From Pirellulales bacterium (lineage in GTDB: Bacteria; Planctomycetota; Planctomycetia; Pirellulales; JADZDJ01), in NCBI GenBank assembly GCA_020851115.1, contig JADZDJ010000038.1:1-53298 (forward strand): a DNA stretch of 53,298 bases, read 5' to 3'. Shown in pieces: positions 1-53,298 of this stretch (the stretch's first letter is position 1; every line of letters begins with the position of its first letter). The notes beneath the pieces were generated by a model that did not search any database, was not told where the DNA came from, and was given only the letters and a program-made list of their open reading frames with translations. The position numbers and the translations under genes were made by a program.

Positions 1-1530
1 AACCTGTCGAACGTGGCCACCATCACCGGCCCGAACAACAGCCAATTGACGCTCGTCACCGAGACTGGCGGCAGCATCAATTTGAACGGCCTGCAAACCA
101 TCACGAACGCTCAGACCGACGCCGATGCCAACGTCCGTTTTGCGTTCCAGAACTCGTTTACGCTGCCAAACCTCACCACGGCAACCAAAACCCAATTCGA
201 CGCTGCCGCGAGCAAGACGATCACGCTGTCGGCCTTGACGAGCTTGACCAGGAGCCAAGTCAATCTCAACGGCGGGGCGATCAGCGCGCCGGCACTCATC
301 GACGTGAGCAACAGCCGAATTGCCGTCAGCGCCGGCTCGACCTATACCTTGCCGGCGGCGGTCACTTCCTACAGCGCCACGGGAATCAACGCGCATACGG
401 ACATCTTCTCTGCCGACGGCGCCGGCAGTGCGCTGAACCTGTCGAGCTTGCAGAACATCAACGACGGCATCGGTCCTGGTTACTACCACACGATCCGGGC
501 CAGCAATACCGGCACGATCGACCTGTCGAACGTGGCCACCATTACCGGACCGAACAACAGCCGGCTGACATTAACCGCCGATACCGGCGGACAGATTCTG
601 CTGAATAACATGCATTACTTTCATCTCGGGGCGACGCGCCTGCAAATCGGTGCCGGTTCGACGCTGGCGACCGGCAAGCTCGCGTTTGGCACGACCAACC
701 AGTTCTACATCACTTCCCCCAGCAGCAATGTCACTATTGATGGCTACTTGTACTTATACGACGCTGGTGAGTTATCCATGGCATCGGCATCGTCCATCCA
801 CATCCATGGAAATTTCGGCTGGGGTTACACCGATGAAAGCAAGTTGGGCACGAGTACCGGCATTGTCTATCTGGACGGCGGCGGCACGCAGCGACTGGAG
901 GCGGCCGGCACAGACCTTGGACTGCTCGGCAGTTCGTCCGGGAATTTTGGCTTGGGGCGGCTGGTCGTCGGAACCGCCAGCGATGATACGACCGTTCAGC
1001 TCGTCGATTGGGCCAACAATGGTAATCGGGTCGGCAATCAGTCCGAAGCGCTCTATCTATATGGCGTCAATGGCATGGACGGGCTGGAATTGCTCGGTGG
1101 CTCGAGGTTCGAACTCGGCAATCTCAATGTCTATGCATTCCAAGGCGGCCAATGGATCCATCTTAACAGCCTCTTTCCCAACGGCGTCTTCGAGATTCCC
1201 TATCAAGGCGGCACACTGGTAAAACCTGGCATGGTGCCAGTTCCAGGGGACTTTGACAACGATGGCGACGTCGATGGGGCCGATTTTGTCGCCTGGCAGA
1301 CCAACTTCCCTGCCGTCAGCGGCAAAACGATTACCGAAGGGGATGCCGACTGGGATGGCGATGTCGACGGGGCCGATTTCGTGATCTGGCAAACCAATTT
1401 TCCCTACGTCCCCGGTCCTTCTGCGGCACCGGTTCCCGAACCGGCCGCTGGTTGGTTGTGCCTGTTGATTGCATTGCAAGTGGGGATTGCGAACCATCGA
1501 AGTGCTCGCCGGCGTCGGCACGCAAACTAA
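1..1530 (+). CDS. Secreted PEP-CTERM protein with dockerin-like repeats (5' end outside window)
   Basis: The frame is open from base 1, so the true start lies upstream and only the C-terminal part (about 509 residues) is seen. The visible part is a repetitive, Thr/Ser/Asn-rich beta-type extracellular sequence; the phrase LSNVATITGPNNS occurs twice, 173 residues apart. Near the end are two dockerin-like, calcium-loop-type repeats ([18 protein letters not shown] and [18 protein letters not shown]). They are followed by PVPEPAAG, a hydrophobic stretch and an Arg-rich tail (HRSARRRRH), the three parts of a PEP-CTERM exosortase signal. It is probably exported and processed at the cell surface. There is no clue to a substrate. 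It ends 16 bases before the convergent SulP gene. Confidence 0.85.
   Translation, partial: NLSNVATITGPNNSQLTLVTETGGSINLNGLQTITNAQTDADANVRFAFQNSFTLPNLTTATKTQFDAAASKTITLSALTSLTRSQVNLNGGAISAPALIDVSNSRIAVSAGSTYTLPAAVTSYSATGINAHTDIFSADGAGSALNLSSLQNINDGIGPGYYHTIRASNTGTIDLSNVATITGPNNSRLTLTADTGGQILLNNMHYFHLGATRLQIGAGSTLATGKLAFGTTNQFYITSPSSNVTIDGYLYLYDAGELSMASASSIHIHGNFGWGYTDESKLGTSTGIVYLDGGGTQRLEAAGTDLGLLGSSSGNFGLGRLVVGTASDDTTVQLVDWANNGNRVGNQSEALYLYGVNGMDGLELLGGSRFELGNLNVYAFQGGQWIHLNSLFPNGVFEIPYQGGTLVKPGMVPVPGDFDNDGDVDGADFVAWQTNFPAVSGKTITEGDADWDGDVDGADFVIWQTNFPYVPGPSAAPVPEPAAGWLCLLIALQVGIANHRSARRRRHAN
4..562 (+). repeat. Internal direct repeat within the surface protein gene
   Basis: A 40-base unit at 4-43 recurs at 523-562 with only two differences, both at third codon positions. 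The period is 519 bases (173 codons), so the protein is built from tandem units. Upstream units are probably cut off by the window edge. Confidence 0.75.
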
Positions 1531-1545
1531 GTTGGTCGGCCGATA

Positions 1546-3192
1546 CTACGAGTGTTGAAATGCCTGTCGCTGTCTTGTGTCTGGCAGCGAAATCGGATCG
1601 ACTTGCGTGAGTCTCCCCTTTGGGCCATTAAAAAACTTCGTATGCAATTGACCCCAGTCGATGTTGAGCGTTCCGCCTCGGTCTTCGTGCTGCCGCTGCC
1701 AGTTCATCAATAGGTCGAGGCAGGCGTGATCGATATAGTCGACGCGGCTGATATCGACGTGCAATGCGCAGCCAGGGGGCAAATTCTCGAACGTCTCGGC
1801 CAGCTTCGGCAATCGCAAGAAGGTAACCGCTCCTCCCAGCCGCAAGCGACATTCATTCGCCGCCGGATCGTGGCGGAGGTCGATTTTGACGTGCGAAAAG
1901 GTGTACAACAGCTTGGCCGACGACATGCCGATGCCGATTAGGACGCCTGTGAGCAGATCGGCCAGGACAATCAATACCAGCGTCGTCAGATAGATCAGAA
2001 ACTCGCTCTTACCATAAGCCAGCAAGCTCTTGGCGGCGCGTGGAGCCACCAATTTGTAACCCGTATAAACCAAAATAGCGCCCAAGCACGCTTTCGGAAT
2101 TAACTGCAAGGCGTGTGGCAATGTGCTGACAAACAGCAGGATCCAGCAACCGTGTAGTACAGCCGACCAGCGCGACTTCGCGCCAGCATCGATGTTGGCC
2201 GTGCTGCGCACAATCACTCCGGTCATGGGCAACGCCGACACGCAGCCACAAAGTACGTTGCCGATCCCTTGGGCCATCAGCTCACGATCATATTTTGCTC
2301 TCGGCCCTTGGTGGAGGCGATCGGTGGCGGTCACACTCAACAGCGTTTCTGCGCTTGCGACGAATCCAAAAGTGATTCCGGCCAGCAGAATCTCCCCCAA
2401 GGTAGCGCCCTTATCGCCGATCAGCCGCCAACTTTCCCACGTCGGCAGCTTGATGGCCTGCAGCAGGTTGCCTGGCAATTCGACGAACTTAATCGCGAGA
2501 TTTTGCACGTCGGCCAGCAGCGTAGCAGCAACGACGGCCACGAGCGGCGCGGGAATTATCCGCAGCCTTTTCGGCGCGGCGAGCTTCCAGCCTGCGAGAA
2601 TGATAATTGTGAGCACACCGATTCGCGCAGCGTAATGGTGCGTCGTATCGTCGCCGGGCACAACCCCTTTCCAAAACGACTCCGGGATCGACGCAAGATT
2701 CTCGATACCGCTGGCGCGCGGGCTATCGTCGACCATGACGTGAAACTGGCTCGCCAGGATGAGTACGCCAATGCCAGCTAGCATTCCTTGCACGACGGCA
2801 GGCGAAACGGCGCGAAACCATTGTCCCAGCCGCAGCGCGCCGGCGATCAACTGTACGAGCCCCGCAATCACGACGACAAACCCCAAAGCTTCCAAGCCGA
2901 ACTCATGGACGAGCTGATAAACCAGCACGCTCAAACCGGCGGCTGGGCCGCTTACTTGCAGCGGCGCGCCGGCGAGCACCCCTACCACCAATCCGCCGAT
3001 GACGCCGGTGATCAGGCCGGCCGCGATCGGCGCATTCGAGGCCACGGCGATGCCCATACACAAAGGCAACGCCACAAGAAAGACGACAATCGAGGCCATG
3101 AAGTCGTGCAAGAGCGACTTGCGCGACGGCAACAGCCCACCGTTGTGTCGCAATATCGCTTTCGCATTGTCAATCGGAATCTGCTTCACCAT
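1546..3192 (-). CDS. SulP family anion transporter with STAS domain (likely bicarbonate or sulfate)
   Basis: A 548-residue inner-membrane protein of the SulP/SLC26 family. Residues about 25-430 are a run of hydrophobic helices that include the family stretch FLVALPLCMGIAVASNAPI near the N-terminus, and a GPAAGLSVLV segment. The last 110 residues or so form a STAS domain (VDISRVDYIDHACLDLL). An AAGGGTG motif sits 9 bases before the ATG. The next gene upstream on the same strand, 181 bases away, is a beta-carbonic anhydrase. SulP proteins paired with carbonic anhydrases are generally taken to carry bicarbonate (BicA-like), so inorganic carbon is the favoured substrate. Sulfate cannot be excluded from sequence alone. 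Confidence 0.88.
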   Translation of the reverse strand: MVKQIPIDNAKAILRHNGGLLPSRKSLLHDFMASIVVFLVALPLCMGIAVASNAPIAAGLITGVIGGLVVGVLAGAPLQVSGPAAGLSVLVYQLVHEFGLEALGFVVVIAGLVQLIAGALRLGQWFRAVSPAVVQGMLAGIGVLILASQFHVMVDDSPRASGIENLASIPESFWKGVVPGDDTTHHYAARIGVLTIIILAGWKLAAPKRLRIIPAPLVAVVAATLLADVQNLAIKFVELPGNLLQAIKLPTWESWRLIGDKGATLGEILLAGITFGFVASAETLLSVTATDRLHQGPRAKYDRELMAQGIGNVLCGCVSALPMTGVIVRSTANIDAGAKSRWSAVLHGCWILLFVSTLPHALQLIPKACLGAILVYTGYKLVAPRAAKSLLAYGKSEFLIYLTTLVLIVLADLLTGVLIGIGMSSAKLLYTFSHVKIDLRHDPAANECRLRLGGAVTFLRLPKLAETFENLPPGCALHVDISRVDYIDHACLDLLMNWQRQHEDRGGTLNIDWGQLHTKFFNGPKGRLTQVDPISLPDTRQRQAFQHS

Positions 3193-3373
3193 AGCTGCGC
3201 ACCCTTATGAGAGCCTTGTTGAATTACTGGCGACGCCAGCAATTTGAGAGATCCAACAGAACCTATCCGAAGAGCCTTGGAGGAGCGGGCTATTTTTCTA
3301 GGACCGCGCCAAAGACGCGCGGCATTCGACGAAGGACTTCGTCTCCTCCAGATGCTTTTCGGACAGGCTCGAA

Positions 3374-4048
3374 TCAGATCGCAACGGCATCGAGTCGCCG
3401 CCCGTTGACCGGTGTCGGCTGGCATTCGCCCACCGACGTGAACTGGCCGACTTCGGGGCTATAAGCGAACACTTGCCCGGTCTCGAGCTTGTAGACCCAA
3501 GCATGAATCTGCAGGTTGCCGCGCGACGTTCGCACCGCAACCGCCGGATGAGTGCGCAAGTTTTCCGCTTGACAGAGCACATTCTCTTGGACGGCGATAT
3601 TCAAACGCTGCTCGTTCGTCAGCGTCTTGTAATTTTCCTCGACAATACGCCGCGCGCTTTCGCCGTGGGCCAGCCAGCCGGCGACGCTGGGCATGGTCTT
3701 CAGCCCCTCCTTGTTAAGCAGCCCTTCGACGGCGCCGCAGCGCGAATGACCGCAGACGATAATCGAATCGACATTCAATTGCGTGACGGCGTATTCGACG
3801 GCCGCCGCCGTCGCGCCATCGGCGGTATTGGGCGTAAAGGGCGGAACAATGTTGCCAATGTTCCGCAGGATGAACAGGTCGCCCGGTTTGGTTTGCGTGA
3901 TGAGATTGGGGTTTACGCGGGAATCGGAGCAGGTAATGAACAGCACCTTGGGGCTTTGCCCCTCGGCCAACTGTTCGAAAAATGTCCGCTCACCGGCAAA
4001 AATTTGATGCTGAAATTGATGAATTCCGGATATAAGTTCTTGTAACAT
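3374..4048 (-). CDS. Beta-class carbonic anhydrase
   Basis: A 224-residue enzyme that interconverts CO2 and bicarbonate in the cytoplasm. The zinc ligands and catalytic dyad are plain: C40-S-D42-S-R44 in ITCSDSRVNP, then H101 and C104 in CGHSRCGAVEG. These are the Cys-His-Cys ligands and the Asp/Arg pair of beta-carbonic anhydrases. The open frame runs further upstream, but the start at 4048 (MLQELISGI) is chosen because homologous sequence begins there and AGAGAAG precedes it at normal spacing. It is transcribed toward the SulP transporter, so the two probably supply or balance bicarbonate together. Confidence 0.93.
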   Translation of the reverse strand: MLQELISGIHQFQHQIFAGERTFFEQLAEGQSPKVLFITCSDSRVNPNLITQTKPGDLFILRNIGNIVPPFTPNTADGATAAAVEYAVTQLNVDSIIVCGHSRCGAVEGLLNKEGLKTMPSVAGWLAHGESARRIVEENYKTLTNEQRLNIAVQENVLCQAENLRTHPAVAVRTSRGNLQIHAWVYKLETGQVFAYSPEVGQFTSVGECQPTPVNGRRLDAVAI

Positions 4049-4061
4049 GTGAATCTTCTCT

Positions 4062-4241
4062 CTATTGGGTGATACCGTGCGCAAAGGATCGCGCACCGTC
4101 GGCCATTGAAATGAATGCGCTCGTGCAAACGGCGAACGTCGCCAAAAACCAGTGCCTCGCATGGCGGGCAGCCACGAGCAAACAGATGCCGTCCGGCGAC
4201 GGCGCAATGCCGATCAACAGCGCAGCGGCAGAGAGAAGCAT
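4062..4241 (-). CDS. Possible small hydrophobic protein, 59 residues
   Basis: A short frame starting ATG at 4241 and ending TAG 13 bases before the carbonic anhydrase start. The product is hydrophobic with two possible membrane segments (MLLSAAALLIGIAPSP, then FLATFAVCTSAFISM). I do not recognise a family. The position just ahead of carbonic anhydrase would fit a small first gene of that operon, but no convincing ribosome binding site is visible and it could be a chance frame or the end of a decayed membrane-protein gene. Confidence 0.3.
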   Translation of the reverse strand: MLLSAAALLIGIAPSPDGICLLVAARHARHWFLATFAVCTSAFISMADGARSFAHGITQ

Positions 4242-4837
4242 TCGGAGTCAACGTTAGAGTGCGGAGCTTGAATGACTAGTTGCCAAGCAGCAGTTTCATC
4301 AGTCAGCGAAACGAGAATTCGAGCGCTAGTCGTCCGATGGCGCGATTGTGGTCGGATCCTGCATTCGAACATCGAAAGTGAGCCGCCATGTGGCAATTCT
4401 TCTGATGCGCTCGCGGGCCGCTCCGAATCCTCCGTGGCATTGCGCAACAACCCCATCCCCGCCGGCGTGACGGGAAACATCAGCAGGATGGCGGCCGAAA
4501 TCGCCACCAAGCGACGGCAATTGGTCAGTCTTGGTATGGGGCAAACCATGCTTTGGTCAAACGCTGAATGGCTTCCGTGGAGAACGTCATATCTCTCATA
4601 CAGAAACAACATAGAGTCATTTCGTAGGAGGTAAGTCCAACCACCTAAGGCTATTCGTAGGCGTCGCTCGTGGCAATACTGTTTTTGCTCCTATCGGCAA
4701 AAGATTCCCAGAAATCTAAGCGTCCGTTTTTCGCCCCAGGTGCTTGCAACGCCGGTTCGATGCTATTAGATTTGACCCCGCCAATGGGCAAGTTTCAATT
4801 CGATTGATCGGATCTACTACTTTTAAGGGGTGCATCG
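4242..4837. other. Intergenic region, about 600 bases, no convincing gene
   Basis: This separates the minus-strand carbon genes from the plus-strand gene at 4838. A minus-strand frame (4549 down to 4214) encodes a short hydrophobic N-terminus (RRLVAISAAILLMFPV) followed by featureless sequence, and overlaps the 59-residue frame. I regard it as weak. The run AAGGGG 8 bases before 4838 is the ribosome binding site of the next gene. No tRNA-like cloverleaf was found. Confidence 0.5.
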
Positions 4838-5227
4838 ATGACACGCAAGAAACATCTGCTGGTCGCTGTGCTGTGCTTGGGAACCCTGCCAATGCTAACT
4901 TGGGCTGCCGACGATAAGGCCGACGACGTGAAGCCAATCGCCAAGTCGGTCAACCGTCTACCTGCCCACTACGGCAAGCTGGTCGACAAGGTTCAACGAG
5001 AAAAGATCTATTCAATTCAAGCGAAATACTCTGAAAAAATTGAAGAGCTACAAGAACAGTTGAAGGATGTCCTGCTCCAGCGCGATGCCGAAATCCGAGC
5101 CATCCTGACCGACGAGCAGCAACAGAAGCTCGACGAACTGCTGGCCGCCGCCAAGGCGAAAGTCAAGGGCGGAGCGAAGCAGGCCGCCACGGAAGCCAGC
5201 GAAAAAGGGGATTCGACGAAGCAATAA
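4838..5227 (+). CDS. Small secreted coiled-coil protein
   Basis: A 129-residue protein with a clear signal peptide: MTRKKH, then a hydrophobic core and an alanine-type cleavage site at TWAADDKADD. The mature part is charged and helical. Residues about 50-105 form a likely coiled coil containing ILTDEQQQKLDELL, which resembles the LTxxQ-type helices of Spy/CpxP-like periplasmic proteins, though I cannot claim membership. The Lys/Ala-rich tail looks disordered. AAGGGG precedes the ATG. It is a single gene, convergent with the SDR gene 14 bases downstream. Function unknown. Confidence 0.75.
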   Translation: MTRKKHLLVAVLCLGTLPMLTWAADDKADDVKPIAKSVNRLPAHYGKLVDKVQREKIYSIQAKYSEKIEELQEQLKDVLLQRDAEIRAILTDEQQQKLDELLAAAKAKVKGGAKQAATEASEKGDSTKQ

Positions 5228-5241
5228 ATCGCACGAGGGGC

Positions 5242-6189
5242 TTAGGTCATTCGACGCACCAGCCAATCGCCGAGCCGCGGGAAAAGCTGGAGTACCGCAA
5301 AGAACAGCCCTGCCATTGCCGGAAAAATCAATTCAGGTTGACGTCGTCGGCAGGCGACAAGGATCGCGCGGGAGAGCTTATCGGGGTTGATTGGATTGAT
5401 GCGCACTCCAGCGCCAGGTTTAGCGGCTTGAGCAGGAAGCCCTTGCAGTCGATCGGAATATCGCTGGCCAGCATCGCGGCGCTCGATCGGCCCAGACGAA
5501 ACCAACATCACATGTACTCCCTGCGGCGATAGCTCCAGCCGCAATTGCTGCGTGTAAGCGGCTAACGCAAACTTGGTTGCCGCGTATGCGCCAACATAGC
5601 GGCTGGCCGATTTTCCCGACAACGATCCGATATTTACCAAGTGCCCACGGCTTCGCAGTAAATGAGGCATCGCAGCTCGCGTACAGCGCACAGCGCCGAG
5701 GAAATTCAGATCCAAGAGCTGATTGAATTCCTCAGGCGAAACGTCGATCGCTGTGCCACGCGCTGAACGGCCGGCGTTATTCACCAGCACGTCGAGTCGG
5801 CCGAAATGACGAATCGTGTGTTCGACTAGCGATTCCACTTGATTGTTCTGCGTAATGTCGGCTGGGACAGCCAGGATTTGTGTGCCAAATCTCCGAAGCT
5901 CGTCCGCAGCCGATTCCAACGCCTCGTATGACCTCGCGGAAATCACCACATGGGCGCCCGACCTGGCAAATGCCGCGGCCAGCGACCGGCCGAATCCGCT
6001 TGATCCGCCGGTGACGATTGCGACCTTTCCGGTCCAATATGATTTCCGCGATTGCTCGGCACTGCTGGGAATTGCCGCAATATTCGGCAACGGCTCAGCC
6101 AACGCAGCCGTCGCCAGTAGATCGGCGGTTGAGGGTGTAACACCCGGTGTCATAGTCTGCCGCGGGTCAATTTTGGAGAAGGAGGGCAA
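5242..6189 (-). CDS. SDR family NAD(P)-dependent oxidoreductase
   Basis: A 315-residue classical short-chain dehydrogenase/reductase. The dinucleotide-binding motif is TGGSSGFG (residues 60-67), the structural NNAG lies at 137-140, and the catalytic Ser189, Tyr202 and Lys206 (YAATK) are all present. The substrate cannot be read from the sequence. The N-terminus carries about 50 extra residues before the Rossmann fold, so the true start may be internal, although no better start is obvious. A hydrophobic stretch near the C-terminus (AMAGLFFAVLQLFPRLGDWL) may associate with the membrane, as in some SDRs acting on lipids. Confidence 0.9.
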   Translation of the reverse strand: MPSFSKIDPRQTMTPGVTPSTADLLATAALAEPLPNIAAIPSSAEQSRKSYWTGKVAIVTGGSSGFGRSLAAAFARSGAHVVISARSYEALESAADELRRFGTQILAVPADITQNNQVESLVEHTIRHFGRLDVLVNNAGRSARGTAIDVSPEEFNQLLDLNFLGAVRCTRAAMPHLLRSRGHLVNIGSLSGKSASRYVGAYAATKFALAAYTQQLRLELSPQGVHVMLVSSGPIERRDAGQRYSDRLQGLPAQAAKPGAGVRINPINPDKLSRAILVACRRRQPELIFPAMAGLFFAVLQLFPRLGDWLVRRMT

Positions 6190-6599
6190 GGCATCGTGCC
6201 TGGAATGCGCTACAAGTTTAGTCTACTCCTAAGCGAGTTTGGCTGCCAGCGGAAGTAGAAGGTCGCCACGGCAAATCACATTTTCATTCAAAGTACGATT
6301 ACGACGGAGCCGAGGCGATTCAGGATAGGAGATCGGCGGAAATCGCTGTAAGTGTTATTTCGAAAAAAGTAGTTGCCCTGCGGGCACCGCCCTTTCTCGG
6401 CGTCGTCGTTCGCAGCTAGTTGGCAACGGAACCTGGCCGCAGTCTCTCGACGACGAGCTTGCCCATTCCCGTTAAACTCCGTACCATGCCACTCGAATGT
6501 CGTTGCAACTCTCCGGGACGCAGCGAGCGGTGTATGGCCACCGCAAGCGAATTCCTGGCCAGCGACCGCGTTTCACGGAGAGATTCGTTTCTACGACGC
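6190..6599. other. Intergenic region, about 410 bases
   Basis: It lies between the divergent SDR and diadenylate cyclase genes, so it should hold both promoters. Short frames cross it, but none has a recognisable product. No strong hairpin or repeat was noticed. Confidence 0.5.
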
Positions 6600-7529
6600 A
6601 TGAAAACGCAGAAGCTAACCTCGCAATTCCAGAGCATCATCGACTTGGCGGCCCAACTTGCCGCCGTGGTTTCCGCCGATGCGCTGTTGATCTTGCTCGA
6701 AGGCCAAACAGAATGGGGCCGACTGCGCGCAGCGTGCGGCGATCAGCGCGTGCTCTTGGCCGCAGATTTTCCCGCGGAACTCGACGGGGCGCGCGAGGCT
6801 GGTTTTCCGACGGTCGTGCTCAATATGGCCGACAGCCCAGTGTACGAAAAGCTGACTCAGGCGCTGCTGGAAAGCGTGGCCGACGATATTCTTGCTCCGG
6901 GCGCGAGGGTCGTGGCCATTTACAGCGGCTTTGAAGCCGAAACGATCGATTCGATCAGCGTCATTCATCTTGGCGAGCACTTAGGACGTTTGACGGTAGC
7001 CGACCTTCGGCAACTCGAAACTAAAGTGCCACTTGACACCTTGAAAGTGGTCGTGGATTTGGCCGTCGAAATTGGCCGCGAAGGGCGAGAAGGCAAACCA
7101 GTCGGCACCTTGTTTGTGGTTGGCGATACGCGCAAAGTAATGGCGACGAGCCATGCACTGGTGTTTGATCCGGTGCGCGGCTACGGCCGCAAAGAACGCA
7201 ACTTGTTCGACCCCAAGGTGCGCGAAGGCATTAAAGAAATCGCACAAATGGACGGCGCGTTCGTCGTTGCTCCCGACGGCACCGTCGAAGCAGCGTCACG
7301 CTATGTCGATGCCTCCGCGGAAAGTATCACGCTTTCCAAGGGGCTGGGCGCACGGCACTGGGCGGCGGCCGCGATTTCGCGCAAGACGAAGGCGGTGGCC
7401 GTGGCTGTAAGCGAATCCACGGGTACGGTCCGGATTTTTCAAAACGGGGAAGTGATTTTGCGCGTCGAACCATTCCGCCGGGCGATGAAGTGGAAAGATT
7501 TTGAGTACGAACCGCCCCCGCTGGATTAG
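6600..7529 (+). CDS. DisA_N-domain protein, putative diadenylate cyclase
   Basis: A 309-residue protein whose C-terminal half (about 165-290) matches the DisA_N/DAC fold that condenses two ATP into cyclic di-AMP. The two catalytic signatures are visible: DGA at 218-220 (QMDGAFVVAPDG) and GARHWAAAAIS at 250-260, the place of the usual GxRHRAA motif. The last Arg of RHR is Trp here. The N-terminal 150 residues do not resemble the membrane helices of CdaA. The start at 6600 (MKTQKLTSQF) is preferred over an earlier frame opening at 6420 because homologous-looking sequence begins there and GGAGAGA lies about 17 bases upstream. It precedes floA by 156 bases. Confidence 0.82.
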   Translation: MKTQKLTSQFQSIIDLAAQLAAVVSADALLILLEGQTEWGRLRAACGDQRVLLAADFPAELDGAREAGFPTVVLNMADSPVYEKLTQALLESVADDILAPGARVVAIYSGFEAETIDSISVIHLGEHLGRLTVADLRQLETKVPLDTLKVVVDLAVEIGREGREGKPVGTLFVVGDTRKVMATSHALVFDPVRGYGRKERNLFDPKVREGIKEIAQMDGAFVVAPDGTVEAASRYVDASAESITLSKGLGARHWAAAAISRKTKAVAVAVSESTGTVRIFQNGEVILRVEPFRRAMKWKDFEYEPPPLD

Positions 7530-7685
7530 CGTTTGCCCATTCCACCTGACGCGGCACGACGATAAAATTTAACCTGACGGTGAACTGTTGCCGGGAATGC
7601 CGTGGACGGATGAACCGGCCGCAATTCCGCGACAAATCCTTGTCGGCCGATTGATTTCATATTTTCATCTTTCTGGGCGGATCCC

Positions 7686-8732
7686 ATGATTCTCTTCGCC
7701 ATTGATAACGAAATAATGACGATTATCACGATCGTCGGCATCATCGTACTGTTGATTGTTTTCTTAGTCGGCTTCGCGGTCTTCGCGCGGTACTTTCGTT
7801 TGTGGATTCAATCGGTGACGACCGGCGCAGGAATTGGAATTTTCGACTTGCTCGGAATGACATTTCGCAAAGTAAACCCTGCGGTGATCGTGCGCAGCAA
7901 GATTATGGCCGTACAAGCAGGGCTGGGCGAAGACACCGGCATTACAAGCAGGGCCCTCGAGGCGCATTATCTGGCGGGCGGCAAGGTACCTCTAGTGATT
8001 CGCGCGATCATTGCCGCGAGCAAAGCGAAAACGATCAAGCTCGATTACAAACTGGCTACCGCGATCGATTTGGCGGGGCGCGATGTGCTCGAAGCCGTGA
8101 AAACCAGCGTCTATCCGAAAGTGATCGACTGTCCCGCGCGCGGCTCGGGCAAAGAGTCGCTTGACGCGGTCGCCAAGAATGGGATTCAGCTCAAGGTAAA
8201 AGCCCGAGTGACTGTGCGGACAAATTTGAATCAATTGATTGGCGGCGCCACCGAGGAAACGATCATCGCCCGCGTCGGCGAAGGTATCGTCAGCGCCATC
8301 GGCTCGGCGAATTCTCACATGGACGTCCTCGCCCAACCCGACCGCATCTCGAAAGCCGTGTTGGCCCGGCGGCTCGATTCGCAAACGGCGTTCGAAATCG
8401 TCTCAATCGATATTGCCGACATCATGGTAGGAGACAATATTGGCGCCCGCTTGCAAGCCGATCGCGCCGAAGCGGACATGCGCTTGGCCCGCGCCAAGGC
8501 CGAAGAACGCCGTGCCATGGCTGTCGCGCTCGAGCAGGAAAATATTGCCTCGATCGAAGGCGCCCGTGCTGGGCTAGTGGCGGCCGAAGCCGAAGTACCC
8601 AAAGCCATTGCCTCGGCATTCCGCGATGGGGTATTGGGAATACTCGATTATTACAAACTTCGCAACATCCAAGCCGACACCGAAATGCGTCGCAGCATTT
8701 CCGGCGTCACCACCACCGCGACGCCGACCTGA
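7686..8732 (+). CDS. floA: Flotillin-like protein FloA
   Basis: A 348-residue membrane scaffold protein of the bacterial FloA (YqfA) family, which organises functional membrane microdomains. An N-terminal membrane hairpin (about 10-32, [20 protein letters not shown]) is followed by an SPFH-type domain with strongly conserved FloA sequence ([43 protein letters not shown]). An Ala/Glu-rich coiled-coil follows, then a [19 protein letters not shown] tail. The length matches the family. The gene 43 bases downstream encodes a membrane-anchored protein that may be a partner. Confidence 0.96.
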
Positions 8733-8775
8733 CTCCCGCCACCTGCAGGCCGCCGGACATCACACACTGCCTACC

Positions 8776-9552
8776 ATGCTTACTCCACTCTTTGCCGCCA
8801 ATTGGGGTTTGCTGATCGAAGTTGGCACGATCGTCGTTGTGGCGCTGTATTGGGTGATTTCAGCGTTTGCCAAACAAATTCAACCAACTCCGCCGCGCCG
8901 AACTCGCCCGGTCGAGGCTCCGCCGTCGGAAGAACGTGTCCAGGATCGCGACCCATTACAGGCTGAAATCGACGAGTTCTTGCGCAATGCCCAAGCCCAG
9001 CGCGAAGGTCGCCCCGAAGATCCCAACCGATCGGCGAGTCAACCGGCTAACCAGCCTCCACGACGACCGCGACCAAAGCGTCGCCCTGTAAGCACGGTCA
9101 ATCGCGATACAACCCAACGTCCGCCGCCGTTGCCGTCGTCCGCAACGCCAGGCGGAATCGAAGTGGGACAAGCGGAACGACCGCGCGAACCTCTAATCGC
9201 GCCCTTGGCGAAGCGGTCAGAAAGTTCGGTTTTCGATCAGCGCGCTCGACAACTTAGCCAAGTGCAATTGGCGTCCGACAGTGACTTCCAACAGCACATG
9301 CAGAAGGTGTTTGACCACGATGTTGGCAATCTGAAATCCACGATGGGAGTTTTTGAAGCTGCTGGCGCTGCTGCCGCAGCGATCACGGCCCAAGCCGCCA
9401 GCGATTCCGCCTCGGAAGCCCAATCGTCGAAAGCGCCGAAGACGATTCGCAAGCGCACCAGTGACATCGCGCTGTTTCTTGCCGGGAAAAAGAATATTCG
9501 CGACGCAGTCATCCTGTCTGAAATTCTGCGCCGACCGGAAGATCGCTGGTAA
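8776..9552 (+). CDS. Membrane-anchored hypothetical protein next to floA
   Basis: A 258-residue protein of unknown family. It has one N-terminal membrane segment (WGLLIEVGTIVVVALYWVISAF), then a long Pro/Arg-rich, probably disordered linker (about 35-150). The C-terminal part holds an Ala-rich helix and a short conserved-looking end (DIALFLAGKKNIRDAVILSEILRR). That final block reads like a small helical interaction motif. The start at 8776 is chosen because the earlier open frame lies inside floA. It is cotranscribed with floA by position. The role is inferred only from that neighbourhood. Confidence 0.75.
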   Translation: MLTPLFAANWGLLIEVGTIVVVALYWVISAFAKQIQPTPPRRTRPVEAPPSEERVQDRDPLQAEIDEFLRNAQAQREGRPEDPNRSASQPANQPPRRPRPKRRPVSTVNRDTTQRPPPLPSSATPGGIEVGQAERPREPLIAPLAKRSESSVFDQRARQLSQVQLASDSDFQQHMQKVFDHDVGNLKSTMGVFEAAGAAAAAITAQAASDSASEAQSSKAPKTIRKRTSDIALFLAGKKNIRDAVILSEILRRPEDRW

Positions 9553-9718
9553 GATTGCAAGAGAACGACGAAAGGCAAACGGCCAGTAACGGAAAAATCC
9601 GGCGACGTTCGATGGCCAGGCTGCCAGGGGTTGCAGGCCAGTCAATTCTCGGTCCTAATATCGAAATGCTGTTCTAGTATTTCCGCCGTCTCACCTTCTA
9701 CGGTGCGCGTTCAAATTC

Positions 9719-10639
9719 ATGTCTCTTTCCCCCGCTATTCCTGGCACGACTCGGCTCGGCTGGATTGGCGCAGGTGTCATGGGCCGCAGTATGTGCGGAC
9801 ACTTGATCGATCGCGGCTTCGCCATGACGGTCTACAACCGCACGAAAGACAAAGCCGGAGCGCTTGTCGCAAAAGGCGCTAAATGGGCCGAGTCTCCCAA
9901 AGCCGTTGCCGAACAATCCGACGTTGTTTTCAGTATCGTCGGATTTCCAGCCGATGTGCGCGAAGTCATGCTTGGCAAACAAGGGGCGCTCGCCGGGAGC
10001 AATCCCGGAACGGCCCTCGTCGACATGACCACTAGTGAGCCGCAGCTTGCCATCGAGATCGCCGAACAAGCCAAGACCAAACATGTTCATGCCGTCGATG
10101 CCCCAGTCTCTGGCGGCGACATCGGCGCCCGTGAAGCTCGCCTGTCGATCATGATCGGTGGCGAAAGGGAAATCGTCGATTCACTCGCCACCTGCTGGGA
10201 AGCGATGGGAAAGACCGTCGTTTATCAAGGCCCCTCAGGCGCTGGACAGCACACCAAGATGGTTAATCAAATTCTGATCGCCACCGGCATGATCGGCGTT
10301 TGCGAAGCGCTGCTCTATGGATTCAAATCCGGCCTGAATTTAGAGACGGTCATGCAGTCGGTCTCGTCTGGGGCAGCCGGCAGTTGGTCGCTGTCGAACT
10401 ACGGTCCGCGGATCATGGCCGGGAACTTTGACCCCGGTTTTTTCGTTGAACACTTTATTAAAGATATGGGCATCGCGCTCGAAGAATCGAAACGAATGAA
10501 TCTTTCCCTGCCCGGTTTGGCGCTGGCCCACCAGCTCTATATTGCCCTGAAAGCCCAAGGGCACGGCCGCGACGGAACCCATTCGCTCATGCTGGCGCTG
10601 GCTTCGCTGTCGAATATCGACTGGAAAAATCACTGTTAG
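9719..10639 (+). CDS. NAD(P)-dependent 3-hydroxyisobutyrate dehydrogenase-like oxidoreductase
   Basis: A 306-residue member of the beta-hydroxyacid dehydrogenase family (3-hydroxyisobutyrate dehydrogenase, tartronate semialdehyde reductase, glyoxylate reductase). The nucleotide-binding glycine motif is GWIGAGVMG (14-22). The substrate-site motif DAPVSGG is at 127-133 and the catalytic Lys180 sits in GQHTKMVNQ. The C-terminal helical domain contains the usual KDMGIALEE segment. The substrate is not determinable from sequence. It has no metabolic neighbours, so it is probably a stand-alone housekeeping enzyme. Confidence 0.92.
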
Positions 10640-10714
10640 TGAACGAATCCGGGCCTAGAATTGCATGGTATCAGCCGGCGGAGCCGTCACCCACCGGAAT
10701 TCCAACAAGTTGGC

Positions 10715-12037
10715 ATGAGCAATTCAGTCTCCCCGGCCGTCGCCGCCGAATCGTCCAATGCAAGTCGGCCAACCGCCGCGGTAGCGCCACCGAAGCGCCG
10801 TCGCCGTTGGTTCCGCTGGGTCTGCGGCCTCACCGTGGGACTGATCCTACTGGTGATTTTTCTGCCCTCGCTGGCGGCGCTTCCCATGTTTCGCGGCTTG
10901 CTGTTCTCGGCGCTGTTTCGCGGCCTGAACGAGCGAGTGACCGTCGATCAACTTTCGCTCGGCTGGTTCGCCCCAGTCCGCGCCGGCGGCGTGCGGCTGC
11001 AAGGAGATCAGGGAAAACCGCCGGCGCTCGCAATCGACGAAATCGCCGGCAACTCCACGCTATGGAACATGCTCACGAGGGGCGAACTAGGCGAGTTCCG
11101 CGTTGACGCACCGCAAGTCTTCCTGCAGTTCGATCAAGATGGCAGCAATTGGGAGCGCCTAATCAAACAATTCCATGGCGCACCGAAGCTTGATCGAAGT
11201 ATCAAACTGAACATTGTCGATGCCAAAATTTTGCTGCAAGGCCCCACTTCGCCAGCGCCTTGGTCGCTGGATAAAATTAACACCCATGTAGACTTCTCTC
11301 CCGCCATCGCCAACTCGCTCGGTGTGCCGCTGATCACAGGCGATAAACTCGCATTGCTGCATGAAGCCGAACTGACACCGGAACTCTGCAATGACTTGCT
11401 TAAGTACATCGTTCCGTCGCTGGCCGGAGTTACCACCGCATCTGGCCGCGTTTCGCTGGATATCGATAAGTACTCTTGGCCTGTCGGCAAGCCAGACGCC
11501 GCCAATCTAACCGGTCGCCTCACGTTGCACTCCGTTGAGATTGGCCCTGGTGTTGTCACAAGTGCGCTGGCCAAAGCCGCTTGGCAAGGGATTAAAATTC
11601 CAACTTCAATGACCGTAGCGCAAAACGACACGGTCGAATTCTGGATCGAAAACGGTCGAGTTCACCATCGCGACTTTGCCTTCGGCCTTATCGATTGGCA
11701 GCCAGATCGACTCGTTCGCACCCACGGATCGGTCGGCTTCGATCAGACGCTCGATCTGCACATGCGGGCGCCAATTCCTGGTGCGGCTCTGCTTCCGGAG
11801 AACGCCTTGCGCGAATCGCTCATGAAACAAGAAATCAACGTCGATTTCGGCGGTACGCTTGGACAGCCCACATGGAATGTTCGTTTGCCAGGTGGGATCG
11901 ACTTGACCCCGGCTCGCAAGGCACTGGGCGATGCATTCGAGCGCCGCCGTGAACGGATACAAAACAACCCGCAGCGTCCCGGACTCTTCCACAATCGTCG
12001 CCGCGGCGGCGACGAATCGTCGAAGCCCATGCGCTAG
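10715..12037 (+). CDS. AsmA-like / DUF748-type envelope protein
   Basis: A 440-residue protein with a basic cytoplasmic start (PPKRRRRWFRWV), a single membrane helix (GLTVGLILLVIFLPSLAAL) and a long beta-rich extracytoplasmic part. The pattern 'VTVDQLSLGWFAPVRAGGVR' followed by repeated short beta segments resembles AsmA/DUF748-family proteins involved in outer-membrane or lipid transport. The C-terminal 30 residues are Arg/Asn-rich. The start at 10715 (MSNSVSPAV) is chosen over an upstream one for lack of any reason to extend. It lies 75 bases after the dehydrogenase gene and is probably cotranscribed. Precise role unknown. Confidence 0.7.
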   Translation: MSNSVSPAVAAESSNASRPTAAVAPPKRRRRWFRWVCGLTVGLILLVIFLPSLAALPMFRGLLFSALFRGLNERVTVDQLSLGWFAPVRAGGVRLQGDQGKPPALAIDEIAGNSTLWNMLTRGELGEFRVDAPQVFLQFDQDGSNWERLIKQFHGAPKLDRSIKLNIVDAKILLQGPTSPAPWSLDKINTHVDFSPAIANSLGVPLITGDKLALLHEAELTPELCNDLLKYIVPSLAGVTTASGRVSLDIDKYSWPVGKPDAANLTGRLTLHSVEIGPGVVTSALAKAAWQGIKIPTSMTVAQNDTVEFWIENGRVHHRDFAFGLIDWQPDRLVRTHGSVGFDQTLDLHMRAPIPGAALLPENALRESLMKQEINVDFGGTLGQPTWNVRLPGGIDLTPARKALGDAFERRRERIQNNPQRPGLFHNRRRGGDESSKPMR

Positions 12038-12188
12038 CCACTATTGCCGCCCCCCGATGCCGTGCTAAAATTGGCGACCAAACCTTGGCGGTGTGTATTC
12101 TGATGGGTCTGCATGGAGCCGACCCCACTGCCGCGATCGATCGCCGATCGTCGTACCAATCATTTTTCTATCAAAATTGGAGCATCAC

Positions 12189-12278
12189 GTGGGTGTCAAG
12201 AAGACAGGCAAAGGTCGTCGAAAGTTGGGCCGCAAGAAACGCCGTATGCGCGCACGCATTCGCCATCGCAAAGGCTAA
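12189..12278 (+). CDS. 29-residue extremely basic protein, possible small ribosomal or RNA-binding protein
   Basis: A GTG-started frame with an excellent ribosome binding site: GGAG, six bases, then GTG. The product MGVKKTGKGRRKLGRKK continues to an RIRHRKG end; 16 of 29 residues are Lys or Arg and none is acidic. The composition and length recall very small ribosomal proteins of the bS22/COX24-C (AURKAIP1) and bTHX types, but the match is by general look only and I cannot assign a family. It is far below usual gene-calling length cut-offs. It stands alone, about 150 bases after the AsmA-like gene, with a long non-coding stretch behind it. Confidence 0.7.
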   Translation: MGVKKTGKGRRKLGRKKRRMRARIRHRKG

Positions 12279-12833
12279 TTGCGCATTCGAAGAGTTGTGA
12301 GAAGGAATTCTTTTCCGAAATTTTCCGCAGTTCCAGTTCCCACGGTGATGGGGTGTGCCTCTGGCCTGATGAAAATGTGTTTTTTATGGCGTTTTCTACT
12401 TCCCGGTTCGAGAAAGAGGGAGTTTCAGTAGGCAATCAGTTTTTTGAAGTTAACCCAACTTCCACAGCAATCTGGAAAAATTCTGGCGGTGGGGAATTTC
12501 TCAGACTTTTTTTGAGCGAAAGAAGTTGGGCGAAATCAAGGCTGCCGTTCGGCTGGAGCTTTTCTTCACTGTCGAGCGTGTCGCGGAAAAGGTCTTCTTG
12601 CGCTCGCCGGGAATCTGGTGGCTAAGTTTCTGCGGCCTCACTTCTGGCGTCGCAGCGGCCAGCGCAATGCGTATTCGCTACCGTGGCGTATGATCTGCGA
12701 CGGCTTGGAAGTGCGGCGATGCGCGTGCCCTGACCGCAGCCAGGAAAGGTCCGCAGACAGAAAAGATCCTTGATTCTTGGTGCTCAATACTTTCAGACGA
12801 CACGGGATCTAGCCATTCGACAATAGCCTCTCT
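12279..12833. other. Intergenic region, about 555 bases, upstream of selD
   Basis: Frames crossing this stretch have no recognisable product. It should contain the promoter for the selD-fwd gene group. The part 12640-12760 is GC-rich and could fold. The phrase CAGGAAAGGTCCGCAGACAG (12750-12769) looks superficially like fragments of RNase P RNA, but the rest of that RNA is absent. I looked for tRNA-Sec here and found no T-arm GGTTCRA signature or TCA anticodon arm. Confidence 0.5.
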
Positions 12834-13892
12834 ATGTCCTCAGCAATCCGCCTCACCCAATTCGCCAAACGTGCCGGTTGCGCTGCCAAGCAGCCCCCTG
12901 GCTATCTGCTTTCTCTATTGGACATGCTGCCGGAAATCACCGACCCAAATGTGATCATCGGCAATGCCACCGCCGATGACGCCGGGGTCTATCAACTGAC
13001 CGACGATTTAGCGCTCGTCCTTACGACCGACTTTTTTACACCGATCGTCGATCGCCCCTACGATTTCGGCGCGATCGCCGCCGCGAATGCCCTTAGCGAT
13101 GTATACGCGATGGGTGGCACGCCGATCGCGGCCTTGAGCATCGTCGGCTTTCCCGATGCAGTGTTGCCGCCGGAAGTGCTCGTCGAAATCTTGCGCGGAG
13201 CAAGCGAAAAAGCCGCCGAGGCGGGCATTGCGATTGTTGGCGGGCATACAATCAAATCGGAAGAACCGATTTTTGGATTGGCAGTCGTCGGCAAAGTTTT
13301 GCCGCAACGTGTTTTGTCGAATGCCGGCGCCAAGCACGGCGATGCGCTTATTCTCACGAAGCCACTGGGGCTGGGAATCATTACGACGGCCGCCAAGAAC
13401 AGTGAAGACCATCTCGGTGCAATAGACGAAGCGATTCGCATCATGACAACGCTGAATCGCGTTGCCGGGGAAGAAATTGCCCGGAGCGGGGCGCACGCTC
13501 TTACCGATGTCACCGGCTTTGGCCTGCTCGGCCATTTGCGGAACATGGTTGTGGCGAGCAACGTATGCGCGCGGGTTTATCTCGACCGCATACCTGTGCT
13601 GTCTGCAGCTAGAGAGTATGTGAAGCATGGAATTTCACCCGGCGGAACACACGCCAACCATCGATTTTTAGCGGATTGGGTGAACTATGCCGACGGCGTA
13701 ACCAAAGCCGATCAGTTGATTTTGTCAGATGCACAAACATCCGGCGGGCTTTTGGCGGCGGCGGCGCCTGAAAAATCTGAGGCGTTGGTCGCGGCGCTCC
13801 GTTCCCGCGGCGTAAGAGAGGCAATAACGATTGGGAGAATTGAATCGGGACTGCCGAGCCGCATTTTTGTCGATCGCTCCAAATCGGAATAA
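12834..13892 (+). CDS. selD: Selenide, water dikinase (selenophosphate synthetase)
   Basis: A 352-residue enzyme that makes selenophosphate from selenide and ATP, the selenium donor for selenocysteine and selenouridine. The N-terminal active-site segment reads AGCAAKQPP: Cys16 is the redox/Se-handling residue (Cys form, not Sec) and Lys19 the catalytic Lys. Family blocks follow: TTDFFTPIVDRPYDFG, AANALSDVYAMGG, IVGGHTIKSEEP, ALTDVTGFGLLGHL and LILSDAQTSGGLL. The ribosome binding site is not obvious. It is the first gene of a plus-strand group that goes on to fwdD and fwdB, the latter with an in-frame TGA. The context implies that it serves selenoprotein synthesis. Confidence 0.97.
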   Translation: MSSAIRLTQFAKRAGCAAKQPPGYLLSLLDMLPEITDPNVIIGNATADDAGVYQLTDDLALVLTTDFFTPIVDRPYDFGAIAAANALSDVYAMGGTPIAALSIVGFPDAVLPPEVLVEILRGASEKAAEAGIAIVGGHTIKSEEPIFGLAVVGKVLPQRVLSNAGAKHGDALILTKPLGLGIITTAAKNSEDHLGAIDEAIRIMTTLNRVAGEEIARSGAHALTDVTGFGLLGHLRNMVVASNVCARVYLDRIPVLSAAREYVKHGISPGGTHANHRFLADWVNYADGVTKADQLILSDAQTSGGLLAAAAPEKSEALVAALRSRGVREAITIGRIESGLPSRIFVDRSKSE

Positions 13893-14003
13893 CCAAAAAA
13901 CTAATGGGTCGGACGCTCGGCCGCGTGAACGACCAGGATTGCTATTTCACCCGATCGGAGCTAAAATTTCGCTGTCATGCAATGCCGCTATTTGTCATAA
14001 CCT

Positions 14004-14348
14004 ATGTCCCACAAACGATTTATTCTCAACTCATCACGCTCCTCTAAACAGGGAGCGTTGATCAACGTGGGAAAAGAATCGAAGGAATATCAGGATTTGA
14101 CGAACTCGATGACGATGGCTGAAGAAGATATGGCGGAAGTTGGCCTTGTCGAGGGACAATTGGCCGTGGTCCGAACGCAGTTTGGCGAAGCGGCGTTCAA
14201 GTGCCAGCCTGGCAAAGTACCGCTCGGCATGATTTTCGTCCCCTATGGCCCACCGACCTGCAAACTGATGGGTGGCGATACGGATGGAACTGGCATGCCC
14301 ACATCAAAGGGTTGGGAAGTAGAAGTCGTGCCACAGCAAGTCGGGTAA
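14004..14348 (+). CDS. fwdD: Formylmethanofuran dehydrogenase subunit D-like, molybdopterin-dinucleotide-binding protein
   Basis: A 114-residue protein resembling FwdD/FmdD, the small subunit that completes the molybdopterin guanine dinucleotide site of archaeal formylmethanofuran dehydrogenase. Supporting sequence: FILNSSRSSKQGALINVGK near the N-terminus, AEVGLVEGQLAVVRTQFG in the beta-barrel, PLGMIFVPYGPPTCKLMG, and the closing GDTDGTGMPTSKG that typifies this subunit. It lies 111 bases after selD and 400 bases before fwdB on the same strand. Its presence argues that the complex binds a Mo- or W-pterin cofactor, because the proteobacterial Fhc formyltransferase/hydrolase complex has no such redox role. 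Confidence 0.88.
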   Translation: MSHKRFILNSSRSSKQGALINVGKESKEYQDLTNSMTMAEEDMAEVGLVEGQLAVVRTQFGEAAFKCQPGKVPLGMIFVPYGPPTCKLMGGDTDGTGMPTSKGWEVEVVPQQVG

Positions 14349-14407
14349 GATCACTCCCGCTGCAGCGACGCTGCTTCCGACAAGTAAAAAGCCGTGTTAA
14401 CAAAGCA

Positions 14408-14575
14408 ATGCCACAAGAACTCAATCGCAATGATTTGACTGGTCCCGAAACCCCGCATTTCTCACTACCACTGATCGAGAATGCGGCCGATGTGGTTGCA
14501 TGGACAGAGATTGAGGCCGGCCGCTACATGCCCCGGCGGGTACGCGGAAGTTACCACGGCCGGGCCTTGGGGTGA
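14408..14575 (+). CDS. Possible 55-residue protein within the fwd gene group
   Basis: A short frame between fwdD and fwdB beginning MPQELNRNDLTG and ending YMPRRVRGSYHGRALG. It has a sensible sequence: an acidic middle (ENAADVVAWTEIEAGR) and a basic glycine/arginine tail, with no low-complexity signature. No strong ribosome binding site is visible. I do not recognise a family. Being in the same direction and inside the group, it may be a small accessory or regulatory protein of the enzyme complex. Confidence 0.5.
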   Translation: MPQELNRNDLTGPETPHFSLPLIENAADVVAWTEIEAGRYMPRRVRGSYHGRALG

Positions 14576-14751
14576 GTGTTTACCGTTCCGTCGTCCGGTT
14601 CGGATGATGCCCAATGTCGAAGTCAGTGAATATGGATGCTGAAGGCAGATGCTAGATGATTAAAGGCATCCAGCGTCTAGAAGTCAGCAGCCTAGCCGGT
14701 CCTGTCGATACAATGCCCAGCCAACATTCATCGTTTACTTGAGGTCGCCTT

Positions 14752-16089
14752 ATGCTCTCCATCATCAATAATGCCACCTGCACTTTCTGTGGCTGCGTTT
14801 GCGACGATATCCAACTGCACCATGATGAAGTTCGCATCCACAAAGCGGATCGGGCTTGTGTCTTGGGGACAGCATGGTTTCTGAATCACACCGCCGAGAA
14901 GAAGCATCCGGCCGCGCTCGTCGATGGACGCGAGGCAACGCTCGATGAAGCCATTCGCGCCGCCGCTCGTTTTCTGCACGAAGCCCATATGCCTCTCGTC
15001 TACGGAATGAGCAATACAACCTGCGAAGCACAAAAAGAATGTGCAGCGCTGGCCGACCAACTCGGCGGGCTGCTCGACAGTCACACCTCGTTGTGACACG
15101 GACCAACTGAGATCGCTGCCCAGTTGGGTGGCAAGGTAACGTGTACGCTCGGCGAAGTGAAGCAGCGAGCGGATTTCATCGTCTACTGGGGCGGAAACCC
15201 CGCCGAGTGCCATCCGCGGCATTTCACCAAGTACACGATCATGCAGAAGAGCAAGTTTCTGCCGCGTGGCCGCAAAGACCGTACGATGGTGCTGGTGGAC
15301 ATTCGCGAGACGAAGAGCGCCAAGGCCGCTGATATTTTTCTTCAAGTCCGCCCTGGCAAAGATTTCGAGCTGATCACGATATTGCGGGCATTGGTCAAAG
15401 GCCGGCGAGTGACCGATGAGGCCATCGCCGAAACCGGTATTCCGCGAGATACGCTCGAAGATCTAATTCGCCGGATGAAAGCCGCCAAATTCGGCTGTAT
15501 GTTCTTCGGCATGGGCCTGTCGATGACGCGCGGCAAGCATATGAATAGTGCTGCGCTACTGACGCTCGCTGCCGAGATGAATGCATTCACCAAGTTCGTC
15601 GCCATGCCCATGCGTGGCCACGGCAATGTAACCGGAGCCGACGTGATCATGCGTTGGCAGACGGGCTTCCCATTCGGCATTTCGTTCAGCCGCGGCTACC
15701 CGAGGTATAACCCCGGCGAGTTTTCGACGGTCGATATATTGGTCCGCGGCGACTGCGACGCCGCCTTCATCATTGGTGCTGACCCTGGTGGAACGATGCC
15801 GCAACCAGCAATCGATCACTTGAAGCGCATTCCGACAATCGTGCTCGACCCACACATCACGCATACCAGCCGATTGGCTCGCGTTCATATTACGACCGCG
15901 CCACAAGGCATTGCCGCGCCGGGAACGGCCTATCGAATGGACGAGATTCCCCTACCGCTGAAGCCCGCCTTGAAGTCACCTTATCCGACCGATGAAGAGG
16001 TCGTCCGCCGCATCAATGAAGCGATTGCCGAATTGCCGTTCTGGATTCCTGACGACGGTCGGCCGCAAATGATCATGACCACCGGATAA
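14752..16089 (+). CDS. fwdB: Formylmethanofuran dehydrogenase subunit B, predicted selenoprotein (in-frame TGA = Sec115)
   Basis: Catalytic subunit of a formylmethanofuran dehydrogenase-type enzyme, 445 residues if TGA at 15094-15096 is read as selenocysteine. The N-terminus has Fe-S ligands C10-x2-C13-x3-C17 and C36 (TCTFCGCVCDD; RACVLG). Before the TGA is NTTCEAQKECAALADQLGG then DSHTSL. After it comes HGPTEIAAQLGG, then RADFIVYWGGNPAECHPRHF, all in the same frame. Methanogen FwdB has Mo/W-ligating Cys (Sec in some species) followed by His exactly here, at about residue 118. The later FSRGYPRYNPGEF block carries the active-site Arg region. No frameshift or other stop is seen. The alternative, a nonsense-mutated gene, is less likely given selD upstream and full conservation beyond the TGA. 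Confidence 0.92.
15094..15132 (+). promoter_or_regulatory. Candidate bacterial SECIS element just after the fwdB TGA
   Basis: Two mutually exclusive hairpins follow the TGA. (a) CCAACTG (15103-15109) pairs perfectly with CAGTTGG (15121-15127), with an 11-base loop whose second base is G. (b) GCTGCCC (15115-15121) pairs with GGGTGGC (15126-15132), including two G-U pairs, around the loop AGTT. Hairpin (b) starts its loop 25 bases after the TGA, within the spacing usual for bacterial SECIS elements, again with G in the first two loop bases. Either could recruit SelB. The choice is inference and no folding energy was computed. Confidence 0.6.
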
Positions 16090-16311
16090 ACGTTCAGCGG
16101 CAAGCGATGGGGAAAGAATCGGATTGCATGGGCAAGCGAAATCTATCCGTACCGAATGACAGGTTAGCACTGAGAGTTATTGGCTCAATTGCACCGCAGA
16201 CGGACGCGCCTCGCTTCTCCGTGCCACCCATTTACAGATTACCGCGGTCAATAGAAACTATCGGGATACCTGAGAAATTGTCTACGAATCTATTTTGGTG
16301 AAGGCGGGGCA

Positions 16312-17946
16312 ATGCTTCGGATCACCGGCGGAAAAATATACGACCCCGCCAACGGCATTAATGGGAAGATCAAGGATCTCCACATCGACGACACGGGGAA
16401 GTTCGTCGAAGTGGTCGCTGGCGGCCGAACGATCGACGCTAGCGGAATGATCGTTTTTCCAGGCGGCGTTGATGTCCATACGCACATCGCCGGCGGGGCC
16501 ATCAATTTTGCCAGGGCGATGACGCCGGAAGATCACCGCCGCACGCAGGCATTCATTCGCACGAAGTCTCGCCGCAGCGGGCTGGGCGGCATGGCTCCCA
16601 CCACATTCGCCACTGGCTATCTCTACGCCGGCATGGGCTGGACGACCGTCAATGAAGCAGCCGTCCCAGTGCTGTCGGCCCGTCACACGCACGAAGAGTT
16701 GGCCGACATCCCGATCGTCGATAAGTCCACGCTCACCCTGATGGCTAACAACGAGATCATGCTGGATCAGTTGGAGAAGGGAGAGTACGAGCGTGCCAAG
16801 CAAGTCGTCGCCTGGTATCTTTGGGCATCGAAATCGTACGGCCTGAAGGCGGTCAATCCTGGAGGTGTGACGGCATGGAAGTGGGGCAAGGACGCCAAAC
16901 AACTCACTTCACCAATCGCCGGTTACAATTCGCTGACGCCCGGGAGTATCGTCACGCAACTAGCGCGCATATGCGACGAGCTTGGCCTGCCTCACCCGAT
17001 GCACCTGCATTGCAACAACTTAGGCGCGCCGGGGAACATCTCCACGACGCTCGACACGCTGAAACATCTCGAAGGACATAGGGCCCACATTGCACATTCA
17101 CAGTATCACGCCTACGGCGGCGACGGCTGGGATACCATGTGTTCCGAAACTGTTCAGCTCGCTGAATACTTCAACACGCACCCCACGATCACCACCGATG
17201 CCGGCGCAGTGATTTTTGGAGACACGGTCACGATTACCGCCGACGGCCCCTGGCAGCATTTGCTTTATGAGTTGACCGGGCGCAAATGGGGCAACCTCGA
17301 TGTCGAAAACGAAACCGGATGTGGCATCGTGCCCTACACCTATCGCCCCAGCAATTTGGTCAATGCGGTGCAGTGGGCGGCCGGTTTGGAGTTACTGCTG
17401 CTCATTCGCAGCCCTTGGCAGGTGTTTCTATCGACGGATCACCCCAACGGAGGGTGCTTCTGGCGCTATCCAGAAATTATTGAAATGCTAATGTCCGCCG
17501 ACGTTCGCAATGAGAGCCTTAAGAAGCTGCCCGATCGGATCAAAGGCAAGATCACGCTGCCCGAGATCAACCGCGAATACACGCTTTACGAAATCGCCAC
17601 CTCAATGTCGGCTGGCCCTGCACGAGCGCTTGGGCTGACGCAGAAGGGCAACTTGGGAATCGGCGCGGATGCGGATCTGGTGATCTACGAAGAAGACAAG
17701 AACGTGGCGCGCATGTTCGGACATCCCCGTTACGTGATCAAGGCCGGCGAAATCGTGATTGAGGAAGGGGATATTCGGGAAGCGCCGCAAGGGCGCGAGT
17801 TCCTCGTGAAGCCCGCCTATGATGCCGAGACCGATGAGTTTATTCGCCCGCTGTTTGAAGATTGCTACACGATGTCGTTCGAGAATTATCCCGTCGAATT
17901 CGAACGAATCGAACACGCGGAAATACACGAGTGCCGTCAGCCGTAA
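16312..17946 (+). CDS. fwdA: Formylmethanofuran dehydrogenase subunit A (amidohydrolase-type)
   Basis: A 544-residue member of the amidohydrolase superfamily. In the archaeal complex, FwdA hydrolyses or forms the formyl group on the C1 carrier using a dinuclear zinc site. The metal-binding residues are visible: H56 and H58 (DVHTHIAGG), Lys179 (GLKAVNPGG) at the position of the carboxylated lysine, H231/H233 (MHLHCNN), and Asp376 (STDHPNGG). The length fits the family. GGCGGGG precedes the ATG. Here it would pass formate to or from the selenocysteine site of FwdB through an internal channel, as in the archaeal complex. It lies 222 bases downstream of fwdB. Confidence 0.95.
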   Translation: MLRITGGKIYDPANGINGKIKDLHIDDTGKFVEVVAGGRTIDASGMIVFPGGVDVHTHIAGGAINFARAMTPEDHRRTQAFIRTKSRRSGLGGMAPTTFATGYLYAGMGWTTVNEAAVPVLSARHTHEELADIPIVDKSTLTLMANNEIMLDQLEKGEYERAKQVVAWYLWASKSYGLKAVNPGGVTAWKWGKDAKQLTSPIAGYNSLTPGSIVTQLARICDELGLPHPMHLHCNNLGAPGNISTTLDTLKHLEGHRAHIAHSQYHAYGGDGWDTMCSETVQLAEYFNTHPTITTDAGAVIFGDTVTITADGPWQHLLYELTGRKWGNLDVENETGCGIVPYTYRPSNLVNAVQWAAGLELLLLIRSPWQVFLSTDHPNGGCFWRYPEIIEMLMSADVRNESLKKLPDRIKGKITLPEINREYTLYEIATSMSAGPARALGLTQKGNLGIGADADLVIYEEDKNVARMFGHPRYVIKAGEIVIEEGDIREAPQGREFLVKPAYDAETDEFIRPLFEDCYTMSFENYPVEFERIEHAEIHECRQP

Positions 17947-18062
17947 TCCCATGGGGCAGTATTCCTGCCCTGCCAACACAACGTGGTTGCCCGCGGAGTA
18001 GGCATTTTCGCTAACTAGAACAACGCCCAATGACAGGCAAGTGTGCCTGCCCCACTTCAGCA

Positions 18063-18875
18063 ATGCCGGTCGTCTTTCACCTTAAGCTGCAGCCGACTGT
18101 TCCGCTCGAAGCGGAAGTCCTCTCGCCCGATGTGATAGCGGATTTGGCGTACGCCGAGATCTGCAAGCTCACCGTCTATCATGGCAAGCGGCAACTGCCA
18201 TTAAGCGAATTTTTCGACGTGGAAGGCGAACGCGACGAAAACCTCGTGCTCCACGGAAACATGCACAAGGTTCGCTGGGTCGGCCGGGCCATGTCACGCG
18301 GCAGCATCACGGTCCACGGCTCGGTGGGAATGCATTTAGGGGCGTACATGCGCGCCGGCCGCATTGTCGTCTACGGCAATGCAGGGGATTGGGTCGGAGC
18401 CGAAATGAAGAACGGCTTGATTCATGTGCAAGGAAATGCAGGCGGACAAATCGGCGCGGCCTACCGCGGTTCGCTCGCCGGAATGAAGAATGGCACGATC
18501 ATCGTCAATGGCACAGCCGGCCTCGAAGTCGGCATGCGGATGCGCCGTGGCACAATTGTCGTTGGCGGCGCTGTGAAAGATTTTGCCGGATTGCAAATGA
18601 AAGGGGGGACGATTGTCTTGAAGGATGGCGCCGAGATCCGCACCGGGGCCTGGATGAATCGCGGGACAATCATATCCCTCAAGCCATTGCAAATGATGCC
18701 CACATTTGTCCACTCGACGACAGCAACGCCCCCTTTTCTTTCGCACCTGGCCCGGCACCTCGAGAATTTCGGCGTTGATCTGCCTGTTGCGGCGACGGCC
18801 GGAATCTATCGCGTTTACGCAGGCGATATGTCGGTTTCCGATAAAGGCGAGATTCTGGTGTGGCAGCCCAGTTAA
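18063..18875 (+). CDS. fwdC: Formylmethanofuran dehydrogenase subunit C
   Basis: A 270-residue structural subunit of the formylmethanofuran dehydrogenase/formyltransferase-hydrolase complex. The centre (about 75-205) is a run of right-handed beta-helix repeats of the form GxxVGxxMxxGxIxVxGxAG, the GXGXG fold shared with the C-terminal domain of glutamate synthase. The start at 18063 (MPVVFHLKLQ) is preferred over one 33 bases upstream because the extra residues (TGKCACPTS) look non-coding. A formyltransferase gene (ftr/fhcD) is not found after it in this window. Confidence 0.94.
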   Translation: MPVVFHLKLQPTVPLEAEVLSPDVIADLAYAEICKLTVYHGKRQLPLSEFFDVEGERDENLVLHGNMHKVRWVGRAMSRGSITVHGSVGMHLGAYMRAGRIVVYGNAGDWVGAEMKNGLIHVQGNAGGQIGAAYRGSLAGMKNGTIIVNGTAGLEVGMRMRRGTIVVGGAVKDFAGLQMKGGTIVLKDGAEIRTGAWMNRGTIISLKPLQMMPTFVHSTTATPPFLSHLARHLENFGVDLPVAATAGIYRVYAGDMSVSDKGEILVWQPS

Positions 18876-19206
18876 TCCGACTACTGCTTTCAGATTCTCG
18901 GAGCTGCGTTCGATCGGCCCATGCGAAAAAGCGACCTTCATCAGTGTCGCCCACAGCGTATTCCTGGGGAAATCTTGACCACTTCGATCAGCGGTTTACC
19001 ACTGCTATCACACCACCATTGCAAGAACCAAAATGCTCAACCGGGAAGCAATGGTCCTAGCCAATCCACTTCAATCATGCGAATTATTACAATTTCTTAA
19101 TATTTTGCGTAGCTTGCGTTAAGAAATCGCAAGCGCGCACGATTTATTGTAGCCGGGCGTATTGACGGGCGTATTGAAATGCCCAAGCAAAACATCCGTA
19201 AATCGC
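18876..19206. other. Intergenic region between fwdC and the ECF sigma gene
   Basis: About 330 bases without a recognisable gene. The last third (19080-19160) is AT-rich and contains the interlocked inverted repeats listed separately. It probably carries the promoter of the sigma-factor operon. Confidence 0.55.
19092..19134 (+). promoter_or_regulatory. Interlocked inverted repeats upstream of the ECF sigma gene
   Basis: ATTTCTTAA (19092-19100) is the perfect inverse of TTAAGAAAT (19119-19127). That second arm is also exactly the loop of another perfect hairpin, GCTTGCG (19112-19118) with CGCAAGC (19128-19134). In RNA this could be an H-type pseudoknot or two competing hairpins. In DNA it could be an operator. 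It lies 73 bases upstream of the sigma-factor ATG. Confidence 0.5.
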
Positions 19207-19746
19207 ATGCATAACCAGTCCGTGTCGACTCCGCTGCCGTCTCACGACCATTTTGCCGAGCTGTTTGCTCAGTATCAGCGGCGTATTTACTCGTACATTT
19301 CGACGCTGATTATCAATCGCGACGATGTCGACGACATTTTCCAGCAAACTTGTGTGGTGCTGTGGAAAAAGTGGAACCAATACGATCCTCAGGCGGATTT
19401 TGCCAACTGGGGATGTGGGATTGCACGAAACGAAGTGCGCAATTATCTGCGCAAGAAACATGGCAGTTCGATTCAATTCAGCGACCAAGTCCTCGACAGT
19501 CTTTCGGACGAACATATTGAGGTTGGTCGAGAAATGGAAGCGCGTCATCGGGCCTTGTCTGATTGTTTGGATAAGCTCCCGCCGCCGCAGCGGGAGTTGG
19601 TTGAGCGCTGCTATTCAGACGAAGGTTCAATTCGTTCGATTGCCAACCGAATGCAGATAGCGCCCACTACTTTGTATATGAAGTTACACCGATTGCGCAG
19701 AGCCCTGTTGGATTGCATATCGCTCGCCCTGCGTAGTGAACCATAG
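19207..19746 (+). CDS. ECF RNA polymerase sigma factor, Rhodopirellula/Verrucomicrobium type
   Basis: A 179-residue sigma-70 family factor with region 2 (DDVDDIFQQTCVVLWKKW, then FANWGCGIARNEVRNYLR) and region 4 (LPPPQRELVERCY, then IRSIANRMQIAPTTLYMKLHR) but no region 3, the layout of ECF factors. The start at 19207 (MHNQSVSTP) is chosen because the upstream TTG extension has no support. It is followed after 5 bases by a FecR-like membrane protein, a pairing typical of planctomycetes, where the second protein is the presumed anti-sigma or signal receptor. The targets are probably the surface-protein genes downstream. Confidence 0.92.
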   Translation: MHNQSVSTPLPSHDHFAELFAQYQRRIYSYISTLIINRDDVDDIFQQTCVVLWKKWNQYDPQADFANWGCGIARNEVRNYLRKKHGSSIQFSDQVLDSLSDEHIEVGREMEARHRALSDCLDKLPPPQRELVERCYSDEGSIRSIANRMQIAPTTLYMKLHRLRRALLDCISLALRSEP

Positions 19747-19751
19747 AGTTT

Positions 19752-21623
19752 ATGATTGAATCCACCAATACTTGTACGTCAGACGAAGGCCGCTTTTGGC
19801 GGCTTGTAGGCGTCGTCCATTCCGGCAGCGCGACGAGCGACGAGCAGCGCGAGTTGGAAGAGTTGCTTCAGTCGCATTCTGTTTTGCGCCGACGATATGT
19901 TGAGCATCAGATTCTCGATGCGGAATTGCGCTGGCGTTATCGTTCAACCAAGCCAATCGTCCTGTCGGGTGATTCTACGCAGCTCGGCGGCGGCTTGGCT
20001 GCTGATTCGTCGGCATTGCCGCTGTGGCATAAACCAGCCGGCGGCGATTCGCCGCTTTCGCAGGAGCTTCAGTGCAGCGCCGACGATCAGACGAAGAGGG
20101 AGCTTGTCGCTGATGCGCATCGACCGTTGCAAAAGAAAGTGCGGGCTGCGGCCAACTTGCGCGAACGGGAGGAAAGGCCGACAATTTTATTTTGGAAATT
20201 TGCGGGGATTGCATCGTCTGCGTTTGCGGCAGCTTTGGTCTTGTGGCTAACATTCAGCGGGTCGCGATCACCAAACAACCCGGCTGTTGAGTTGGCTAGT
20301 CGTGATCGGGCAAACGCAACACCACAGATTAAATTGGCGGTTGACGTCACGAATCGCCCCACATACGTGGCTCGGATCGTGCGAGCTTCCAGCGATCTCG
20401 CCTGGGGAAATGCTACTGCGCCGCGAGATTTCCTGCTTCGTGTGATGAAGGATGAGAGGCTATGCATTGAATCGGGAGTTGTTGAATTAGAGTTTGATTG
20501 CGGTGCGAAGATTGTTTTGACTGGCCCCGCTACTTTTACCCCAACCGGTGCAGGCGATGCTCACTTAGAGTCGGGGCGTCTAACCGGCGAGGTTTCAAAG
20601 GGCAATTTTCGGCTCTTAACGCCCAATGCCGAGGTGATCGATTTGGGCACTTCGTTTGGGGTACTCGCGGATGCTGCGGTGGGAACTGAGGTTGTGGTGT
20701 TCGGCGGCAGGGTGCAGGTCAAGTCACATCCAGATTCAAAAGCCAAGCATCTGCTGGATATGACCGAAGGCATGGCAGCGCGAATTCGGACGGATGGAAC
20801 GGCTGAATATGGCGTGGATTCGGAAGCGGGTTCACTTGTCCGGTCGGTGCCGGCCGCCGCAACAAAAAGTCGACGCGAAGTCAGTCTGGTTGACTTGATC
20901 GGTGGCGGTGATGGGTTTGGCTCGTGTCTTGCAGGCGCGATCGATCCGACCAGCGGCGCGAACGACGTGCTTGGCGAGCCCGGGGTCCGGCAAGGAAATG
21001 ACAAATATCATTCGGTCGATTGGCATCCGATTATCGACGGCATTTTTGTCCCACCGGCCTCGGGCGGCCGAGTCCAAGCAGACTCACTCGGCGGGACGAT
21101 TCTCCTGCCGCCGACCAATGGTCTGACGTGGGGACCGCTTTGGGCCAGACGCTGGGATAAATCCCTGGAATGGACGAGCGGCAGCACGACCGACTATTGG
21201 TCGAACGACACGCTTAAAGGCGTGATTACTCGACTCAAGAAGTCGCATTTTGGCGTCGTTGGGATGCATGCAAACACGGCAGTGACGCTCGATTTGCGCG
21301 CCTTGCAGTTGCTGCAGCGTGCGCCGGGCGCTGAGTTTCACACAACGGTAACCAATCTCGACAATTCGGTCGAGCGAGACATACCCGCCGATGTGGCCTT
21401 AGATCGAGCGGCCGATTTCACAATCTATGTGGATGGCATCTCGCGGTTTTCGCGAGTCGACCTGCGCCGCGTCGACGGCGACATCGACGTCGTCGTGAAG
21501 ATTCGAGCTAGCGATCGTTTCTTGACGATCGTGTCGTCGGATTCAACAGGCGAATCCGCCTACGATCATTTGGTATTGATCGATCCTGTCATTCTACTTC
21601 AACGAAAGGAGCTAGAACAGTAA
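19752..21623 (+). CDS. FecR-like transmembrane regulator with C-terminal NPCBM-like domain
   Basis: A 623-residue protein. The N-terminal 60 residues are a cytoplasmic helical segment (SDEQRELEELLQSHSVLRRRYVEHQ) suited to binding the sigma factor. A single membrane helix lies at about 155-172 (FAGIASSAFAAALVLWLTF). Next comes a FecR-type beta domain (VVELEFDCGAKIVLTGPATF, then VIDLGTSFGVL, then VVVFGGRVQV). The C-terminal about 150 residues (HANTAVTLDLRAL, then TIYVDGISRFSR) resemble an NPCBM-like carbohydrate-binding module. The arrangement suggests an extracytoplasmic glycan sensor that controls the adjacent sigma factor. That role is inferred. Confidence 0.82.
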   Translation: MIESTNTCTSDEGRFWRLVGVVHSGSATSDEQRELEELLQSHSVLRRRYVEHQILDAELRWRYRSTKPIVLSGDSTQLGGGLAADSSALPLWHKPAGGDSPLSQELQCSADDQTKRELVADAHRPLQKKVRAAANLREREERPTILFWKFAGIASSAFAAALVLWLTFSGSRSPNNPAVELASRDRANATPQIKLAVDVTNRPTYVARIVRASSDLAWGNATAPRDFLLRVMKDERLCIESGVVELEFDCGAKIVLTGPATFTPTGAGDAHLESGRLTGEVSKGNFRLLTPNAEVIDLGTSFGVLADAAVGTEVVVFGGRVQVKSHPDSKAKHLLDMTEGMAARIRTDGTAEYGVDSEAGSLVRSVPAAATKSRREVSLVDLIGGGDGFGSCLAGAIDPTSGANDVLGEPGVRQGNDKYHSVDWHPIIDGIFVPPASGGRVQADSLGGTILLPPTNGLTWGPLWARRWDKSLEWTSGSTTDYWSNDTLKGVITRLKKSHFGVVGMHANTAVTLDLRALQLLQRAPGAEFHTTVTNLDNSVERDIPADVALDRAADFTIYVDGISRFSRVDLRRVDGDIDVVVKIRASDRFLTIVSSDSTGESAYDHLVLIDPVILLQRKELEQ

Positions 21624-21734
21624 CAATTGGAAATTGCGAAGCAGAGTTGATGGTGGAACAGAGCAGTGGCGGCCAAGGAAAGCCTCTTCGACGTAAATTT
21701 TCTTCGACTTCACATTCTTTGATGAGGATAGTTT

Positions 21735-22784
21735 ATGAAATGCAGTTTGAAAGCAATCGTGGCGGGCTTGTTGATAATGATCATGTCTACAACAACCACC
21801 AACGCGGCGCCGACAAATCTCGCCACCGCAGGTACGGCAACGGCGTCGTCGCAGTACGACGTACCCTATGCCCCCGGCAATGCCAATGACGGATCGCGCG
21901 ATGGCTCGGTGATCTGGCACAGCGCGAATGATAGTACCAACCCCGCCTGGTGGCAGGTCGACCTGGGATCGGATCAATATCTAGACCGAGTTCAAATCTT
22001 TCCCCGCAATTTCAATCAGGGCACAGTCGAGAATTTTACAATTGACGTTCTTAACAGTGCAAATGTTAACATGTTTTCCCAATCATACGGCGGTTCAACT
22101 GCTGATGTCGCCTGGGGAACCAATAGCATGCGAGGAGTTTTGGGGCAAACCGTTCGGATCACGCGTAATGACGCCGACCCCGATGCGATGACGTTCGCCG
22201 AATTCGAAGTGTTTGGCCAAAACTCTCCGATTCTTCAAAATTTGGCGATCAATCGCCCCGTGACGGCAACCGCCGCAGCTTTTGGCACCACTCCCGAGAA
22301 CGCCGTCGACGGCAATATTGACGGCAATTTCAGTCACGGTTCAATCTATCATTCGGATCCAGGCGTAACTCCACACAGCACGAATTTCTGGCAGGTGGAG
22401 TTGGCGGCCGATAGCGAAATCGACTACGTGACGATTTATGCGCGAACGGATGATCTGAGCAATAACCCGAATCTACAACTGACGTTATTGGCGGCGGACG
22501 GAACCACCGTAGTTGACACGACGCCGTTTTCGCTTGGAGGCAACGACCTTGGCGCGGCACGCTACGATTTTACCCATGATTTCGCCAACAACCCGACAGG
22601 TAAATTCATCAGAATCCAATCCACTTCCGACGGCCCCGACGACATCTTGGAACTGGGCGAAGTGGAAGTCTTTGGAACCGTCGTTCCAGAGCCGACATCT
22701 GCGTTCTTGTTGAGTGGTCTCAGCCTATTCGTAGTGTTGTGGATGAGAAAGCATCGCAGTGCAGGCGTCGCGTGCCTGCGCTAA
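21735..22784 (+). CDS. Secreted discoidin-like (F5/8 type C) protein with PEP-CTERM tail
   Basis: A 349-residue exported protein. The signal peptide MKCSLKAIVAGLLIMIMSTT ends near NAAPTN. Two carbohydrate-binding discoidin/F5-8C-like units follow: NLATAGTATASS, then [20 protein letters not shown], and a second beginning NLAINRPVTATAA with [20 protein letters not shown]. The end is VVPEPTSAFLLSG, a hydrophobic run and MRKHRS: a PEP-CTERM signal. It is paralogous to the next gene, from which it differs by lacking dockerin-like repeats. It is probably a surface or secreted glycan-binding protein of the sigma-factor regulon. Confidence 0.85.
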   Translation: MKCSLKAIVAGLLIMIMSTTTTNAAPTNLATAGTATASSQYDVPYAPGNANDGSRDGSVIWHSANDSTNPAWWQVDLGSDQYLDRVQIFPRNFNQGTVENFTIDVLNSANVNMFSQSYGGSTADVAWGTNSMRGVLGQTVRITRNDADPDAMTFAEFEVFGQNSPILQNLAINRPVTATAAAFGTTPENAVDGNIDGNFSHGSIYHSDPGVTPHSTNFWQVELAADSEIDYVTIYARTDDLSNNPNLQLTLLAADGTTVVDTTPFSLGGNDLGAARYDFTHDFANNPTGKFIRIQSTSDGPDDILELGEVEVFGTVVPEPTSAFLLSGLSLFVVLWMRKHRSAGVACLR

Positions 22785-23028
22785 ATAACAATCGAATTTG
22801 GCGAGGCTTACGCACAGAATTCGCGGGCGATCCGCTGCTGCTGGAAGACGCGCAGCGGCTTTCAGGTGCGACCGCTCGGGACATTTTGATGCGTAAGCCA
22901 TGCCAAGCTTGGGAACTAGCGGAAAGAACCGGTTGCCGCGTGCAACTTGGGTTTCAAGGGGCGAGACAAACAGAGTAGCTGGCGGTTTTGAAGGACTTTT
23001 CGACTCTTACAAAAGAAGGATGAAGATC

Positions 23029-24351
23029 ATGCAATGTAAATTGAAACGAGCGCTCGTTGGAGTTGCGATTGCGACTTGGTGCACCTGCTATCAATCTCCA
23101 GATGCATTCGCCCTCCCGACCAACTTAGCGACCTCGGGTACGGCTAGCGCTTCTTCCGTGTACGCAAACGACACGGCCAATTATGGCCCGGCCCATGCAA
23201 ACGATGGCGATCGAAGCCCCGATGTGATTTGGCACAGCGCCAATAGCAACACGGAAACAGCTTGGTGGCAAGTGGACTTGGGCGCAGACTATTACTTAGA
23301 CCGCGTCCAAATTTTTCCACGCGGACTCAATCAAGGGACGGTCGGCAATTTCAAGATCGACGTGCTCGACAGCAGCAACACGGTGGTGTTCTCACAAACA
23401 TTTCTTCCGGATTCCGCGACGGATCGCGATATCACCCCTAGCACGCCTTGGAATCTTGACTTAGGCCAATACGATTTCAGCGGCTGGAGCGCCTGGGGCA
23501 CGAATGCCGTGCGAAATGTACACGGGCAAACGGTTCGAATCGAACGTAATCTTCCCGGGGATGCTTTCAACCCCGATGCGATGACATTTGCCGAGTTTGA
23601 GGTGTACGGCCAGAACGCGCCGAACACGCTGAGCAACCTGGCGTTGGGCCAACCCGTCACGGCGACGCCGCCGCTGACCGGCTACGAACAGTATGTCGAC
23701 GTTCAGCCGGCGAATGCCAATGATGGCAACATCGATCCGAATTTCTGGCACGGATCCGTTTATCATTCTGACCCAGGCATCACGCCGTTTGCCGGGCATT
23801 TTTGGCAAGTCGAGTTGGCCGCAGTGAGCAACATCGACTACATCAACCTGTTTGCGCGCAACGACTATACTGACAATCATGGTTTCGCCAAGCTATCGAT
23901 CTTGGATGCGGACGGCGTACTTGTTCCGGGCACGGAACAAGAAATTGATCTCACGCAAATTCCCTACGATTACACCATTGATTTTGCGGATAATCCTGCG
24001 GGGAAATTCGTCCGAATCGAAACGCTGAGTGACAACATTCTTGAGTTGTCGGAAGTTGAGGTGTTTGGAACTTCCACGGCCGTTCCTGGCGATTTTAATG
24101 GAGATGGCAACGTGGATGGCGCGGATTTCGTCGCCTGGCAAACTCATTTTCCTACGGCAAGCGGCGCAACGATGGCCGATGGCGATGCCAACGGCGATGG
24201 TGCCGTTGATGGTGCCGATTTTGTGATTTGGCAGACCCACTTTCCGTATCCCTCAGGTAGTGGGGCAAGCCCAGTGCCAGAACCGGCAAGTATTCTACTT
24301 ATTGGCATTGGAGGATTGCTGGCATGGCATCTGTGTCGCCGACCTAGTTAA
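23029..24351 (+). CDS. Discoidin-like protein with dockerin-like repeats and PEP-CTERM tail
   Basis: A 440-residue paralogue of the preceding gene. The start at 23029 ([17 protein letters not shown]) aligns with the MKCSLKA start of its neighbour and has AGAAGGA 8 bases upstream. Two discoidin-like units ([40 protein letters not shown]) are followed by two dockerin-like calcium loops ([36 protein letters not shown]). The tail [27 protein letters not shown] is a PEP-CTERM signal. Against its neighbour the chief difference is the inserted dockerin-like pair, so domain gain or loss has occurred between the copies. Confidence 0.87.
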
Positions 24352-24360
24352 GGATGCTCT

Positions 24361-24410
24361 GCACCGCTGGTGAGTCACATTGTACCCTCCAATGTGCTCA
24401 CCGGCGGTGT
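24361..24410 (+). terminator. Long hairpin after the discoidin gene, possible terminator or RNA-processing site
   Basis: The arm 24362-24382 pairs with 24390-24409 over about 20 base pairs, with one G-U pair and one bulged T, around a 7-base loop (TACCCTC). It starts 10 bases after the stop codon. There is no run of T after it, so intrinsic termination is uncertain. It could instead protect the upstream mRNA or attenuate the DUF1559 gene that starts 70 bases later. Confidence 0.55.
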
Positions 24411-24479
24411 GACACCATGCGAACTGCGCGAATACACAGGGTATTTCTTCCGTCAGGAGTTTTCCGAGAGAGAATTGAC

Positions 24480-25514
24480 ATGATTGCCAAAAGAGCAGCA
24501 TTTACGCTGGTTGAATTGCTCGTCGTTATTGCCATCATTGGAATCTTGATTGCATTATTACTACCTGCCGTTCAGGCGGCGCGCGAGGCAGCCCGCAGGA
24601 CGCAATGCAAGAATAATCTAAAGCAAATCGCCCTGGGCGCATTCAACCATGAAGCAGCGCGCAAGTCGTTTCCGTTCGGAGGTTGGACTTACTATTGGAT
24701 GGGCGACCCCAATCAAGGTTTTAGCAGGAGCCAGCCCGGAAGTTGGCCTTACAATTTGCTTCCCTATGTTGAAGAAGCAAGTTTGCGTGAACTGGGGCGT
24801 GGCCAGACGGGATTTGCCAAGAACACTTCGATGGTGAGGCTGATTCAGTCGCCGGTTGGCCTCTACTATTGTCCTTCGAGGCGTAAGGCGAGCGGATATC
24901 CTGGTGGTTACCCGGTGAATCTTGCTGGAAATGGAGCATTATTGGTTGCCAAAGTCGACTACGCGGCAAATACCGGTGCGATTTACGATCCTGCCTGCCA
25001 GAATTCCAACTGGGCACCCACTGCCGGCCCCGTGGAGAGCGCAATTGCCGACCTAAATTCGTCGGGTGGCAAGCGTTGGCCAGATACAGGCCCCTGTGAC
25101 GGTGCAATTTGCCCAGCCAAAGGAGTTAAGCTGTCGGAAATCTCCGACGGCACATCGCACACGATGTTCGCGGGCGAAAAGTATCTAAGGCCCGAGCGTT
25201 ACGAAGACGGCGCGGATCTCGGCGACAACGAATCTGCCTTCGTTGGATACAACGGTGATATAGCGCGTTGGACGGGTGTGGCTCCGAGTGGAACGACATA
25301 TCCAATCCCCAACTCCTATGTCTTGCAACCGCGGCAAGATCGCAGCGGCTTCGATTACGATTGGCGAGCCTTTGGCAGCGCTCACCCTGGAGTGATGAAC
25401 GCCGCGTTTTGCGACGGCAGCGTACAGTCTGTTTCCTTCAACGTCGATCCGCAAGTTTTCATCCGTATCGGCAGTCGGCGCGACGGGCAGTCTGTCAGCG
25501 TCAATAGTCTCTAG
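24480..25514 (+). CDS. DUF1559 protein with pseudopilin-type N-terminus
   Basis: A 344-residue protein. The N-terminus has the type IV pilin/pseudopilin methylation motif ([20 protein letters not shown]) followed by [17 protein letters not shown], then NNLKQIALG, the standard opening of the planctomycete DUF1559 family. The C-terminal H-x-G block ([19 protein letters not shown]) is also typical. The start at 24480 has GAGAGA upstream. DUF1559 proteins are abundant in planctomycetes and presumably form pilus-like or envelope assemblies; their function is not established. It is followed 13 bases later by a lipoprotein gene. Confidence 0.95.
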
Positions 25515-25527
25515 TGGGAGCAGGGCC

Positions 25528-26139
25528 ATGACCTATCGATTGCCGTGGAGTTTAATCGTTCTGTTTGCGGCCTTGGCCGGCTGTTCGAATTCGCCGCCTT
25601 CCCTGACGCCCCCGACGATCAGCGGCAATGCGGGAACGGCTGCCGTCGGGGAGTACGACACGAACAAGAATGGGCAATTGGACGAAAGTGAATTGCGACG
25701 GTCGGCTGCACTGAAATCGGCGATCGAACGAATTGACCAAAACGGCGACCGTCAACTATCGGCCGCTGAGATCGATCATCGCATCGAGCAATGGGCCAAG
25801 TCGGGCGTAGCTCTGACAACCGTCGATGCCATGGTGAGGTTGGACGGTCGCCCGCTTTCCGGTGGCGAAATCAAGCTTGTTCCAGAAGCTTTCTTGGGTG
25901 ATGCGATTGAGCATGCACGAGGCATCGTCGATGAACGGGGCATGGCACGAATCGTGATTTCCAACGAACCGGATACCGCCGGCGTGCGCGTCGGCCTGTA
26001 TCGCATCGAAATTTCCAAAGTCGAAAACGGCAAGGAATTCGTTCCCTCGCGGTACAACAAGCAGTCAGAACTAGGTGTGGAGATTGCGGCGGATGTGCAG
26101 GCAACACGAAACTTGGATTTGAACTTGAAGAGTCGATGA
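25528..26139 (+). CDS. Lipoprotein with EF-hand pair and carboxypeptidase-regulatory-like domain
   Basis: A 203-residue lipoprotein. The signal peptide ends in the lipobox LAGC (Cys19). Residues about 43-90 hold two EF-hand-type loops (DTNKNGQLDESE and DQNGDRQLSAAE). The rest (about 100-203) is the transthyretin-like beta domain found in many small planctomycete lipoproteins (VRLDGRPLSGGEIKLVPEA, then RVGLYRIEISKV, then FVPSRYNKQSELGVE). It is tightly linked to the preceding DUF1559 gene, a pairing repeated elsewhere in the window. The EF-hand insertion distinguishes it from the other small lipoproteins here. Presumed anchored in the envelope, possibly calcium-responsive. Confidence 0.85.
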   Translation: MTYRLPWSLIVLFAALAGCSNSPPSLTPPTISGNAGTAAVGEYDTNKNGQLDESELRRSAALKSAIERIDQNGDRQLSAAEIDHRIEQWAKSGVALTTVDAMVRLDGRPLSGGEIKLVPEAFLGDAIEHARGIVDERGMARIVISNEPDTAGVRVGLYRIEISKVENGKEFVPSRYNKQSELGVEIAADVQATRNLDLNLKSR

Positions 26140-26178
26140 TCGCTGGGGCGATCGTTTCATTCACCCCGTCAGGAACAG

Positions 26179-28098
26179 ATGCAGATTATACGTATGTGCT
26201 GGCCCGTTCTTAGGAGCCATCGATCAATCGTCGCCTTGCAAGCAGTTTCTCGTTGTTGTGCTTGTGTCGTTGGATTCGTCTCCACCGGCCTGGCGGCGGT
26301 TGCCGTGGCTCAACCGTTTCCCACCAATAACGACCCCACCAACGAGATTCGTTTTAACACCCCAGCCGAAGCCGACGCCAAGCGCGATCAGTTGATCGAT
26401 TTCATTTGGAACAATGGATTACCCAGTACGTTGCCGTCAGCCCAATTTAACGTCTCACTTCCTCGGCAGGCAGTTGATATTGACCCCTTGAATGTCGAGC
26501 GAGTCGACCGTTTAGATAGCGATGTGTCGGGTTGGGATTTTCACATGTCGTCGTATTTGATTCATCCCAGGAACCAGTCTTCCAACACCAACCGTGTGGT
26601 GCTCGTGCAGCAGGGCCATTCCGGAATCTTGGAGCTTGGTGTCGGCGCGACCGCAAATTATTTACTGCAAAATGGCTTTACGATCGCGGTCATGGAAATG
26701 CCGCTTCTCGGCTGGAATACCGATCGCACCGCTGCTATTCCCGGTCGCGGCAATTTTGGCTTCAGCGACCATAACCGCATGATCACCGACCCAGCCGTCA
26801 ACAACGATGGCCAAGGCTTCCGACTGTTCTTGGAGCCTGTCGTTCAGACGATTAATTTCGTCACCGCCAGCAATCCAAATTTGCAGGAGATCGGAATGAT
26901 CGGATTGTCGGGGGGCGGGTGGTATACGCAGATGATGGCGGCGATCGATCCGCGGATCAAATTGAGCGTTCCAGTTGCTGGATCAGCGCCGCTTTACCAA
27001 CGCAACGTGGATCCTGGTTCCGTTGGCGACACCGAGCAGTATTTTGTGCCGCTATACGATGAAAACATCGCCTCCGATGGATCCGGCGGCGGCGTGGCAA
27101 CCTGGCTCGAAATTTACGCCTTGGGCGGCTATGGCAGCGGACGGCATCAAGTGCAGGTGACGAACCAGTTCGATAGCTGCTGCTTTTCTGGAACGTTCGC
27201 AGATTCGTACAAGAGCGTGCTGGTCAATAAAGTAGACTCGCTGGGCGCAGGCAAGTTTGAATATTACCGAGATTCGACCCACCACTCGCATCAGATTTCG
27301 CCGAATGTGATAAACCAGGTAATCGGCCCCCTGTTCGGCATCGTCAACCCACTTCCCTTGCCGAGTGGCCTGCCGATTCAAGACAGTTTCGACAATCAAA
27401 CCAACGCGTTTCCTAGTGGATGGAAACTGGATGCTCTCAACGGGCCGGGCGCGACCGCGATCGAGAATGAAGGGCGACTAAGCCTCTTCAGCACCGGATC
27501 TGCTGCGATTGCCCACGAATCGCTGGTGAACGCCGCCGAGATTTTAGAAATCGCGATCACCTTACAAATTGCGGAAATCAGCCCAGACAGTATGAGCGGC
27601 GTGCTCTTGTCTGCGAACGATGAGCGGACACAGTTGGTTGGCTTATCGTTTGATGCACCAACCAAGCAACTCATTCTCGATGCGGATAGTGGCGGAGGCT
27701 TTAGCGCAGCGACAGATCGACTTGTACTGGGCACGTTACCGAACTATAGCGGGGGCGCTGCGACAATGGAAATTCTGTTGAGCCAGCTTGGGTTTTCGGT
27801 GTCGTTCGATGCCGGCGCCGCAGGCAATTATGAATCGGCAATGCGTCCATGGAGCGATTTTCCCGGCGGCTTTTCGCTGGCGGCGCTGGGGAACCATGCG
27901 CGTCTACTTCTGCAATGTCTGGAAGCAGATGCAGGCACGGCAGCGCATTTTCGCATCGATTCGATCTCGGTCGAAGTACAAACAGCCGCAATGACGGTTG
28001 CCGAGCCATGTTCAATATCCTTGATGCTAATAGCGCTGGTAGCGCCAGGAGTTTTACGATTGCGAGCGGCACATCCATCTCGTCCACCAGGTGAATAG
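26179..28098 (+). CDS. Secreted alpha/beta hydrolase with PEP-CTERM tail
   Basis: A 639-residue exported protein. A long N-terminal signal region ends near AVAQPFPTNN. The hydrolase part (about 50-390) has an oxyanion-type segment (VVLVQQGHSGI), the nucleophile elbow GLSGGGW with Ser244, and a late His-rich motif (DSTHHSHQISP) likely to hold the catalytic His. It resembles acetylxylan-esterase/dienelactone-type hydrolases. Residues about 400-610 are a beta-sandwich of LamG or carbohydrate-binding type (DSFDNQTNAFPSGWKLD). The end, AEPCSISLMLIALVAPGVL then RLRAAHPSR, is a degenerate PEP-CTERM signal (EP followed by a hydrophobic run and a basic tail). It is the paralogue of the next gene. Confidence 0.83.
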   Translation: MQIIRMCWPVLRSHRSIVALQAVSRCCACVVGFVSTGLAAVAVAQPFPTNNDPTNEIRFNTPAEADAKRDQLIDFIWNNGLPSTLPSAQFNVSLPRQAVDIDPLNVERVDRLDSDVSGWDFHMSSYLIHPRNQSSNTNRVVLVQQGHSGILELGVGATANYLLQNGFTIAVMEMPLLGWNTDRTAAIPGRGNFGFSDHNRMITDPAVNNDGQGFRLFLEPVVQTINFVTASNPNLQEIGMIGLSGGGWYTQMMAAIDPRIKLSVPVAGSAPLYQRNVDPGSVGDTEQYFVPLYDENIASDGSGGGVATWLEIYALGGYGSGRHQVQVTNQFDSCCFSGTFADSYKSVLVNKVDSLGAGKFEYYRDSTHHSHQISPNVINQVIGPLFGIVNPLPLPSGLPIQDSFDNQTNAFPSGWKLDALNGPGATAIENEGRLSLFSTGSAAIAHESLVNAAEILEIAITLQIAEISPDSMSGVLLSANDERTQLVGLSFDAPTKQLILDADSGGGFSAATDRLVLGTLPNYSGGAATMEILLSQLGFSVSFDAGAAGNYESAMRPWSDFPGGFSLAALGNHARLLLQCLEADAGTAAHFRIDSISVEVQTAAMTVAEPCSISLMLIALVAPGVLRLRAAHPSRPPGE

Positions 28099-28194
28099 GC
28101 GTTGGGCCTGCGGCAACTGCCAATGGTTGATATTACGCAAGCATACGTTGACGATCTTTCACAAACACAACCTTACAAACGAACACATTCAACG

Positions 28195-30009
28195 ATGAAT
28201 AAAACCTCGATGAACGCCCAATCGATTCTTGCTCGACGACATTTTGGCAGCCTGATAGTTGCGATCGCCATGCTGCTGCTACCTGCCATCTCGAGGGCGG
28301 CAACGCTGCCGACGAATAACGATCCGGCCAATCAGATACGATTCACCACCGCTGCCGACGCCGATGCACGACGAGAACGTCTCATCAAGTACATTTGGAG
28401 CGATGGTTTGCCGGCGACGCTGCCCGAGGTGTCGGTCAATGTCGCGATTCCTAGTCAAGCAGTCGACATCAATCCGTTGAATGTCGCCAGAGTGGATCGG
28501 TTGGAGTCAAACGTATCGGGATGGGACTTCCACATGCAGAGCTACCTGATTCACCCCGCGAATCCGTTGCGCGCCAAGCGAGTGGTGCTCGTCCAGCAAG
28601 GCCATAGCGGAATCCTTATCGCTGGGGTCGGCGCAACAGCGAACCATCTATTGCAGAACGGCTTCACCGTGATCGTACTGGAATTGCCGCTGTATGGCTG
28701 GAATACGGATCGGACGGCAATTATTCCAGGACGGGGTACTCTCGTCTACCAAAATTGTAGCGATATTATTTTGAACACCGCGGAAAATTGTGATGGTAAG
28801 GGTTTTCGTTTGTTCTTGGAACCTGTCGTGCAGGCGATTAACTATGTAAGTCAAAAGCTGCCCGGCATTGAGGATATATCGATGATCGGCTTGTCCGGCG
28901 GTGGCTGGTATACGCAGATGATGTCAGCGATCGATCCTCGCATTAAACTCAGCGTTCCGGTTGCCGGCTCTTCGCCGCTCTATCATCGCAATCGCGATTC
29001 TCGATCGGTCGGCTGCCCAGAACAGTACTACGCACCACTGTTCGATGAAAATATCGCCGCCGACGGCACGGGAGGCGGAATCGCTACGTGGCTTGAAATC
29101 TATAGCCTAGGGGCCTATGGGCCGGGTCGTAAGCAAATCCAAGTGTCCAATGAATTTGATGCTTGCTGCTTTTCCGGCAATTTTGCCGATTCGTACAAGG
29201 AGATTGTCTCCGACAAAGTCAAGTCGCTCGGCAGTGGCGAGTGGGCCTACGTTCGCGATTCTTCGCACAATGCGCACCAGATATCGCCGCATACCATCAA
29301 AGAAGTGATCGATCCGCTATTTGGTATCTCAAGCCCGCTGCCCGCGCCATCTGGCCTCCCGCTGCACGACGACTTCAACAACCAATCCAACGAGTTCCCC
29401 TACGGGTGGACATTGGACAAAAATAGCGCCCAAGGCGGCAGTGCACTGGAAAATGATGGAGGGTTGACGCTTTCAGGATCCTCAATCGCGATTTTTCGCA
29501 ATCGGCCTTTCAATCCTCAACGCGCTCGCCCCATCGTGGTCGAGGGCGTTCTTGCCGATTCATCCGCCGATTGTATTTGTGGCTTTACCATCGCGGGCAA
29601 TGCAAGTGCAAAGTCGCCACAACTTGGAATCAGCATCGCTGCGACAACCGGAGAAATTGCCTTGACGGTCGACTCGGGGGAAGGGTTGGATGTGGCCCGC
29701 GAACGCACGGTGATTGGTACGATCTCGGATTATCGAGGCGGTCCCATCACATTAACCATGAGTGTCGATTCGGACGGTTACTTGGTAAAGTGCTTCAAGT
29801 CGGGGGCTGTCGTCTTTGAATCAGCGACAACTCCATGGTCGACCATGCCTAAGGCATTTGATCCAAAGTCGCTTGGCGATTCGACAAGCTTATTTTTAAC
29901 GTGCAGCAGCAAGGACAAGGTAAAGCCCGCAGTTGCGCGTTTCGACTCTATATCCATCAACAACGCTGGAGAAACTCGCAAGGATGAGCCTTCCGGGATT
30001 GAGAAGTAG
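28195..30009 (+). CDS. Secreted alpha/beta hydrolase, paralogue without PEP-CTERM tail
   Basis: A 604-residue tandem paralogue of the preceding hydrolase. It keeps the signal peptide (LIVAIAMLLLPAISRAATLP), the GHSGI segment, the nucleophile elbow GLSGGGW (Ser234) and the late His motif (DSSHNAHQISP). The C-terminal beta-sandwich is present (DDFNNQSNEFPYGWTLD), but the protein ends in a charged tail (NAGETRKDEPSGIEK) with no membrane segment. It is therefore expected to be released rather than sorted by an exosortase. The start at 28195 gives a normal signal peptide; an earlier in-frame ATG would add 31 polar residues. Confidence 0.83.
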   Translation: MNKTSMNAQSILARRHFGSLIVAIAMLLLPAISRAATLPTNNDPANQIRFTTAADADARRERLIKYIWSDGLPATLPEVSVNVAIPSQAVDINPLNVARVDRLESNVSGWDFHMQSYLIHPANPLRAKRVVLVQQGHSGILIAGVGATANHLLQNGFTVIVLELPLYGWNTDRTAIIPGRGTLVYQNCSDIILNTAENCDGKGFRLFLEPVVQAINYVSQKLPGIEDISMIGLSGGGWYTQMMSAIDPRIKLSVPVAGSSPLYHRNRDSRSVGCPEQYYAPLFDENIAADGTGGGIATWLEIYSLGAYGPGRKQIQVSNEFDACCFSGNFADSYKEIVSDKVKSLGSGEWAYVRDSSHNAHQISPHTIKEVIDPLFGISSPLPAPSGLPLHDDFNNQSNEFPYGWTLDKNSAQGGSALENDGGLTLSGSSIAIFRNRPFNPQRARPIVVEGVLADSSADCICGFTIAGNASAKSPQLGISIAATTGEIALTVDSGEGLDVARERTVIGTISDYRGGPITLTMSVDSDGYLVKCFKSGAVVFESATTPWSTMPKAFDPKSLGDSTSLFLTCSSKDKVKPAVARFDSISINNAGETRKDEPSGIEK

Positions 30010-30459
30010 GCTCAGATTGCTTCATTGGCCGCCGTTCGATCAGATGGCTGTGCATGGGTTCAGCGGAAAGTTGAGTTTTGAGGCGTCGAACTTAGCGAGT
30101 GTCTTTGGATGAAGTGGAGTAAAGACAGTGTTGGGATGCATTTTGCGCTTGACGCCAAAAGCAAGGATGAAACGGAAGTTCGTGGCGGTAAGAGGCCGCC
30201 CTGTTCCGCCACAACAGATACGCCTTGTATTGACGGACTTGCTTCTTGACCCGGCGCGGCGCTCAGATTGTTCGCCAGCAGAGCCTTATCCTCCAGCGAG
30301 GCAGATGTATCCATAGTACGCGGCAACCGCCTGTCGGCACTGTTGCCGTCATACTTGCGCTGCGGCCAGCTTGCGACCGCGCTCGGCGAAGATCTCTAGC
30401 TCCCGTCACAGGAGTTTACCCGAACTGTCCAACCCCACTTCACCGATCAAACAGCATCC
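30010..30459. other. Intergenic region, about 450 bases
   Basis: It lies between the convergent hydrolase and haem-protein genes. Several short frames run through it on both strands, including one reading TPLHPKTLAKFDASKLNFPL on the minus strand. None has a start, ribosome binding site and recognisable product together. It may be decayed coding DNA. Confidence 0.45.
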
Positions 30460-31320
30460 TCACTTCTTCCTGTCCTGTGAATGGTTTCGGCGAAACGATT
30501 GATGGCAAGTATCGCAACTGTTGGCCAATCGCAACATTGCCGATGTCGTCTTGGCGTGATCGCCTGCATGGACGGCAGCGTTGACCTGCCCGGCGGCATC
30601 GCGCATTTCCGCACAGCACTGATACCACTTCTCCAAATCGGCGGGATCCTTGACTTCGTGCGTATCCGAAATGGATGCTTGGGCAATTGCTGCCAAGACT
30701 GCGGCATGACCGGCGGCTTCGTGCTTCGATTTTTCCAGCCGTGCAGGTGTACTCACTCCGCGCTTCAAACCGGCATTGATCGTCGGAACTTGTTTCATCA
30801 GTTGACTCAAGTCGGCAACCTTTTCCCATGCCGCGAGATGTTTCTCCGCGGGCGATCCCTCGCCAGAGAGCGCTTTCTTCAATTCATCAAAGGCCGCGAC
30901 GGCCGATTCGAAATCACCAGCTTTGGCGAGTAACTGCGCCGAATGGACAAATTCGCCGGCATGGGCTTTCAGCCGGTTTTCATCGTCGTGCAAGGCCAGC
31001 GCCAGCCCGAGAACCGCGAGCGTGTTCGCGTCTTTTCTCAGACGGCTCTTTGCAGCGCCGTCGAATTCCTCTTGGCTCGCCAAAGCCTGACTGTCCCTCT
31101 TGATATAATAATCGACTTGAGCAAGCAAATCGTTTGCTGGAGCATATTTGGACGGCGGCGGCGGATTGGGCGGAGCTTTGACGGCACCTTCTTTGCGATC
31201 TTCGGCAGTCAACGAACGCGCCATTAGCAGTGCCGTGAAGAACAAAACGGGCATCGCATACAGAATCGCAAAGCGAATGACGAATGACTTACCCAGCTCC
31301 TCGAATCTATCCTTTGTCAT
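30460..31320 (-). CDS. Membrane-anchored c-type cytochrome, cytochrome c'-like
   Basis: A 286-residue protein with an N-terminal membrane anchor ([22 protein letters not shown]) and a helical periplasmic part. It has a single haem-binding motif C269-DT-C272-H273 only 14 residues from the C-terminus, the position seen in cytochrome c'-type four-helix proteins ([12 protein letters not shown]). The start at 31320 is chosen over an upstream TTG; a GGGG-rich stretch lies about 10 bases before it. The Pro-rich linker after the anchor ([10 protein letters not shown]) looks flexible. Probably a redox or gas-binding protein; no partner is visible. Confidence 0.8.
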
Positions 31321-31515
31321 CCTGATTTTCCCCTTTCCAAGCGAGACTCTTTTTTCGAGCGGAGTCGGCCGCAATCGAATCAAGCGGTCGTGTCCGTAAT
31401 CTTCGCCGTCAGCACCCGGCTGTCAAGGAATTGTCGCCGGGAATGTCTCCCCTTTCGCCGCGACGCGCAGCGACGTAAAATCGCCACTCGTATCAATTGC
31501 GATCGAGTAAACTCA

Positions 31516-32580
31516 ATGGCCAAAGCCACTTACAAAGATTCCGGCGTCGATCTTGCGGTGTATCGCCAGAGCATGGCCCGCCTGCCGCGACTACTCCATC
31601 GAACCTATTCGCCTCGGGTCATGCCGCTCGATGGGGGATTTGCCGGCCTGTTTCAACTCGACTTCCCCAACCACCTATTCGCGCGGCACTACGAACAGCC
31701 AGTGCTCGTAAGCTGCACCGACGGGGTCGGCACGAAACTAAAGGTCGCACAATTGGTCGGCCGGCACAACACGGTTGGCATCGATCTTGTGGCCATGAGT
31801 GTGAACGATGCCTTATGTTGCGGTGCCGAGCCGCTGTTTTTCCTCGACTATGTCGCCATGTCGCACGATGACCCAGCGCTGCTTGAGCAAATCGTCGAAG
31901 GCGTCAGCAACGGCTGTGTCGAAGCTGACTGTGCCCTTCTCGGCGGGGAGACTGCGATCATGCCCGATCTGTATGCTCGCGGCGACTATGATCTGGCCGG
32001 CTTCTGCGTCGGCGTTGTGGAGCGAAAACGCCTGATTGACGGCCGGTCGATTGTCCCCGGCGATGTCATCATCGGCGTCGCCTCCAGCGGCCTGCACTCG
32101 AACGGTTTTAGCCTCGTGCGGAAAATCGTCTTCGATATCGCCAAACTGAATGCCGAAGATCGTATCGCAGAACTCGGCGGCACCATCGGCGATGCGCTGC
32201 TCGCGCCGACACGCCTCTATGCCAAAGCCGTACGCAGCGTCCTCAGCCACTACCGAGTGAAGGATATTGTTCACGGCATCGCCCATATCACCGGCGGCGG
32301 TCTTCTGGAAAACTTCGGCCGCATCGTGCCTGCCGGCTGCCGCGCGATCTTTCGGCGCGGCAGTTGGCCGATTCCGCCAATCTTCCCGTGGCTACAAAAA
32401 CTCGGTGAAGTCGATCAGCATGAAATGGACGAAGTCTTCAATATGGGCCTCGGCCTGGCGCTTGCCGTCAGCCCTTACTACGCCGACAGCATCCGAGGGC
32501 AGCTTGCTGAAATCGGGTTTGAAAGCTGGTTGGTCGGGGAGATTGCGGCAGGAGAGCAAGGCGCAACTTGGGCGAAATAA
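31516..32580 (+). CDS. purM: Phosphoribosylformylglycinamidine cyclo-ligase
   Basis: A 354-residue AIR synthetase, the fifth step of purine biosynthesis (FGAM + ATP to AIR). Conserved blocks: TYKDSGVD at the start, [70 protein letters not shown] and [16 protein letters not shown]. The start at 31516 ([10 protein letters not shown]) matches the family. It is a stand-alone gene, convergent with the DsbD-like gene 16 bases away. Confidence 0.97.
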
Positions 32581-32596
32581 TCGGCGCGATCGTAGG

Positions 32597-35200
32597 CTAG
32601 CGCGCTGATGCCGTTCTCGTTTCCGTCATATTTCTTGAAGGCCCGGCCTTTTCCAATGCATCGATCAAGATTTGCTGCGTATACCCGCCACGAAATACGA
32701 TTGGATCGTTAGGGTTTGAGGCCGGAAAAATCGCCAGCACCGGCACCGCCCCAGCCTTCAGCAGCGTGAGCATGTCGGTCAACTCTTGAGGCAAATCGGT
32801 ATAGTCAGCGACAAGCGGTACAACGTTGTTTCGCATCACAACGGCCTTCACGTCCGCGGTATTCAGGACCACCGATTCCAATACCTTGCAATTAGCGCAC
32901 CAATCGGCGGTAAAATCGACCATCACTGTTTTTCCCTCGCGCGTCAATTCGACAAGAAGTTCTCGCGAGAAAGGACGCCAAGGGAGTTTGGAGCCGTCCA
33001 CATCGGCCGCCGACTTTATGGCGACATCGGCCACTCTGAGCCTTGCCGTTTCCTGATATCGTCTACCGAATTCGATATCAATCGTTTGAGTAAATCGCTC
33101 CTCGGAGGATGGCAAAAACCAATTGAATGAAGCTACCCCAGCCAGGATCGCAATAGCAATCGACCACCCCCAGGCACTCAATCGCTTTGCCGTTGAAACC
33201 GTTAGGGGCACACGTCCGATCCACCAGCAAGCCGCCCACAAGCCGACTAGGAATGCAACCGTCGGCGTCACGTAATAGAACTTCAACCAAGTAAGCACCC
33301 AAATCATCGCGCCGAGCAGGAAAAATCCGCAAATCTGTTTGAACGTGTCCATCCAAGCTCCCGGCCTGGGAAGGAATCGCAGCAAACCAGGATTCGCACC
33401 GAGCATCAAATACGGTGTAGACATCCCCAATCCGATCAAAAAAAACGTGCCGTAAACGGCCCACACTGGCGTGGCGCGATCGAGTGCAAATCCAAACGGT
33501 GCCGCGACTAACGGACCGCTGCAGGAAGCTCCCAGCAGCGTCGTGATGGCACCCTTGGCAATCGCCCCGGAAGCCCCCTCGTGGGAAGTAAGCTCCGCTG
33601 CTTTCCCGGAACCGAGAAATCCGGGAATTGGGATTTCCCAGACTCCAAGTAAACTCAGCGCCATAATAAACATTAACGCTGCGATTCCGATTGCCACCGC
33701 AGGTACTCCGTTTTGACTCCCATACTTGAAGTCCATCCCAATCCAGGATCGCAGCAACACCGCGACGGTTGCAACGGCAAGGAAGACGATCAAGACACCC
33801 AGCGTGTACCAACCGTTTAGCGCCAGCAGCCGCGCTCGATTGTGATGGCTTTGCTCGACAAACGACAAAATTTTTAGCCCGATAACTGGAAAGACGCAAG
33901 GCATCAGATTGAGCAACATGCCGCCGAAAAATGCACCGAAGACGATTGCACCAAATGACGCGTCGGACTTGACATTTTTCGCAATCGCCGATTCGTCAAA
34001 ACCGTCCGGAGGCGCAGCTTGAGTGTTTCTTGGAATTGCTGGAGGAATACTGGGATGCCCTTGCATTGGCGGAGACGACTGTTTTTCAGCCAGTGCGGCG
34101 GCTTCGCCATACTTTGCGTCCGAGAAGCTGAGCGCTTCGGCCTTGGTTGACCCGACCTCGCTTGCAATTTTCAAGGTTGTTGAAAACTTTGCCGCGCGAG
34201 GCGGGAGGCACATGGCATTATCTCCCCCTTTACAGGTTTCATATCCGACAAAACCATGGATTTCGCGATTTCCAATGGACGCATCGGAAGCCACAGCCAC
34301 CGGCACTTCCCAACTGACGGGTTGCTCGTGATATTTCAGCGACGCGCCAAGAGCTGTACTTGATGGATCGACGACCGGCGGTGCTGACACCCGCGGAGTG
34401 CCAAACGACACGCCGGGCACCTTGGTAAACACGATCAATGTTGGCTTGGAACCTTGGCTAGATGCCTGTTTGGCGTATTCATAGAGGTGCCACTGCTCGT
34501 CGGGCACTGCCGTGATCGTAATTGTGGTGGCGTCGCCGGGGCGAACGGCGTTAGCTGCCAACATGCCGCCAAGCGCAACGCGAGCCGACTGATGTCTGTA
34601 AGTCGCTGCTGCGGCAGGAATCGTTTCCACTTGCTGACGAGTCGCATCGAGGGGAATCGACTTCAATTTCGCGACGAATTTATAATTCGCTGGAGGAAGG
34701 CACGATTTGGCGCAGACTTGGGCATATAGTGACCCGGTGATCTCCAATTTCGATAGCTCGACTCCGGCGTCGCTCTCGATCGGTGCGGTCCAAGACACCT
34801 TGCCCTCGTGCTCTTCCACCTTCACATTCGGCCAGATATCCTGGTACACGTGAACGGTGGGAGCTTCCGACGCCTTGAACTCGCCCAACAATTTAATGCC
34901 TTCGGTCTTCACCAACGTGATGCGCGACGGAACCGGCCCCCCCTTTGCTTGCGTGATCGAATAGGTGTGCCAGCCGACTGCGATGTCCGCCGTCACAGAT
35001 AACATCGCCGGCCGCCCGGCCGCTGGCGCAGTCATGTATGCCGACACTTTCAACACGTCGTCCGGGTTGAGGCTCTCAGGTGACTCGATTGCCAAATTGG
35101 AGAAATCGACTTGCCCGTAGGCAGTGTTCATGCCTGTAAGGCAAATCGCCAGCGCAGTTGCTGGTGCAAGCAGCGCTGCATAATGGGTTTTACGAAGCAT
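32597..35200 (-). CDS. dsbD: DsbD-like thiol:disulfide interchange protein
   Basis: An 867-residue inner-membrane protein that carries electrons from cytoplasmic thioredoxin to periplasmic thiols. The signal peptide (MLRKTHYAALLAPATALAI) is followed by two DsbD-alpha-type beta domains (about 30-370). The CcdA-like membrane core starts at about 415 (GAFFGGMLLNLMPCVFPVIG, with LGASCSGPLVAAPF further on, the two redox-active Cys). A thioredoxin domain with W767-C768-A-N-C771 lies near the C-terminus. It is longer than the approximately 570 residues of the E. coli protein because the alpha region is doubled, as in many Bacteroidota/Planctomycetota homologues. Confidence 0.9.
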   Translation of the reverse strand: MLRKTHYAALLAPATALAICLTGMNTAYGQVDFSNLAIESPESLNPDDVLKVSAYMTAPAAGRPAMLSVTADIAVGWHTYSITQAKGGPVPSRITLVKTEGIKLLGEFKASEAPTVHVYQDIWPNVKVEEHEGKVSWTAPIESDAGVELSKLEITGSLYAQVCAKSCLPPANYKFVAKLKSIPLDATRQQVETIPAAAATYRHQSARVALGGMLAANAVRPGDATTITITAVPDEQWHLYEYAKQASSQGSKPTLIVFTKVPGVSFGTPRVSAPPVVDPSSTALGASLKYHEQPVSWEVPVAVASDASIGNREIHGFVGYETCKGGDNAMCLPPRAAKFSTTLKIASEVGSTKAEALSFSDAKYGEAAALAEKQSSPPMQGHPSIPPAIPRNTQAAPPDGFDESAIAKNVKSDASFGAIVFGAFFGGMLLNLMPCVFPVIGLKILSFVEQSHHNRARLLALNGWYTLGVLIVFLAVATVAVLLRSWIGMDFKYGSQNGVPAVAIGIAALMFIMALSLLGVWEIPIPGFLGSGKAAELTSHEGASGAIAKGAITTLLGASCSGPLVAAPFGFALDRATPVWAVYGTFFLIGLGMSTPYLMLGANPGLLRFLPRPGAWMDTFKQICGFFLLGAMIWVLTWLKFYYVTPTVAFLVGLWAACWWIGRVPLTVSTAKRLSAWGWSIAIAILAGVASFNWFLPSSEERFTQTIDIEFGRRYQETARLRVADVAIKSAADVDGSKLPWRPFSRELLVELTREGKTVMVDFTADWCANCKVLESVVLNTADVKAVVMRNNVVPLVADYTDLPQELTDMLTLLKAGAVPVLAIFPASNPNDPIVFRGGYTQQILIDALEKAGPSRNMTETRTASAR

Positions 35201-35336
35201 AATCGGCGAGATAATTTTGCAGATAGTTCGTCCGAAGATTCCTTGGAATCGAACTGAATTCGGCCAATTCTAGTCTCTTATCCAAGGGAATCCTACAGGG
35301 GAATTGTAGCGATCGCCGCTAGCAAAATGGCCGTGT

Positions 35337-36308
35337 TTACTCCACTGTTTCGGCCACGGTTTCCACAACTTTCGGCGTCCCTTGAATTTTAGCGCCTTTC
35401 AGAAAAACATTCACGTACCGAAGCCGCTCTTTCGGCCGGTCTGGGTCGCGAAAATTGTCTCCTTTTTGCAGAATTGGCCGGTGCTCTGGGATACCGCCGA
35501 ACGCCCGCGCACCAGCAGGCTGGCAGGGAAACCAATAGCCATTCTCCTCGTCGTCAATCAGATAAAACTCGGCATAGCAATGCTCTGGTACCCAAACGCA
35601 CCGCGCCGGAATTCCCACGCCGCGGCACATGGCGACGAATAGCGACGTTAGCTCTTCGCAGTCGCCGGTGCCATCGACCAAGGCTCGCAACGCCCCCTTC
35701 AATTCGCCATTTTTATATTCGACTTTTTTACGGGCCGCATCGTAGATTGCTTCTACCTTTTCCCACCCCTCCTTGTCTTTGGTCACTTCCTTGGCCAACT
35801 TGATTATCTTTGGGCTGTTGCTCTCGATGAATGGACTAGTTCCCAAATACGACAAAAACTCTCGCGATAGTTTTCCCCGGGGGGCCTCTTTGAAAATCGA
35901 AGTATCATCCGGCGGCAACTGCGAATTCCGCGTCACTTCAAAAGTCACCAGCGCATGCGCTTCTTCGCCACGACCCAATTGCGGAATACTGATGACCATC
36001 TGTTTCACGCCGCCCGCAATGGTTCGATAGCTCACATTACGCACCTGGGAAGTAATATCCTCTGCGTCGATTTGCACTTTCTGCTCCGGCCAATCGGTCG
36101 GCACAGGAATCGTTGCAATGACGCCGCGGCAGGGACCGCTCTTGGCCGTAATGCTGACGCCGAACTTGTATTTTTTGGTGAGCGATTGGTCGAGTTTCGC
36201 GCCCTTTGTGCCGACGGGCTTCTCGGTTTCAAATTGAGCAGGGGCGGAAGTCGCCAATAGCAGCGCGATCAGCAAACAGGCATGGAAGATTTGACAAAGA
36301 TGTCGCAT
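35337..36308 (-). CDS. Secreted transglutaminase-like domain protein
   Basis: A 323-residue exported protein. The signal peptide is MRHLCQIFHACLLIALLLA, ending near TSAPAQ. The start at 36308 has GGGAG six bases upstream. A beta-rich N-terminal part (VSITAKSGPCRGVIATIPVP) leads to a transglutaminase-like core. The catalytic Cys is in GTGDCEELTSLFVAMCRGVG and the His in VPEHCYAEFYL, followed by an Asp-containing strand. Such bacterial proteins are usually cysteine peptidases or peptide-bond-modifying enzymes of the envelope. The substrate is unknown. Confidence 0.86.
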   Translation of the reverse strand: MRHLCQIFHACLLIALLLATSAPAQFETEKPVGTKGAKLDQSLTKKYKFGVSITAKSGPCRGVIATIPVPTDWPEQKVQIDAEDITSQVRNVSYRTIAGGVKQMVISIPQLGRGEEAHALVTFEVTRNSQLPPDDTSIFKEAPRGKLSREFLSYLGTSPFIESNSPKIIKLAKEVTKDKEGWEKVEAIYDAARKKVEYKNGELKGALRALVDGTGDCEELTSLFVAMCRGVGIPARCVWVPEHCYAEFYLIDDEENGYWFPCQPAGARAFGGIPEHRPILQKGDNFRDPDRPKERLRYVNVFLKGAKIQGTPKVVETVAETVE

Positions 36309-36355
36309 GGAGTGCTCCCGAAAATAACGCTTCCATGCAATGGCAATCACACCAT

Positions 36356-36490
36356 TCAATTATAGTTTGGCGGATCGACCCGTGGCGATGGAAATTCTGA
36401 TGTACTCCAAGGATCTCGCCTCAACAACGTTTCCAATTCGGCCTGCTCAAAATGATGATCATGCGAAACCACCCGCGTCAGGCCACGAAC
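36356..36490 (-). pseudogene. Possible remnant of a PIN-domain (VapC-like) gene
   Basis: A 44-codon minus-strand frame without a start codon reads VRGLTRVVSHDHHFEQAELE and ends DPPNYN before TGA. The phrase VVSHDHHFEQ recalls the C-terminal Asp/His-Phe motif of PIN-domain toxins (xVTxDRHF). Nothing upstream restores the rest of the domain, so if real it is a decayed fragment. The assignment is weak. Confidence 0.25.
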
Positions 36491-36570
36491 TTACATTACA
36501 CTTCACCGATGCTTCTCCTCCACTTCAAGTAGAGATTCGATCGCTCCGCGAGACCGCAATCTGTTGCGAT

Positions 36571-37887
36571 TCAAAAGTCCCGCTCAAGGGCCGAAGCAAT
36601 GCCCGCCTGTAAAGCAGATACGATCTGGATGACCTTCTTGTCGGAGATCACTAGCGGTGGGGCCAAGTGAAAAATATCTCCCCGCGTTCGGCTGAATAGA
36701 CCGTTGTTCAGCGCGGCCCGATAGACCCGACGGCCGATTTCCTGCTCCGGCGGGAACGGTGCTTTCGTGGCTTTATCTGCGACGATTTCAACAGCCGCCA
36801 GCAAGCCCAGCCCGCGAACCTCACCCACGTTCGGATGCGCCAGCAGCATTTGTAGTTCCGCCAGCAGCTTGCGGCCAAGCGATTCGGCCCGCGAAACTAA
36901 TCCTTCGCGTTCGATGATGTCTAGATTCGCAAGCGCCACGGCACAGCCGACCGGATGCCCCGAAGTCGTACAAGCATGAGCCCACCGCTGCTCTGCTTCT
37001 CCCGCATCGATCGCTTCGCCGATCGCCTCATTCACTCCCAGCCCACCCATCGGAAAATATCCGCTCGTAAGCCCTTTCGCAAACACCACCATATCTGGTT
37101 GTACGCCCCAATGCTCTAGAGCAAACCATTTTCCCGTGCGTCCGAACCCCGTGATGACTTCGTCGGCGATCAGCAGGACTTTGTGCCGATCACAAATCTT
37201 GCGCACCCGTGGCCAATAATTCGCCGGCGGTACAATACAACCACCAGCCCCCTGCACCGGTTCGGCGAGGAAAGCGGCAACCGTGTCTGCGCCTTCACGG
37301 ATGATCGCTGCTTCGAGCAAATCCGCAGCATCCAACGGCGAATCGAACCGATACGGATACGGGCTTACCACGTGAATGAATCCTGGCGCGCGCGGCTCGA
37401 ACATCTCACAATACGCCGCTTGTCCCGTCGCCGACATTGCCCCAAGCGTCGTCCCGTGATAAGCGTGCGTCAAGCAAATAATCTTCGACTTTTCCAAACG
37501 CCCCTGTCCGCGCCAATAATACCGCGCTGTTTTGATCGCCGCTTCGACGGCCTCGCTACCACTATTGCAAAAGAAGAACCGCTGAATATTCGCATAACAA
37601 ATCCCCGCCAACCGTTCAACCAATTCAATCGCTTTGCGATGCGAGCTACCTGCAAATGTCGAAGCAAACGACAACTCGCGCATTTGCCCGGCCGCTGCAT
37701 CCGCAATCTCTTGTCTGCCGTGCCCGATGAGTACGTTCCACAGACCTGACAGGCCATCGAGATACTCGCGTCCCTGCTCGTCGGTTAGAAAAATGCCGCG
37801 GGCGGCTTTCCAGACAACCTCTTCCTCCAGCAACGGAAGAGCATGCATTGGATGAATGAGATGAGCCGTGCCGCGCCCTAGAGACAT
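36571..37887 (-). CDS. Class III pyridoxal-phosphate aminotransferase (omega-amino acid:pyruvate type)
   Basis: A 438-residue PLP enzyme of aminotransferase class III. Seen: the cofactor-phosphate motif FFCNSGSEAVEAAIKTAR, HAYHGTTLGAMSATG, LLIADEVITGFGRTGKWFA with the pyridine-contacting Asp, and the Schiff-base Lys in VVFAKGLTSGYFPMGG. It most resembles omega-amino-acid:pyruvate or BioA-like transaminases that use beta-alanine, putrescine or similar amines. No biotin genes are adjacent, so a BioA role is not supported. A GTG at 37905 would add six residues and has GAGGA next to it, so the start is uncertain. Confidence 0.92.
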   Translation of the reverse strand: MSLGRGTAHLIHPMHALPLLEEEVVWKAARGIFLTDEQGREYLDGLSGLWNVLIGHGRQEIADAAAGQMRELSFASTFAGSSHRKAIELVERLAGICYANIQRFFFCNSGSEAVEAAIKTARYYWRGQGRLEKSKIICLTHAYHGTTLGAMSATGQAAYCEMFEPRAPGFIHVVSPYPYRFDSPLDAADLLEAAIIREGADTVAAFLAEPVQGAGGCIVPPANYWPRVRKICDRHKVLLIADEVITGFGRTGKWFALEHWGVQPDMVVFAKGLTSGYFPMGGLGVNEAIGEAIDAGEAEQRWAHACTTSGHPVGCAVALANLDIIEREGLVSRAESLGRKLLAELQMLLAHPNVGEVRGLGLLAAVEIVADKATKAPFPPEQEIGRRVYRAALNNGLFSRTRGDIFHLAPPLVISDKKVIQIVSALQAGIASALERDF

Positions 37888-37947
37888 TGGATACGTTTTC
37901 CGCACTCCTCGTATCGCCTGGCGTCAAGGCGATTCAAACATCGCACG

Positions 37948-38424
37948 CTATCCAATTGGCTCCAGAGTCCCATCAAACCGCCGCATCGCTTCTCGTGGAC
38001 CAAGATTGAAAATAGCGCGGCCTTCTGTCATCCAGCAGTGTTTGGGGTCGAAATGAAATACTGCCGTGCCATATTTGTGATTGGCGACCGCTTCCACGTC
38101 CTCCATCCCACCTCCTTCAATCGCCTCAAATTTGATGCACATGGCAACAAAGGCCGACAGCCGCCCCGTCTGACGATCGCGGGCGTAGGTCACCTCGTCT
38201 TCGAATTCGCAGTCGGCCCATCGCAATCCGCGCGGCTTGCCGGTCAGGCCGGCACGTTGCAAAAACTTTGCTTCAAGTTGCTCGCGCAGCCGATAAAACT
38301 GCTGCTTCGCATCGATTAATTGACGCCGTTGCCGGTCGAGCATTTGCCGCCGCAGCATCGGCACACTGATGACAACGACTACAACGAACACTAAGCCCAT
38401 CAGAACCCATGGAATCGGCAACAT
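37948..38424 (-). CDS. Membrane-anchored hypothetical protein
   Basis: A 158-residue protein. The start at 38424 (MLPIPWVLMG) has GGAAGGAG upstream. An N-terminal membrane helix (LMGLVFVVVVVISVPML) is followed by a basic helical stretch (RRQMLDRQRRQLIDAKQQFY). A compact soluble domain of about 95 residues comes next (LRWADCEFEDEVTYARDRQT, then VAMCIKFEAIEGGGMEDVEA, then VFHFDPKHCWMTEGRAIFNL). I do not recognise the family. It lies 60 bases upstream of the aminotransferase gene, same strand, and may share its transcript. Confidence 0.75.
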   Translation of the reverse strand: MLPIPWVLMGLVFVVVVVISVPMLRRQMLDRQRRQLIDAKQQFYRLREQLEAKFLQRAGLTGKPRGLRWADCEFEDEVTYARDRQTGRLSAFVAMCIKFEAIEGGGMEDVEAVANHKYGTAVFHFDPKHCWMTEGRAIFNLGPREAMRRFDGTLEPIG

Positions 38425-38664
38425 GCCCAAGCTCCTTCCTGCAAATCGGCGCCGGTCGCCTCCTATTCTACGGCAGAATCTCCGCCGCAGGCCAGTGGGA
38501 AACACAAAGAATATGGAATCGAGCATAGTGAACGGGGAATGAATCGCATTTTGCAACTTCCGCAACGTCCTTGAATTGTCGATGGGTGCAATCCTTGCTG
38601 CCCGGCCAAAGTTCGTAAACAATGCAAGCCTTTCATTCTCCATTCCCCATTCCCCTTTCCGTCG

Positions 38665-39537
38665 ATGTCCATCCTCGGAGCCCACCAATCGATCGCTGGC
38701 GGCTATTACAAAGCCGTCGAAATCGCCGCCGAATGCGGCTGCCAGTGCGTGCAGATTTTCACGAAAAACAACAACCAATGGCGGGCAAAACCCCTTACCG
38801 ACGACGACGTTGCAAAGTTCCAAGCAGCCCTCAAGCGGCTTAATGTTACGCACCCATTATCGCACGACTCGTACTTAATCAACCTTGCTGCCCCCGACGA
38901 CGAACTCTGGCGAAAGTCGATCGAAGCCTTCGCCGTCGAACTGCTGCGGGCGGAAAAACTGGGCATCCCTGCCGTTGTTACACATCCCGGAGCCTTCACC
39001 AGCTCCAACGAAGCAGCCGGACTCAAGCGAATCATCGCCGCCCTCGACGAAGTCCATGATAAGGTGGGCAAGCTCAGCGTCCGCACGCTGCTCGAAAACA
39101 CGGCAGGCCAAGGGAGCACGCTCGGCCGCACGTTCGAGCAGATTGCGACCGTCATCGGCGGCGTCAAAGCCCCCGAGCGAGTCGCTGTCTGCATCGACAC
39201 CTGCCACCTTTTCGCGGCCGGCTACCCGTTCGGCACGCCAGCCGACTACGAGGCGACTATGAACAAGCTCGATCAAACCATCGGCCTCGGCTTAGTCAAT
39301 GCCTTCCACCTCAACGACAGCAAAAAAGAACTTGGCTCGCGCGTCGACCGCCACGAACACATCGGCCAAGGCAAAATCGGTCTCGAAGGATTTCGGCTAC
39401 TCCTCAATGACCCCCGCTTCACCGACGTGCCGATGTACCTCGAAACCCCCAAAGAAAACGTTGAAGGCGAACACGACGGCCTACGCCTCGACCGGACGAA
39501 TCTCGAAACTCTGCGCAGGCTGGTAAAGCAAGAATGA
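38665..39537 (+). CDS. nfo: Deoxyribonuclease IV (AP endonuclease)
   Basis: A 290-residue endonuclease IV of base-excision repair, which cuts at abasic sites using three zinc ions. Conserved metal-ligand blocks: GAHQSIAGGYYKAVEIAA, HDSYLINLA, VTHPGAF, LLENTAGQG, CIDTCHLFAAGY, AFHLNDSK and DRHEHIGQGKIG, and the closing LETPKE. All nine expected His/Asp/Glu ligands appear to be in place. It is just downstream of a short tandem of CCATTCCC-type sequence (38633-38658), a simple repeat. It converges on the PEP-CTERM remnant at 39567. Confidence 0.96.
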   Translation: MSILGAHQSIAGGYYKAVEIAAECGCQCVQIFTKNNNQWRAKPLTDDDVAKFQAALKRLNVTHPLSHDSYLINLAAPDDELWRKSIEAFAVELLRAEKLGIPAVVTHPGAFTSSNEAAGLKRIIAALDEVHDKVGKLSVRTLLENTAGQGSTLGRTFEQIATVIGGVKAPERVAVCIDTCHLFAAGYPFGTPADYEATMNKLDQTIGLGLVNAFHLNDSKKELGSRVDRHEHIGQGKIGLEGFRLLLNDPRFTDVPMYLETPKENVEGEHDGLRLDRTNLETLRRLVKQE

Positions 39538-39566
39538 CTCCGAGAATCTTGGGCCGCGAATTCGCA

Positions 39567-39911
39567 CTAATTTGCGCGAGCGTAATTCCGCTTGACAACC
39601 CATAGCCCAATCAGTCCCAACGTGCCGAGCCATAGCGCCGACGGCTCCGGCACCGGCGCGGCACTGGGGCTTGGCGTAGATGGGAAATTGGTCAGCCAGC
39701 GGACGAAGTCGGCCCCGTCCACGTCGCCGTCGCCGTCCGCGTCGCCATCGGCTAGCGTCGCGCCGCTAGGCGTGGGAAAATGGGTTTGCCAGGCGACGAA
39801 GTCCGCGCCGTCCACGTCGCTGTCGCCGTCGAAGTCGCCGGGCGTCGAGCCGATCGACAGCAGCGGGCCTCTGGCATTGGAAAATGGAACGGCTTCATCA
39901 TGATTTCTTGC
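39567..39911 (-). pseudogene. Orphan C-terminal fragment of a PEP-CTERM/dockerin protein
   Basis: The minus-strand frame is open from a TAA at 39912-39914 to the stop at 39567, about 114 codons, but has no start codon before the ATG inside the first dockerin-like repeat. It encodes PFSNARGPLLSIGSTPGDFD, the loops [14 protein letters not shown] and GDGDVDGADFVRWL, then APVPEPSALWLG, a hydrophobic run and VVKRNYARAN. This is a complete sorting tail with no signal peptide or body. It is probably what remains of a larger surface-protein gene. Alternatively, an 82-residue product from the internal ATG could exist, but would lack export signals. Confidence 0.65.
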
Positions 39912-39965
39912 TTATGGCCTTTTCCTGTTTCTTGCCTGTTTCGCTGCTGGCCGACGTCTGCCTCG

Positions 39966-41462
39966 CTACGCAACCTCGCAAAGCTCGAGCCGCAGCATTG
40001 AAGTTACAGCGCGAATCGCTGCGACTGCGTCGCCCATTCCAAGCGCGAAATGGTGGGTGGGAGCCGCGGCGCACCAGCGGTTAACCCAATTTGTCACGCC
40101 GCATTCAAACTTGACGCGAGTATCGGTATTGCCGATTTCCAGCGTCGCTCCAGGTACGCTTTCGCCGCGCGATACGAGGAACTTCAACCGACCGTCGGCG
40201 GTCTGCGTGAGGGCCAGCAGTGTCACGGGACCGTACTTAACGCGGGCTTCGACGCCAATTCCATAGCCGTGCTTGCCATGATACAAGTCAAGCCCCCGCA
40301 GGATCGGCCGACCCTCAGCAATGCCCAAATGAAATGGTCCGTCGTGCCCCATTAAGATGAAGTGATCGTTGTAGTCCAAGGCACAAATCTCGGCAAAGCT
40401 TCCTCCGTGTCCCAATAAATCCATAATCTTCATCGCGTGGCAATTCTTGAGATCGCCTTCCCCGCTGCACGGAATGCCGCGCCCGCAGAGGAGCGAGTTG
40501 CCGAGGATCAATCCAGCGCCGATCCGCTCGTACTGGTTGTCGTCCAAGCCGCGGTAATAGTACGACAGGCCTTGCAAATCGAAATCGGCCACCAGCCGGT
40601 CCATGGCCACGCTGCAGCGGCAGGCCCATTCGAATTCGGCGTCTTTCGGCTTTCGCGCCAGCCGATCGACGGGGCTGTCCTCGCTGATGTCGTAAATCGA
40701 CAGTACCTCGTCTCGCTTGGCATGGACGATTTGCTCGCCCGCCGCTGGCAGCCGCTGAGCCAGGTCACACATTTCGAGAGTTTCGATTTGCGTGCCCAAT
40801 TGCGACGAAAGCTGTGTGATGTCGCTTTGCATGTCGAGCATTCCAGGGTAGGTATGCCCGAGGAAACCGATGCGACTGTCGCGCAATTGGCCAACGGCCC
40901 CGGCAGCGCTCACCCATTGGCGGATGTGCGACCAAGCCTGCACGGCCTCCGGATGCTTGGGCGTCGCCTCACCACACCGGCCGCCGTCAACGCCAAGTAC
41001 GCCGGTGACTAGGTTGAAATCGATTCGACTACGGGCGAACACGTTGCTGATTTCCGGAACGCAGCAAGCTGTACAATTGGCCAGCCAATCTCCGGTATCG
41101 GTCGTCTTGTAGTCCAATCCGCTGATCGGCTGCAGATTTAAGATCAGTGTCGGAGCATTGGCTCGCTGCACGAGCGGTAATACGCAGTTGCTCATTGCAT
41201 ATGTGCCGACGTAACAGACGACCAGTTCGACGCGCTCTCGTGCAAAACGCTCTCCTGCTTTTACCGCCTTGTGCGCATCGTCCACCATGCCGGCGTCGAT
41301 GACCTCGGCCAGCTCAGCAAGGCGATTTGACACCACTCGCTGATAACCTTGCAACCGTGGCAGCATTCCGGGGAATTGTTCCCAGTAGGATGGATGGCCG
41401 ATACCAAACAGACCGACACGCGGCTTTCGGCAGTTTCTTGGTTGCACTAGCGCTGTTTTCAT
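39966..41462 (-). CDS. L-fucose/L-arabinose isomerase-like protein
   Basis: A 498-residue cytoplasmic protein with the fold pattern of the L-fucose/L-arabinose isomerase superfamily. The N-terminal Rossmann-like part is RVGLFGIGHPSYWEQFPGM, with VELVVCYVGTYAMSNCVLPL in the middle. The catalytic half contains GEGDLKNCHAMKIMDLLG and a carboxylate/His-rich C-terminal domain (FILMGHDGPFHLGIAEGRP). It would isomerise an aldose to a ketose; the exact sugar is open. It follows the glycoside-hydrolase genes on the same strand, so it probably processes a deoxy-sugar or arabinose released by them. Confidence 0.78.
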   Translation of the reverse strand: MKTALVQPRNCRKPRVGLFGIGHPSYWEQFPGMLPRLQGYQRVVSNRLAELAEVIDAGMVDDAHKAVKAGERFARERVELVVCYVGTYAMSNCVLPLVQRANAPTLILNLQPISGLDYKTTDTGDWLANCTACCVPEISNVFARSRIDFNLVTGVLGVDGGRCGEATPKHPEAVQAWSHIRQWVSAAGAVGQLRDSRIGFLGHTYPGMLDMQSDITQLSSQLGTQIETLEMCDLAQRLPAAGEQIVHAKRDEVLSIYDISEDSPVDRLARKPKDAEFEWACRCSVAMDRLVADFDLQGLSYYYRGLDDNQYERIGAGLILGNSLLCGRGIPCSGEGDLKNCHAMKIMDLLGHGGSFAEICALDYNDHFILMGHDGPFHLGIAEGRPILRGLDLYHGKHGYGIGVEARVKYGPVTLLALTQTADGRLKFLVSRGESVPGATLEIGNTDTRVKFECGVTNWVNRWCAAAPTHHFALGMGDAVAAIRAVTSMLRLELCEVA

Positions 41463-41508
41463 GGTCTGACTTAAATTTATCGGGCGGCGTCCATTTGCGA
41501 CACTGCGC

Positions 41509-43503
41509 CTAATTGGACTTTGATCTCAGGGTGATAGTGCCGTCGGCCTCCCAGCGAATCGCGGTTTCGCCCACGACAACTTCATTGCGGCTGCCACGAA
41601 CCTCTAGCAGCGGCCGATGAGCAACCATCGGCTGATAAATTGCAACGCTCGATTCAATAATCTCATCGCCATGATACGATTGCGGCGGATTGTTCGCCGA
41701 TCCGAGCAGTGCGCTTCGTTCGATTCGACCACCGGCACCGCCGATGATTTGTACTTGCAGTCGGTCGCCGATCGACCAGCAGCCCGGTGAATTCTCCGTC
41801 GCGGATCGCCCTGGTAAGAACCGATCAATGCTCAACCAATAAAACGGATGGCTGACGACCTCTGCGACTTGGATTTCTCCCAACGCCAGCCAGCGGGAGA
41901 ACACAACTACCTCTCCAGAACAGAGTGCGACGTACCCGATTTCCTGCTTTACTTTGCCTGGCGACGTGCGATCGAAGCTAACTGTTAGCGCATCGAGGCT
42001 TCGCGCAATTATGGGTTCCGTGACTTGGTGGAACTCGAGCGGCTTCGTGGCGTTTCGAAGTTGGATCCAACCAACGCCGCTCCGCTGGTTGTAGTCGGTA
42101 AAGGATGAAGCGGACTCTGACGCCTCGGTCACATGGGGAACGACAAGGATAGTCTGACGAGCTTCGGACCACGACACGGACGATACGGTGCTGGGGGAAC
42201 GCAACACGGCGACTTTCACATACGGAAATGTTTTGCTTCCGGAGTTAAAAACTTCGTCACGATCGCGGCCCGCCGCGGCATTGACGCCATCGAAGCACTT
42301 GTGCATCAGCAGGCAAATCGACCAATGCCGCGCTAGATGTGTTTCGTAACCGAAGTTGTTTGCATGGATCGAGCCGTCGTGAAATGCCTTTTGGCGCGCA
42401 GTGAGCAAATCGAGTGCGCGAGCCTCGGTCGCCATCGCTGACGGAAACTTGTGAAAGGTGCTCATCAGTGCGTAAACCCATATCTGCTGAAAGTCGCGCG
42501 GAGCCCAATCCTGACCCTGCGGGCATAGCAGGTCGCCATCGCAAAGAGTAAGCCAGACGAGCACGTCGTTCCAAAGAGCTCGATCGTGCAACACCAGGGC
42601 ATCGGGAATTTTCTTGCCGCACAGATGGTAGGCCAAGATCGCTTCGCAGATTTCGCCGTATTCAGCCTGATAGGGAATCGACCAAAAGCCGTGGTTCTCC
42701 AAGGTCAAATCGTGATGGACGTTGGTGGAGCGCAGCCACTTCGATAACGGCTTGCCGTCAACCATTCGCTCGCTATTGCGGTCTGTCTTACGGCTGAGAG
42801 CGTTGAGTGCCCAGCGCTTACACCATTCGTCCCACGATTGGGCGCGATCGTCGTCGCCAAGAAAATTGGCGGCTGCCCCCATCATCGCTGCGTTCCAAAT
42901 GCAGTCTTCCGCGCCAGTATCGTGATTGACGCGCGATGGTATTTCTTTTTTGAGCAGTTCGGCTTCTGCCGCCGCCACTTGCTGTGCTAGGTTCCAGGTA
43001 TCGTCGTCGAGCCGGTCTCGCAACAGCCAGGCTGCCCAGAGCCAACCGGACGTTTCCAATCCAACTTGCCAACTCGGGCCGCCCCACCGCGGCTGTTTCC
43101 AGGCGTCGCGATGCTTGCAATTGCGATTCGACAGGCACATGGTTCGAATCGTTTGACGGATGCGCCCCTCGATCTCGTCGCGTGGAATTTGCTGAGGTGA
43201 AAAAGCCTTTTGATCGGGGCGTTCGGTTAGCAGCACGGCACCGGCGACGCAAATATTTCCATTGCCTCTTGGCCAAGAGACGCCGGAGCCTGCCGCGTCG
43301 AAGGCTTGTTCCGATTCGTTCCAGTGCTGCTGCGCCCAGCCAATAAAATTATCCAGCAACGACAAGTAACGGTCGCTGGTAGTTGGCGCTGCTTTAGTGG
43401 TAGCACCATTGCATAGAACTACAAGCGAAATGGCGACGATGGCCGGCGCGACTCGCAGCACAGCAGAGCGCAGAAATCGAGATGTGATCGAGAAACGTTT
43501 CAT
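41509..43503 (-). CDS. Secreted protein, predicted alpha/alpha-toroid glycan-degrading enzyme
   Basis: A 664-residue exported protein. The signal peptide is MKRFSITSRFLRSAVLRVAP, then a hydrophobic core ending near TKAAPTT. The first 400 residues are Trp-rich helical repeats (WSIPYQAEYGEICEAILAYH and similar) suggestive of an alpha/alpha toroid. The last 250 residues are beta-sheet, the general layout of several polysaccharide lyases and unsaturated glycan hydrolases. I could not assign a family or catalytic residues. A GTG at 43575 would overlap the stop of the upstream lipoprotein gene as GTGA and is a possible coupled start. It shares the operon with the GH106-like hydrolase. Confidence 0.7.
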   Translation of the reverse strand: MKRFSITSRFLRSAVLRVAPAIVAISLVVLCNGATTKAAPTTSDRYLSLLDNFIGWAQQHWNESEQAFDAAGSGVSWPRGNGNICVAGAVLLTERPDQKAFSPQQIPRDEIEGRIRQTIRTMCLSNRNCKHRDAWKQPRWGGPSWQVGLETSGWLWAAWLLRDRLDDDTWNLAQQVAAAEAELLKKEIPSRVNHDTGAEDCIWNAAMMGAAANFLGDDDRAQSWDEWCKRWALNALSRKTDRNSERMVDGKPLSKWLRSTNVHHDLTLENHGFWSIPYQAEYGEICEAILAYHLCGKKIPDALVLHDRALWNDVLVWLTLCDGDLLCPQGQDWAPRDFQQIWVYALMSTFHKFPSAMATEARALDLLTARQKAFHDGSIHANNFGYETHLARHWSICLLMHKCFDGVNAAAGRDRDEVFNSGSKTFPYVKVAVLRSPSTVSSVSWSEARQTILVVPHVTEASESASSFTDYNQRSGVGWIQLRNATKPLEFHQVTEPIIARSLDALTVSFDRTSPGKVKQEIGYVALCSGEVVVFSRWLALGEIQVAEVVSHPFYWLSIDRFLPGRSATENSPGCWSIGDRLQVQIIGGAGGRIERSALLGSANNPPQSYHGDEIIESSVAIYQPMVAHRPLLEVRGSRNEVVVGETAIRWEADGTITLRSKSN

Positions 43504-43571
43504 GGATCGGCGGCGAACATTGAATGTCGCGTTCCGGAACTGCCCCGCTTTATGGCTTCGCGCAGTCGTCT

Positions 43572-43970
43572 TCACTGACTATTAAGGTCAAATGTCTTTT
43601 CATTCTGACCGCGCTTTACTTCGAGTTCAAGTTCCGTGCGCGTATTGTATTTTGCCGGTATAAGTTGTGTGACGGAAGGATTTGTCAGGTCGTGCTTATC
43701 GAGTCGTTTTCCGGAATTGCCCAATTTCGTGGACGAAATCTGCACGGCGTAGGACGCGATTGGCGCTTGTCCTTCGAAAAGTCCGTCGTTGATGTTACCG
43801 CCGATCGTCGGCGAATTCCCATCTTTGGCCACGAGGCGTACCGTGCCGTTCGTCAGCGGGCCGCCGTCAAGATTCACCGTCAGTCGCACGTCGCCGGTTG
43901 TCGGCGACTTCGAGCATCCGGCGATGGCGAGCAAGACCAGCAGTATCATCCAACGTGGCCGACGGCCCAT
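43572..43970 (-). CDS. Small lipoprotein, carboxypeptidase-regulatory/transthyretin-like
   Basis: A 132-residue lipoprotein: MGRRPRWMILLVLLAIAGC gives a signal peptide with lipobox IAGC (Cys19). The mature part is one beta-sandwich domain (VRLTVNLDGGPLTNGTVRLV, then GGNINDGLFEGQAPIASYAV, then LIPAKYNTRTELELEV). The same pattern is present in the lipoproteins at 25528, 49043 and 49604. It follows a DUF1559 gene by 24 bases. Function unknown, presumably a cell-envelope partner of the DUF1559 protein. Confidence 0.82.
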   Translation of the reverse strand: MGRRPRWMILLVLLAIAGCSKSPTTGDVRLTVNLDGGPLTNGTVRLVAKDGNSPTIGGNINDGLFEGQAPIASYAVQISSTKLGNSGKRLDKHDLTNPSVTQLIPAKYNTRTELELEVKRGQNEKTFDLNSQ

Positions 43971-43994
43971 GTATCTCTCCTGAGACAGTCGAAT

Positions 43995-45047
43995 TTACTG
44001 TTCGCTCACGGTTTCGTACCCGTTCATCGTACTCATCGCCTGCCAGACATTCAGCGCAATGGTATCTGAGACGAATCGCACCGAGCCATCGGCCATTGCG
44101 GCATTCACGCCCCCTTTGTGTTTACTGCGAGCTGCATTGTGAACGGCGCGGCCGCTCATTCCGTTTACGTTCGATACCGGCGCTGGGCTGTGGCAAATGA
44201 TGTCGGGAGGCGCAGGATCGCAATAATTATTTGCCTCCTCATCGGGCACCGTGCTATTTGGAGTATTCAAGGTCATGAACACAGCATCGCCAACATCGTT
44301 GAAAATATCGCCGTGGCCGTCGATCGATGCATCGTTGGGATGCATGATGTATTCCGACATCACGAGGGTCTTTGACAATCCGTCGATGATGTCCTTCGTC
44401 TTGGTGAATCGAGACTTAAGGTGGGAAAAGAAGTCCTTAAATCCAAAAATCGCAGAAGCCCTGGGCGGATAGTTCGCCGCTTCGGGTTGATAGGCGTACG
44501 GTCCCCAACTCAAGACGTAGTTTCCACGAATGTAAAAATACCCAAACCCAGGATTCGCATAGAAGCCGTGACCGCGATCGCTCGGGCAGGAATAGGCGGG
44601 AACGTGCGTCGCGGAAGGCGTTCCAAATCGATTTGGGTGACGAATCGACAGTGCATTGGGAGGCAAGTAATAAGGCTTGCTGTAATTGAATTGCTCGAAC
44701 AGCGCTCGCTCTTCCATGTAGGGCCAAATCTGTGGAGGCCAACCGTGACGAATCACTACCGTCGGCGACGGGTTAAAGGGATTGGCTGCCGCCGGGAACG
44801 ACTTTCGGGCACTCATATATTCACTGCCCATCGAGGATGGACGCATTTCCGAGCCGCGCCCGTCAACAAGCGGGTGCTGCCCCAACCGCTCCCTCAAGAG
44901 CGCGGATCCAGACCGGAAATGCATCAGTGGCGGCTGGACCGAGTATAGATTGCGTTGCTGCAGCGGTTGCATTTTTGTCAGAATCAAGTAGATCTTCGAT
45001 TGATGTGCTAAGCGTCGCGTGCTACCGCACACAATTGGTACAATCAC
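43995..45047 (-). CDS. DUF1559 protein lacking the pseudopilin N-terminus (probably decapitated)
   Basis: A 350-residue open frame. From about residue 77 it is clearly DUF1559: SARKSFPAAANPF, IWPYMEERALFEQFNY, SCPSDRGHGFY, DIIDGLSKTLVMSEYI, and the end block RSKHKGGVNAAMADGSVRFV. The preceding 76 residues, however, show none of the usual [20 protein letters not shown] region and look like non-coding DNA read in frame (HFRSGSALLRERLGQHPLVD). The only upstream start is a GTG at 45047 overlapping the stop of the hydrolase gene. Without the pilin signal it should not be processed or exported normally. Either the N-terminus was lost by recombination or the gene is a recent pseudogene. Confidence 0.7.
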   Translation of the reverse strand: MIVPIVCGSTRRLAHQSKIYLILTKMQPLQQRNLYSVQPPLMHFRSGSALLRERLGQHPLVDGRGSEMRPSSMGSEYMSARKSFPAAANPFNPSPTVVIRHGWPPQIWPYMEERALFEQFNYSKPYYLPPNALSIRHPNRFGTPSATHVPAYSCPSDRGHGFYANPGFGYFYIRGNYVLSWGPYAYQPEAANYPPRASAIFGFKDFFSHLKSRFTKTKDIIDGLSKTLVMSEYIMHPNDASIDGHGDIFNDVGDAVFMTLNTPNSTVPDEEANNYCDPAPPDIICHSPAPVSNVNGMSGRAVHNAARSKHKGGVNAAMADGSVRFVSDTIALNVWQAMSTMNGYETVSEQ

Positions 45048-48000
45048 TCAGCGTTCATTTTGGGTTGGCAAATGACATTTATTCGCGGTGCAAAGCGAAT
45101 CAGCGTAGGTCCCAATAACCCAGAAACAGTCTGCTTTTCGTAGACATACCGGCTCGGCGATTGGCTCATATAGTTGGCTAATGTGTTGAGTACCTCGACT
45201 TCGATGACATTGTCACCCACCCGCCCGAAATCTGTTAGGTCGAAGGTAAACGGCCGAGCTAGTCGCACACCAACGGGCCGTCCATTAACTGTAACTTCGG
45301 CGGACGTGCGAACGTCGCCCAAGTCGAGAGTAACTCGTTGCCCAAGCTGCTCTTTAGTCAATGTTATGTGGCGAATGTACTTTACGCCTCCAGAGTAATA
45401 TTCCAACCCGTAACCGCTCCAGTCTCCGAGAGGTATTTGGCCGCGCCCGCAGATAAATTCAACCGGCGCACAAAATGCTGCGCCTTCGTAGTGTCCTGGT
45501 TTGTGCTGCACTCTCAAGGCTACTTGCACAACTTGCGATTTGCCTTCGGCCGGCTTCGAAAATTGGATGACACCATCGTCAACCGTCACTGAATTGCCGT
45601 CGATCCAAGCCTCGACGGATTCTGCATCCAAGTTCAACCTCGCACTTTGAGCGCCGGGAGGTGCCGGAAAGCGAAACCAGCCAACCAATTTGTCGTCTTT
45701 GGTGCGATAGTCATATACCAAATTCCGCGAACCCTCATACCAACGCGACAGAGGCATGAATCGCGGCTGTTGCGGAGTGTGTGGTTCCGAAGTGAATACG
45801 GCAAATGTCGTCACTCGCTTGCCTCGAGGCTGGACCAACCGCAGCGCGACGCGATTCCAACCTTGCAGCAAGAACGCCTCGCCGATAGGCTGTTTTACTC
45901 CCTCATCGACATTCACCACGCGTTGACCGTTGACCCATGCTTGTCGGTGCATGGTTTCGCTCTCCCCACCGAAGTTGAGATACATCTTGGTTGGGCTCGG
46001 CACGAAGATTCGAGTAGCAAGGTATCGCACGGCAGGCTGGCTGCCTTGGGCAGGATCAAAGACCATAAAGTCGGGCGATACTGGACCGAGCCCGTCTGAG
46101 GCGAACTGATGAACTTCATCTCGATCGGAACCGAACTTCCAAGAGTACACATATGGTCGCCAAGCAAACGACTTACTCGCGAATACTTCCGGGTTCGCAA
46201 AATCAACTTTTCCCAGAACAATCTTGTCTTGCAACTCTGCCGAATCGACTTCAGCGCCCAACGGCTCCAAGAGTTGCCAGTATGGACCAAATGAGTACGA
46301 AACCAACCGCCAGTCGGAATCGTCATAGTTGACACGCTGCCAATCTGGCCGCGACGGCGTCACTGGTTCCTCTCGGTACTTCATCCGCGGTGATTCGGGG
46401 CCAATCCATTTATTTGTTGGAGGATAGCGAAAATCTCCCCAGCGATTATCCATTGTGAGTCGATATTCACATTGCCACAAACCATCGAGAGCGATTGAAG
46501 GCAACGACGGAACGACTGTACTTTGGCCTGAATACATTCGGCCACCGATAGCAAGTTGCACAGACGGCTTCTCTGCGGAGTCAATCGTTCCTGTGACTTC
46601 AAATCCATCCTGGATTTTGCGAATGTCGTCAATGCTTGCAAAATTATCGTTAAGAATTTGTGGCTTATCAGTAATGGGTTGCAATACAACGACAATTCCT
46701 TCATACGGGTCCATCGTCAGCCGAAGATGAGTTTGTTTGGCGCCGATACGGTAGCGATGCAATGGTCGTACTTCGCCGGTTCGAGCGTCCCAGATTTCCG
46801 GCGTACCGCGCTGCCCTAAGGTGACACAGACTTCGCGACGCTCGCCAAGGCGATTAACAAGAAAGTAGATGTGACGATCATTGACCTGTTGGTGGGTGTG
46901 ACTTAGATCCGCAGCTCCTAAGGCCACATCGGGCGTAATTGCTGCACGGATAGCGCCAGGCACGTCCATCTCTTTCGATCGCACCAAAATCGTCCGACCG
47001 CCAGAGGCATGATTGCGTTCCAAGACAGGTTGGTTGTTTTGCTCATAGTTGCCCAGCAATGATCGCCAAATCTCTTGCATTTGGGGATCGTCGCGTCCCT
47101 GTTCTGCTGATGATGCAGCAGGCTGACGAAACACGACTAACGTCCCGCCAGCGGATACAAACTCCTGTAAACGTGTTAACACGTCGATACGAAGCGTGGA
47201 TATAGCCGGCAGTACAATTACTGGGAACTCTAGATTGCTGAATTTAAGCTTGCCTGATCTGACATCTGCTTGTGATATATGTGACTCGTCAACAAAATCG
47301 AAATCCAACGCGGATGAGTAAAGCGCCTTGGCCAAAGCAAACATTGACTCTTGAGCATCTTTAGCAGGTTGCTCGAAATTAGAACCACTATGCCAGTGCT
47401 CGTGGATCGTGGACAAAGGATAGAGCAACGCCACGTCGGCGCGATGATGCCCATGGCTTAGAACGTAGCTCAAACGCGATACATAATCTGTAAAGGTGCG
47501 CCATGTCTGCCAATAAGGCTGGTAGAAGTGAACCTCTGGCGGAACAAACTCATTTCGTCCAGCCAATAGGGAGTAGAGTACACCGTGGGTATTGTATAAG
47601 TTCACACCAAGTGCGTAATTCACATTGGTTCGAGCTATATTTTGCTCCTGAGTAAAGCCCCAACCGGCTCCCCAGTACGCACACACGGCGATTCGGTTTC
47701 TGCCGTTGATGTGTGCCATTGAACTAGATAGCTTGGTATCAATAAATGCTCCTGTCGAACCGTTGAGCTTTGCCTCCGATCCAGCACCAGTTGCAAAACC
47801 ATCGGAATCCTCATTGCCCGGCATGTCAAAGTGCTTCATCAGTCGAAAAAAATCACCGTAGTTGGTGGTCTGTCCAAGGAGATCTTGCCGCCCCCACGTA
47901 GCAATGGTGACATGACGCATTCGATGATCGTGTAGCCATTGCGTCGTGGGTTTGTACAGATTTTCCTCAAGAAGAGTGTTCATCACATCGTAATACTGAC

Positions 48001-48952
48001 ACCGAATGCTTGGCGTCTGTGAGCCGATATCGATGAATAGCGCAGCAAGCTCCGGCAGTGGGTCGAAGCCCTTTTCTCGCTTGAATCGATCTCTAAGAGC
48101 ATCGGAATAGAGGATGTTGCCGCCTAATACCAGGCGTTCGTCCGGACCATAGGCCACCAATGACTTGCCAAGTCGATCACCGAGTTCCTGTTTGTAGCGA
48201 TCATAGAAAATCTCGTTCCAGCGACGAAGAACTGCCGACCCTAAGTAGTTGAGATCGTGAGCCTGACTCACAATCACAACGACAAGCCATTCAGGCCCAG
48301 GAGCATTCCAATTTAATTCTTTGCCTTTGATAAATTCGGATAGATCGACACGAGATTCTCCATCGACGAGATTTTCTTGCTGTTCGCGAAGCCTAAATGC
48401 AACGGCGGAGAGAATTATCTCATCGTCTGGAACCCGCAACTGCAGCGGCTCGGCTGCCGTGGAACGGAGGCGATGCGCCACAAGCCTTCGGCCCATCAAC
48501 TCGGGCTTCTCTTTTCGTTCGGCGCGAATGCGGCTTTGAAAATAGGCCTTGTCGTGTCGTCCCAGCCAGTCGTTCGCGAATTGAACCATTCCTAGTCGTT
48601 CGTGTTCGTCCAGTGCAAAACGAACAAATTCCCACCAACCATCAGTCCAAAAACCCGGCTCGCAGCTCTGAGGTTGTGAAGCTGCAAATCGAGGATATAG
48701 CCAAGTGCCACCGACTCCCTTCTCATGCATCTCTTCCAGTTGCCAGCGTATCCGGTCTCGCGTCAATACCCCTTGTTCCCACCACCAGCAATCAATCGGA
48801 CGATACTCCATCGGCGGTATCGCAAACTTTCGTGGATCGAGCGCCTCGTCCGCGAAGGCTTGGGCGGTTGCCATCGCTAATGCCGATGTAGCCGCGATCA
48901 TGACGGCTACGATCGATGCCTTGAAGACAGGAAAACTGGAATGGATGGTCAT
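45044..48952 (-). CDS. Very large secreted glycoside hydrolase, GH106 (alpha-L-rhamnosidase)-like
   Basis: A 1302-residue exported protein. The signal peptide (SIVAVMIAATSALAMATAQA) precedes an N-terminal catalytic region opening YRPIDCWWWEQGVLTRDRIR, then QLEEMHEKGVGGTWLYP. That opening is characteristic of GH106-like glycosidases related to alpha-L-rhamnosidases. The middle holds beta-galactosidase-like trimerisation and glutamine-amidotransferase-type folds (SHGHHRADVALLYPLSTIHE). The C-terminus has two GH2-type sugar-binding jelly rolls (VRYLATRIFVPSPTKMYLNF; NVIEVEVLNTLANYMSQSP). The start at 48952 is an ATG; an upstream TTG is less likely. It is the main enzyme of this glycan cluster. 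Substrate specificity is inferred. Confidence 0.82.
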   Translation of the reverse strand: MTIHSSFPVFKASIVAVMIAATSALAMATAQAFADEALDPRKFAIPPMEYRPIDCWWWEQGVLTRDRIRWQLEEMHEKGVGGTWLYPRFAASQPQSCEPGFWTDGWWEFVRFALDEHERLGMVQFANDWLGRHDKAYFQSRIRAERKEKPELMGRRLVAHRLRSTAAEPLQLRVPDDEIILSAVAFRLREQQENLVDGESRVDLSEFIKGKELNWNAPGPEWLVVVIVSQAHDLNYLGSAVLRRWNEIFYDRYKQELGDRLGKSLVAYGPDERLVLGGNILYSDALRDRFKREKGFDPLPELAALFIDIGSQTPSIRCQYYDVMNTLLEENLYKPTTQWLHDHRMRHVTIATWGRQDLLGQTTNYGDFFRLMKHFDMPGNEDSDGFATGAGSEAKLNGSTGAFIDTKLSSSMAHINGRNRIAVCAYWGAGWGFTQEQNIARTNVNYALGVNLYNTHGVLYSLLAGRNEFVPPEVHFYQPYWQTWRTFTDYVSRLSYVLSHGHHRADVALLYPLSTIHEHWHSGSNFEQPAKDAQESMFALAKALYSSALDFDFVDESHISQADVRSGKLKFSNLEFPVIVLPAISTLRIDVLTRLQEFVSAGGTLVVFRQPAASSAEQGRDDPQMQEIWRSLLGNYEQNNQPVLERNHASGGRTILVRSKEMDVPGAIRAAITPDVALGAADLSHTHQQVNDRHIYFLVNRLGERREVCVTLGQRGTPEIWDARTGEVRPLHRYRIGAKQTHLRLTMDPYEGIVVVLQPITDKPQILNDNFASIDDIRKIQDGFEVTGTIDSAEKPSVQLAIGGRMYSGQSTVVPSLPSIALDGLWQCEYRLTMDNRWGDFRYPPTNKWIGPESPRMKYREEPVTPSRPDWQRVNYDDSDWRLVSYSFGPYWQLLEPLGAEVDSAELQDKIVLGKVDFANPEVFASKSFAWRPYVYSWKFGSDRDEVHQFASDGLGPVSPDFMVFDPAQGSQPAVRYLATRIFVPSPTKMYLNFGGESETMHRQAWVNGQRVVNVDEGVKQPIGEAFLLQGWNRVALRLVQPRGKRVTTFAVFTSEPHTPQQPRFMPLSRWYEGSRNLVYDYRTKDDKLVGWFRFPAPPGAQSARLNLDAESVEAWIDGNSVTVDDGVIQFSKPAEGKSQVVQVALRVQHKPGHYEGAAFCAPVEFICGRGQIPLGDWSGYGLEYYSGGVKYIRHITLTKEQLGQRVTLDLGDVRTSAEVTVNGRPVGVRLARPFTFDLTDFGRVGDNVIEVEVLNTLANYMSQSPSRYVYEKQTVSGLLGPTLIRFAPRINVICQPKMNAE

Positions 48953-49042
48953 GTTGGATTTGAAGTCGAGATGCAAGTCCTGGCGGCACAGAACGCCATT
49001 TGAAGAAAGTCGTTCATATGCTTACTTTGAACTTGTGCGGTA

Positions 49043-49459
49043 CTAGGGTGGGTCACTTTGCAGGTCAATGTTGAACTCATTGCGACCTCGCTCAGTCTTA
49101 AAAGTCAGTCTTGAGTTGGTGTTGTAGCAATCCGGGATTTGTTCAGCTAACTCGTCGTGAGTCGACTCCTCATTGTCCGCTGGTCCAAAACGCGCCACCT
49201 TGCGTCCCGTCTTTTCTTTGCTGTTGACCGTGACGCGGTTCATCCCAAGTGCGACTCCCGTTTTCGCTTCGATGTTGAAACGTCCATTAACGATTGTGGC
49301 TCCGGCAGTCGGCCCTCGATTGTCATCGGCAGGAAAGAAATTGATGACGCCCTGCCTTAGTGGCTTGCCATCGAAAGTGATTTGGCCAGACACTGCTGCT
49401 CGAGTCTCATCACGGCAGCCGGCAAGCAGCAAGCACCATGCCGCAGCGTAGCTTGCCAT
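49043..49459 (-). CDS. Small lipoprotein, carboxypeptidase-regulatory/transthyretin-like
   Basis: A 138-residue lipoprotein with lipobox LAGC preceded by the hydrophobic SYAAAWCLLL. The mature domain reads AAVSGQITFDGKPLRQGVIN, then FFPADDNRGPTAGATIVNGR, and ends in a strand rich in charged residues. This is the same fold as the next lipoprotein upstream (49604), with which it shares the phrase GKPLxQGVINF and so is a tandem duplicate. The start is uncertain: 49459 gives a short signal peptide, while the frame is open to 49579. No clear ribosome binding site. Confidence 0.78.
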   Translation of the reverse strand: MASYAAAWCLLLAGCRDETRAAVSGQITFDGKPLRQGVINFFPADDNRGPTAGATIVNGRFNIEAKTGVALGMNRVTVNSKEKTGRKVARFGPADNEESTHDELAEQIPDCYNTNSRLTFKTERGRNEFNIDLQSDPP

Positions 49460-49603
49460 GCAAATCAAATTCGATCGGCTTGCGTCGCGTAGAGCATATT
49501 GATGTACTAGCGCCAGCCCGGCAAATCGGTCGCCCGTCGCCCCACTTCCCACGTTCTTATGAATCCAATTAATATACATCTGATATAGTCATAATCAATT
49601 CAG

Positions 49604-50047
49604 CTACGGATTGCCCGGATATCGTCGCCGAATGGACTCGATCGGTATTCGACCTTGCAAGTCGAAATTCAAGACGTTCTGTCCAGGTTGGATTTCATGT
49701 AGGAGAGTTGTTTGTTGATTGTAGCGCGTCGGCACAGCCTCCGCGTATTCTTCGTCCACCCGACCCAGGCTCTGAATCTTGCGGCCCGTGGGCTGTACGC
49801 TGCTGATGCTAACACGGTTGCTGCCGACCATGACTCCTTTTGTGGCGGAAATCTCATATTGGCCATCTGTAATTGTTCCTCCCGCAGAAGGTCCCTTACC
49901 ATCCGCCAGAAGAAAATTAATTACCCCTTGCTGCAAGGGCTTGCCATCAAGCGTCACCGTACCTGAAACTGCGGCGCGGTTGCCGTTTCCGCAACCGACA
50001 GCGGACAGTGATGCTGAGGCAGCGAGAAACAAGACGAAAGGCTTCAC
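49604..50047 (-). CDS. Small lipoprotein, carboxypeptidase-regulatory/transthyretin-like
   Basis: A 147-residue lipoprotein: MKPFVLFLAASASLSAVGC, lipobox AVGC (Cys19). The mature domain is AAVSGTVTLDGKPLQQGVIN, then FLLADGKGPSAGGTITDGQY, then VMVGSNRVSISSVQPTGRKI, with PTRYNQQTTLLHEI toward the end. It is paralogous to the neighbour at 49043. It is encoded 37 bases after the DUF1559 gene at 50085, following the DUF1559-then-lipoprotein order seen elsewhere in the window. Confidence 0.85.
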   Translation of the reverse strand: MKPFVLFLAASASLSAVGCGNGNRAAVSGTVTLDGKPLQQGVINFLLADGKGPSAGGTITDGQYEISATKGVMVGSNRVSISSVQPTGRKIQSLGRVDEEYAEAVPTRYNQQTTLLHEIQPGQNVLNFDLQGRIPIESIRRRYPGNP

Positions 50048-50084
50048 AGGTTAGTCTGTTGCTTGCAGTTGTTACAGCGTTCGT

Positions 50085-51071
50085 TCAATAGCCGCCGACA
50101 GTGTCGCCAGACTGTAATGTGCCCAGCGCGCGCCAGCTCTTCAAATCGACCATGTCACTGACAAATCGTACGGCACCATCCCCCAATGCAACATTGACGC
50201 CGCCTGAATGGCGACTGCGCGAGGCTCCGGTTTCGTTGTATCCACTGGTGCATGGCATATTAAGTTCGGGACGATTAGCGCAGTATCCAGGCCAGATGAC
50301 ATCTGGGCTCGACGTGTTCGGTGTGAACTGTGTGTATAGCTGGCTACAAGTGCCTTCGTCTTGGTAAATCGCCCCGCGGTAATCAGTACTTGCTTCTTCT
50401 AAGCCGCGCAGATACTCACCCAAGACCAACGTCTTGCTCATGCCATCCACAAAATCCTTGCTACTCGCTCCAAAGTTGATTCCAAAAGCATGCCGCTGAT
50501 TCGGGGGGGTTGCATACAGAGAGACACTCGACTCAATTCCGTGATCGTGAGCAATATCACCGAAAAAACCGAGGTAGTTTACCAGAATCAGATTTCCGCG
50601 AAGCGTTTTACGCACGAAGACGCCGGTGCCATCGCTGGGACAAAGCATCGTCGGAATGATCTGCGACGTAGGTGCATTTGGACCTTTCGAATTTCCATTG
50701 CCAAACCAATTCGTGTTTGAAAAGCCGACTAATTTCTGGTCGTATCGCTCAAAAATTGCCTGCTCCTCGATGAACGGCAACAGGGTTACAAACCATGTCT
50801 GCCTGTTCGATCCATACGTTACTCCTTTGTAGTCGCTTGGGTTGTTCTTCGCACCAATGGGTAGACGCTTGTGGGCGCTGATGTGGTTGTGGCATCCCAG
50901 AACCAATTGCTTCAGATTGTTGCTGCAACTTGAGCGACGCGCGGCTTCGCGAGCCGCTTGGACAGCAGGCAGCAAGAGCGCAATTAGAATACCAATGATT
51001 GCAATAACCACCAGTAGCTCAACCAAGGTGAATCCAAAGCGACAAATCGGCCTGATGAGTTTCAATTGCAT
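50085..51071 (-). CDS. DUF1559 protein with pseudopilin-type N-terminus
   Basis: A 328-residue protein. The N-terminus has [20 protein letters not shown] then [18 protein letters not shown], with NNLKQLVLGCHNH, the pilin-like signal and first conserved block of the family. The C-terminal block SRHSGGVNVALGDGAVRFVS is present. It is highly similar to the next gene upstream (51149): both carry [22 protein letters not shown] and the phrase QFTPN-SSPDVI-PGYC. They are thus tandem duplicates. It probably acts in the envelope, with no established function. Confidence 0.95.
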   Translation of the reverse strand: MQLKLIRPICRFGFTLVELLVVIAIIGILIALLLPAVQAAREAARRSSCSNNLKQLVLGCHNHISAHKRLPIGAKNNPSDYKGVTYGSNRQTWFVTLLPFIEEQAIFERYDQKLVGFSNTNWFGNGNSKGPNAPTSQIIPTMLCPSDGTGVFVRKTLRGNLILVNYLGFFGDIAHDHGIESSVSLYATPPNQRHAFGINFGASSKDFVDGMSKTLVLGEYLRGLEEASTDYRGAIYQDEGTCSQLYTQFTPNTSSPDVIWPGYCANRPELNMPCTSGYNETGASRSRHSGGVNVALGDGAVRFVSDMVDLKSWRALGTLQSGDTVGGY

Positions 51072-51148
51072 TTACTTCCTCCACTTGTGACACATCCATA
51101 ATTTGTTAAGAATCTAACCGCAATGGAGATGACGATCGTCTAAATTGA

Positions 51149-52141
51149 TTAGCGAGTGCCGGCCTCCACTTCGCCGCCATTTAGCGTTCCTAGGGCGCGC
51201 CAAGTCGATAAATCGACCGCATCGACGAGAAAGTGAACGGACCCGTCACATATGCTAATATTGATACCGCCGGCATGGCGGCTGCGCGAAGTTCCTGTTT
51301 CATTATAATCCTCGGTGCAAGGCATATTCTGTTGTGGCCGATCAACACAGTACCCAGGAAAGATGACATCGGGACTCGACGAATTAGGTGTAAACTGGGT
51401 GTAGATCTGGCTGTTGGTTGCCTCATCCTGGTAGAACGCTCCTCGCCAATCGTTATGGGCTTCGGGCAGTCCGCGCAAGTATTCGCCGAGTGCCAATGTC
51501 TTGCTTGTGCCATCGAGAAAATCTTTTGCTCTGGCGCCGAAATTGACGCCAAAAGCATGCTGCTTGTTTGGTGGGGCAACGAATAACTGCGATGTCGGGA
51601 GAATGCCGTGGTCGTGTGAAATATCACCGAAAAAGGCGAGGTAATTTCCCAGCGCCAAATCGCCGCAGGAAGTTTTTCGAACTTGGGCGCCAGCGCCGTC
51701 GCTGGGGCATAGCATTGTCGTGATGACCTTGCCAGTTATCGCATTTGGCCCGATGGAGTTCGCGTTCTGGCACCAGTTCGTATTCGAACGACCTTTCAAA
51801 GTCTGATTGTATCGCTGATAGATCGATTGCTCTTCGAAATACGGAAGTAGCGTGACGACCCATGTTTGTCGAGTTGGACCATACGCAACGTGCGCCGGAT
51901 CATTTACTGCTCCAATGGGGAACTGTTTGCGCGCCTGCAAGTGATTCTGCAACCCCAGCCCCAATTGCTTAAGATTGTTTGCGCATTGGGAGCGTCTTGC
52001 CGCCTCGCGAGCAGCCTGCACCGCGGGCAGAAGCAACGCAATCAAGATACCGATGATCGCGATTACCACCAGCAGCTCCACCAAGGTGAAACCGAAGCGC
52101 CGGTGACTATGTAGGTGGATGCATACCATTACGAACAGCAT
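51149..52141 (-). CDS. DUF1559 protein with pseudopilin-type N-terminus
   Basis: A 330-residue tandem paralogue of the gene at 50085, with the same [20 protein letters not shown] opening and a [20 protein letters not shown] end block. A strong GGAGG lies just before the ATG at 52141; a second ATG at 52129 ([13 protein letters not shown]) is an alternative start with more usual spacing. It heads the DUF1559-DUF1559-lipoprotein-lipoprotein series and is 125 bases downstream of the LamG protein gene. Confidence 0.95.
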
Positions 52142-52266
52142 ACCCTCCTCACCAAAAAATACTCATGGAGTGAATAATGCCTCTCCTCTGTTCCTGGATT
52201 GCATGCATCGGACTGGACCAATAATGCAATCGGGTTGAATAATCCGGCGATAACGGCAAACGTCGG

Positions 52267-53298
52267 CTAGGATTCGTGCCGTCGATAGCGTGCTATTGCC
52301 GCGATGAGCCACATGACGGTTGCCAACAAGATTGCAGGCGGCTCCGGCACCGGCGAGACTCCCGGTGCTAGCGGGAACGGAAAGTTGGTTTGCCAAATGA
52401 CAAAATCGGCGCCATCGACAGCCTCGTCTCCATTCGCATCACCGTCGGCAAGCGATGCTCCACTGGCCGTAGGAAAATGCGTCTGCCAAGCGACGAAATC
52501 GGCGCCATCGACATTGCCGTCACCGTTAAAATCTCCCGGAACGGCTTGAGATCCCGCCGCAATCGCTGCGATTTGGCTATCGCTTAGCGCTTCGTCGAAA
52601 ATATAGACATCGTCAATCAATCCGTTGAACGAATTTGGATTGCTGTTCCCGCGATTACCCACTTGCAGCGCAGAGTCGTTGGAACCATTAAAGGCACTGA
52701 GCGCGCCAGTGTCAGTGAGTGCCGGAGTTCCATTAATGTAAAATTTCACATACTCGTTGGCTTTGAACACAAACGCCGTATGTACGAACTCGCCGGGAGC
52801 CGCCAAAAACGGATCGGAGCCGAGAAAAACCTCGTGCTCTGCCCCAGAAGGCCCGTCAAAATAGCTTAAATAAAGGTCTGCGCCAATATACTGAAATTGC
52901 CAGCCGCGGTTGCCACTAAACCCCATCTTGCCTGCAATCCAGCCGTTGGCATTGGGTTGGAGCCATGCCGCGAAGGTAAACTCTGTATAACTACGGTCAA
53001 AGTCTGGATCGTCCTCGGCTACTTCGACGCGAACTCGTACTAGATCCTCATCGCCGCCTAGGAACTGCAAGGCGTTGCCAATCTTTCCTGGCATTAAGTT
53101 TGTGTTGTCCATGCCAACTAACATGCCGGTGTTGCCACTCCCGGATGAATCAGGTGTGGTAAAGGGGCCGGCACCATTGACTTGATCAAAGGCGTAATGC
53201 AAAAGTTCGGTCGCATTCGCGCGAGCAGTGCAGCTGGCCAAGCAGCCGACTAGCACAAGACTAACAACACGCGAGAGTCGCCTCGCAGATGCAATTGG
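52267..53298 (-). CDS. LamG-domain protein with dockerin-like repeats and PEP-CTERM tail (5' end outside window)
   Basis: The frame stays open to the last base of the window and reads PIASARRLSRVVSLVLVGCL, then ASCTARANATELLHYAFD. This looks like an incomplete signal peptide, so the start is outside; a GTG at 53256 inside it is unlikely to be the real one. About 200 residues form a LamG/concanavalin-type lectin domain (ELLHYAFDQVNGAGPFTTPD, TEFTFAAWLQPNANGW, GLIDDVYIFDEALSDSQIAA). Two dockerin-like loops ([36 protein letters not shown]) follow. SPVPEPPAILLATVMWLIAA then RYRRHES is a PEP-CTERM signal. It is a surface glycan-binding protein at the head of the minus-strand cluster. Confidence 0.9.
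   Translation of the reverse strand, partial: PIASARRLSRVVSLVLVGCLASCTARANATELLHYAFDQVNGAGPFTTPDSSGSGNTGMLVGMDNTNLMPGKIGNALQFLGGDEDLVRVRVEVAEDDPDFDRSYTEFTFAAWLQPNANGWIAGKMGFSGNRGWQFQYIGADLYLSYFDGPSGAEHEVFLGSDPFLAAPGEFVHTAFVFKANEYVKFYINGTPALTDTGALSAFNGSNDSALQVGNRGNSNPNSFNGLIDDVYIFDEALSDSQIAAIAAGSQAVPGDFNGDGNVDGADFVAWQTHFPTASGASLADGDANGDEAVDGADFVIWQTNFPFPLAPGVSPVPEPPAILLATVMWLIAAIARYRRHES

Follow-up and report, generated by a model that had tools for sequence, protein, structure and literature searches.

The window analysed here, a stretch of 53,298 nucleotides from contig C38 of a Pirellulales bacterium, carries a gene for the catalytic subunit of a formylmethanofuran dehydrogenase, fwdB, whose reading frame contains a TGA codon. 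This raises the question of whether the codon ends the protein or is read as an amino acid and, in the latter case, what kind of enzyme the gene would encode.

The in-frame TGA of fwdB

The fwdB frame (14752..16089, plus strand) has 446 codons, and its translation revealed a single internal stop, TGA at codon 115 (15094..15096, plus strand), ahead of the final TAA. The next codon specifies His116, the frame goes on as HGPTEIAAQ, and the 445-aa protein obtained by reading through the TGA matched TIGR03129 at 499.4 bits over residues 7-424 (cut-off 327.8). This bears out the initial annotation, in which TGA115 was described as the only stop of the frame and conserved FwdB sequence as resuming in phase behind it, with the histidine next. 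The same annotation had placed the TGA at the position of the metal-ligating cysteine and had proposed an alignment with archaeal FwdB and planctomycete homologues. When these were aligned, codon 115 fell in the column of the ligand, opposite Cys118 of the solved tungsten enzyme 5t5i_B; the column holds Cys in 8rja_B, in 9sw6_J and in part of the relatives, and X in 9sfi_Q. The X at this site is probably Sec.

The distribution of the codon was assessed in a first census of 57 genomes, i.e., the source genome and 56 relatives. The FwdB family gave some match at E <= 0.001 in 54 of them and a match over the cut-off in 33, and ten genomes, the source genome included, had a full-length match with exactly one internal TGA, which lay in one and the same alignment column in all ten. 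In an alignment of 50 FwdB sequences (30 loci from the census and 20 chosen from among the listed matches), 10 had TGA in this column, 24 had Cys and 16 had other residues; of the 12 loci without TGA that ranked next by score, 11 had Cys (TGC or TGT) and one had Ala. A second, named collection comprised the best 80 of 371 relatives, and TGA was present at the ligand column in all 80 contigs, one of which is the complete chromosome CP036526.1 (K23_9, which we take to be a cultured isolate). Five of the 80 repeat sequences found among the ten, and the two sets together amount to 90 rows and 85 distinct sequences. Going by their record titles, these best 80 of 371 relatives include 78 planctomycetes (Pirellulaceae, Rhodopirellula, Rubripirellula, Fuerstiella, Gemmataceae, one Phycisphaeraceae and others), one entry called only "bacterium" and one assigned to Acidobacteria. 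In an even, phylum-wide sample of 294 genomes, a FwdB match at E <= 1e-80 was detected in 19 genomes, and it was TGA-bearing in four of these. Three contigs with a Sec-type fwdB (L164, L134 and L157) are titled Acidobacteria or Kuenenia stuttgartiensis; these may be assemblies of other planctomycetes that were misbinned or mislabelled.

The TGA codon in fwdB is far from chance. An in-frame UGA that faces Cys in the homologues and is flanked by conserved protein on both sides is the pattern of a bacterial selenoprotein. A sequencing error, a decaying gene or a strain-specific nonsense mutation, which the initial annotation had named as grounds for abandoning its proposal, could be suspected in an assembly of 5.2 Mb that is split into 304 contigs and estimated to be 98.8% complete and 3.5% contaminated. 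However, the codon recurs in 85 distinct sequences, one of them from a complete chromosome, and the protein is strongly conserved on either side of it. A TGA common to so many sequences is not the result of misreading or of a nonsense mutation confined to one strain, and we give such explanations practically no credence.

The TGA could also be a true stop separating an N-terminal product of 114 aa from a second one of 321 aa translated from a downstream TTG, as in public predictions, and 84 of the 120 homologues listed are indeed 308-325 aa long and begin past the UGA. However, the internal stop was always TGA and always at the metal-ligand column, with neither TAA nor TAG in the listed over-cut-off matches (such matches exist in 33 of the 57 and in 15 of the 294 genomes). 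Furthermore, related full-length genes read straight through this point with Cys, the active site would be divided between the two products, and the hairpin stretch described below is conserved in its codons. We therefore regard the production of two proteins as very unlikely. Annotation programs truncate Sec proteins (PMC10100899). Because so many of the listed homologues start behind the UGA, the catalytic residue would escape surveys that rely on predicted proteins. That the fwdB TGA is read as selenocysteine is, in our opinion, very likely.

Selenocysteine genes and the predicted hairpin

The initial annotation had made its proposal dependent on the presence of selA, selB and tRNA-Sec in the genome, and all three were found. 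The selA gene (527.7 bits, cut-off 267.9) adjoins selB (278.3 bits, cut-off 242.25) on contig C158, and the tRNA-Sec, detected at 72.8 bits (gathering score 47), was called by ARAGORN as tRNA-SeC with the anticodon TCA. The selD gene for selenide water dikinase (selenophosphate synthetase) is located in the window itself (12834..13892, plus strand; TIGR00476 at 377.8 bits, cut-off 125), and the source genome thus possesses selA, selB, selC and selD. The N-terminal stretch of SelD reads AGCAAK, and its Cys marks the Cys form and not the Sec form of the enzyme. The position of selD next to the fwd genes is striking in the window, yet it was rejected as a general feature, because such linkage was rare (2 of 66 named loci with enough flank, from the best 80 of 371 relatives).

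The tRNA-Sec was also present in both further genomes tested, K23_9 (72.9 bits) and KatS3mg111 (77.9 bits). In the census, selA exceeded the cut-off in 24 of the 57 genomes, i.e., in 8 of the 10 TGA-bearing genomes and in 16 of the other 47; the two TGA genomes in which it did not are G029 (no match, 81% complete) and G032 (19.5 bits, 83% complete). The 16 genomes with selA but without a TGA-bearing fwdB are compatible with the occurrence of other selenoproteins. FdhA was considered as the selenoprotein to which the source genome might owe the retention of its Sec genes and was dismissed, since the FDH-like matches found there were without TGA. Together with the TGA shared by 85 distinct sequences, the presence of selA, selB and tRNA-Sec supports the decoding of the codon as Sec.

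In principle, the TGA could instead be read as Cys, Trp or Gly by suppression or in a changed code, and Cys or Gly does occupy the column in some relatives. However, when the source genome was searched for six conserved families, the matches contained no other in-frame TGA, a tRNA-Sec with the TCA anticodon accompanies selA and selB, and a conserved hairpin is correctly placed downstream of the codon. Such recoding thus appears extremely unlikely.

The bacterial SECIS element is a hairpin situated directly 3' of the UGA within the coding region, its apical loop being about 16-37 nt away and having a G early in the loop. When RNAalifold was applied to the 90 rows (85 distinct), it predicted a single helix, pairing columns 31-37 with columns 42-48, which correspond to 15115..15132 of the window (plus strand). 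The predicted hairpin has a 7-bp stem and an AGUU loop (15122-15125) that begins 25 nt past the UGA, inside the gene, in agreement with the bacterial rule. With 10 rows, extra helices were predicted around the hairpin, and with 90 rows the hairpin alone was left.

Standard pairs filled 98.5% of the 595 hairpin cells of the 85 distinct rows in comparison to 28-57% in slid-partner controls, and only 51.9% of the equal columns were paired in 11 Cys orthologues, indicating that the hairpin is not kept there. All pairs were intact in 80 of the 90 rows and a single pair was broken in the other 10, an end pair in six and an inner pair in four, K23_9 being among the four. No hairpin pair was altered on both sides in the aligned rows; as the changes were all one-sided, covariation gives no proof of the hairpin, and we relied on codon choice and on the Cys control instead. 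Shuffled 3' letters, used as another control for the pairing, gave no contrast. Upon single-sequence folding, 47 nt were no more stable than their shuffled versions (z -0.27), but the 29-nt core was (z -2.53).

The codons of the hairpin stretch were markedly biased in the best 80 of 371 relatives, although these counts come from related rows and are not independent draws: Leu+10 was TTG in 80/80 named genes (20.4% of the Leu codons elsewhere in them), Gln+9 was CAG in 80/80 (70% elsewhere), Ala+7 and Ala+8 were GCC or GCT, i.e., ended in a pyrimidine, in 158/160 (53% elsewhere), and Gly+11 was GGT in 53/80 (17% elsewhere). At Leu-1, which precedes the UGA and lies outside the hairpin, four codons were used, yet this position was also TTG-rich (52/80). 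Judged from the sequences, codon choice is stronger support for the predicted hairpin than the pairing counts. No SECIS family of Rfam was matched either at gathering scores in the whole window or by E-values within 15040-15200, and three weak Rfam hits were taken for chance. If the hairpin acts as a bacterial SECIS element, SelB carrying Sec-tRNA would bind it in the fwdB mRNA and place Sec at the UGA.

The operon and the redox reading of the enzyme

The genes selD, fwdD, a small ORF, fwdB, fwdA and fwdC follow each other on the plus strand. The 114-aa product of fwdD (14004..14348), the molybdopterin-dinucleotide-binding subunit, was recognised by PF01568 (33.9 bits, cut-off 26.8); its score against NF042908 FwdD was 68.1 bits, under the cut-off of 175. 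The amidohydrolase subunit gene fwdA (16312..17946) matched TIGR03121 at 665.5 bits (cut-off 392.75), and its top solved match was 8rja_A (483.6 bits). FwdA aligns lengthwise with the solved FwdA chains and contains the likely metal-site motifs. The GXGXG subunit gene fwdC (18030..18875) matched TIGR03122 at 263.4 bits (cut-off 130.65). Directly downstream of fwdC lie two genes (19162-21623) that we take to be ECF-sigma-like and, behind it, FecR-like. Elsewhere in the window, a gene presumably encoding a SulP-type transporter adjoins one that looks carbonic-anhydrase-like (1546-3192 and 3374-4207), possibly serving bicarbonate uptake.

Among the named Sec loci with enough flank, all from the best 80 of 371 relatives, fwdD was present in 71/74, fwdA in 60/66 and fwdC in 49/59, and ftr was located in the upstream flank of 24/66. 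In the source genome, ftr (392.1 bits) and mch (391.7 bits) both reside on contig C115, which points to an H4MPT-linked C1 pathway. The same contig carries a gene for a RimK-family ligase, whose top NCBIfam match, MptN, was below the model cut-off.

The small ORF (14408..14575, plus strand) encodes 55 aa with the C-terminal end GRYMPRRVRGSYHGRALG, and this C-terminus follows the pattern GRxMPRRxRGSxxGRALG. The motif was found in 59 of the 80 named Sec loci (best 80 of 371) and in 7 of the 10 Sec loci of the sampled genomes, two sets that overlap, and it was absent from the 10 Cys-type fwd loci and from 21 other fwdB loci. In the scanned sets the 55-aa protein thus goes with the Sec-type operon. 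It matched no Pfam or NCBIfam family, and a protein search returned 244 homologues; among the 120 listed, those with names were hypothetical proteins save one with an odd label. It might, as a guess, be an extra subunit of the complex. We did not meet this protein in the open-access literature searched for related work.

A MobA-like nucleotidyltransferase gene was observed between fwdA and fwdC in 5 of the 10 Cys-type loci, which are the five in which both fwdA and fwdC were found (L087, 6274-6969, with equivalents in L079, L080, L085 and L086). The MobA domain was checked in two Cys-type loci and one Sec locus (L107), and the MobA models scored under their cut-offs. The presence of such a gene in fwd operons fits an enzyme with a guanine-dinucleotide molybdopterin. 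Beyond the Cys-type operon of L080, two ORFs (15226-17106) had no Pfam or NCBIfam family match.

Not only TGA115 but also His116, Arg288 and Cys10, Cys13, Cys17 and Cys36 align with the solved chains. We take the four Cys to bind a [4Fe-4S] cluster and codon 115 to provide the metal ligand, and assume the customary roles for His116 and Arg288. A signature was defined from 15 positions besides the ligand, namely the four cluster Cys, His116-Gly-Pro, Arg288-Gly-His and five more. It was identical in 22/22 Sec rows of the tree set, in 80/80 named loci (best 80 of 371) and in 4/4 solved chains, which have Cys or X as the ligand, but only in 30/43 Cys rows and in 1/19 rows with neither Cys nor Sec. 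The structural model of FwdB resembled solved archaeal FwdB (TM 0.88-0.89, 35-41% identity) more than FhcB of the redox-silent complex (TM 0.66-0.67, 22% identity). The model has a mean pLDDT of 78, but around the active site the values drop below 50 (residues 112-130 and 290-323), so it was used for the overall fold only.

FwdA and FwdB of the source are homologous by sequence to those of the solved Fwd/Fmd complexes 5t5i (Methanothermobacter), 8rja (Ethanoperedens) and 7bkb (Methanospirillum). Archaeal Fwd contains the ferredoxins FwdF/FwdG, and the archaeal SECIS is located in the untranslated region. In contrast, the hairpin predicted here is inside the gene, as is usual in bacteria, and a ferredoxin gene was not detected nearby: a motif scan of the window revealed no ORF with a four-Cys cluster motif, and among the 80 named loci and their flanks (best 80 of 371) none had an ORF with two such motifs, a single-motif ORF being present in 7/80. 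The ferredoxin-type subunit of the archaeal complex was thus not detected in the window or in the flanks of these 80 loci.

The Fhc operon is without fwdD, unlike the source operon, in which FwdD is encoded. FhcABCD of Methylorubrum extorquens (6s6y) shares with the source operon the related A and B subunits and the tie to Ftr and tetrahydromethanopterin. FhcB, however, is a shortened FwdB without the metal ligand, having 355-356 residues in the structure and no Mo/W cofactor (PMC10100899), whereas the source FwdB has 445 residues and the TGA at the ligand position. Sec formate dehydrogenases (FdhA) belong to the same superfamily as the source FwdB and share the UHxP motif with it (PMC13188914), but they form a separate family; the source FwdB scored only 60.6 bits against TIGR01591.

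The complex could nevertheless contain Sec and still function chiefly in the manner of Fhc, as a formyltransferase/hydrolase without redox activity in which FwdB is a scaffold. This would agree with the lack of an electron-carrying subunit near the operon, in the window and the flanks, with the existence of close relatives that have Ser, Thr or Gly instead of a metal ligand, and with the linkage of ftr in part of the loci. However, the metal-site signature is unchanged in every Sec row and named locus, FwdD, which presumably completes the cofactor site, is nearly always present, the fold is much nearer to FwdB than to FhcB, and a scaffold would presumably not account for the cost of dedicated Sec genes. 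An Fhc-like function is thus unlikely. The initial annotation had argued for a redox-active enzyme distinct from Fhc, and this was upheld with regard to the signature, the presence of FwdD and the fold, but a subunit to carry the electrons was not detected in the neighbourhood of the operon. The redox activity of FwdB, which we infer, is well supported by these features.

Taken together, we consider it probable that the fwdB TGA encodes selenocysteine directed by the downstream predicted hairpin, and that the selenium ligates the Mo/W of a redox-active formylmethanofuran dehydrogenase. FwdB, together with FwdD, would in this case house a Mo/W-bis-MGD site plus a single [4Fe-4S] cluster and convert CO2 to formate or the reverse. 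Attaching formate to a methanofuran-type carrier, or releasing it, would fall to FwdA, and the formyl group would reach tetrahydromethanopterin by way of Ftr and Mch. The direction is probably oxidative, from the formyl group to CO2. The enzyme would stand between CO2/formate and the methanopterin C1 pathway, the role of which in planctomycetes is unsettled. If it is redox-active, these bacteria could exchange electrons at the level of the formyl group, a reaction beyond the better-known Fhc complex of bacteria. The TGA gene on the complete chromosome of K23_9 makes the Sec prediction testable.

History of the ligand site and earlier reports

The phylogeny of the ligand site was inspected in a tree of 88 rows, in which the relatives were metagenome proteins from the best 120 matches listed and the outgroup consisted of four rows. 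The 22 Sec rows formed one branch (97/93), joined by three rows without the residue (Tyr, Arg and a deletion). Its sister group (99/84) had Ser in four rows, Thr in three, Gly in one and Cys in one, and the two together (100/99) were placed among bacterial Cys forms, apart from the four solved chains. This suggests that Sec was gained in bacteria and then lost mostly without a return to Cys, although the direction is not proven, the outgroup has four rows only and the program warned of long branches. A Cys codon is one base away from TGA, yet the suggested losses would mostly have been to other residues. The end branches were long (0.56-0.64) in the non-Sec rows P0121, P0122, P0133 and P0136, in comparison to 0.03-0.23 in Sec rows, and short (0.07-0.14) in the non-Sec rows P0123, P0129 and P0135. 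The close full-length relatives P0121-P0123, P0127-P0130, P0133, P0135, P0136, P0175 and P0220 have Ser, Thr, Gly, Arg, Tyr or a gap at the site, except for P0127, which has Cys. P0123 (Tyr) was not used as evidence, because a gap next to the site may reflect a gene-prediction artefact, and the 613-aa fusion-like record P0138 was left out of the tree.

Bacterial members of FwdB came from archaea by transfer according to PMC10100899, and in PMC7331816 Sec is argued to be the ancestral ligand of the whole family, which counts against a bacterial gain. It is conceivable, though rather doubtful, that bacterial FwdB acquired Sec separately from archaea, that the 55-aa protein is a new subunit replacing the archaeal ferredoxin subunits, and that Sec was subsequently lost, usually to Ser, Thr or Gly, yielding redox-silent forms. 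If so, the conversion of Fwd to Fhc would be caught in the act. A clade with Sec, Cys and ligand-free members lends itself to testing how metal chemistry is lost from an enzyme.

The idea of a Sec-containing FwdB in a planctomycete is not new, as it is already in print: in 2016, Sec FmdB was predicted in the planctomycete P2 (Rhodopirellula) and in a Lake Washington fosmid (PMC4807772). That locus and the source locus are alike in having Sec in the same subunit, a fmdD-fmdB-fmdA-fmdC operon, bacterial Sec genes and a Cys form in the same genome. PMC4807772 also reported Gly forms in three planctomycetes, and its methods list SECIS presence as a criterion. That work apparently dealt with one genome, a fosmid and phylogeny, whereas the present analysis concerned the hairpin, 85 distinct sequences, the neighbouring genes, the small ORF and the Ser/Thr sister clade. 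The codon-level conservation of the hairpin and the Ser/Thr sister clade were not found in the open-access literature outside the supplement of PMC4807772, where a SECIS may be given. FwdB is described as a selenoprotein of methanogens in PMC13188914, the main text of which leaves planctomycetes unmentioned, and PMC1088965 counts formylmethanofuran dehydrogenase among the selenoproteins undetected in the Sargasso Sea set.

The source genome has a second FwdB as well, which is of the Cys type and is encoded next to an aldehyde dehydrogenase gene on contig C262 (L047, 4543-5883). It deviates at Gly289 and His290 and is thus not a plain selenium-free twin of the Sec FwdB.
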